DNA from: Actinomycetota bacterium
Lineage (GTDB): Bacteria; Actinomycetota; Acidimicrobiia; Acidimicrobiales; MedAcidi-G1
Direction: 5' to 3'
Assembly (NCBI GenBank): GCA_014381945.1
Contig: JACNKQ010000042.1
Span: 1 to 36,950, forward strand
Length of the DNA stretch: 36,950 nucleotides
How positions within the stretch are numbered: the first letter of the stretch is position 1; every line of letters starts with the position of its first letter. The notes beneath the pieces were generated by a model that saw nothing but the letters and a program-made list of their open reading frames with translations, was not told where the DNA came from and ran no database searches. Position numbers and translations under genes: made by a program. Shown piece by piece: positions 1 to 36,950 of this stretch.

Positions 1-525
1 GTCCAGAACGCCCAGAAGGCTGGAGCCCTCGGCATCCGTGTCCAGTGCTCGGGTCGCCTCGGTGGATCAGAGATGGGTCGTACCGAGTGGTATCGCGAGG
101 GAAGGGTCCCCCTGCACACCCTGAGGGCCGATATCGACTACGGCTTCCGCGAGGCCGCCACCACCTACGGCCGCATCGGCGTGAAGGTCTGGATCTACAA
201 GGGCGACATCCTTCCCTACAAGAGCCAACTCGAGGACAAGATCACCCGGGAGGCCGCCATGGCCGTGGGCGAGACCTCAGGCCAGACCAAGCCCCGCACC
301 GTTGTCTCGTCTGCTGCGGGCCGTCGCCGGAAGGTCGACGCCGAGAGCGAGGTCGAAGCGACACCTGCCGAGTCCGAGGCCGAGGCCGAGGCCACGGAGC
401 CGGCGCCCCTCGTCAAGGAGGGCGATGCCGAGTTCGAGAAGCTGCTGGCCGAGGAAGAGGCAATCGAGGCGTCCACCCGCGAGCACCACGAGACCCCGCA
501 CTTCCGCCCAGGGGACGGTGACTGA
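1..525 (+). CDS. rpsC: 30S ribosomal protein S3, 3' part
   Basis: The reading frame is open from the first base, so the start lies outside the window; 174 residues are visible. S3 lines the mRNA entry channel of the 30S subunit. The visible part is the C-terminal S3 domain, recognised by [20 protein letters not shown] and by [15 protein letters not shown]. After residue 85 or so the protein continues as an approximately 85-residue tail that is rich in Glu and Ala, longer than in the E. coli protein and without a domain I recognise. It is followed after 2 bases by rplP, as in the S10 operon of most bacteria. Confidence 0.97.
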
Positions 526-527
526 TC

Positions 528-944
528 ATGCTGATGCCAAAAAAGACTGCCCACCGCAAGCACCATCGCGGCAGGACGCGGGGCAACGCCAAGGGCCAGA
601 CAGACGTCGCCTTCGGCGAGTACGGGATCCAGGCGCTGGAACCGGGCTGGATCACCTCCCGCCAGATCGAGGCCGCCCGTATCGCCATGACACGCCACAT
701 CAAGCGCGGTGGCAAGGTCTGGATCAACATCTTCCCGGACAAGCCCGTCACCGAGAAGCCCGCCGAAACCCGCATGGGTTCGGGCAAGGGCAACCCCGAG
801 CACTGGGTCGCAGTCGTGAAGCCAGGACGCGTGCTGTTCGAGTTGTCCTACTCGGACCCCGAGGTGGCCCGCGCCGCCATCGACCGCGCCATCCAGAAGC
901 TGCCCATCAGGGCACGCTTCATCGAACGCGAGGAGGGCTTCTGA
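528..944 (+). CDS. rplP: 50S ribosomal protein L16
   Basis: This is a full-length L16 (138 residues), which binds 23S rRNA near the peptidyl-transferase centre and the A-site tRNA. The start [19 protein letters not shown] and the segment [19 protein letters not shown] are hallmarks of the family. An ATG two codons further on (534) is an alternative, but the M-L-M-P start is the usual one in actinobacteria. The gene lies 2 bases after rpsC and its TGA overlaps the ATG of rpmC, suggesting coupled translation. Confidence 0.97.
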
Positions 945-1177
945 TGGCCCGCAGGAAGGCACTGGCCGACCTCGGAGAAACAGACCTCCTCGAGCGGCTC
1001 GGTGAGTCCAAGGAGGAACTCTTCAACCTGCGTTTCCAGTTGGTGACCGGCCAGCTCGAGAACCACTCCCGCATCGGCCGGGTCAAAAAGGAGGTGGCCC
1101 GACTCCTCACCGAGTTGCGGTCCCGTGAGATCGACGCTGCGGAGCAGGTTGCCGTGGCCGAGGAGGAGGCAGGCTGA
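944..1177 (+). CDS. rpmC: 50S ribosomal protein L29
   Basis: A 77-residue L29, located at the polypeptide exit tunnel where trigger factor and SRP dock. The helical-hairpin signature [18 protein letters not shown] followed by [17 protein letters not shown] is clear. The ATG at 944 shares a base with the rplP stop codon and its own stop overlaps the ATG of rpsQ. A short acidic C-terminal tail (AVAEEEAG) follows the second helix. It is internal to a longer open frame, but only this part resembles a known protein. Confidence 0.95.
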
Positions 1178-1470
1178 TGGCCGAAACAGACACCCAGGGT
1201 GCCTCGCCGTCGGATGCCCGGCCCAACGCCCGCAAGGTGCGCGTCGGGCTTGTCGTCTCCGACAGGCAGGACAAGACGGTGGTCGTCGAGGTCGTGGACC
1301 GCGTCCGCCACCGTCGGTACGACAAGACCGTGCAACGGAGCAAGCGGCTCCACGTCCACGACGAAACCAACGAATTGCGCATCGGCGATCGGGTCCGGGT
1401 CCAGGAGACCCGGCCGCTGTCGAAGCTCAAGCGTTGGCGCATCGTCGAGATCCTCGAAAGGGCCAGGTAA
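1177..1470 (+). CDS. rpsQ: 30S ribosomal protein S17
   Basis: S17 (97 residues) is a primary 16S rRNA binding protein with an OB fold. The core from about residue 20, [21 protein letters not shown], and the segment [20 protein letters not shown] match the family. A hydrophilic N-terminal extension of about 18 residues precedes the core, common in actinobacterial S17. The ATG overlaps the rpmC stop by one base and the TAA overlaps the ATG of rplN. Confidence 0.96.
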
Positions 1471-1838
1471 TGATCCAGCAGGAGACCCGACTCCGGGTGG
1501 CCGACAACTCGGGAGCGCGCGAGGTGCTGTGCATCAAGGTCCTCGGCGGCTCGAAGCGCCGGTACGCCTCGATCGGCGACGTCTTCACGGCCACCGTCAA
1601 GGAGGCCATTCCCGGCGCCGCCGTCAAGAAGGGCGAGGTTGTCAGGTGCGTGGTCGTCCGCACGAAGAAGGAACGGCGCCGACCCGACGGTTCGTACATC
1701 CGCTTCGACGAAAATGCTGCTGTCCTCATCAACGAGCAGATGCAGCCGCGTGGCACCCGCATCTTCGGCCCGGTCGGCCGGGAACTCCGGGACAAGAAGT
1801 TCATGCGGATCGTCTCGCTGGCGCCGGAGGTGCTCTGA
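1470..1838 (+). CDS. rplN: 50S ribosomal protein L14
   Basis: L14 has exactly the usual 122 residues. It forms part of the subunit interface (bridge B8) and is the docking site of the silencing factor RsfS. The start [19 protein letters not shown] and the end [19 protein letters not shown] are near-universal signatures. The ATG shares a base with the TAA of rpsQ. One base separates its stop from the ATG of rplX. Confidence 0.97.
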
Positions 1839-1839
1839 G

Positions 1840-2154
1840 ATGAAGATCCGCAAGGGAGACAAGGTCCGGGTGCTGACAGGCAAGGACCGTGGCAAGGAGG
1901 GCGTCGTGAGCCGCGCCCTGCCCACCGACGACAAGGTGATCATCGAGGGCGTCAACCTGGCCAAGCGCCACCAGAAGCCCACCAAGGCCACCATGCAGGG
2001 TGGCATCATCGACAAGGCCATGCCGATCCACGTTTCGAACGTCGCGGTCCTGAGCCCTGCCGACGACAAGCCGACCCGCGTCGGATACCGACTCACCGAC
2101 GACGGCAGCAAGGTGCGGGTCTGCAGGCGAACGGGGGTGGACCTCGATGGCTGA
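1840..2154 (+). CDS. rplX: 50S ribosomal protein L24
   Basis: L24 (104 residues) starts assembly of the 50S subunit at the 5' end of 23S rRNA. The KOW motif [20 protein letters not shown] at the N-terminus and [12 protein letters not shown] plus [11 protein letters not shown] are diagnostic. The start ATG lies one base after rplN. The 3' end overlaps the start of rplE by 8 bases. Confidence 0.96.
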
Positions 2155-2716
2155 GGCACTGAGCACAGCGGACCGCCTCGGCGACCGCTACCGCACCGAG
2201 ATCCGGCCGACGCTCCAGGAGCAGCTGGGCCTGGCGAACATCATGCAGGTTCCGGAACTCGTGAAGATCGTCGTCAACATGGGCGTAGGGCTCGCTGCCC
2301 AGCAGGCCAAGCAGCTCGACGGCGCCATCGCCGACCTCGAGACGATCACCGGCCAGAAGCCGAAGGTCACGCGGGCCAAGAGGTCGATCTCGAACTTCAA
2401 GCTCCGTGAGGGCCAGGCAATCGGCGCAATGGTGACCATGCGCGGCGCCAGGATGTACGAGTTCCTGGACCGCCTGATGAACCTGGCGATCCCGAGGATC
2501 CGCGACTTCCGCGGGCTCAACCACCGGTCGTTCGACGGCCGGGGCAACTACACGTTCGGCGTGACCGAGCAGTTGATCTTTCCGGAGATCGACTACGACA
2601 CGGTGGACGCGACCCGCGGCATGGACATCACGATCGTGACGTCCGCCGACTCGGACGAGGGGGGCCGCGCCCTCCTCGATGCCTTCGGGTTCCCATTCCG
2701 ACGAGAGGTGAGGTAA
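2147..2716 (+). CDS. rplE: 50S ribosomal protein L5
   Basis: L5 (189 residues) binds 5S rRNA and contacts the P-site tRNA through the central protuberance. Recognisable segments are [36 protein letters not shown] and [20 protein letters not shown]. The N-terminal ten residues are slightly longer than in E. coli. It overlaps rplX by 8 bases and shares one base with rpsZ. Confidence 0.97.
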
Positions 2717-2901
2717 TGGCGAAGAAGGCACTCGTCAACAAGCAGCAGAAGACACCGAAATTCAAGGTGCGCGCCTATACGCGTTGCCGCCGCTGTGGCC
2801 GGCCACGTTCCGTGTACCGGGCGTTCAACCTGTGCCGGGTCTGCCTCCGGACGATGGTCCATGCCGGAGAGATCCCCGGCATGGTGAAGTCGAGTTGGTG
2901 A
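2716..2901 (+). CDS. rpsZ: 30S ribosomal protein S14, zinc-binding type Z
   Basis: A 61-residue S14 of the short, zinc-binding form (often also called rpsN). The four zinc ligands are Cys24, Cys27, Cys40 and Cys43 in [21 protein letters not shown]14 belongs to the head of the 30S subunit. The zinc-independent form is about 90 to 100 residues long and lacks these cysteines. The ATG overlaps the TAA of rplE by one base. Confidence 0.97.
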
Positions 2902-2914
2902 GGGGAGCGACGAC

Positions 2915-3319
2915 ATGACGATGACCGACCCCATGGCCGACATGCTGACGCGCCTGCGCAACGCCAACCGGGCGATGCACGACGGCGTGTCGATGCCCTC
3001 ATCGAAGCAGAAGGTGGCCCTCGCCGACGTCCTGAAGTCCGAGGGCTACATCACCGACTACACGGTCGGTGAGGCCCGACGGGGCCCCGGCGAGGAGCTC
3101 ACGATCCAACTCAAGTACTCCCCTGAGCGCGAGCGCGTGATCAGCGGCCTCCAGCGCGTGTCGAAGCCCGGCCTACGCGTCTATCGAAAGTCCGGCACGA
3201 TCCCCCGTGTCCAGGGAGGCCTCGGCGTAGCCGTGGTCAGCACCAGCCGGGGCCTGATGAGCGGCCGAGAGGCTCGCCGCCGAAAGATCGGCGGAGAGAT
3301 CCTCTGTTTCGTCTGGTAG
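2915..3319 (+). CDS. rpsH: 30S ribosomal protein S8
   Basis: S8 (134 residues) binds the central domain of 16S rRNA; in E. coli it also represses translation of its own operon. The start [20 protein letters not shown] and the end [20 protein letters not shown] are family signatures. A GGGGAG ribosome binding site precedes the ATG at 2915; the ATG at 2921 is an alternative, but the MTMTDP start is the common one. Confidence 0.97.
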
Positions 3320-3331
3320 GAGAGGCTCGAC

Positions 3332-3871
3332 ATGTCCCGCATCGGCAAGTCCCCGATCACGGTGCCCTCAGGCGTCGAGGTGACCATCGCTGACCAGCAC
3401 GTTGTCGTCAAGGGCCCCAGGGGCTCGCTCGACCTCGACGTGGTCGACGACATCACCGTCCGGCAGGAGGGCGACCTCCTGCACGTCGAGCGTCCCGACG
3501 ACGAACGCCGGAACCGTGCAATGCACGGCCTCACCCGCTCGCTCGTGAACAACATGGTCGTCGGCGTCTCGCAGGGCTTCAAGAAAGAACTCCAGATCGT
3601 CGGCGTCGGCTACCGCGCTCTGGCCAAGGGCGACAACGCCCTGGAACTTCAACTCGGCTTCAGCCACTCGGTCAACGTCAAGGCCCCCGATGGCATCACC
3701 TTCGACGTCCCGGAGCCCACACACATCATCGTCTCGGGCGCCGACAAGCAGGCCGTCGGCCAGATGGCCGCAGAGATCCGTTCGCTCCGCAAGCCTGAGC
3801 CGTACAAGGGCAAGGGCGTGAGGTACGTCGGCGAACACGTGGCCCGCAAGGCCGGAAAGGCGGCCAAATGA
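3332..3871 (+). CDS. rplF: 50S ribosomal protein L6
   Basis: L6 (179 residues) sits near the GTPase-associated centre. The start [19 protein letters not shown] and the C-terminal rRNA-binding segment [22 protein letters not shown] are typical. A GGAGAGG ribosome binding site precedes the ATG. The stop overlaps the start of rplR by 4 bases (ATGA). Confidence 0.97.
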
Positions 3872-4230
3872 GCGCCAAGACCATCGATCGAAGGGGTGCA
3901 CGCCACCGGCGCCACCGTCGGGTCCGTCGCCGGGTGCAGGGCACCTCGCAACGTCCACGGCTGTCTGTGTTCCGGTCGGCCAGGCACATCTCCGCCCAGG
4001 TCATCGACGACGCAGCAGGAACCACGCTGGTGTCTGCAACGACCCTGCAGGCCGGCGTTGCCGACGGGCTCACCGGCGTGGCGGCGGCCACCGAGGTGGG
4101 CCGAACCGTGGCCGAGCGGTCCAAGGCTGCCGGGATCGATGCCGTCGTGTTCGACCGCGGCGGCTACCTCTACCACGGGCGGGTGGCAGCACTTGCCGAC
4201 GCCGCCCGTGACGCCGGACTGGAGTTCTAG
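3868..4230 (+). CDS. rplR: 50S ribosomal protein L18
   Basis: L18 (120 residues) binds 5S rRNA together with L5. An Arg/His-rich start ([19 protein letters not shown]) is followed by [20 protein letters not shown] and ends with [19 protein letters not shown], both family hallmarks. The start overlaps the end of rplF by 4 bases; the last base of the stop is the first base of the GTG of rpsE. Confidence 0.96.
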
Positions 4231-4814
4231 TGGCACCACGAAACACCATCGACGAGGCCCAACTGCGGGAATCCCGGGTCATCCACATCAACCGGGTCGC
4301 CAAGGTCGTCAAGGGCGGCCGGCGCTTCTCCTTCACCGCCCTTGTGGTGGTCGGCGACGGCGCAGGTCGTGTCGGCCTGGGGTACGGCAAGGCCAAGGAG
4401 GTACCCCTCGCCATCCAGAAGGGCACCGAGGAAGCCAAGCGCAACCTGTTCTCCGTGGCGCTGACGGGATCCACCATCGTCCACCCCGTGATGGGCGAAA
4501 ACGGTGCAGGCCGCGTGCTGCTCAAGCCTGCCGCACCCGGTACCGGCGTGATCGCCGGTGGCGCCGCCCGGGCCATCCTCGAGGAGGCCGGCATCCACGA
4601 CATTCTCTGCAAGTCGATGGGCTCCCACAACCACATCAACGTGGCGCGCGCGACCATCAACGGTCTCAAGTCGGTGCGCCGACCGGACGACGTTGCCCGG
4701 CTGCGTGGCCTCGACCCCGAGGAGTTCGTCCCCGCCCCGCTGCTCGAGGCATACCGTCGCAGCGAAGCCGGGACCTCCGACGCTCCCGCCGAACCCGAAG
4801 GGAGCGGGGGCTGA
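4230..4814 (+). CDS. rpsE: 30S ribosomal protein S5
   Basis: S5 (194 residues) helps keep decoding accurate and forms part of the mRNA entry helicase site. The double-stranded-RNA-binding-like N-terminal half has [20 protein letters not shown], and the C-terminal half has [19 protein letters not shown] and [15 protein letters not shown]. It starts at GTG, overlapping the rplR stop by one base. The last 15 residues or so form a low-complexity Pro/Glu/Gly tail. Confidence 0.97.
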
Positions 4815-4816
4815 CC

Positions 4817-5032
4817 ATGGCATCGAACGACAAGCAGCTCAAGGTGACCCAGATCCGTTCGGCCATCGGCACCAAGCCCAAGCAGCGCGGCACCCTCCGT
4901 GCCCTGGGCCTGGGCAGGATCGGCCGTTCCAACACCCTGCCCGACCGGGGCGAGATCCGGGGCATGATCGCCCGCGTTCCGCACCTGGTCGAGGTCGAGG
5001 AGGTCGCCAAGAATGGAGGAGGCGCAACATGA
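4817..5032 (+). CDS. rpmD: 50S ribosomal protein L30
   Basis: L30 (71 residues) is a small protein of the 50S body. The motif LKVTQIRSAIGTKPKQRGTL followed by LGLGRIGRSNTLPD and RGMIARVPHLVEVEE is diagnostic. It begins 2 bases after rpsE and overlaps rplO by 4 bases. About 10 residues beyond the usual 60 form a Gly-rich C-terminus. Confidence 0.95.
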   Translation: MASNDKQLKVTQIRSAIGTKPKQRGTLRALGLGRIGRSNTLPDRGEIRGMIARVPHLVEVEEVAKNGGGAT

Positions 5033-5514
5033 AGGTCCATGACCTGACCCCGCCACCCGGCTCCAGGAAACGGGCCAAGCGCGTCGCCCGCGGCATCGGC
5101 GGCAGGGGCGGCAAGACCGCAGGCCGCGGAATGAAGGGGCAGCGCTACCGCTCCAAGGTGCGCGTCGGCTTCGAGGGTGGCCAGATGCCGTTGCACCAGC
5201 GGGTGCCGAAGCTGCGCGGCTTCAAGAACCCGTTCCGCATCGAGTACCAGGCCGTCAACCTCGACACCATCGAGGCCTCGGGCCTCGACGAGGTCACGCC
5301 GGCAACCCTGCTCAACCTGGGCCTCGTCGGCAAGAAGTCGCTGGTCAAGGTGCTTGCACGGGGCGAGATCACGCGTGCCGTGACCGTTCATGCGCACGCC
5401 TGTTCGGCGGCCGCCGAGGCTGCCATCACGGCGGCCGGTGGCAAGGTCGAGCGCCTGCCCCTGCCGTTCTCCGTGCGCCCGCCGGCCAGCGGCAACGCAC
5501 TCATGAACCGATGA
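5029..5514 (+). CDS. rplO: 50S ribosomal protein L15
   Basis: L15 (161 residues) is a late-assembly protein that threads a long basic, Gly-rich arm into 23S rRNA. The start MKVHDLTPPPGSRKRAKRV, the arm GIGGRGGKTAGRGMKGQRYR and FEGGQMPLHQRVPKLRGF are clear. The ATG overlaps the rpmD stop (ATGA). It ends 34 bases before secY, the usual neighbour. Confidence 0.97.
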   Translation: MKVHDLTPPPGSRKRAKRVARGIGGRGGKTAGRGMKGQRYRSKVRVGFEGGQMPLHQRVPKLRGFKNPFRIEYQAVNLDTIEASGLDEVTPATLLNLGLVGKKSLVKVLARGEITRAVTVHAHACSAAAEAAITAAGGKVERLPLPFSVRPPASGNALMNR

Positions 5515-5548
5515 CGTCGACCGTTCGACACACCTAGAGGGGACCGCC

Positions 5549-6871
5549 GTGCTTGTCAGCATGCTGAACATGTTCCGGGTCCACGACCTGCGGAAGCGGA
5601 TCCTGTTCACGTTGTTCATGATCCTGCTGTACCGCATCGGTGCCTTCATCCCGTCGCCCGGGATTGACGTCGAGCAGGTCCAGCTGCTGCGGGACCGCGC
5701 CAGCCAGGGTGGCGTGCTGGCGTTCCTCCAACTCTTCTCAGGCGGTTCGCTGACGACGTTCGCGGTGTTCGCCCTCGGCGTCATGCCGTACATCACGGCC
5801 TCGATCATCATGCAGGTACTCGGCGTCGTCGTGCCCCGCATCGAGCAGTGGCAGCAGCAGGGCGCCGTCGGGCAGCGCAAGATCACGCAGTGGACCCGCT
5901 ACCTCACGGTGGTGATCGCGGTCATCCAGGCCACCAGCTTCGCCTTCCTGTTCAACAGCGGCGGCAACTCGATCAGCGGCCAGTCGGGCGCCAACCTGCT
6001 GCCGCGGTTCCACATCGGGACCGTCAGCGTGGTGGTCCTGACCCTCGCCGCCGGCACGGCGCTGCTCATGTGGATGGGCGAGCTGATCACACAGAAGGGG
6101 ATCGGCAACGGCATGTCGCTGATCATCATGATCTCGGTGCTCAGCGGCTTCCCGGCACAGGGGTCGGTCATCCACTCCGAGAACGGCCCGACGGCCCTGC
6201 TCATCGTTCTGGTGGTGCTGATCGCCGTCATCGGCGCCATCGTCTTCGTCGAACAGGGCCAGAGGCGCATCCCGGTGCAGTTCGCAAAGCGGGTGGTGGG
6301 CCGCCGAATGTATGGAGGCCAGAACACCTACATTCCGCTGAAGGTCAACCAGTCCGGCGTAATCCCGATCATCTTCGCCACATCGGTTCTCTACCTGCCG
6401 GTCCTGATCGCAGCGGCGTTGCCGTGGGACGGCTTCCGGAACTGGGTCGACAACAACCTGGCCCAGCCGAACAACGTCTTCTACTTCACGTTCACCGGCG
6501 TGCTGGTCATCGGCTTCGCCTACTTCTACACGGCGATCACCTTCGACCCCGTCAAGCAGGCCGACCAGATCCGCAAGCAGGGCGGCTTCGTCCCGGGCAT
6601 CCGGCCGGGTCACCAGACCGAGCGGTACCTGGCCAGGATCCTCTCCCGCATCACGCTGCCGGGGGCGCTCTTCCTCGCTGCCGTGGCGCTGGTCCCGTCG
6701 ATCCTCGTCAACGTGTTCCTGGACACCCAGGCGGGCGTCGGAAGTTCCGGCGCTGCCGGCTTCGGCTTCATCGGCATCTCGATCCTCATCGCCTCCGGTG
6801 TGTCGCTCGAGACCATGAAGCAGATCGACTCGCAGTTGACCATGCGCAACTACGAGGGCTTCCTCAAGTAG
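5549..6871 (+). CDS. secY: Preprotein translocase subunit SecY
   Basis: SecY (440 residues) is the channel of the Sec translocase in the cytoplasmic membrane. Ten membrane segments can be traced, the first at about residues 18-38 (ILFTLFMILLYRIGAFIP). Family motifs include the plug region GGSLTTFAVFALGVMPYITA, FAKRVVGRRMYGGQNTYIPL and QGGFVPGIRPGHQTERYL. A GAGGGG ribosome binding site at 5536-5541 with 7-base spacing supports the GTG start at 5549; the in-frame ATG codons at 5561 and 5570 lack such a site. It lies between rplO and adk as in most actinobacteria. Confidence 0.97.
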   Translation: MLVSMLNMFRVHDLRKRILFTLFMILLYRIGAFIPSPGIDVEQVQLLRDRASQGGVLAFLQLFSGGSLTTFAVFALGVMPYITASIIMQVLGVVVPRIEQWQQQGAVGQRKITQWTRYLTVVIAVIQATSFAFLFNSGGNSISGQSGANLLPRFHIGTVSVVVLTLAAGTALLMWMGELITQKGIGNGMSLIIMISVLSGFPAQGSVIHSENGPTALLIVLVVLIAVIGAIVFVEQGQRRIPVQFAKRVVGRRMYGGQNTYIPLKVNQSGVIPIIFATSVLYLPVLIAAALPWDGFRNWVDNNLAQPNNVFYFTFTGVLVIGFAYFYTAITFDPVKQADQIRKQGGFVPGIRPGHQTERYLARILSRITLPGALFLAAVALVPSILVNVFLDTQAGVGSSGAAGFGFIGISILIASGVSLETMKQIDSQLTMRNYEGFLK

Positions 6872-6896
6872 CGCCCGGGTGCCGAGAGCTATCACC

Positions 6897-7463
6897 GTGG
6901 AACCCGTCCGCCTCGTCATCCTGGGCCGTCAGGGCTCAGGCAAGGGCACACAGTGCGTGCGCCTTGTCGATGCCCTGGGACCTGTACACATCTCCACCGG
7001 CGACATGCTTCGCGCCGCGGTCGCCGAGGGCACCGACCTCGGCCTGCGGGCGAAGGCCCTGATGGACGCCGGCGACCTGGTCCCCGACGATGTGATGATC
7101 GGGATCGTCTCCGAACGACTGGCCAAGCCCGACGTGGTTGAACACGGGTTCCTCCTGGACGGCTTTCCTCGCACGCCGGCCCAGGCCGAGGCGCTCGAGG
7201 AGATCCTCGGCGGCACTGACAGCGTCCGTGCGGTCAACCTCGTGGTACCTGCCGACGAGGCCACTGCACGGATGCTCGACCGCGGTCGGGACGACGACAC
7301 GGAGGAGGCGATCCGACGCCGCCTCGACCTGTACGAGACCTCGACGGCGCCTCTGCTCGCCTGGTTCGGGGACCACGGTCTGCTTTCCGTCGTCGACGGC
7401 CTGGGGACCGAGGACGAGGTCTTCGAGCGCCTCCGGTCGGCCATCGAGGGAGTACCGGCATGA
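6897..7463 (+). CDS. adk: Adenylate kinase, short form
   Basis: Adenylate kinase interconverts ATP plus AMP and two ADP in the cytoplasm. From GTG 6897 it has 188 residues: P-loop [10 protein letters not shown] near the start, AMP-binding [29 protein letters not shown], and [19 protein letters not shown]. The LID insertion with zinc cysteines is absent, so this is the short type common in actinobacteria. I preferred GTG 6897 because a weak GAGAG lies upstream and the product starts close to the P-loop; GTG 6879 would add six residues. The P-loop has Arg where most family members have Pro. Confidence 0.93.
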
Positions 7464-7530
7464 ACCCGGCGCACGTGTCGACCGGTACCCGCACCACAGC
7501 GGTCCAGGCCCCGCATCGTCGACCGCTGGG

Positions 7531-7559
7531 TTGGTCGCGTCCGAAGGCCCCGATAGCGT
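7531..7559 (+). promoter_or_regulatory. Putative infA promoter (-35/-10)
   Basis: TTGGTC (7531-7536) and TAGCGT (7554-7559) are separated by 17 bases. The -10 box fits the actinobacterial TAnnnT pattern. It would place the transcript start near 7566, about 74 bases before the proposed infA start. Seen by eye; high-GC chance matches are possible. Confidence 0.4.
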
Positions 7560-7576
7560 GGCCCGTCGGCCTCTGC

Positions 7577-7596
7577 CGGACACTTCGGTGTGTCCG
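7577..7596 (+). promoter_or_regulatory. Hairpin in the infA leader
   Basis: CGGACAC and GTGTCCG form a perfect 7-bp stem around the loop TTCGGT. It lies between the putative promoter and the infA ribosome binding site. No T run follows directly, so it does not look like a terminator; a role in mRNA stability or control is possible but unproven. The rest of the 176-base gap between adk and infA holds no convincing gene, and map, often found here, is missing. Confidence 0.4.
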
Positions 7597-7639
7597 CGCA
7601 ACTGTTTTCGACCTGGCCGACCCGACCCGGAGGACCACC

Positions 7640-7864
7640 CTGCCGAAGCAAAAGGAAGACGCGATCGTCATGGAGGGCACGGTGCTGGAACCGCTGCCCA
7701 ACGCCATGTTCAAGGTCGAGTTGGAAAATGGCCACAAGGTGCTGGCCCACATCTCCGGCAAAATGCGGATGCACTACATTCGCATCCTTCCCGGCGACCG
7801 GGTGCAGGTGGAACTCACCCCCTACGACCTCCAGCGGGGTCGAATTACTTACCGGTACAAGTAG
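7640..7864 (+). CDS. infA: Translation initiation factor IF-1, probable CTG start
   Basis: IF-1 binds the A site of the 30S subunit during initiation. The OB-fold sequence is unmistakable: [40 protein letters not shown], and the end RGRITYRYK. The family usually starts about 7 to 10 residues before the E-G-T/V motif. No ATG, GTG or TTG exists in frame there; CTG at 7640 gives a 74-residue protein ([14 protein letters not shown]) and has a CGGAGG ribosome binding site at 7628-7633, six bases upstream. ATG 7670 would remove the conserved first strand, and ATG 7460 would add about 60 unrelated residues. The start codon is therefore an inference, the identity is not. Confidence 0.95.
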
Positions 7865-7883
7865 GCGGACAAGAAAGTCAACG

Positions 7884-7997
7884 ATGAAGGTTCGAGCCAG
7901 CGTCAAGCCCATGTGCGAGAAGTGTCGGATCATCCGGCGCCACGGTCGCGTACGGGTCATCTGCAGCAACCCGCGCCACAAGCAGCGCCAGGGCTGA
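7884..7997 (+). CDS. rpmJ: 50S ribosomal protein L36
   Basis: L36 has the usual 37 residues and a zinc ribbon formed by Cys11, Cys14, Cys27 and His32 in [20 protein letters not shown]. It occupies a site near the 23S rRNA domain VI late in assembly. The gene lies 19 bases after infA, the standard order before rpsM. This zinc-binding form is usually the zinc-replete paralogue. Confidence 0.96.
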
Positions 7998-8014
7998 GAG
8001 GGTAGAGGAACGAC

Positions 8015-8392
8015 ATGGCACGAATAGCAGGCGTCGACATCCCCCGGGAAAAGCAGGCCTGGATCTCGCTGACCTACATCCACGGGGTCGGCCATACCAC
8101 CGCAGAGCAGATCTGCGCAGCAACCGAGATCGACCCCACAGCCCGCGTCCGCGACCTCACAGATGACGAGGTCGCCCGCATCCGTACGTTCGTAGACCAG
8201 AACCTCAAGGTCGAGGGCGACCTGCGTCGCGAAACTTCCCAGAACATCAAGCGCAAGATGGATATCGGCTGCTATCAGGGCATTCGCCACCGACGCGGGC
8301 TCCCGGTGCACGGCCAGCGCACGCACACCAACGCCCGTACCCGTAAGGGGCCCCGCAAGACGGTGGCCAACAAGAAGACGGTCACCAAATAA
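8015..8392 (+). CDS. rpsM: 30S ribosomal protein S13
   Basis: S13 (125 residues) is in the 30S head and contacts the 50S subunit and the P-site tRNA. The start [20 protein letters not shown], the helix-hairpin-helix [13 protein letters not shown] and the end [20 protein letters not shown] identify it. A GAGGGTAGAGGAA ribosome binding region precedes the ATG. The TAA shares a base with the ATG of rpsK. Confidence 0.97.
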
Positions 8393-8790
8393 TGGCGAAA
8401 CCCACAGCTGGCGGTCGTCGACCCCGCAAGAAGGAGCGCAAGAACGTCCCGCACGGCGTTGCGCACATCAAGAGTTCCTTCAACAACACGATCATCACCA
8501 TCACCGATCAGCGGGGAAACACGCTGGCCTGGGCCTCAGCCGGCAACGTCGGCTTCAAGGGATCCCGAAAGTCCACCCCGTTCGCTGCCCAGATGGCCGC
8601 CGAGCAGTGCGCGCGGCGGGCTATGGAACACGGGGTGCGCAAGGTCGACGTCGTCGTCCGTGGACCCGGTTCGGGACGGGAGACCGCCATTCGTACCATC
8701 CAGGGCACGGGCATCGAGGTGACCGGCATCAAAGACGTCACGCCGATTCCGCACAACGGTTGTCGCCCGCCCAAGCGACGGAGGGTCTGA
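8392..8790 (+). CDS. rpsK: 30S ribosomal protein S11
   Basis: S11 (132 residues) lies on the platform and lines the mRNA exit. [38 protein letters not shown] and [16 protein letters not shown] are invariant family blocks. It overlaps rpsM by one base. The ribosome binding site of rpsD lies inside its last codons. Confidence 0.97.
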
Positions 8791-8791
8791 C

Positions 8792-9409
8792 ATGTCACGC
8801 TATACCGGCCCCCGGGCGCGGATCTCCCGTCGCCTCGGCACGAACATCTTCGGCACCAAGGGCGAGACCATCGCCCTCGACAAGCGCCCGTACCCACCGG
8901 GCGAGCACGGCCGCACCCGTCGCCGCCCCAACCAGTCCGAGTACCTCGTGCAACTCCAGGAGAAGCAGAAGGCCCGCTTCTCCTACGGCCTGACCGAGAA
9001 GCAGTTCCGCCGCATCTACGATGAGGCGAACCGACGCGAAGGCGTCACGGGCGAGAACATGCTGCGCTTCCTCGAGCTACGCCTCGACAACGTCGTCTAC
9101 CGCGCCGGCCTGGCGGCAACCCGTCCCCAGGCCCGCCAGATGGTCAACCACGGCCACTTCGACGTCAACGGTCGCCGGGTGGACATTCCCAGCTTCCGGG
9201 TCCGCCAGGGCGACGTCGTCAGCCTCCGCCCCAAGGCCCGGGACATGGTCATCGTCCGGTGGAACATCGACGTCCTCGACAGGCAGGCACCGGCCTGGCT
9301 GGATGTGGGCGGCGACGGCTTCGAGGTCACCGTCAGGGAACTCCCCGTACGCGATCAGATCGATATCCCGGTGCGCGAGCACCTCATCGTCGAGCTCTAC
9401 AGCAAGTAG
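8792..9409 (+). CDS. rpsD: 30S ribosomal protein S4
   Basis: S4 (205 residues) nucleates 16S rRNA folding and represses its operon in E. coli. The start [40 protein letters not shown] and the S4 RNA-binding domain [19 protein letters not shown] are evident. No cysteine occurs, so it is the zinc-free type, in contrast to S14 and L36 in this same operon, which keep their zinc ligands. It starts one base after rpsK. Confidence 0.97.
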
Positions 9410-9451
9410 CCCGGCCCACCAGGGTCAATCCCCGTATCAAGAGAGAGAAGC

Positions 9452-10390
9452 ATGCTGGTTATTCAGCGTCCCACCGTCGAGGCGATCGACGAGGCACAGG
9501 TCAACACCCAACAGTTCGCTGTGGGTCCACTCGAGCCGGGATTCGGCTCCACGCTCGGTAACTCACTGCGGCGCACTCTGCTGTCGTCTGTTCCCGGTGC
9601 GGCCATCACCCAGGTCCGCTTCGAGGGCGCCGACCACGAGTTCGGCACCCTGGACGGCGTCGTCGAGGACATCACCGACATGATCCTCGCACTCAAGGAC
9701 ATCGTGGTCAGGAGCCACAGCGACGAGGCCGTCACCGTTCGCCTCGAGGTCACCGGCCCTGCCGAGGCCACCGCCGGCGACCTGTCACCCCACGCCGACA
9801 TCGAGGTCCTGAACCCCGATCTGCACCTGGCGACACTCAACAAGGGTGGCCGCCTTGCGGCCGAGGTCACCATCGAGCGGGGCCGGGGCTTCATGTCCTC
9901 CAACCGTTCGACTGTCGACGGCCCGATCGGCGTGATCCCGGTCGACGCCCTGTTCTCGCCGGTTCGCCGTGTGGCGTTCGACATCGAGGCCACCCAGGTC
10001 GACCAGTCGACCGACTACGACCGGTTGATCCTCACGATCGAGACCGACGGTTCGCAGACACCCCGTGATGCCCTGGCCTCTGCGGGTGGCACCCTCCGGG
10101 CGCTGGTGCAGCTCGTCGAGGAGATGAGCGACGAGCCACAGGGCCTGGCACTCGGCGAAGTAGGCCCTGTCGGCGGCGAGTCCCCCGACATGGAGTTGCC
10201 GATCGAGGACCTCGACCTCTCCGAGCGTCCACGCAACTGCCTCAAGCGGGCCCAGGTCGACACCGTCGGCCAACTCCTGGAACGCACCGAGGACGACCTG
10301 CTCGCCATCACCAACTTCGGCCAGAAGTCCCTCGACGAGGTGCTCGAGAAGCTCGACGAGCGCGGGCTCGTCCTGAGGGTGCGGGACTGA
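9452..10390 (+). CDS. rpoA: DNA-directed RNA polymerase subunit alpha
   Basis: The alpha subunit (312 residues) dimerises to start assembly of RNA polymerase. The N-terminal domain has [20 protein letters not shown] and [14 protein letters not shown]; residues about 240-312 form the C-terminal domain that binds UP elements and activators, with [20 protein letters not shown] and [20 protein letters not shown] purine-rich AGAGAGAGAAG ribosome binding region precedes the ATG. It follows rpsD by 42 bases, the usual alpha-operon order. Confidence 0.97.
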
Positions 10391-10394
10391 CGCC

Positions 10395-10748
10395 ATGTTC
10401 GCCACCCCGAGGAAGGGCCGCCGCCTCGGCGGAAGTTCGGCCCACCAGAAGTCGATGCTGGCGAACCTGGTGGCATCGCTGATCGCAGCCGAGGCCATCA
10501 CGACAACCGAGGCCAAGGCCAAGGCGCTCCGGCCGGTTGCCGAAAAGGTCATCACCAAGGCGAAAAAGGGTGGCCTCCACAACCACCGCCAGGTGGTGTC
10601 TTTCCTGCGCGACAAGGAGATGGCCGCCAAGCTGTTCGAGGAGATCGGCCCGCGCTACGCCGACCGTCCGGGCGGCTACACCCGCATCCTCAAGGTCGGC
10701 CCCCGCCCCGGCGACAACGCCCCGATGGCCCGCATCGAGCTGGTCTGA
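10395..10748 (+). CDS. rplQ: 50S ribosomal protein L17
   Basis: L17 (117 residues) lies near the exit tunnel. The usual start is MRHxKxGRxLGR...; here it is [20 protein letters not shown], followed by [20 protein letters not shown] and the end [20 protein letters not shown]. The first residues differ from the common MRH start. It follows rpoA by 4 bases and precedes truA by 11. Confidence 0.95.
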
Positions 10749-10759
10749 CCACTTCCGGC

Positions 10760-11521
10760 ATGAGGGTCCGGGCGACCGTCGCCTACGACGGGGGCCCCTT
10801 CCACGGCTTCGCTGTCAACCTCGACATCCGAAGTGTGGCCGGCGACCTCAACGACGCCCTGTCCCGAATCGTCGGGACCGACGTCGTCGTCACCTGCGCC
10901 GGGCGTACGGATCGGGGCGTACATGCCGTCGGCCAGGTCATCAGCTTCGATGTTCCGAACGACACCGACCTCGACAGGGTACGTCGGTCGGTCAACGGCC
11001 TCTGCGGCCCCTCGGTGGCCATCAGGGACCTCGAGCGGACCGACGACGACTTCGATGCCCGGTTTGGAGCAACCGGCCGGACCTACCGCTACCGGGTGCT
11101 CAACCGCCGGGACCCCGATCCGTTCCTGGCCTCCACGGCCTGGCACGTCACCGACCCGCTCGACGTGTCCGCCATGCAGTCGGCGGCCGACCATCTCGTC
11201 GGCGAACACGACTTCACGTCATTTTGCAAGCGCAGGAAGGTGGCTCCCGGAACCGTCGAGCCGACCCTCGTTCGCCGGATCGAGTCCGCGGAGTGGCGGA
11301 GACCCGACGACGAGGGCCTGCTCGAGTTCGTCATCGCCGGCCGGGCGTTCTGCCATCAGATGGTCCGGTCGATTGTCGGGACGCTGGTGGAGGTCGGCCG
11401 GGGGCTCCGTCCTGCCGCCGATCTCCCCGTCGTCCTCGCAGCCAAGGATCGCCGTGCGGCCGCCAGCCCGGCGCCTCCCCGTGGCCTCGTGCTCTGGTCG
11501 GTGCGTTACCCGGATGCATGA
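10760..11521 (+). CDS. truA: tRNA pseudouridine(38-40) synthase TruA
   Basis: TruA converts uridines 38 to 40 of the tRNA anticodon arm to pseudouridine. The protein has 253 residues. The catalytic Asp is in CAGRTDRGVHAVGQV (about residue 52), and AYDGGPFHGFAVN, RTYRYRVLNRRDPDPF and FCHQMVRSIVGTLVEVGRG are family motifs. YDGGPFHGFAVN replaces the more common YDGTxFxGWQ. It is the last gene of the ribosomal superoperon; its stop is 11 bases before the repeat array. Confidence 0.96.
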   Translation: MRVRATVAYDGGPFHGFAVNLDIRSVAGDLNDALSRIVGTDVVVTCAGRTDRGVHAVGQVISFDVPNDTDLDRVRRSVNGLCGPSVAIRDLERTDDDFDARFGATGRTYRYRVLNRRDPDPFLASTAWHVTDPLDVSAMQSAADHLVGEHDFTSFCKRRKVAPGTVEPTLVRRIESAEWRRPDDEGLLEFVIAGRAFCHQMVRSIVGTLVEVGRGLRPAADLPVVLAAKDRRAAASPAPPRGLVLWSVRYPDA

Positions 11522-11532
11522 GGGCTTCGGTC

Positions 11533-11676
11533 CATTCGCTGTTGGGCCCATTCGCTGTTGGGCCCATTCGCTGTTGGGCCCATTCGCTGTTGGGCCCATT
11601 CGCTGTTGGGCCCATTCGCTGTTGGGCCCATTCGCTGTTGGGCCCATTCGCTGTTGGGTCCATGCGCTTTTGGGTT
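11533..11676 (+). repeat. 16-bp tandem repeat array, nine units
   Basis: The unit CATTCGCTGTTGGGCC occurs at 11533, 11549, 11565, 11581, 11597, 11613, 11629 and 11645; the eighth ends in TC, and a ninth, diverged copy lies at 11661-11676. Seven units are identical. Each junction forms the palindrome TGGGCCCA. Directly after the array, GGCCCAACGAGCG (11681-11693) resembles the reverse complement of a unit. The array fills most of the gap between truA and rplM, and lies just before a promoter-like sequence. Not CRISPR: no spacers. Confidence 0.97.
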
Positions 11677-11703
11677 GCCGGGCCCAACGAGCGGCCGTAG
11701 CCT
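11675..11703 (+). promoter_or_regulatory. Putative rplM-rpsI promoter
   Basis: TTGCCG (11675-11680) and TAGCCT (11698-11703) are separated by 17 bases, with the -10 fitting TAnnnT. It lies immediately downstream of the repeat array, and part of the inverted repeat-like copy falls in the spacer. A transcript from here would have a leader of about 79 bases before rplM. The remaining gap to 11788 holds only the rplM ribosome binding site. Confidence 0.45.
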
Positions 11704-11788
11704 TGCCCTCTGGCCGTACGGCCATGGCGGCTCCGGTCATTTCATCGACCGTAGGGCCGCCCCAGCAGAGTTGTCGAAGAGGTACCCC

Positions 11789-12241
11789 GTGTCCACCTAC
11801 ACCCCCAGGGCCAGCGAGATCGAGCGTGCCTGGCACGTCGTCGACGCCGAAGGCCTCATCCTCGGTCGCATGGCCACCGAGGTGGCCTCCATCCTGCGCG
11901 GCAAGCACAAGCCGACCTTCACACCCCATATGGACACCGGGGACCACGTCGTAATCGTAAACGCCGACAAGGTCGTGCTGACCGGGGCCAAGGCCACCGA
12001 CAAGATGGTCTACGACCACTCCGGCTATCCGGGCGGCCTCAGGTCCCGTACCTTCGGCGGCCTGCTCTCAGATCGCTCCGACGAGGCCGTGCGCCGCACC
12101 ATTCGGGGCATGCTTCCGAAGAACCGACTTGGTCGGCAGATGATCACCAAGCTCAAGGTCTACCGTGGCCCGGAGCACCCCCACGAGGCCCAGCAGCCCC
12201 AGCCGCTCGAGATCGAGCATGCCCGGGCCCGCACCTCGTGA
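11789..12241 (+). CDS. rplM: 50S ribosomal protein L13
   Basis: L13 (150 residues) is an early-assembly protein of the 50S subunit. [36 protein letters not shown] and [19 protein letters not shown] are family blocks. The start is GTG 11789, giving [20 protein letters not shown], with a GAAGAGG ribosome binding site 6 bases upstream. The frame stays open upstream into the repeat array, but that part does not resemble L13. It forms the usual pair with rpsI. Confidence 0.97.
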
Positions 12242-12269
12242 TCGAGCAAGGCTGAGCGAGGAACCCACG

Positions 12270-12668
12270 ATGCCGCACCCCCTCATCCAGAGCACCGGTC
12301 GCCGCAAGGCCGCAGTCGCCCGCGTGCGCCTGCGTCCCGTCGACGGTGTCTCCAGCATCACGATCAACGGTCGTGCCGCTGACGACTTCTTCCCTTCCGA
12401 GTCCCACCGCCTGGTCTTCCTCGAACCACTCCGGGTGACGGGCACCGAGGGCGCCTACGACATCGACGCCACCGTCCACGGCGGCGGCGCCGCCGGCCAG
12501 GCCGGAGCGCTCCGCCTCGGCATCGCCCGCGCACTCGAGGCCCTCGAGCCCGAGCGGCGGGACGTCCTGAAGCGGGCCGGACTCCTGACGCGTGACGATC
12601 GCAAGAAGGAGTCCAAGAAGTACGGCCTCAAGAAGGCCCGCAAGGCACCGCAGTACAGCAAGCGCTAA
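12270..12668 (+). CDS. rpsI: 30S ribosomal protein S9
   Basis: S9 (132 residues) has a C-terminal tail that reaches the P-site tRNA; the tail [12 protein letters not shown] is intact. [39 protein letters not shown] and the penultimate helix are clear. A GCGAGGAA ribosome binding site lies before ATG 12270. It follows rplM by 28 bases and precedes glmM by 44. Confidence 0.97.
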
Positions 12669-12712
12669 CGGCGGTCGGCGACCTGTACCGGGTGGCCCGG
12701 ACCCACTGCCCC

Positions 12713-14047
12713 ATGTCCCTCCGCTTCGGCACCGACGGCGTTCGAGCCAGGGCCGACACCGTGCTCACCGAATCGGTCGTGCGCGCCCTCGGGCGAGCCG
12801 CCGCCGGCCACCTGGGTTCCCACGAGGTCGCCATCGGCCACGACACCCGGGCCTCCGGTGAGGCGCTGGCCCGTTCGTTGGCCGAGGGTTTCCTCGAGGG
12901 TGGTGTAGGGGTACGGCACCTGGGCATGGTTCCCACGCCTGCTGTCGCCCACGCTGCGGCGACAGACGGGATCGCCGGTGCGGTCGTCTCCGCCTCGCAC
13001 AACCCCTGGACCGACAACGGCGTGAAGCTGTTCTCCGTGGGGGGTCACAAGCTCGACGATTCAGCACAGGTCGAACTCCAGGCCAGTTGGGACGAGACCC
13101 CGGAACTCGAGGCCACGGGCCGGGCGGTGCCCGACATCGAGTCCGACGACCGCTGGGCCGAGGCGGTCGCCGCTTCGGTCGAATCCGGTGCCCTGGACGG
13201 ACTCACCCTTGTCGTCGACTGCGCCAACGGTGCCATGTCGGCCGTCGCCCCCACCGTTTTCGAACGCCTGGGTGCAGGCGTCATCGTGCTCAACGCCGCT
13301 CCCGACGGCTGCAACATCAACAGGGGTTGCGGATCGATGCATCCGGAGGGCCTGCAGCGTGCAGTGTCCGACACCGGGGCCGATGCCGGGCTGGCGTTCG
13401 ACGGCGATGGCGACCGGGTCGTCGCAGTCGGTGCCGACGGTGCCCTGCTCGACGGCGACCACCTTCTGGCCGCCTGCGGAATCGACCTCCACGAGCGGGG
13501 CCTCCTGACCGGCGACACCGTTGTCGGGACGGTCATGGCGAATCTCGGCCTGCGCCGAGCCCTCGACGCAGCCGGCATCGCCTTCCACGAGACCGCCGTG
13601 GGCGACCGCTACGTCCTCGAGGCTCTCGAGTCGAACGGTTGGACACTGGGTGGAGAGCAGTCCGGCCATGTGATCTTCCGCCACCTCGCAACAACGGGCG
13701 ATGGCCTCCTCGCCGGCATCCAGGCCCTCGATGCCGCCCGACGCCGAGGTCTGGACCTCGGAGCGTGGACAACAGGCCTGGTGGTCAAGGCACCCCAGGT
13801 CCTGCGTGCCGTGACCGTTGCCGGAACCGGTGAGGCAGTGGTCGCAGCGATGGTCGAAGACATCGCCAGGGCCTCCGACCTGTTGGGCGACGAGGGCCGG
13901 GTCGTGGTACGGCCCTCCGGGACCGAATCGGTCGTCCGGGTCATGGTCGAGGCGCTCGATGCCGACCTGGCGCACCGCCTGACCGACGAACTCTGTGAGT
14001 CTGCGCAACGGATCGCCGACCGGAGCGCCGACTCGACGCAGGGGTGA
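12713..14047 (+). CDS. glmM: Phosphoglucosamine mutase
   Basis: GlmM converts glucosamine-6-phosphate to glucosamine-1-phosphate on the way to UDP-GlcNAc for the cell wall. The 444-residue protein has the start MSLRFGTDGVRA, the phosphoserine loop VVSASHNPWTDNGVKLF, the Mg-binding loop FDGDGDRVVAVG, the sugar loop GGEQSGHVIFR and the phosphate-binding VRPSGTESVVRVM. ATG 12713 is preferred because the family begins directly before FGTDG; GTG 12692 would add seven residues. It is directly followed by the glmS-like gene, the enzyme just before it in the pathway. Confidence 0.95.
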   Translation: MSLRFGTDGVRARADTVLTESVVRALGRAAAGHLGSHEVAIGHDTRASGEALARSLAEGFLEGGVGVRHLGMVPTPAVAHAAATDGIAGAVVSASHNPWTDNGVKLFSVGGHKLDDSAQVELQASWDETPELEATGRAVPDIESDDRWAEAVAASVESGALDGLTLVVDCANGAMSAVAPTVFERLGAGVIVLNAAPDGCNINRGCGSMHPEGLQRAVSDTGADAGLAFDGDGDRVVAVGADGALLDGDHLLAACGIDLHERGLLTGDTVVGTVMANLGLRRALDAAGIAFHETAVGDRYVLEALESNGWTLGGEQSGHVIFRHLATTGDGLLAGIQALDAARRRGLDLGAWTTGLVVKAPQVLRAVTVAGTGEAVVAAMVEDIARASDLLGDEGRVVVRPSGTESVVRVMVEALDADLAHRLTDELCESAQRIADRSADSTQG

Positions 14048-14052
14048 CAGCG

Positions 14053-14058
14053 TAGAAT
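14053..14058 (+). promoter_or_regulatory. Putative -10 box upstream of the large glmS
   Basis: TAGAAT lies 57 bases before the ATG at 14115 and fits TAnnnT. No clear -35 box stands at the right spacing. It suggests that glmS can be transcribed separately from glmM. A GGAAGGA ribosome binding site lies at about 14098-14104. Confidence 0.35.
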
Positions 14059-14114
14059 CGACCTGAGGCGGCCAACCGGGTAGCCGGACGGCTGCGGGAA
14101 GGAATCAGGACACG

Positions 14115-17100
14115 ATGTGCGGCATCATCGCGGTGCTCCGACGCCCCGCCACCCGCTCGGCTCCCGATGCCGACGTCGTGATCGCCCCGATCCAACGGGC
14201 TCTGGACCTGCTCGACGCCGGCGACCCTGCCAGCCTCGCCGAGGCAGCCACCTGCCTGGAGGAGGTCGACTCCCTGTTGGGCGGCGCTCCCGGGCTCGAG
14301 TCCCTCCTGGGTCACGCCGGGCTGCTCGACGCCGTCGCCGACCGGATGTCGACGGCCCGGACGAGGTTCGCTTCCGTCGAGGCGGCCATCGGCGCCCGGG
14401 TCGGAGACCGGGAGGCGGGCAACGTCGCACTCGTCCGACTCCGGGACGCCGCATGGGCGATCTCAAACGACCGCCTGGGGGCTGCTCGTGGCGTCGCTGC
14501 CATCTCCTCGACGGCAGACCCGCCCAGCCGATCCGGAACGGCGGTCCTCCTGTCGATCCAGCAGGCGCTCAGCGCTCTTGATCGCCTCGAGGTGCGCGGC
14601 CGCGATTCCGCCGGACTCCAGGTCACCCTCTGGGACCATGGCCTCGACCTGGACGATCCTGCAATCGCCAACCTGCTGGCCCAGCGGACGTCCGACATGC
14701 TCCTTCGTTCTGGGAGCGCCCGGGTGCTTCCCGGTGGGGGCCTGGTCCTGATCGTCAAGACGGCAGCCGAAATCGGCGAGTTGGGCGACAACACATCGGT
14801 ACTGCGCCGAGCCCTGGTCGGCGACCACCTCCTGGCCCTCGGCCTCACCGGTGAGTCGGTCCGGGGGTCGGTACTCGGGCACACCAGGTGGGCCAGCTTC
14901 GGGATAATCGCCGAGGCCAACGCCCATCCGCTCGACTCGACCGGCAACGACGGCGACGCACCGGGCCACCTCGTGACGGCCGTTCAAAACGGCGACGTCG
15001 ACAACCACGCCGACCTGGCCGCCACCGAACGCCTCGAGGTGCCCGATGCCATCACGACCGATGCCAAGGTCGTGCCCCTCCTGTGTGCCAGCCACCTCGG
15101 CGACGGGTTGGCTCCCGATGAGGCGTTCCGTCGGACGGTCCAGGCCTTCGAGGGCTCGCTCGCCATCGCCGCATCGTTCGGCGAAGAACCCGATCGCCTC
15201 CAACTGTCACTCCGGGGCAGCGGCCAGGCCCTGTACATCGGCCTGTCCGAAGACGCCTTCGTGGTGGCCAGCGAACCGTACGGCGTGGTCGAACTCTCCA
15301 ACCGATACGTCCGCATGGACGGCGAGTCACCGGCCGAGGCAGGCAACCCGGCGACCTGTGGGCAGCTGATCGAGTTGGACGGTTCGGCGGCCGGCACGCT
15401 GGCCGGAATGCACCGACGGGCCTTCGACGGCCGCGACCTTCCGTGTACCGACGGCGACGTCGTCCAGGCCGACATCACCACCCGTGACATCGACCGGGGC
15501 GACCATCCCCACTACCTGCTGAAGGAGATCGGCGAGTCGCCCGAGTCCGTGCGGTCCACCCTGCGGGGCCGGCTCCTCGAGGACTCCGGCACGTTGAGCG
15601 TCTCGTTGGCGCCCGAGGTGATCTCCGACTCCCTACGAGCCGACCTGGCGTCAGGGCGCATCTCGAAGGTCATCGTCATCGGCCAGGGGACGGCGGCGAT
15701 TGCAGGCCAGGCGGTGACCGGTGCAATCGATGCCGAACTCGTGGCCACGGGGATCAACGTCTCTTCCCAGCCTGCCACGGAGCTCTCCGGATTCGGACTG
15801 CGTCCCGACATGGCCGACACTCTGGTCGTCGCCATCAGCCAGTCCGGGACGACCACCGACACCAACCGCACCGTAGACCTGGTCCGCTCCCGCGGCGGCC
15901 GGGTCCTGGCAATCGTCAACCGCCGCAACAGCGACCTGACCGATCGTGCCGACGGTGTGCTCTACACCTCCGACGGACGCGACGTGGAGATGAGCGTGGC
16001 CTCCACCAAGGCCTTCTACGCGCAGGCCGTGGCAGGCTTCCTGCTCGGTGCCGCCCTGGCCGATGCCGTGGGATCTGCGGGCGCTGCCGACCGTGCCGGC
16101 GTGCTTGCCGGACTGCGCACGTTGCCCGACGCCATGGAGGAGGTCTTCGCCGGTCGGGACTGGATCGCCGAACTGGCGACCCGACATGCACCCGGGCGCC
16201 GCTACTGGGCGGTGGTCGGCAACGGCGCCAACCTCATCGCCGCACGCGAGATCCGGATCAAGTTGTCGGAGCTCTGCTACAAGTCGATCGCCGCCGACGC
16301 CACCGAGGACAAGAAGCACATCGACCTCTCCTCGGAGCCGTTGATCCTCGTCTGCGCAACCGGGCTGTCGGGTTCGACCATCGACGACGTAGCCAAGGAG
16401 GTGGCGATCTACCGCGCCCACCAGGCGGCGCCCCTGGTGGTCACGGACTCCCCCCTGAGCTATGCCGAGGCCCTCGACGTCATCGAGGTGCCGGTGGTGC
16501 ACCCCCGACTGGCCTTTGTGTTGTCGACGATGGTCGGCCACCTGTTCGGGTACGAGGCCGCCCTGGCGATAGACGCCCAGGCCCGCCCGCTCCGGGAGGC
16601 CCATGCCGCCATCGAGCAGGCAGCCGCCGGCGAACTCGACGTGTTGCCGGAGGACCCCTCGGGCGATTCACTCGTCGATGCCGTGCGCCGGCGCATCCTG
16701 CCCTGCGCCGGCCGCTTCAACGACGAGCTCCGATCGGGACGCCTGAACGGGCACCTCGAGGCGGCAACGGCGGTACGCCTGGCATCGCTGTTCCGGTATG
16801 CCCTCGGCGACGTACCCCTCGAGTCGTACCAGCGCGAGTTCGGAAGGGTCGGCACACCCGCCCTGGTCCTCGACGACCTGGCCTCGGCCCTGACCGTCGC
16901 CATCGAAGAGCTCACCCGCCCTGTCGACGCCATCAAGCACCAGGCCAAGACCGTCACGGTGGGAATCTCACGGACCGACGAGACCCTCCTCGAGGCCCGA
17001 CTCACCCGGGCTGTGCTCGACGCCGGCACCCCCCGGGACGGACTCAGCTACCGGACCCTGCGCCTCCTCCTGGCCCTCGACCCGGCGGTCGCCGAGATAA

Positions 17101-17549
17101 CCGGATTCACCCGTTACCGGCTCGACGGCGTTGAAGGTTCGACACCGACTGCGGCGATCGTCGACCGCGGCGGGGTCTCGACGGGGATCCCCTCACGCAC
17201 TGAGCGCGACCCGGCGCTGCGGGGCACCAAGCACCGGGTGGCGGTCGACCGCGAGGTGCTCGTCACCCGGGGCGCCCGCGACGACCGCACGATCGTGCTC
17301 GTGCCCGAGGTAAAGGACGCCGAGGCCGTCGGGCTCACGCTGCTCCACGTCACGACCGTCGACCGGTTGCCACCGGACACCGTGCGCAACGTCCTCGAGG
17401 GCTACCACAACCGCTATGGCGAGATCAGCGACGCTGTCTGCGAGACCGAACCCTCGTTGCGCGACGACCTGCTGGCGGCGGTCCCGATCGAGGACCTCCT
17501 CATCGACGAGGTCGGCGCCATCGCCGACCGGTTGCGCAACAGGTCCTGA
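14115..17549 (+). CDS. glmS: Enlarged glutamine--fructose-6-phosphate aminotransferase (1144 residues)
   Basis: GlmS makes glucosamine-6-phosphate from fructose-6-phosphate and glutamine; family members usually have about 600 residues. Glutaminase half: nucleophile Cys2, RGRDSAG (161-167), Arg258-Trp259 in GHTRWA, Asn292-Gly293, Asp316. Isomerase half: HYLLKEIGESPE (466 on), SQSGTTTDT (575 on), STKAF (630-634), and Glu712, Lys716, Glu719, His735, which align by spacing with E. coli Glu481, Lys485, Glu488, His504. KTVTVG (945-950) matches the GlmS C-terminal tail with its active-site Lys603. Extra material: about 130 residues between Cys2 and RGRDSAG, about 110 between His735 and Lys945, and about 195 after the tail. 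The added parts have no domain I recognise. No other glmS lies in the window, so this is probably the cell's working enzyme. Confidence 0.9.
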   Translation: MCGIIAVLRRPATRSAPDADVVIAPIQRALDLLDAGDPASLAEAATCLEEVDSLLGGAPGLESLLGHAGLLDAVADRMSTARTRFASVEAAIGARVGDREAGNVALVRLRDAAWAISNDRLGAARGVAAISSTADPPSRSGTAVLLSIQQALSALDRLEVRGRDSAGLQVTLWDHGLDLDDPAIANLLAQRTSDMLLRSGSARVLPGGGLVLIVKTAAEIGELGDNTSVLRRALVGDHLLALGLTGESVRGSVLGHTRWASFGIIAEANAHPLDSTGNDGDAPGHLVTAVQNGDVDNHADLAATERLEVPDAITTDAKVVPLLCASHLGDGLAPDEAFRRTVQAFEGSLAIAASFGEEPDRLQLSLRGSGQALYIGLSEDAFVVASEPYGVVELSNRYVRMDGESPAEAGNPATCGQLIELDGSAAGTLAGMHRRAFDGRDLPCTDGDVVQADITTRDIDRGDHPHYLLKEIGESPESVRSTLRGRLLEDSGTLSVSLAPEVISDSLRADLASGRISKVIVIGQGTAAIAGQAVTGAIDAELVATGINVSSQPATELSGFGLRPDMADTLVVAISQSGTTTDTNRTVDLVRSRGGRVLAIVNRRNSDLTDRADGVLYTSDGRDVEMSVASTKAFYAQAVAGFLLGAALADAVGSAGAADRAGVLAGLRTLPDAMEEVFAGRDWIAELATRHAPGRRYWAVVGNGANLIAAREIRIKLSELCYKSIAADATEDKKHIDLSSEPLILVCATGLSGSTIDDVAKEVAIYRAHQAAPLVVTDSPLSYAEALDVIEVPVVHPRLAFVLSTMVGHLFGYEAALAIDAQARPLREAHAAIEQAAAGELDVLPEDPSGDSLVDAVRRRILPCAGRFNDELRSGRLNGHLEAATAVRLASLFRYALGDVPLESYQREFGRVGTPALVLDDLASALTVAIEELTRPVDAIKHQAKTVTVGISRTDETLLEARLTRAVLDAGTPRDGLSYRTLRLLLALDPAVAEITGFTRYRLDGVEGSTPTAAIVDRGGVSTGIPSRTERDPALRGTKHRVAVDREVLVTRGARDDRTIVLVPEVKDAEAVGLTLLHVTTVDRLPPDTVRNVLEGYHNRYGEISDAVCETEPSLRDDLLAAVPIEDLLIDEVGAIADRLRNRS

Positions 17550-17563
17550 GCAACGGGCCCCAG

Positions 17564-17929
17564 ATGATCGGTATCGGCACGGACCTCGTCGACATCGATC
17601 GCTTCCGTCGGTCGCTCGAGCGCACACCGGGACTGCGCAAGCGCCTGTTCCGTCCGGGCGAACGCGCCTATGCCGACCAGCGGAGCGATCCCGCCGAGCG
17701 TTATGCGAGTCGGTTCGCAGCCAAGGAGGCCGCCCTCAAGGCCCTCGGCCTCGGCCTCGGCGGCATGGCCATGTACGACATCGAGGTGGTCCGGGCCGGG
17801 TCGGGAGCCCCCTCGCTGCTGCTGCACGGCGAGGCTGCCGAGACGGCTGCTGCGGCCGGCGTAACCGGATGGCTGGTCACGATCTCACACACCGACACGG
17901 TGGCCCAGGCCGTGGTCGTGGCACGCTGA
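17564..17929 (+). CDS. acpS: Holo-[acyl-carrier-protein] synthase
   Basis: AcpS transfers 4'-phosphopantetheine from CoA to a serine of acyl carrier protein. The 121-residue length is typical. Mg-binding residues are Asp7 in GIGTDLVDIDRF and Glu55 in RFAAKEAALKALGLG; the end has VTISHTDTVAQAVVV. It follows glmS by 14 bases and precedes the NAD(P)HX repair gene by 4, an order also seen in other actinobacteria. Confidence 0.95.
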   Translation: MIGIGTDLVDIDRFRRSLERTPGLRKRLFRPGERAYADQRSDPAERYASRFAAKEAALKALGLGLGGMAMYDIEVVRAGSGAPSLLLHGEAAETAAAAGVTGWLVTISHTDTVAQAVVVAR

Positions 17930-17933
17930 GGGG

Positions 17934-19286
17934 ATGCAACCGGTCGCCACACCCGAGGAGATGGCTGCCATCGACACCTCCGCTTCCGAGCCGTTCGAAG
18001 TGCTCGTCGGCCGCGCCGGTGCCGCCGTGGCCCGGGCGGCTGTCGACCTGCTGGATGGGGCCGAAGGCCGCCGGATCGTCGTGGTCGCCGGACCTGGATC
18101 GAATGGTGCCGACGGGCGCGTAGCCGCAGACCTGCTCAGCGACCTCGGGGCTGAGGTCCGGGTGCTCGATTCCGATGCGGCGTCCGCCGCACTCCCCGCC
18201 GCCGACCTCGTGATCGACGCCGCATACGGCACCGGCCTCCGGCGCCCCTATACGGCGCCGGCCACCGACTCGCCCGTGCTGGCCGTAGACCTGCCTTCCG
18301 GCATCGACGGCCTGACCGGCTGCCAACTGGGTTCCCCGGTGACCGCCGAGCGGACCGTCACCTTCGCCGCCCTCAAGCCGGGTCACCTGCTCGGGCAGGG
18401 GCCGGATCACTGCGGTGAGGTGCTGCTGGTAGACATCGGCCTCGATGTCACCTCATTGCGGACCGGACTGGTCGAGCCGTCCGATGTGGCGGGGCTGGTT
18501 CCGGCCCGGCCCCGTGATGCCCACAAGTGGGAGAGCGCCTGTTGGATCGTCGCCGGGTCGCCGGGCATGGAGGGCGCCGCCCACCTTGCGGCTCGTGCCG
18601 CCCAGCGGTCCGGTGCCGGCTACGTCCGGCTCTCGGTGCCCGGCGGAGGGTCGCTGAGTGGGGCTCCGCTCGAGGTTGTGTCCGAACCGATCCCGTCGGA
18701 CCTGACCCCGCCGGACGACCTCGACCGCTTTGCTGCGCTCGTCCTGGGTCCCGGCCTCGGCCCTGTCACCGGTGACGCCGTCCGCTCCCTGCTCGCATCC
18801 TTCCCCGGCCCGGCCGTCGTCGACGGTGACGGGCTCAACGTCCTGGGAGCCATCGACACGCCACTGCGGCATGGACCCACGGTCCTCACGCCCCACGACG
18901 GCGAGTTCGAGCGCCTTACCGGCGCACGACCGGGTGCCGACCGCCTGGCGGCCGCCCGGACCCTCGCCGTGCGGACCGGGACCGTCGTGCTCCTGAAGGG
19001 CCCCGCAACGGTCGTTGCCGCTCCCGACGGCAGGATCCTGCTGGCGGCGTCAGGCGACCAGCGACTGGCGACGGCCGGGTCGGGTGATGTCCTTGCGGGG
19101 ATCCTCGGCGCCTTCCTCGCCCGGGGCGCCGACCCCCTCGAGGCGGCTGCCGCTGCGGCCGTCGTACACGGCCTGACGGTCCGGGAGTTGCCGGCGACCG
19201 GGGTGGTCGCCGGGGACCTCGACCGGTGCCTGCCCGACCTGCTCGGGCGACTCGGCGTGGATCGGGCAGATGGGGTGCGGGCCTGA
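17934..19286 (+). CDS. nnrDE (nnr): Bifunctional NAD(P)HX epimerase / ADP-dependent dehydratase
   Basis: This fused enzyme repairs hydrated NADH and NADPH: the N-terminal YjeF_N domain (about 1-200) epimerises NAD(P)HX, the C-terminal kinase-like domain dehydrates it. N-domain features are VVAGPGSNGADGRVAADLL, a variant of the usual GxGNNGGDG, and DAAYGTGL. C-domain features are PHDGEFERLTG, VLLKGPATVVAAPDG and the nucleotide-binding ATAGSGDVLAGILGAFL. The 450-residue length is a little under the common 500. The TGA overlaps the ATG of alr. Confidence 0.93.
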   Translation: MQPVATPEEMAAIDTSASEPFEVLVGRAGAAVARAAVDLLDGAEGRRIVVVAGPGSNGADGRVAADLLSDLGAEVRVLDSDAASAALPAADLVIDAAYGTGLRRPYTAPATDSPVLAVDLPSGIDGLTGCQLGSPVTAERTVTFAALKPGHLLGQGPDHCGEVLLVDIGLDVTSLRTGLVEPSDVAGLVPARPRDAHKWESACWIVAGSPGMEGAAHLAARAAQRSGAGYVRLSVPGGGSLSGAPLEVVSEPIPSDLTPPDDLDRFAALVLGPGLGPVTGDAVRSLLASFPGPAVVDGDGLNVLGAIDTPLRHGPTVLTPHDGEFERLTGARPGADRLAAARTLAVRTGTVVLLKGPATVVAAPDGRILLAASGDQRLATAGSGDVLAGILGAFLARGADPLEAAAAAAVVHGLTVRELPATGVVAGDLDRCLPDLLGRLGVDRADGVRA

Positions 19287-20380
19287 TGCGTCCCACCTGG
19301 TGCGATGTCGACCTGGACGCCATCCGGCACAACGTGGGGGTGCTGGGCGCCCTGGCGGGGGAGGCGGAGTTGTGTGCAGTCGTCAAGGCCGATGCGTACC
19401 GGCACGGCGCCGTACCGGTCGCACGGGCGGCGGTCGAGGCCGGTGCGACCTGGTTGGGGGTAGCCCTGGTCGAGGAGGCCGCCGAGTTGCGTGCCGCAGG
19501 CCTTGCCGTACCGATCCTGGTGCTCAGCGAGCCGCATCCCGACGGCATGGCCGGCGTGGCCGCCCTGGACGGCGTGCGGACCACGGTCTACTCCGAGGCG
19601 GGCATCGACGCCCTTGCTGCGGTCGCCCCCGGGGCGCCGGTCCATCTCAAGGTCGACACCGGGATGCACCGGGTGGGGGCGGCTCCGGCCGATGTCGTCC
19701 ACCTGGCGCACAGGGTGCTCGAGTGCGACCTGGTGCTAGAGGGCGTGTTCACGCACTTCGCGGTCGCCGATGCCCCCGCCGATCCGTTCACGGCCACCCA
19801 GGTCGAGCGCTTCGACGCCGTGCTGGCGGACCTCGCCGACCACGGCGTCCATCCCGAGTTGGTCCACCTGGCGAACACAGCCGGGCTCATCACCTGTCCG
19901 GGGGCCCGACGGTCGCTGGTGCGGGCCGGTATCGGCATCTACGGCGTGGCACCTTCGCCGGAACTGGCCGCTGCCGGTGCCGACCTGGGCCTGCGGCCTG
20001 CGGCCCGCATCCGAAGCGAGGTGCGTCATGTCCACGCCGTCGAGGCGGGTGAGGGGGTCTCCTACGGACGCCGGTGGAAGGCCGGGGGGCCGACCCGCCT
20101 GGCGACGGTACCGATCGGCTATGCAGACGGTATCTGCCGGGCCTGGTGGGACGGTGGCTCGGTGCTGGTGCGTGGTCGGCGTCGGCCCATCCGCGGTGTC
20201 GTCACCATGGACCAACTGGTGGTCGAGGTGGATGGCGACGTGGCGGTCGGCGACGAAGTCGTGCTGCTGGGCCGACAGGGTGACGGGCACATAGGCGCCG
20301 ACGAGGTGGCGGCTGTGCTGGACACCATCACCTACGAGGTGTTGACGTCCCTGGCTTCCCGTGTGCCCAGGCGCTACTGA
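19286..20380 (+). CDS. alr: Alanine racemase
   Basis: Alr makes D-alanine for peptidoglycan with pyridoxal phosphate. The 364-residue protein carries the PLP lysine Lys34 in AVVKADAYRHGA and the second catalytic base Tyr260 in GVSYGRRW; RAGIGIYGVAP and VTMDQLVVEV are also typical. ATG 19286 overlaps the preceding stop and starts right before WCDVDLDAIRHN, the family start; an open frame exists 60 bases further upstream but is not conserved. With glmM and glmS it forms a cell-wall precursor block. Confidence 0.95.
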   Translation: MRPTWCDVDLDAIRHNVGVLGALAGEAELCAVVKADAYRHGAVPVARAAVEAGATWLGVALVEEAAELRAAGLAVPILVLSEPHPDGMAGVAALDGVRTTVYSEAGIDALAAVAPGAPVHLKVDTGMHRVGAAPADVVHLAHRVLECDLVLEGVFTHFAVADAPADPFTATQVERFDAVLADLADHGVHPELVHLANTAGLITCPGARRSLVRAGIGIYGVAPSPELAAAGADLGLRPAARIRSEVRHVHAVEAGEGVSYGRRWKAGGPTRLATVPIGYADGICRAWWDGGSVLVRGRRRPIRGVVTMDQLVVEVDGDVAVGDEVVLLGRQGDGHIGADEVAAVLDTITYEVLTSLASRVPRRY

Positions 20381-20397
20381 GCCACGGTGCCGATCCG

Positions 20398-21525
20398 ATG
20401 ACGCTCCGGGTGCTGCTGGTCGAGCCGTTCCACGGCGGATCCCATGCGGCCTGGGCCGGGGGCCTGGCGCAGCACAGCCGGCACGAGGTCGTGACCGTGT
20501 CGCTCCCGGGCAGCTTCTGGCGGTGGCGGATGCGGGGGGCCTCGGTGAGCCTCGCTACGGCGACCGTCGATCTTCTCGCCGGTCAACGCCGACCCGACGT
20601 GGTCCTGGCGAGCGGCATGTTCGACCTGTCGGCATGGCTGGGCCTCACCCGACGCATCCTCGGCGACCCACCGATCGTGCTGTACCTGCACGAGAACCAA
20701 CTGGGCTATCCGCTCAGCCCGAACCAGAAGGCCGACGACGAGTTCCCTTTGGCCAACTGGCGCTCGATGTTCGCCGCCGACGAGGTCTGGTGCAACTCGA
20801 GGTTCCAACTCGAAGAGCTGTTGGACAACATGCCGGCGCTGCTCGACCGTTCCCCCGACGAATCGCATGCCCACATGCTCGAAGAGGTCGCAGGACGCTG
20901 CTCCGTGGTGCCCGTCGGCGTGGAGATGGCTGACCTGCCCGGGTCGGGGGAGCGGGGCGACCCGTCCGTTGCCACTCCGCTGGTGCTCTGGAACCACCGG
21001 TGGGAGCACGACAAGAACCCGAAGGCGGTTTTCGGGTCCCTGGTGAAGTTGGCCGAAGAGGGCGTGGCGTTCGACGTGGCGATCGTCGGCGAGAACGTCC
21101 GGGTCGATCCCCGCGAGATGGACGAGGCACGCCAGGCCCTGGGTGGCCGTGTGGTGCAGTTCGGGCACATGCCCCGCAGTGGATACGTGGCGTTGCTCGG
21201 GCGGGCAGACGTGGTCGTCAGCGCCGCCCACCACGAGTACTTCGGGGTCTCGGTGGTCGAGGCGGTTGCGGCCGGCGCCGTCCCCGTCCTCCCGGACGGC
21301 CTCAGCTATCCGGAGGTGGTACCGCCGCCGTGGCACCCGTCGGCCCTGTATCCGGAAGGTGGCCTCACCACCCGGCTCCGCGAGGTACTCACCGACCTGC
21401 AGGCATGGAGGGCCCGCTGCGAGGGCCTGTCGGGCGAGATGCGCCGCTTCGACTGGCGGGAGGTAGTCGGCACCTACGACGATCGGCTCGAGGCGTTGGG
21501 CGAGGGGTACGGTCGGACCCCATGA
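20398..21525 (+). CDS. GTDC1/QTMAN-like (DUF3524) glycosyltransferase
   Basis: A 375-residue GT-B glycosyltransferase. The N-terminal half carries the signature of the DUF3524 family: EPFHGGSHAAW (9-19), WRWRMRGAS (41 on), HENQLGYP (98-105) and WCNSRFQLEELL. The C-terminal half has LVLWNHRWEHDKNP and the retaining-GT EX7E motif Glu280/Glu288 in EYFGVSVVEAVAAG. The human member GTDC1 (QTMAN) is reported to mannosylate queuosine in tRNA(Asp). Whether this enzyme acts on tRNA is inference; it lies between alr and a peptidase gene but close to tsaE/tsaB/tsaD and truA. A different glycosylation role is possible. It overlaps the next gene by 4 bases. Confidence 0.85.
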   Translation: MTLRVLLVEPFHGGSHAAWAGGLAQHSRHEVVTVSLPGSFWRWRMRGASVSLATATVDLLAGQRRPDVVLASGMFDLSAWLGLTRRILGDPPIVLYLHENQLGYPLSPNQKADDEFPLANWRSMFAADEVWCNSRFQLEELLDNMPALLDRSPDESHAHMLEEVAGRCSVVPVGVEMADLPGSGERGDPSVATPLVLWNHRWEHDKNPKAVFGSLVKLAEEGVAFDVAIVGENVRVDPREMDEARQALGGRVVQFGHMPRSGYVALLGRADVVVSAAHHEYFGVSVVEAVAAGAVPVLPDGLSYPEVVPPPWHPSALYPEGGLTTRLREVLTDLQAWRARCEGLSGEMRRFDWREVVGTYDDRLEALGEGYGRTP

Positions 21526-22388
21526 GGTTCCCGATCGATGATGTGCAGATTGGCCACTGGACCGATGAATCGGCCCGGACGGGCTGCACTGTCGTCCTGC
21601 TGCCAGTAGGGACCGTGGCGTCGGGTGAGGTCCGGGGCGGGGCGCCCGCAACCCGCGAGTTCGACCTGCTGGCCCCTGAACGGACCGTCGAACACGTCGA
21701 CGCAGTGGTGCTCACCGGGGGGTCGGCGTTCGGCCTGGCCGCAGCCGACGGGGTGGTGGCCCACCTCGAGGAAGGAGGTCGGGGTTTCCCCACGGGTGCC
21801 GGACCGGTTCCGATCGTGGTGTCGATGGCCCTCTACGACCTGCTGGAGGGACGGGCGGACGTTCGGCCCGGGCCGGCGGAAGGACGTGCCGCTGCCGAGG
21901 CGGCCACCGGTGAGGTGGCCACGGGTCGGGTCGGCGCAGGCACCGGAGCCACGGTCGGCACCTGGCGGGGTCGTGACCATGCCCGGCCTGGGGGCATCGG
22001 TATCGGGACGGCCCGACGTGGCAACGTGACCGTGGCGGCGGTGGTGGCGGTGAACGCCTCCGGCGACCCCGATGACGGCTCGGCTTCGGGAGGTGTTGCC
22101 GACGGCACCTTCGATGCCTGGCCAGGCGACGACGTCGAGGCCTTCGGCGGGCGCCAGAACACGACCATCGGTGTCATCGTGACGAACGCCGATCTCTCGA
22201 AGGGCGGGTGTTTGCTGGTCGCCCAGTCCGGACACGACGGCCTTGCCCGTGCGCTATTTCCCGTTCACATGGCAACCGATGGCGATGCGTTGGTAGCGGC
22301 TGCAACCGGAGATCTCGACGCAGGCGTCGACCTGGTGCGCGTGTTGGCCGTAGCGGCAGTGGAACGTGCGGTCCGGGTCGCCACCTGA
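21522..22388 (+). CDS. P1 (DmpA/NylC-type) autoprocessing aminopeptidase or amidohydrolase
   Basis: This 288-residue protein belongs to the P1 family of N-terminal nucleophile hydrolases, which includes DmpA, beta-aminopeptidases and nylon oligomer hydrolase NylC. The family precursor cleaves itself and the new N-terminal Ser or Thr is the nucleophile. Here the likely cut is Asn213/Thr214 in RQNTTIGVIVTNADLSK. Other motifs are VVLTGGSAFGLAAADGV, GFPTGAGPVPIV and GRVGAGTGATVG. The substrate cannot be read from the sequence. The ATG overlaps the previous gene (ATGA), so the two are probably co-translated. Confidence 0.88.
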   Translation: MRFPIDDVQIGHWTDESARTGCTVVLLPVGTVASGEVRGGAPATREFDLLAPERTVEHVDAVVLTGGSAFGLAAADGVVAHLEEGGRGFPTGAGPVPIVVSMALYDLLEGRADVRPGPAEGRAAAEAATGEVATGRVGAGTGATVGTWRGRDHARPGGIGIGTARRGNVTVAAVVAVNASGDPDDGSASGGVADGTFDAWPGDDVEAFGGRQNTTIGVIVTNADLSKGGCLLVAQSGHDGLARALFPVHMATDGDALVAAATGDLDAGVDLVRVLAVAAVERAVRVAT

Positions 22389-22398
22389 GGCCCGTCGG

Positions 22399-22404
22399 TA
22401 CGCT
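22399..22404 (+). promoter_or_regulatory. -10 box of a likely leaderless transcript (UDG gene)
   Basis: TACGCT ends six bases before the GTG at 22411, which puts the likely transcript start at the start codon itself. No ribosome binding site precedes the GTG. The context CGGTACGCT recurs at 27955-27963. No strong -35 box is visible. Confidence 0.4.
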
Positions 22405-22410
22405 TGACGG

Positions 22411-22986
22411 GTGTCCGACCCGCCACCTGTGCCCACCCGACTCTCGCTGCTGGCCGAGGAGGCCTCCGGCTGCACCCTGTGCGGTCTGGCCGCCGGCCGG
22501 ACACAGGTGGTGTTCGCCGACGGATCCCCGGACGCCGACCTCATGTTCGTCGGCGAGGGTCCGGGTGCCGAGGAGGACCGTCAGGGCCTGCCGTTCGTGG
22601 GCCGGTCCGGAAAGTTGCTCGGCCGCCTGCTGATGGAGGAGGTCGGGATCCAACGCAGCGACTGCTACATCGCCAACGTGGTGAAGTGCCGGCCGCCCGG
22701 CAACCGTGATCCGAAGCCTGACGAGATCGCCGCCTGCCGGCCGTACCTGGAGGAGCAGGTCGACCTGGTGGACCCTGTCGTGATCGTGACGCTCGGCAAC
22801 TTCGCCTCGAAGCTGTTGCTCGATACCGATACCGGCATCACGAAGCTGCGTGGCCGGGCCTATGGGTACGGCGACCGCAGCCTCGTGCCCACCTTCCACC
22901 CGGCTGCCGCCCTCCGGGGTGGCGCCGACGTACTCGCCCGGATGCGCGCCGACCTGGCCCGTGCCAAGATGCTGATGGCCCGATGA
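22411..22986 (+). CDS. udgA: Family-4 (4Fe-4S) uracil-DNA glycosylase
   Basis: The enzyme removes uracil from DNA at the start of base excision repair. The 191-residue protein has the iron-sulfur cysteines Cys21, Cys24, Cys93 and Cys109, the catalytic motif GEGPGAEEDRQGLPFVGRSG, NVVKCRPPGNRDP and the second motif FHPAAAL. Cluster spacing matches thermophile and actinobacterial UDGa. It begins at GTG without a ribosome binding site and overlaps tsaE by 4 bases, which links it to the t6A genes by expression rather than pathway. Confidence 0.93.
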   Translation: MSDPPPVPTRLSLLAEEASGCTLCGLAAGRTQVVFADGSPDADLMFVGEGPGAEEDRQGLPFVGRSGKLLGRLLMEEVGIQRSDCYIANVVKCRPPGNRDPKPDEIAACRPYLEEQVDLVDPVVIVTLGNFASKLLLDTDTGITKLRGRAYGYGDRSLVPTFHPAAALRGGADVLARMRADLARAKMLMAR

Positions 22987-23486
22987 GCGCCATCGTGCAC
23001 ACCGGTTCGGCGGAGGCGACGCAGACGCTGGCCGCCCGCCTCGCTGCGTTCGTGAGGGCCGGCGACCTGATCGTGCTCTGCGGCGACCTGGGGGCCGGCA
23101 AGACCACGTTCACGCAGGGGTTCGGCGGAGCACTCGGCGTGACCAGCCCGGTCACCTCGCCGACCTTCACGCTCGCCAACCGCTACGAGGGGTCACTGAT
23201 CGTCAACCACCTCGACGTCTACCGGCTGGCCCACATCGACGAGGTGGCCGATCTGGGGCTCGCCGAACTCGTCGATGACCGCTCCGTCACCCTGATCGAG
23301 TGGGGGGACGCAATCGCCGGGGTGCTGCCGGGTGGCTATCTGGAGGTTCGAATACGCATGGGTGACGGCCCAGACGACCGCTCGCTCGAGTTCCGGGTGG
23401 TAGGCAGGGAGTGGAGGGATCGGGAGGCGGCCCTGTCCGGGCTCGACGGCGACGGTTCGACCGATGCGGAGGGAACCACATGTTGA
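22983..23486 (+). CDS. tsaE: tRNA t6A biosynthesis ATPase TsaE
   Basis: TsaE is the ATPase that drives turnover of the TsaB-TsaD complex, which adds threonylcarbamoyl to A37 of ANN-decoding tRNAs. The 167-residue protein has the Walker A motif GDLGAGKTTFTQGF (Lys40), TSPTFTLANRYEG, the HLDVYRL motif and LIEWGD. It begins within the UDG stop and overlaps tsaB by 7 bases. Confidence 0.95.
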   Translation: MSAIVHTGSAEATQTLAARLAAFVRAGDLIVLCGDLGAGKTTFTQGFGGALGVTSPVTSPTFTLANRYEGSLIVNHLDVYRLAHIDEVADLGLAELVDDRSVTLIEWGDAIAGVLPGGYLEVRIRMGDGPDDRSLEFRVVGREWRDREAALSGLDGDGSTDAEGTTC

Positions 23487-24181
23487 TCCTCGGCATCGAG
23501 AGCGCCGGCCCACAGGTGGGGTGTGCAATCGGGGGCCATGAGGGCGTGCTGGCATCGGCCCACACCGGGAAGGGCCGTCGCCACGCCGAGAACCTTGCCC
23601 CGCAGATCGATTTCGTGCGGCGACAGGCAGGAATCGAACTCGGCGACCTGGGTGCCGTCGCCGTCGACGTCGGGCCCGGCCTGTTCACCGGGCTCCGGGT
23701 CGGGATAGCGACTGCCGTCGCCATGTCCCACGCACTCGGCGTACCGATGATCCCGGTAACCAGCCCCGATCTGATGGCGTTTCCCGCCCGGTGGAGCAGC
23801 AGGCTCATCGTGACTGCACTTGATGCCCGGCGAGGCGAGCTGTTCACGGCGCACTTCCGCAAGGTGCCGGGCGGCATCCAGCGGGTGCGTGAGGTGAACG
23901 TCTGTACGCCCGACGACCTGGCGGGCGAGCTTGAGGCTGCCGACGAGCCGGCGCTGCTGGTAGGCGACGGGGCGCTGCGCTACGCCGACACGTTCCACGA
24001 CATCGGGCGCATCGAGATGGCCGAGCAGGGGCTGGCCCTGCCCAGTGCCCGTTCGCTCGTGCAACTGGCCCACGCCAGGGCCATGCGCGAGGAGTTCGTG
24101 CAGTCCTGGGAGATCGAGCCGGTGTACCTGCGAAAGCCCGATGCCGAGATCAACTGGTCGACCCGGGAGGGCAGGGCATGA
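23480..24181 (+). CDS. tsaB: tRNA t6A biosynthesis protein TsaB
   Basis: TsaB is the inactive ASKHA-fold partner of TsaD. The 233-residue protein starts with MLILGIESAGPQVGCAIGG and has VDVGPGLFTGLRVGIATAVA, then ALDARRGELFTAHF; it lacks the HxxxH metal motif of TsaD, as expected. The C-terminal PVYLRKPDAE is typical. ATG 23480 was chosen over a more upstream ATG because it begins directly at the conserved strand. It overlaps tsaE by 7 and rimI by 4 bases. Confidence 0.95.
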   Translation: MLILGIESAGPQVGCAIGGHEGVLASAHTGKGRRHAENLAPQIDFVRRQAGIELGDLGAVAVDVGPGLFTGLRVGIATAVAMSHALGVPMIPVTSPDLMAFPARWSSRLIVTALDARRGELFTAHFRKVPGGIQRVREVNVCTPDDLAGELEAADEPALLVGDGALRYADTFHDIGRIEMAEQGLALPSARSLVQLAHARAMREEFVQSWEIEPVYLRKPDAEINWSTREGRA

Positions 24182-24726
24182 GCGCCACCGGCCGGCCGGA
24201 GGCAACCGACGTGGTGCTGCGCCCGATGGTCGCAGCCGACATCGACGTCGTACTCGGCATCGACCGGCAGGTCCACCGGGAACCCTGGACGTCCGGGTTC
24301 CTCGCCGAACAGTTGGACGCCGTCGACCGGTGGCACCATGTCGTCGCCGACCGCGGCAGCGGCGTGGTCGGTCACGCCGCCCTGACCATCGTCGCCGACG
24401 AGGGCCACGTCGCCACCGTTGCCGTGTACCCCGACGAACAGGGAGCAGGCGTCGGTGGCCGCCTGCTGGGCGCCCTGTGCCGGTTCGCGGTCGGGCGGGG
24501 GCTCGATGCACTGACCCTCGAGGTCCGTGCAGGCAACGAACGGGCCATCGGCCTCTACAGTCGCTTCGGTTTCGCTCCGGCAGGTATCCGGCCCGGCTAT
24601 TACGGGGACGGGCCGGGCGGCCGGGAAGATGCGCTGGTCATGTGGGCGCACGACATCGGCGAGCCGGCGTTTCTCAGGCGGATCGGGGCCGCCGAAGGGG
24701 CGCCACGCAAGAAGGCCTGCGCATGA
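24178..24726 (+). CDS. rimI: Ribosomal-protein-alanine N-acetyltransferase RimI
   Basis: A 182-residue GNAT acetyltransferase; in E. coli RimI acetylates the N-terminal Ala of S18. The acetyl-CoA loop is EQGAGVGGRLLGALC and the following VRAGNERAIGLYSRFGF is typical of the family, as is PWTSGFLAEQL near the start. Its place between tsaB and tsaD is the common actinobacterial arrangement. The start overlaps the tsaB stop and the end overlaps the tsaD ATG. Confidence 0.92.
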   Translation: MSATGRPEATDVVLRPMVAADIDVVLGIDRQVHREPWTSGFLAEQLDAVDRWHHVVADRGSGVVGHAALTIVADEGHVATVAVYPDEQGAGVGGRLLGALCRFAVGRGLDALTLEVRAGNERAIGLYSRFGFAPAGIRPGYYGDGPGGREDALVMWAHDIGEPAFLRRIGAAEGAPRKKACA

Positions 24727-25754
24727 GCGACGTGATCCTCGGCATCGAGACCTCGTGTGACGAGACGGCCGCGGCCGTCGTCGAGCGGGCGCAGGTGGTG
24801 CGCTCCTCGGTGGTCAGCAGTCAGGTTGATCGACACGCACCGTTCGGCGGGGTGGTTCCCGAGATCGCCGGAAGGGCCCACGTCGAACGACTGGTGCCCG
24901 TCGTCGCCGAGGCGCTCGTCTCCGCCGGAGCCGACGGCGACGACCTCGATGCCGTGGCCGCCACCACCGGGCCCGGGCTGGCCGGGTCGCTGTTGATCGG
25001 AGTGAGCGCCGCCAAGGCCCTGTCGCTGGTGTGGGACGTGCCGTTCGTGTCGGTCAACCACCTCGAGGCACACCTCTACGCCTCGTTCCTCGAGGAACCC
25101 GACCTAGAGCTGCCCCTTGTGGTCCTGCTGGTCTCGGGCGGCCACACGATGCTCATCTTCATGGAGGACCACTGCCGTTACCGCCTGCTGGGCTCCACCC
25201 TCGACGATGCGGCCGGCGAGGCCTTCGACAAGGTTGCCCGCTACCTCGGCCTGGGCTACCCGGGGGGGCCGGCGATCGACGAACTCGCCGTCGAGGGAGA
25301 CCCTGCGGCGTTCGCCTACCCGCGGTCGTTGGTGCAGGAGAACCCGGCGACGCTGCCCGACGACCGCCGATTCGCCTTTTCGTTCAGCGGCCTCAAGACG
25401 GCCGTCGTAAGCCATGTTCGTGGGGATCCCGAAGCCCCGACCGCCGATGTGGCCGCTTCGTTCCAGGAGGCGGTCGTCGATGCGCTGGTGACCAAGGCCC
25501 GGTGGGCGGTCGAGGCCACCGGGGCGAAGGGCCTGTGCCTCGGCGGGGGCGTGGCGGCCAACTCCCGGCTGCGCGAGCGGTTTCTGGATGTCTGTGGCGA
25601 CCTCGGCGTGCGGGCGTTCCTGCCGTCGCATGCGATGTGCACCGACAATGCCGCCATGGTTGCCGCCGCCGGCTGGTGGCGCCTGTCGATGTTCGGGCCC
25701 AGCCCGCTCGACACCGGTGCCGATCCCAACCAGGGCCTGCCGCTCATCGACTGA
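24723..25754 (+). CDS. tsaD: tRNA N6-adenosine threonylcarbamoyltransferase TsaD
   Basis: TsaD transfers the threonylcarbamoyl group to A37. The 343-residue protein has [14 protein letters not shown] at the start, the metal-binding HLEAH motif in [40 protein letters not shown] and the ATP-binding [23 protein letters not shown] is near the end. ATG 24723 overlaps rimI by 4 bases. It ends this operon; the next gene, groES, has its own promoter. Confidence 0.96.
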
Positions 25755-25801
25755 ACGGGCCCCGGTCGGTCGAACGGGCCGGAAATCAGTCCCCCTGCAC
25801 G

Positions 25802-25830
25802 TTGTGCCGCCCCGGGGTCGACCGTATCGT
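25802..25830 (+). promoter_or_regulatory. Putative groESL promoter
   Basis: TTGTGC (25802-25807) and TATCGT (25825-25830) are separated by 17 bases. The last base of the -10 is the first base of the CIRCE operator, so a bound repressor would block RNA polymerase. The transcript would start near 25837 and have a leader of about 90 bases. Confidence 0.55.
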
Positions 25831-25856
25831 TGGCACTCGTCTACTGAGAGTGCCAA
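25830..25856 (+). promoter_or_regulatory. CIRCE operator (HrcA binding site)
   Basis: TTGGCACTC-N9-GAGTGCCAA is a perfect 9-bp inverted repeat with the 9-base spacer typical of CIRCE. The common consensus is TTAGCACTC-N9-GAGTGCTAA; here both arms carry the paired change A to G / T to C. HrcA binding there represses groESL until heat stress. It lies 71 bases before groES. Confidence 0.93.
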
Positions 25857-25927
25857 GCGCGCTCGAGGCAAATCCGGCGGCCACTTCCGGCAGCCGTGTC
25901 AACCAACGAAGAGGGAAGAAGCGTTCC

Positions 25928-27878
<1,951 letters not shown>

Positions 27879-27882
27879 GAGC

Positions 27883-27946
27883 CGCCCTCTCCGGAGGGCG
27901 ACCCTCGACGTGGCGCCGGGCCTTCGGGCCCGGCTCCCGTCGTTTT
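27883..27946 (+). terminator. groESL terminator region with two hairpins
   Basis: Stem 1: CGCCCTC (27883-27889) with GAGGGCG (27894-27900). Stem 2: GCCGGGCC (27915-27922), loop TTCG, GGCCCGGC (27927-27934), a perfect 8-bp stem followed at 27943 by TTTT. The second is a good intrinsic terminator for a high-GC genome, though its U-run is short. Between 27947 and 28021 lie a copy of the 25-bp repeat end, a TACGCT box (27958-27963) and the ribosome binding site of the next gene. Confidence 0.7.
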
Positions 27947-27959
27947 CGGGGCGACGGTA
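27935..27959 (+). repeat. 25-bp dispersed repeat, copy 1
   Basis: This segment matches 30827-30851 with a single mismatch; the core CGTTTTCGGGGCGACGGTA is identical over 19 bases. In both places it runs directly into a TAnnnT box (TACGCT here). It also contains CCGTCG/CGACGG arms that can form a small hairpin. Confidence 0.85.
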
Positions 27960-28021
27960 CGCTGAGAGGCTGACGGGCCGCTGTGAAATAATGCAGTACC
28001 TAATCGAGGAATAAGGCTTCC

Positions 28022-29227
28022 ATGAGACAGCGGCTGATCCGAACGATGGTGGGTTTCCTGATCGCGACGATCGCGATGGGGTCGGTGGTCGGTACGGCAG
28101 CGGCTGGTATCGGGACATTCCCCGCCGACGAGACTCCCCGGTTCCCGGTTCTGGCTGCGGGCATGCGTGGGACCAACGTGTTGGCGCTCGAGTACCTTGC
28201 GCGAAGTTACGGTGTCGGGGTTTCCACCGACGGGTCGTTGTCCCCGTCCGAGGTCGCGGGAGCGGAATCGAGAGTTCTGGAACTCGGCGGTTCCGGCCCG
28301 GACGGCCGAATCTCGGCTGGCGACTGGGCAATTCTGGTCTCCCATCGACCGGCATTCCCGTCACTGCCGACGCCCTGGGGCCAGGTTCCCCTGCCGGATT
28401 CCGTTCGCGCCGTCGAAGAACTTCTGAGCGCCAAGGCCACACCGGATGGGGCGTGTCCCGGCCTGATGGCCGACGGATGGTTCTCAGCCGCGGAAGAGGA
28501 TTGCGTGCGGGCGTTCCAGGCAGAAGTCGCGCTGCCGGCCACGGGTTTCGTCGATGTCGAGACCTGGAAGCGCCTGTTGTGGCACTACGAGCCGCTCTGG
28601 TCGAACGGTACGGACTTGGTCTGGAACGGGTGTCGAGGAGCTTCGGACGACGGATCGTGGATGTCATCATCAGCGAGGGCGACCATCGCGACCGGCGCGG
28701 CGCTCACCGGCTTCTTCCTCCAGACACCTGTGGCGTGGACGGATGCCTCTGACGAGCATGGCGGGAAGCAAGAGACGTATCACAGTACTCACCGGTTCGG
28801 AATGGGCATCGACGTGCGGCCGATCAACGTGGACCGGAGCCAGTGCTCGACAGCAGTCGACATGCGACATGACACGCAGAACGGTTCGACAAGCGACTGC
28901 CTCTTCAGCGGAACTGCGGATCCGAACCTGGCCCTGTCGTCGTCGTATGACCAGATGGCGACCCGGACGATGCTCTGGTCGATCGTTGCCGGTGCCGACT
29001 CCGGTCGGTATATCGGCCGGATTTTTTTCAACGACTGCGCCACGAACACCTTCCTCACGCAACAGTTCACCGTGCTGCAGATCCCCTCGACGAACACTGC
29101 AGCCAAGGTGAAGGCCCTGGAGGCGCACCACAACCACGCCCACATCTCGTTCTGCGAGCCGGCGCCGGAGTTCGTGGATCCCGGGACCGGGTATGCCGCG
29201 GCGAACAACACGTGTCGGTGGTCCTAA
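28022..29227 (+). CDS. Exported LAS-type zinc peptidase with peptidoglycan-binding repeats
   Basis: A 401-residue secreted protein. A signal peptide of about 28 residues ends near GTAAAG. Two regions (about 43-105 and 124-188) look like PG_binding_1 domains, the second with GWFSAAEEDCVRAFQAE and TGFVDVETWKRLLW. The C-terminal part has the LAS metallopeptidase pattern SxHxxGxxxD as Ser255, His257, Gly260, Asp264 (STHRFGMGID) and HxH as His372/His374 in HHNHAHISF; these are the expected zinc ligands of MepA- and M15-type murein hydrolases. It probably cuts peptidoglycan outside the membrane. AAGG at 28013-28016 is a likely ribosome binding site. Several cysteines in the catalytic domain may form disulfides. 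Its end overlaps the next gene by 16 bases. Confidence 0.75.
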   Translation: MRQRLIRTMVGFLIATIAMGSVVGTAAAGIGTFPADETPRFPVLAAGMRGTNVLALEYLARSYGVGVSTDGSLSPSEVAGAESRVLELGGSGPDGRISAGDWAILVSHRPAFPSLPTPWGQVPLPDSVRAVEELLSAKATPDGACPGLMADGWFSAAEEDCVRAFQAEVALPATGFVDVETWKRLLWHYEPLWSNGTDLVWNGCRGASDDGSWMSSSARATIATGAALTGFFLQTPVAWTDASDEHGGKQETYHSTHRFGMGIDVRPINVDRSQCSTAVDMRHDTQNGSTSDCLFSGTADPNLALSSSYDQMATRTMLWSIVAGADSGRYIGRIFFNDCATNTFLTQQFTVLQIPSTNTAAKVKALEAHHNHAHISFCEPAPEFVDPGTGYAAANNTCRWS

Positions 29228-30633
29228 CTGGCCCGCCACGGAGCCTGGGCGGGGCCGGGGCCGTGGCGGCATTGTCATCTGCGTCTGCGGTTCTGCTCGC
29301 GTTCGTTGTACTGGGCTGTGGCAGCGGCTCGGTGACGGGTCAGGGCCGAGGCCAGTCGGTGGTATCGACGACGCCGAGCGTGGAGGTCACGACGACAGGT
29401 GCTCCATCGACCACGACGACGGCCACGACGGTGGTTCCGTCGACCACGACGACGGCCACGACGGTGGTTCCATCGACCACGTCGACGGCCGGCTCGGTGG
29501 CGCGCGAGATCCACCGGGTCGCCCTGTTCGAGACGGACAACGGGGTGAGGTTGGTGGCGGAGGATGGGAGCCACGTGGGCGTGTCCCGAGTCGGCGGACT
29601 GACGGCGCAGTCCTGGGACGCCCGGTCGCTGGTCTGGCAGGAGCTGTTGCACGATCCGGACGTGGAGACACTGACCGGACCGCAGGGCTGGCAGGGATGG
29701 GACCAGCGTTTCCCGAGTCCCTACATGCCCGACCTCTTCGTGGGGGAGGGGGCGCGAAACACGGTGCTGACGCTCGTCGATGAGGGCAGCGGGGAGGAGG
29801 TGTCGGTCCTGGGTCGTGCGGGCATCGAGGTGGTCACCGAGGGGTGGTACTACTGCGACGAGCACTGTCAGGTCGGGCACTTCGGGGTCGACCGGGCCGA
29901 TCTCGACCCTCTGGGGCGCAACGACCCCAGGGTTCCCGAACCGATACGGGTCGTCCTCGACATGGAGACATTGCTGCCGCTGGCACGCGAACTCCCCTGG
30001 GAGTCCTGGTCGGGCGAACTCACCGACTTCCGGGTTGTGGAGATACTGCGCCCCGACCAGTATTCATTGGAGGCGGTGTTCGACGAGGCCGTACTCCCAA
30101 GGGACGAACACACCGGTGAAGGCTGGTTGTCGCTCTTCATCCCGTACCTGGAGGCGAACGGGTTCGACTTTCGAAACCGGTTCCCATGGTTGGAATGGAG
30201 TGAGCGACTCAGTAGCGGTCACGGCGCGGCACGGGCCGTTGCCACCGAGGACCTCTCTGTGGAGGCCGTGACACCCCCCGGGTTTGAGTCGAGCGGGGTG
30301 GAAGCAGCCGGTGGTTGGGAGTTCCAGGTGCTGCGGGCACCGTTCCGGCAGGTCGTCGTCTTCTCGCGACCCCTCGGGGACTTCGAGGACCCGACTGGTG
30401 AACGGGGTGGAGCGGTCTGGATGCCAAATGTCGACATGATCCTGCGGGGGCCGGTGCAGATCGACGAGTACGTGCCGTCGGTCGGGGCGGGGGCAGGCAA
30501 CACCTTCCGGATCGTCACCGGTCCGATGGTCAGGGACCACGCCGAAGGCGTGGTCGGCGACCGGGTCGCCCTCATCTACGGCGACATGACCATGGCGGAC
30601 CTGCACAGCCTGATCGACGGCCTCGAGGCGTAG
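29212..30633 (+). CDS. Predicted lipoprotein with Thr/Ser-rich linker, function unknown
   Basis: I do not recognise this 473-residue protein. The N-terminus is a signal sequence (hydrophobic residues about 15-34) followed by VVLGC with Cys36 as probable lipidation site; the lipobox is acceptable though -2 is Leu. Residues about 50-95 are a Thr/Ser/Val/Pro linker. The rest (95-473) is a soluble-looking domain rich in Glu, Asp, Trp and Gly with one Cys pair, Cys215/Cys219 (CDEHC). The GTG at 29212 overlaps the peptidase gene, suggesting coupled expression and a shared envelope role. GTG codons at 29218 and near 29261 are alternative starts. Confidence 0.65.
   Translation: MSVVLTGPPRSLGGAGAVAALSSASAVLLAFVVLGCGSGSVTGQGRGQSVVSTTPSVEVTTTGAPSTTTTATTVVPSTTTTATTVVPSTTSTAGSVAREIHRVALFETDNGVRLVAEDGSHVGVSRVGGLTAQSWDARSLVWQELLHDPDVETLTGPQGWQGWDQRFPSPYMPDLFVGEGARNTVLTLVDEGSGEEVSVLGRAGIEVVTEGWYYCDEHCQVGHFGVDRADLDPLGRNDPRVPEPIRVVLDMETLLPLARELPWESWSGELTDFRVVEILRPDQYSLEAVFDEAVLPRDEHTGEGWLSLFIPYLEANGFDFRNRFPWLEWSERLSSGHGAARAVATEDLSVEAVTPPGFESSGVEAAGGWEFQVLRAPFRQVVVFSRPLGDFEDPTGERGGAVWMPNVDMILRGPVQIDEYVPSVGAGAGNTFRIVTGPMVRDHAEGVVGDRVALIYGDMTMADLHSLIDGLEA
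29403..29489 (+). repeat. 33-bp in-frame tandem repeat encoding the Thr-rich linker
   Basis: Two near-identical 33-bp units (29403-29435, 29436-29468) differ at one base and are followed by a partial third. Each encodes PSTTTTATTVV. The period is a multiple of three, so copy number could change without a frameshift and alter the linker length. Confidence 0.9.
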
Positions 30634-30750
30634 TCCCGGTCCTGGGGAGTGGTGCCTGTGATCTCCGGGCGCGACGCTGAATCGCCACGGGTTTTACGCA
30701 GGCTGTGATGTGCTCTGGGACCGGATGTACGAGAACTGGGCCGTGGATGA

Positions 30751-30766
30751 CCTCGGTTGTCCGAGG
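30751..30766 (+). other. Small hairpin in the 228-base gap
   Basis: CCTCGG and CCGAGG form a 6-bp stem around TTGT. No T run follows, so it is a weak terminator candidate at best. Apart from this and the repeat copy at 30827, I see no gene in 30634-30861. Confidence 0.3.
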
Positions 30767-30826
30767 ACGAATCGTCTGTTCCTCCTCAAGCGATCAGTGG
30801 ACACTGACCCTGCGCAGGTACCCGGT

Positions 30827-30851
30827 TCCCGACGTTTTCGGGGCGACGGTA
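30827..30851 (+). repeat. 25-bp dispersed repeat, copy 2
   Basis: This differs from 27935-27959 at one position and shares the 19-base core CGTTTTCGGGGCGACGGTA. Its last two bases are the first two of the -10 box TATCCT. Both copies thus sit in front of a gene start, as a repeated promoter-like module. Confidence 0.85.
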
Positions 30852-30855
30852 TCCT
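30850..30855 (+). promoter_or_regulatory. -10 box of a likely leaderless transcript
   Basis: TATCCT fits TAnnnT and ends six bases before the ATG at 30862, so transcription would begin at the start codon. No ribosome binding site precedes that ATG. A -35 candidate, TTCCCG (30826-30831), stands 18 bases upstream. Confidence 0.45.
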
Positions 30856-30861
30856 CCGTGC

Positions 30862-31149
30862 ATGGACGACGCCGCTGTCGACGAAAATCTCCGCCCGGAG
30901 CCGGACCCGGCGAAACTGGCCGGACAGTTTGCCGAGTGGGTGCGGGGCGAGACCCTGCCCGGGCGGATGCTGGCCAACCTCAAGACCGGGCGGATGCCCG
31001 AAGTGCTGGCAGCCGCCGGCGACGGGGCGACGGCCCTGTCCGAACTCTGGCGGGGCTGGGAGCAGGGAAACGTCGGTCCGCTGGACCTGGCGCAGGGACT
31101 CGCCGACGGTGGCATCGCCGACCTGTTGGGCGACCTGGCCGAGGCGTGA
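30862..31149 (+). CDS. Small protein of unknown function (95 residues)
   Basis: A 95-residue acidic protein I do not recognise. It looks helical: FAEWVRGETLPGRMLANLKT, then MPEVLAAAGDGATALSELWR and LDLAQGLADGGIADLLGDLA. No signal peptide, cysteine or membrane segment is present. Two features support it as real: the -10 box placed for a leaderless transcript, and a GTGA overlap with the Nudix gene, which would tie their translation together. It may be a partner or regulator, but nothing in the sequence says so. Confidence 0.65.
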   Translation: MDDAAVDENLRPEPDPAKLAGQFAEWVRGETLPGRMLANLKTGRMPEVLAAAGDGATALSELWRGWEQGNVGPLDLAQGLADGGIADLLGDLAEA

Positions 31150-31862
31150 GCATCCAGGACCTGCAGGGAGACCGAGGTGGCCCGCAGCACATTCCCCGCC
31201 CGAAGGGCTGGCGATCCGGCGATCCGGCACCGTGGGCGGATCTGGCCGACCCCACGATCACCACGGAGCCCCTCGTAGCCGCCCTCGAAGGCAGGGAACC
31301 GGTCGGTGTCCGTGGACGGCAGCACACAGGTGGAGAGCATCCGGCGGGCGTCCTCGTCGCCCTCTACGACGACGACGGCCCCCATGTGGTGCTCACCCGA
31401 CGCTCGCCCCGGTTGGCCTCCCACACCCACGAGGTGAGCTTTCCCGGCGGCCGCCACGACCCCGACGACCCGGACCTCTGGGCGACCGCCCGGCGCGAGG
31501 CCCATGAGGAGACCGCCCTGGACCCGACGGCCCCACGCCTCGTCGGTCACCTCGACCTGCTGACCACCGTCGGCAGCGGCACCATCATCCATCCCTTCGT
31601 GGCGCTGCTGCCCGGACGCCCCGACCTGGTCGCCAACCCGGACGAGGTCGAGGCGGTCCTCCATGTCCCGCTCGCCGAACTCCTGCTCGACGGTGTGTAC
31701 CGGGAGGAGGAGTGGGACTTCCCGGACGGGCCGTGGCGGATCTCGTTTTTTGAACTGGTGGGTGACACCGTGTGGGGGGCCACGGCGGCGATCCTGCGCC
31801 AACTGCTGTGCCTGACCCTGGGAGTCGATGACGGCCTGGGGTACGTTGCCGCCGATGGCTGA
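31146..31862 (+). CDS. Nudix hydrolase, CoA pyrophosphatase (NudL) type
   Basis: A 238-residue Nudix protein. The Nudix box is FPGGRHDPDDPDLWATARRE followed by AHEET, in the form found in NudL-type CoA diphosphatases, which cut CoA into phosphopantetheine and 3',5'-ADP. VLVALYDDDGPHVVLTRRSP before the box and WRISFFELVGDTVWGATAAIL after it match the same subfamily. The GTG start overlaps the stop of the small gene. The substrate is by family analogy only. Its end overlaps the decarboxylase start by 8 bases. Confidence 0.85.
   Translation: MSIQDLQGDRGGPQHIPRPKGWRSGDPAPWADLADPTITTEPLVAALEGREPVGVRGRQHTGGEHPAGVLVALYDDDGPHVVLTRRSPRLASHTHEVSFPGGRHDPDDPDLWATARREAHEETALDPTAPRLVGHLDLLTTVGSGTIIHPFVALLPGRPDLVANPDEVEAVLHVPLAELLLDGVYREEEWDFPDGPWRISFFELVGDTVWGATAAILRQLLCLTLGVDDGLGYVAADG
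31842..31847 (+). promoter_or_regulatory. Possible -10 box before the decarboxylase
   Basis: TACGTT ends seven bases before the ATG at 31855 inside the Nudix gene. It would allow a leaderless transcript. No clear -35 box or ribosome binding site accompanies it. Confidence 0.3.
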
Positions 31863-33273
31863 CCCGTCTCCACCCCCGCCCCCGCACCAGACACCCGACG
31901 AGTTCCGGGCGGCGGGCCACGCCGCCGTCGACTGGCTGGCCGACTTCCTCGCAGGGATCGCCGACCGTCCGATAATTGCGGGGGTGGCACCCGGCGACGT
32001 GCGGGCCTCCCTCCCGGCACACGCCCCCGAGGAGGGCGAGCCGTTCGAGGCGTTGCTCGATGACGTCGACCGGCTCATCGCACCGGCGCTCACGCAGTGG
32101 CAGCACCCCGGGTTCTACGGCTACTTCCCCGGCAACTCGTCGCCCCCGTCGGTGCTGGGCGACCTGCTGTCTTCGGGGCTCGGCACCCAGGGAATGCTCT
32201 GGTCGACCGGACCGGCCTGCACGGAACTCGAAACCCTCGTCCTCGACTGGCTGGTCGACCTGTGCGGCCTGCCCGACCGCTTCCGGTCCGATGGCCCCGG
32301 TGGCGGCGTCATCCAGGACTCGGCCTCGTCGGCCACGCTGTGCGCCATCCTCGCCGCCCGCGATCGCAGCGGCGGGGCGGTCGCCCTGCCGAACCTGCGT
32401 GCCTACACCTCGTCCCAGGCCCACTCGTCGGTCGAGAAGGGCGTGCGGGTGGCAGGTTTCGCTGCCGACCAGTTGCGATCGATCGCCTCCGATGCCGACC
32501 ATGCCATGGAACCGGACGCCCTGGCCACAGCCATCGCCGCCGACCTGGAAGCCGGCCTGACCCCGTGCGTCATCATCGCCACCGTCGGCACAACCTCGTC
32601 GGGGGCCGTCGATCCGCTGCCCGCCATCGCCGAGATCGCCGCCGCCGCCGGCGCCTGGCTCCATGTGGACGCCGCCTGGGCCGGATCGGCCGCCGTGTGC
32701 CCCGAGTTCCAACCCCTCCTCGACGGCCTCGAAGCAGCCGACAGCTACTGCTTCAACCCGCACAAGTGGCTGCTCACCAACTTCGACTGCTCCGCCTTCT
32801 ATGTCGCCGACCGGGGGCCGCTGCTCGACTCGCTGTCGATCCTCCCCGAGTACCTGCGCAACGCCGCAAGCGACGCCGGCGAGGTCATCGACTACCGCGA
32901 CTGGCAGGTCCCGTTGGGCCGCCGCTTCCGGTCGCTCAAGCTCTGGTTCGTGCTGCGCAGCTACGGCGCTGAAGGGCTCCGGTCACACATCCGCCACCAC
33001 GTCGCCGCCGCCACCGCCCTCGCCGACCGCATCGCCGCCAACCCCCGGCTCGAACTGGCCGCCCCCCGGTCGCTGGCGCTGGTGTGCCTGCGCCATGTCG
33101 ACGGCGACGAGGCCACCGAGGCGCTCCACGCAGCCGTCAACGCCACCGGCGAGGCCTTCCTCACCCACACGAAGCTCGACGACCGGTACGTCCTGCGGGT
33201 GGCCGTCGGCGGCACCTGGACCACGCAGGCGCATGTCGAACGCCTCGCCGACCTGTTCGACGAGATGGCCTGA
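31855..33273 (+). CDS. Pyridoxal-dependent decarboxylase (group II, aromatic amino acid type)
   Basis: A 472-residue PLP enzyme of the DOPA/tryptophan/histidine decarboxylase family. The PLP lysine is Lys304 in FNPHKWLLTNFDCSAF; the ring-binding Asp is in HVDAAWAG, and WQHPGFYGYFPGNSSPPSVL, SSATLCAILAARDR and ATVGTTSSGAVDPL are typical. Substrate cannot be assigned: aromatic amino acid decarboxylase is the closest style. ATG 31855 gives the family-like start; ATG 31828 would add nine residues. It overlaps the Nudix gene by 8 bases; no related pathway gene is near. Confidence 0.9.
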   Translation: MADPSPPPPPHQTPDEFRAAGHAAVDWLADFLAGIADRPIIAGVAPGDVRASLPAHAPEEGEPFEALLDDVDRLIAPALTQWQHPGFYGYFPGNSSPPSVLGDLLSSGLGTQGMLWSTGPACTELETLVLDWLVDLCGLPDRFRSDGPGGGVIQDSASSATLCAILAARDRSGGAVALPNLRAYTSSQAHSSVEKGVRVAGFAADQLRSIASDADHAMEPDALATAIAADLEAGLTPCVIIATVGTTSSGAVDPLPAIAEIAAAAGAWLHVDAAWAGSAAVCPEFQPLLDGLEAADSYCFNPHKWLLTNFDCSAFYVADRGPLLDSLSILPEYLRNAASDAGEVIDYRDWQVPLGRRFRSLKLWFVLRSYGAEGLRSHIRHHVAAATALADRIAANPRLELAAPRSLALVCLRHVDGDEATEALHAAVNATGEAFLTHTKLDDRYVLRVAVGGTWTTQAHVERLADLFDEMA

Positions 33274-33303
33274 GACCCTCCACCGGGCGTGCGCCTGCAC
33301 GGC

Positions 33304-33309
33304 TAAACT
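33304..33309 (+). promoter_or_regulatory. Putative guaB3 -10 box
   Basis: TAAACT fits TAnnnT and stands 36 bases before the ATG at 33345; a leader of about 30 bases with the ribosome binding site AAGGGG would result. No convincing -35 box at 17-18 bases. Confidence 0.35.
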
Positions 33310-33344
33310 CACCGTTTCCCACGGGACGGACAAGGGGTCTGGGT

Positions 33345-34508
33345 ATGCCGGAGATCGAGATCGGACTGGGTAAGAGCGGACGCCGGGCGTACGGCTTCGA
33401 CGACATCGCCATCCTGCCCAGCCGCCGGACGCGCGACCCCGGCGATGTCGACATCACCTGGCAGATCGACGCCTACCGCTTCGACCTGCCGCTCATGGCA
33501 TCGGCCATGGACGGTGTCGTGAGCCCCGCCACGGCCATCGAGATCGGCAGGCTCGGCGGTGTAGCGGTGCTCAACCTCGAGGGCCTCTGGACACGCTTCG
33601 AGGACGCCGACGGCGTGCTCGCCGAGATTGCCTCCCAACCCACCGAGAAGGCCACCCAACGGATGCAGGAGCTCTACCAGGAGCCCATCCGCCCCGAGCT
33701 CGTAACGCAGCGCATCCGCCAGATCAACGAGGCCGGCGTGGTGTCCTGCGCCTCTGTAACCCCGCAGCGCACCGAGGCACTCCTGCCCCATATCCTCGAG
33801 AGCGAGCTCGACATCCTCGTCATCCAGGGCACGGTGGTGTCGGCAGAGCACGTCTCGACCACCGCCGAGCCGCTCAACCTCAAGACCTTCATACGCAGCC
33901 TCGACATCCCCGTGATCGTCGGCGGCTGCTCCACCTACAAGGCCGCCCTGCACCTCATGCGCACCGGTGCCGCCGGCATACTCGTGGGCGTCGGCCCCGG
34001 CCACGCCTGCACCACCCGGGGCGTACTCGGCATCGGAGTCCCACAGGCGACCGCCATCGCCGACGTGCGGGCCGCCCGCATGCGCCACCTCGACGAGACC
34101 GGCGTCTACTGCCAGGTCATAGCGGACGGCGGCATGGCCACCGGCGGCGACATCTCCAAGGCCATCGTCTGCGGCGCCGACGCCGTCATGATCGGCTCCC
34201 CGCTGGCGGCAGCCGCCGAGGCGCCCGGTCAGGGCTATCACTGGGGCATGGCGACCTTCCACCCCACGCTGCCACGTGGAGCCAGGGTCGAAACCGTCGT
34301 ACGGGGCACGCTCGAGGAGATCCTCCTCGGCCCGGCACATGAAAACGACGGCCGCCTCAACCTGTTCGGGGCACTCCGCACGTCGATGGCCACCTGCGGC
34401 TACCTCGACATCAAGGAGTTCCAGAAGGCCGAGGTCATGGTGGCCCCGGCCCTCCAGACCGAGGGGAAGTCTCTCCAGAAGGCCCAGGGCGTCGGGATGG
34501 GCCAATAG
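33345..34508 (+). CDS. guaB3: GuaB3-type IMP dehydrogenase family protein
   Basis: A 387-residue protein of the GuaB3 subgroup, lacking the CBS domains of classical GuaB (about 490 residues). The start [20 protein letters not shown] and [20 protein letters not shown] are characteristic of actinobacterial GuaB3. The catalytic loop [20 protein letters not shown] keeps Cys222, as in active IMP dehydrogenases; mycobacterial GuaB3 as I remember it lacks this Cys. [20 protein letters not shown] is the phosphate-binding part. It may therefore be a working IMP dehydrogenase or GMP reductase. guaA follows after 40 bases. Confidence 0.9.
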
Positions 34509-34548
34509 GTCGCCGCCCGGCGACCGGCCCGCCCTGCGTGAAACCTTC

Positions 34549-36111
34549 GTGACCCCCGCAGCCAGCGGCACAGCCGTTGCCGGCGACCGCGTCCTGGTCG
34601 TCGACTTCGGGGCGCAGTACGCCCAACTGATCGCCCGGCGGGTGCGTGAGGCGAACGTCTTTTCCGAGATCGTCCCCCACGACCTGACCGCCGCCGGATT
34701 CGCCGAACGGCAGCCCACCGGGATCATCTTCTCCGGAGGTCCGGCCTCGGTCCACGTCGACGGCGCCCCCCGCATCGACCCGGGCGTCTACGGGCTCGGG
34801 GTACCGATCCTGGGCATCTGCTACGGCGCCCAACTCATCGCCCACCAGTGCGGCGGCAACGTCGGGCGCAACGAACGGGGCGAGTACGGCCGCACCGACC
34901 TCACCGTGTTCGATCCCGGCACCCTTCTGGCCGATGCCGGTGAGGGGACACGGCCTGTCTGGATGAGCCACTTCGACGCCATCACCGACGGCCCCGACGG
35001 TTCTGTCACCACCGCCTCGTCACCGGATGCCCCCGTGGCGGCCTTCGAGGCGCCCGACCGGGGCCTCTACGGGGTGCAGTTCCATCCCGAGGTGCACCAC
35101 ACCCCGTGTGGACAGGAGGTCCTGCGACGCTTCCTGACCGACGTGTGCGGTGCTGCCTGCGACTGGACGATGGCCTCGGTCATCGAGTCGTCGGTGGCAG
35201 CGATTCGAACCCAGGTCGGCACCGGACGGGCCATCTGCGGGCTCTCCGGCGGCGTCGACTCCGCTGTCGCCGCAGCGCTGGTACACGAGGCCATCGGCCC
35301 ACAGCTCACCTGCGTGTTCGTCGACACGGGGCTGATGCGGGCCGGCGAGGGCGAGCAGGTCGTCGAGACCTTCCAACGGCACCAGGGCATAGAGCTCATC
35401 CACGTGCGGGCAGCCGACCGGTTCTTCGAACGCCTCTCCGGCATCACCGACCCCGAGGACAAGCGCAAGGCCATCGGCGAACTGTTCATCCGGGTCTTCG
35501 AGGACGCCTCGGGCGGAATCGAGGACGCCCGGTTCCTAGTGCAGGGCACCCTCTATCCCGATGTCATCGAGTCGGGCACCAGGGACGCCGCCAGGATCAA
35601 GAGCCACCACAACGTGGGCGGTCTGCCCGAGGACCTCGACTTCGAACTGGTCGAGCCGCTACGCAACCTGTTCAAGGACGAGGTGCGGTCCGTCGGCTCC
35701 GAGTTGGGCCTTCCCGACGAGATCGTCTGGCGCCAGCCGTTCCCGGGGCCCGGCCTCGGCGTGCGCATCATCGGCGAGGTCACGCCCGACAAGGTCGCCA
35801 CCCTCCAGGCCGCCGACCTGATCGTGCGTGAGGAGATCGCCGGAGCCGGCCTCGAACGCGAGGTCTGGCAGTCTTTCGCCGTGCTGGCAGACGTCCGCTC
35901 GGTCGGCGTGATGGGCGACGAGCGCACCTACGGTTGGCCCATCATCATCCGGGCGGTCACCAGCGAGGACGCCATGACCGCCGACTGGGCGCGGCTCCCA
36001 CACGACCTGCTCGAAATCATGTCGAGTCGTATCATCAACGAGGTCGACGGCGTCAACCGGGTTGCCTACGACATCACCTCCAAGCCGCCCGGCACGATCG
36101 AATGGGAGTAG
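34549..36111 (+). CDS. guaA: GMP synthase (glutamine-hydrolysing)
   Basis: GuaA converts XMP to GMP with glutamine and ATP. The 520-residue protein has the class I amidotransferase part with nucleophile Cys91 in [12 protein letters not shown] and FHPEVHHTP, then the ATP-pyrophosphatase loop [14 protein letters not shown] (233 on) and the dimerisation end [23 protein letters not shown] 34549 is the only good start near the conserved [20 protein letters not shown]. Together with guaB3 it forms the guanine nucleotide branch. Its end overlaps the next gene by 10 bases. Confidence 0.97.
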
Positions 36112-36689
36112 TCGCCGACGACCTGATCGGCGACTACCGGAAGGCGGCCGCGTTCTTCGGCGAGGCCCTGACGGCCGTGCGTGACGACGACTGGGCCAAC
36201 CCCACGCCCTGTGAGGGCTGGGACGTCCGGTCCCTGGTCGCCCACCTGATCGTCGGCGAGGCCATGGCCGCCGGCCTGTTCCAGGGTGGCGGGGGAGCGC
36301 CGACAGCCGATGTCGACACCACGGTCCTGGGCCCCAGCCCGATGGCGACGTGGCGGGGGACCGCCCTTGCCGCCCTCCAAGCGGCAGGCGCCGACGGCGT
36401 GCTCGACAACGTCTACCCGCATCCGGTCGGCGAGCTGTCCGGATCCGTGATCGTGGGATTTCGGGTCACCGAGAACCTGGTACACGGCTGGGACCTCGCC
36501 AGGGCCTGCGGCATCGACGTCGAGGTGCCCGGGGACCCCGCCGAACGCTGCCTCGACTTCTGGCTGCCGCTGGTCGGTTCCATGGACGACAGTGCGGTGC
36601 TGCGAGGCTCATTCGGCGAGCCGGTGCTTCCTCCGGAGGATGCGCCGGCAGGAGTGCGGCTGCTTGCGCTGCTGGGTCGCAATGCCTGA
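36102..36689 (+). CDS. TIGR03086-like / mycothiol-dependent-isomerase-like (DinB fold) protein
   Basis: A 195-residue protein with the motif [20 protein letters not shown], typical of TIGR03086 and the maleylpyruvate isomerase N-terminal domain, a DinB-type four-helix bundle. Possible metal ligands are His48 in VAHL and His128 and Asp131 in NLVHGWDLA. Many relatives use mycothiol or related thiols, but the reaction here is unknown. The ATG at 36102 overlaps guaA by 10 bases; the end overlaps the next gene by 8. Confidence 0.8.
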
Positions 36690-36950
36690 CACCGAGCACG
36701 GGGAAGCCGTCTTCCGGATCGACGGCGAACGGGTGGTGCCGGGCCCGCTGGCCGGCGGGCCGTGGAACCCTGGCGAACAGCACGGCGGGCCCGTGTCGGG
36801 CATCCTCGCCCACCTCGTCGGGACCGGACCCCCCGCCCGGCCCACGCGGAGCTTTCCGCACACGGTGGGGCCGATGCGGGGTGGGTCGATGCCCCCGCTC
36901 CCGGCCGGGACCGCGGCGGGGCGCGCCGCGCGGCGGCCCCCGGGCGCGCG
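36682..36950 (+). CDS. Thioesterase-family protein, 5' part
   Basis: The frame begins at ATG 36682, overlaps the previous gene by 8 bases and runs off the window without a stop. FRIDGERVVPGPLAGGPWNP and GEQHGGPVSGILAHLV resemble the start of actinobacterial acyl-CoA thioesterase-like (hotdog) proteins, where the block after this usually reads like TRxTVDLMRPVPMAPL. From about 36845 the match fades (TRSFPHTVGPMRGGSMPPL) and the last 60 bases are almost all G and C. I suspect sequence errors at the end. Confidence 0.6.
   Translation, partial: MPDTEHGEAVFRIDGERVVPGPLAGGPWNPGEQHGGPVSGILAHLVGTGPPARPTRSFPHTVGPMRGGSMPPLPAGTAAGRAARRPPGA

Follow-up and report, generated by a model that had tools for sequence, protein, structure and literature searches.

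A long form of glucosamine-6-phosphate synthase in Acidimicrobiia with a predicted sensor-like domain joined to its C-tail

Glucosamine-6-phosphate (GlcN6P) synthase, GlmS, is the enzyme by which sugar and the nitrogen of glutamine are committed to the cell wall. Its control varies among bacteria, being exerted by the glmS ribozyme, the small RNAs GlmY/GlmZ, or GlmR. The GlmS of E. coli (PDB:1jxa, PDB:2j6h; NCBIfam TIGR01135), a protein of 609 residues, consists of an Ntn glutaminase domain and a double SIS isomerase domain with the C-tail K(S/T)VTV; its terminal Glu is one half of a bridge with Arg331 that restrains the C-tail. Human GFAT-1 (PDB:6svq, PDB:6r4g, and others) performs the same reaction under allosteric control. 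According to one report, the GFAT-1 inhibitor UDP-GlcNAc sits on the isomerase domain and contacts the interdomain linker, and a mutation locking the C-tail leaves both the kinetics and the inhibition by UDP-GlcNAc unchanged (PMC8041777).

The window analyzed here, a stretch of 36,950 nucleotides, encodes at positions 14115..17549 a GlmS of 1144 residues, with an ATG start and no internal stops; this and all other features given below are on the forward strand. In the profile search of the 97.5%-complete genome, it was the sole GlmS/SIS protein found, and neither a second glmS, such as the separate gene of normal length envisaged in the earlier note, nor any other SIS gene was detected; two other matches to TIGR01135 cover the glutaminase part only (model positions 39–200 and 1–221). 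No match in this genome was seen for the nagB model, and none over the cut-off for GlmU.

Directly upstream lies glmM, encoding phosphoglucosamine mutase (12692..14047; the best model, TIGR01455, scores 438.9 bits, slightly below the cut-off of 447.55). Downstream, after 14 bases, follow acpS, holo-ACP synthase (17564..17929), a gene for an NAD(P)HX repair enzyme of the nnrD/nnrE type (17934..19286), and alr, alanine racemase (19226..20380 as the listed open reading frame, whose real start may be later). The order rpsI–glmM–glmS, usually with acpS, is common to the long form and the standard GlmS of sister genomes: glmM is upstream of the long gene in 10 of the 11 class loci checked and upstream of the standard gene in nine loci out of nine, and a GlmM match is present in 68 of 80 long-form loci. 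Since glmM precedes standard glmS as well, its position next to the long gene offers no explanation for the additional domains. No Rfam family, and hence no glmS ribozyme, was found in the window at the gathering score.

Residues were compared in an alignment of 47 complete long forms, including the one from the window, with 40 standard GlmS, including that of E. coli K-12. The glutaminase residues Cys2, Arg258, Trp259, Asn292, Gly293, and Asp316 (Cys1, Arg73, Trp74, Asn98, Gly99, and Asp123 in E. coli numbering) and the isomerase residues Glu712, Lys716, Glu719, His735, and Lys945 (respectively, Glu481, Lys485, Glu488, His504, and Lys603) are invariant in all 47 long forms, as are Ser575, Gln576, Ser577, Thr580, and Ser630, with the phosphate loop SQS..T retained; the functional roles of these positions we take to be those of their GlmS counterparts. 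The complete active site described in the earlier note is thus confirmed residue by residue, and for the other long forms as well. The pair Arg258–Trp259 (14886..14891), presumably responsible for glutamine binding and gating of the channel, as Arg73–Trp74 of E. coli, is kept in 40 out of 40 standard GlmS too. The block RGRDSAG of the glutaminase domain (residues 161–167, 14595..14615; RGYDSAG in E. coli) is invariant in an alignment (A3), the preceding position 160 being variable. A SIS domain match over the Pfam cut-off covers residues 518–641 (15666..16037), and the isomerase motif Glu712–Lys716–Glu719 ... His735 was located at 16248..16319 by the alignment. Compared to standard GlmS, KHGPL is changed to KHIDL and NLAK to HQAK. 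The one checked residue that differs in the long forms is Ser303, replaced by Ala, which is also found at this position in 19 of the 40 standard proteins.

The full-length predicted model (pLDDT 89) has the glutaminase and double-SIS folds in the GlmS arrangement and superposes on GFAT-1 and GlmS with Z of 41–42 over about 590 residues. For E. coli GlmS (1jxa, 2j6h), Z is 41.4–41.5 with rmsd of 3.8–4.2 Å over 586 residues; for GFAT-1, which has the same catalytic architecture, Z reaches 42.5. The core identity to E. coli GlmS averages 26% (24 long forms); long and standard forms are about 29% identical, and the long forms cluster together. Judging from these sequences, the long GlmS is a deeply diverged subfamily, not a normal GlmS with recently gained pieces, and is probably a complete and active enzyme. 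It scores below the cut-offs of the NCBIfam glmS models, reaching 209.6 bits with the equivalog TIGR01135 against the required 418.05. At half the cut-off, the enzyme would be missed by equivalog models, and such genomes can look devoid of glmS.

The additional length, noted earlier as nearly twice the usual one, amounts to 541 residues that over 90% of the 40 standard GlmS lack, most of them falling in three blocks. The N-terminal insert (residues 8–130 and 136–146, i.e., 123 plus 11; 14136..14552), predicted to be all-helical, lies in the glutaminase domain past its first strand; the second one (residues 823–936, 114 in total; 16581..16922), also predicted to be helical, connects the last core helix to the C-tail; and the C-terminal domain (residues 951–1144, 194 in total; 16965..17546) follows the C-tail. 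These counts agree well with the approximately 130, 110, and 195 residues estimated earlier before RGRDSAG, before the C-tail, and after KTVTVG, respectively. The three regions of the earlier note were all recovered, but it missed smaller inserts, namely, residues 179–212 of the glutaminase domain (34 residues, 14649..14750, by alignment with standard GlmS) and several of 5–12 residues. The blocks 8–130, 823–936, and 951–1144 are present in 47 out of 47 and 71 out of 71 long forms, and in none of the 40 standard ones. The mean column identity is highest in the C-terminal domain (68%), followed by 58% and 44% in the other two, the N-terminal insert being the least conserved added part. Pfam matches above the cut-off in the whole protein are limited to SIS and GATase_6, with nothing in the added parts, and PDB profile searches yielded chance-level matches only for the N-terminal insert (best E 0.13), the second insert (best E 0.28), and the C-terminal domain (best E 0.33, a GTPase). 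Thus, no well-described domain set was found in them by sequence. The helical inserts, as modeled, probably brace the C-terminal domain or add an oligomer contact.

The C-tail with Lys945 (residues 937–950, 16923..16964) differs between the two forms: standard GlmS ends in K(S/T)VTVE, whereas in the long form Gly950 takes the place of the terminal Glu and the chain runs on into the 194-residue domain, in line with the earlier expectation that a tail placed after KTVTVG exits from the active site. All 47 long forms have Gly directly behind KTVTV, and all 40 standard GlmS have Glu as their last residue. Arg is found at the aligned Arg331 position in 40 out of 40 standard vs. seven out of 47 long forms; this column is uncertain because of a three-residue insert in the long form, some Arg being present within 553–565 in 29 of the 47, and hence, of the two changes, we regard just the missing terminal Glu as firm. 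That loss, exactly at the point of domain attachment in every long form, suggests coupling to the active site over mere decoration.

The isolated C-terminal domain is predicted by AlphaFold2 with pLDDT 94.2 (model mde72e22b1aa9), and its secondary structure is nearly equal in the isolated and full models; the linker 937–956 has low pLDDT in the full model, so that the modeled position of the domain on the core is tentative. The predicted fold, alpha/beta with closing helices, is similar to that of PAS/GAF domains, which have a five-stranded antiparallel sheet with flanking helices: the prediction is confident, the best VIA Z being 9.2, with no PDB Foldseek match at E < 1e-3, and Z of 8–9 is near the level where the tool warns of a merely common arrangement. 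GAF domains (for example, 5w10 Lcd1, 3ci6 and 3trc PtsP) match with VIA Z of 8.4–8.7 over 79–101 residues, all within tail residues 1–132; the closing helices (133–194) fall outside these matches, and there is no GAF Pfam match. Among nine families matching at E ≤ 1 in a Pfam scan of 25 C-terminal domains, PAS and GAF models are absent, and the domain from the window has no match at all; the scattered matches in other tails, i.e., MMR_HSR1 (five out of 25, the commonest; best E 0.024), DUF7124 (four out of 25; best E 0.0018), and a DEAH11-type KH (one out of 25; E 0.0046), were taken as chance. The domain contains many invariant charged residues. We therefore describe it as predicted to resemble PAS/GAF sensor domains in fold, without a convincing sequence relative in Pfam or PDB.

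The best fold match of the isolated tail is an N-terminal segment of the large glutamate dehydrogenase of Mycobacterium smegmatis (7jsr, chain positions 174–360), with Foldseek E of 1.7e-3, TM of 0.52 by query length, and VIA Z of 9.2 at rmsd of 4.7 Å over 163 residues. This segment was modeled ab initio in a structure of 6.27 Å, shares 12–16% identity with the tail, and, in contrast to the tail, is N-terminal and on another enzyme. With the L-GDH180 regulatory segment, the hhalign probability was under 1% in each run: a loose colinear alignment of the whole tail was obtained with 119 tails, and the best path lay elsewhere with 31 L-GDH sequences. The L-GDH profiles were built at first from 14 class sequences and later from 31 of 33, two without a blastp hit to the class reference being dropped; one of the earlier 14, out of frame, was left out of the broader set. 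As these profile alignments are unstable, we claim fold resemblance only, not homology. The catalytic-domain model of glutamate dehydrogenase has no match in the genome of the window.

The long GlmS proved not to be a one-off: many families of Acidimicrobiia have it as their GlmS, instead of the standard form. Of 198 genomes of this class, 81 have the long form, 104 the standard form, 13 neither, and none both, where all 104 standard matches are over the cut-off and weak matches are excluded, so that a hidden fragment of the other form is possible. Among the 81 long forms, a single match spans the full length in 68, and the other 13 are partial or split. In two of the 13 genomes with neither form (G192, G093), GlmS matches are partial and do not reach the cut-off. 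Outside the class, standard GlmS over the cut-off was found in only one of nine genomes with the long form. The same architecture is seen in 40 complete class members including the window (1117–1167 residues), in 71 of 80 public-record loci (1111–1173 residues), and in seven of eight loci from other classes (1118–1147 residues); the first two sets overlap in four identical proteins. Among the 80 loci kept, besides which 475 others were confirmed, 78 are titled Actinomycetota or its groups, and the other two, "Acidobacteria" and "bacterium." In one relative (G149), long glmS has a frameshift.

We marginally favor the reading that the protein is the housekeeping GlcN6P synthase of a long subfamily, with a mobile C-tail controlled by a sensor-like domain. 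It builds on the observed sequence, gene order, sole copy found, conserved residues, distribution, and Glu loss, and on the predicted folds, from which we infer activity, sensing, and mechanism. The enzyme would convert L-glutamine and fructose-6-P to GlcN6P and glutamate; catalysis is expected to proceed as in E. coli, with ammonia freed from glutamine by Cys2 and passed into the SIS domain, while the sugar site is closed by Lys945 of the C-tail. The state of the PAS/GAF-like domain, covalently attached to the C-tail, would be set by a bound metabolite or partner and would restrain or free the C-tail, in this way determining how the sugar site closes, how the domains dock, and how the channel forms; this allosteric tether would replace the tether of terminal Glu and Arg331 in E. 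coli GlmS. More tentatively, the C-tail may be the tether of a ligand-sensing PAS/GAF-like domain and thus an allosteric switch built into the enzyme where cell-wall precursor synthesis begins, fixed in a large part of Acidimicrobiia, a protein-level counterpart of RNA switches, sRNAs, and GlmR. Unlike in this sensor proposal, inhibition of GFAT-1 does not operate via a C-terminal domain, and its unchanged behavior with the locked C-tail makes rate control through C-tail mobility less likely.

PAS/GAF-like folds can also be purely structural, and PAS-like domains can act solely as dimer interfaces. It is therefore possible, if somewhat doubtful, that the added blocks of a housekeeping GlmS are a scaffold for another oligomer or for docking of pathway partners, and that the tail senses no small molecule. 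Two of the three blocks are predicted to be plain helical, the invariant charged residues of the tail suit a pocket and an interface equally, and GlmM is encoded next door in most long-form loci; the latter argument is offset by the same neighbor of standard glmS, and the loss of the terminal Glu at the attachment point in all 47 long forms speaks for coupling to the active site. A GlmS-like enzyme of changed specificity, acting on another keto-sugar phosphate or amino donor and not as the GlcN6P synthase of the cell, seems improbable: the low identity to standard GlmS indicates deep divergence, and the changes KHIDL, HQAK, and Ala303 together with the lack of a GlmU match over the cut-off would fit it, but none of the 81 class genomes with the long form has standard GlmS over the cut-off, the long gene occupies the standard locus downstream of glmM, the phosphate-loop and catalytic residues are invariant, and Ala303 is common in standard GlmS. 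An assembly artefact, frame-fused neighbors, or a decayed pseudogene, suggested by nothing but the unusual length and the frameshift in G149, has a negligible probability given the complete long frames in the three sets of loci, whose length, blocks, and residues are conserved; a chance open reading frame is likewise ruled out by the conserved long homologs.

Many members of one Actinomycetota branch thus have, instead of standard GlmS, an enzyme with an unclassified domain on the moving part of its active site. The earlier suggestions that regulation differs and that the extra parts could sense something are reasonable, as the tail is predicted to fold like a sensor domain, and stay at the level of inference. 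If the domain does sense a metabolite, it would represent a new mode of regulation in amino-sugar synthesis, and the long form a natural experiment on C-tail function. Among the literature matches listed, we recognized no description of a long or PAS/GAF-bearing GlmS; in a term search, a signature-indel study of Acidimicrobiia (PMC5962788) gave no hit for fructose-6-phosphate, glucosamine, or SIS domain, and the Ilumatobacter genome paper (PMC3910706) gave none for glmS or glucosamine.

The 34 pattern matches in viral contigs include no relative, and none of the 305 matching plasmid records covers over 80% of the query; the eight of these listed cover 59–63%, seven of them annotated as glmS. 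Open reading frames of 1061 and 1081 residues surround two standard GlmS of one family (G245, G206), and in G245 the extra length is an open frame upstream of a 611-residue GlmS.

The long GlmS encoded in the window belongs to a real, widespread, and unusual GlmS subfamily. Its open reading frame at 14115–17549 (+) comprises 1144 residues, starts with MCGI, and has no internal stops. SIS and glutamine amidotransferase are the only Pfam domains above cut-off in the long GlmS, and both NCBIfam GlmS models align to residues 252–819 of the window's protein with scores (209.6 and 232.4 bits) far short of their cut-offs (418.05 and 381). The gene is preceded by rplM, rpsI, and glmM and followed by acpS, an NAD(P)HX repair enzyme gene, and alr, surroundings that plausibly fit a cell-wall precursor neighbourhood.

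Our alignment comprised 47 complete long forms, 40 of them from the class Acidimicrobiia (the window's own included) and seven from other classes, together with 40 standard GlmS (nine from the class, E. coli K-12, and 30 from the phylum Actinomycetota). The active-site residues that an earlier note had placed from Cys2 to Lys945 were each positioned correctly and are conserved in all 47 long forms; Ser575, Gln576, Ser577, Thr580, and Ser630 are likewise identical in all of them. Gly505 of the KHGPL motif is replaced by Ile in 46 long forms and by Val in one, Asn600–Leu601 by His–Gln in 47 out of 47, and Ser303 by Ala, again in all 47, Ala being present also in 19 out of 40 standard forms.

Relative to E. 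coli GlmS, the protein carries an N-terminal insert at 8–130 (123 residues), a second large insert at 823–936 (114 residues), and a C-terminal addition, or tail, of all residues past 950; further inserts lie at 136–146 and 179–212 (34 residues), and other, smaller ones are scattered elsewhere. All three added regions of the earlier note are borne out, the 34-residue insert having been overlooked there. In total, 541 residues lack a counterpart in over 90% of the standard GlmS compared (40). All three large blocks occur in 47 out of 47 long forms (116–141, 99–115, and 188–200 residues, respectively), in 71 out of 71 public-record long forms, and in none of 40 standard forms. Averaged over 25 members, column identity reaches 44% in the N-terminal insert, which is thus loosely constrained, 58% in the second insert, and 68% in the tail, which is hence conserved like an important domain.

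In the full AlphaFold2 model, built from the window's protein aligned with 71 relatives (pLDDT 89.1, pTM 0.79), the predicted core can be superposed on both human GFAT-1 and E. coli GlmS with Z 41–42 over about 590 residues, the two large inserts are predicted to be helical, and pLDDT below 50 is listed for residues 627–629 and 937–956 only, the latter being the mobile catalytic C-tail (937–950) and its exit. Modelled alone (951–1144, 25 rows), the tail has pLDDT 94.2 and pTM 0.90, with elements nearly as in the full model. In the PDB, it is matched best by an N-terminal segment, that of the M. smegmatis large glutamate dehydrogenase (Foldseek E 1.7e-3, TM 0.52; VIA Z 9.2, 4.7 Å over 163 residues, closing helices included). 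The next matches (VIA Z 8.0–8.7) are GAF domains and other proteins of GAF type. The paper on the M. smegmatis enzyme describes in it three ACT-like domains, one PAS-type domain, and three helical motifs, proposed to be metabolic sensors. Homology of the tail to this segment was not established by profile–profile alignment, and it is by predicted fold only that the tail is a PAS/GAF-like domain.

In E. coli GlmS, Arg331 and the terminal Glu608 are described as forming a bridge that restrains the C-tail (PMC8041777). The final residue is Glu in all 40 standard forms, and Gly stands directly past KTVTV in all 47 long forms; Arg occupies the Arg331-aligned position in 40 out of 40 standard forms versus seven out of 47 long forms, this column being less sure given a three-residue insert in the long form, with Arg nearby in 29 out of 47. 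At the point where the tail joins, the terminal Glu partner of the old tether is thus certainly missing, and the Arg331 partner perhaps as well. The economical interpretation is that the added domain would now set the freedom of the C-tail and, through it, closure of the sugar site and channel formation, responding to a ligand or a partner, or serving merely as a fixed brace. However, in GFAT-1 a locked C-tail is described as leaving the kinetics unchanged (PMC8041777), which calls for caution with such control. As to other known regulation, UDP-GlcNAc, binding at the isomerase domain, inhibits human GFAT-1 (PMC8041777), and the sRNAs GlmY and GlmZ control E. coli glmS (PMC4908143); among the papers listed by our literature searches, none was recognised as describing GlmS with a PAS/GAF-like domain.

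Among the matches listed for 198 class genomes, the long form occurs in 81 genomes (as a single full-length match in 68, partial or split in 13) and standard GlmS, scoring above the family cut-off, in 104; no genome has both, and 13 have neither. In the window's genome, 97.5% complete, the long form is the sole GlmS found; the separate normal-length glmS considered in the earlier note was looked for there and none was found. Its predicted fold, residues, locus, and uniqueness make the protein a GlmS, and a probably active one. The nagB model has no match in this genome, and GlmU has none over the family cut-off, the best scoring 56 bits (ORF G000:C18:8410-8958); either the assembly has a gap, or the GlmU steps are non-standard too. 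Four class members (G054, G181, G183, G148; 89–98% complete) have neither GlmS form recognisable, a short glutaminase-type match being the sole trace in G181 and G148.

A profile of residues 700–1140 matches 32 out of 396 phylum genomes: 22 from the class, nine from outside it, and one weakly (G553, E 5.5e-5, a genome with standard GlmS). One of the nine (G237) also has standard GlmS, the two forms lying on contigs C155 and C313 (L145); it is the sole genome seen with both and, at 5% contamination, may be a mixed bin. A GTDB species contig scan confirmed at least 555 relatives; 78 out of 80 kept are titled Actinomycetota or its groups, including Ilumatobacter, Microthrix, and Aquihabitans. Long GlmS typical of Acidimicrobiia also occurs in records labelled Acidobacteria (L105) and Bifidobacterium breve (L107, L121, L127), probably wrong organism names on metagenome bins.

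Among 11 class long-form loci with flanks, picked for diversity, glmM is upstream in 10 and acpS downstream in eight; class standard-form loci have rpsI and glmM upstream in nine out of nine and acpS downstream in seven out of nine. In 80 public-record loci, some ended by contig edges, GlmM is matched in 68 and AcpS in 72. These shared neighbours show that long and standard forms sit at a common chromosomal site, and within the class one form replaces the other, in either direction, at one locus. In the core tree (49 rows, 24 long and 25 standard; shared core, quick method, unrooted), one branch with full SH-aLRT support parts long forms from standard, this branch being very long and E. coli being flagged as a long row. 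Mean identity is 63% between long forms, 52% between standard forms, and 29% across. The long form represents an old subfamily and no recent insertion into a local GlmS.

Six out of eight other-class loci lack rpsI, glmM, and acpS neighbours in the stretch covered, and two, of family f53, keep some; seven out-of-class sequences nest among class sequences in the unrooted core tree with modest support. Missing neighbours and nesting together suggest outward transfer of long glmS from the class. In family f83 of another class (L141–L143, L146, L147), long glmS lies without rpsI–glmM–acpS surroundings, adjoining M24 peptidase and RtcB ligase genes in L141; these neighbourhoods are compatible with horizontal acquisition. 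At L040 (G149:C1, about 1180950, two-contig assembly), a frameshift splits long glmS right after KHIDL, which looks more like an assembly indel than a natural split gene. Three standard GlmS of the window's own order (L046, L048, L049) group in the tree with L051 of another order, apart from five other class standard GlmS; given this split grouping, the standard GlmS of the class may be of multiple origin.
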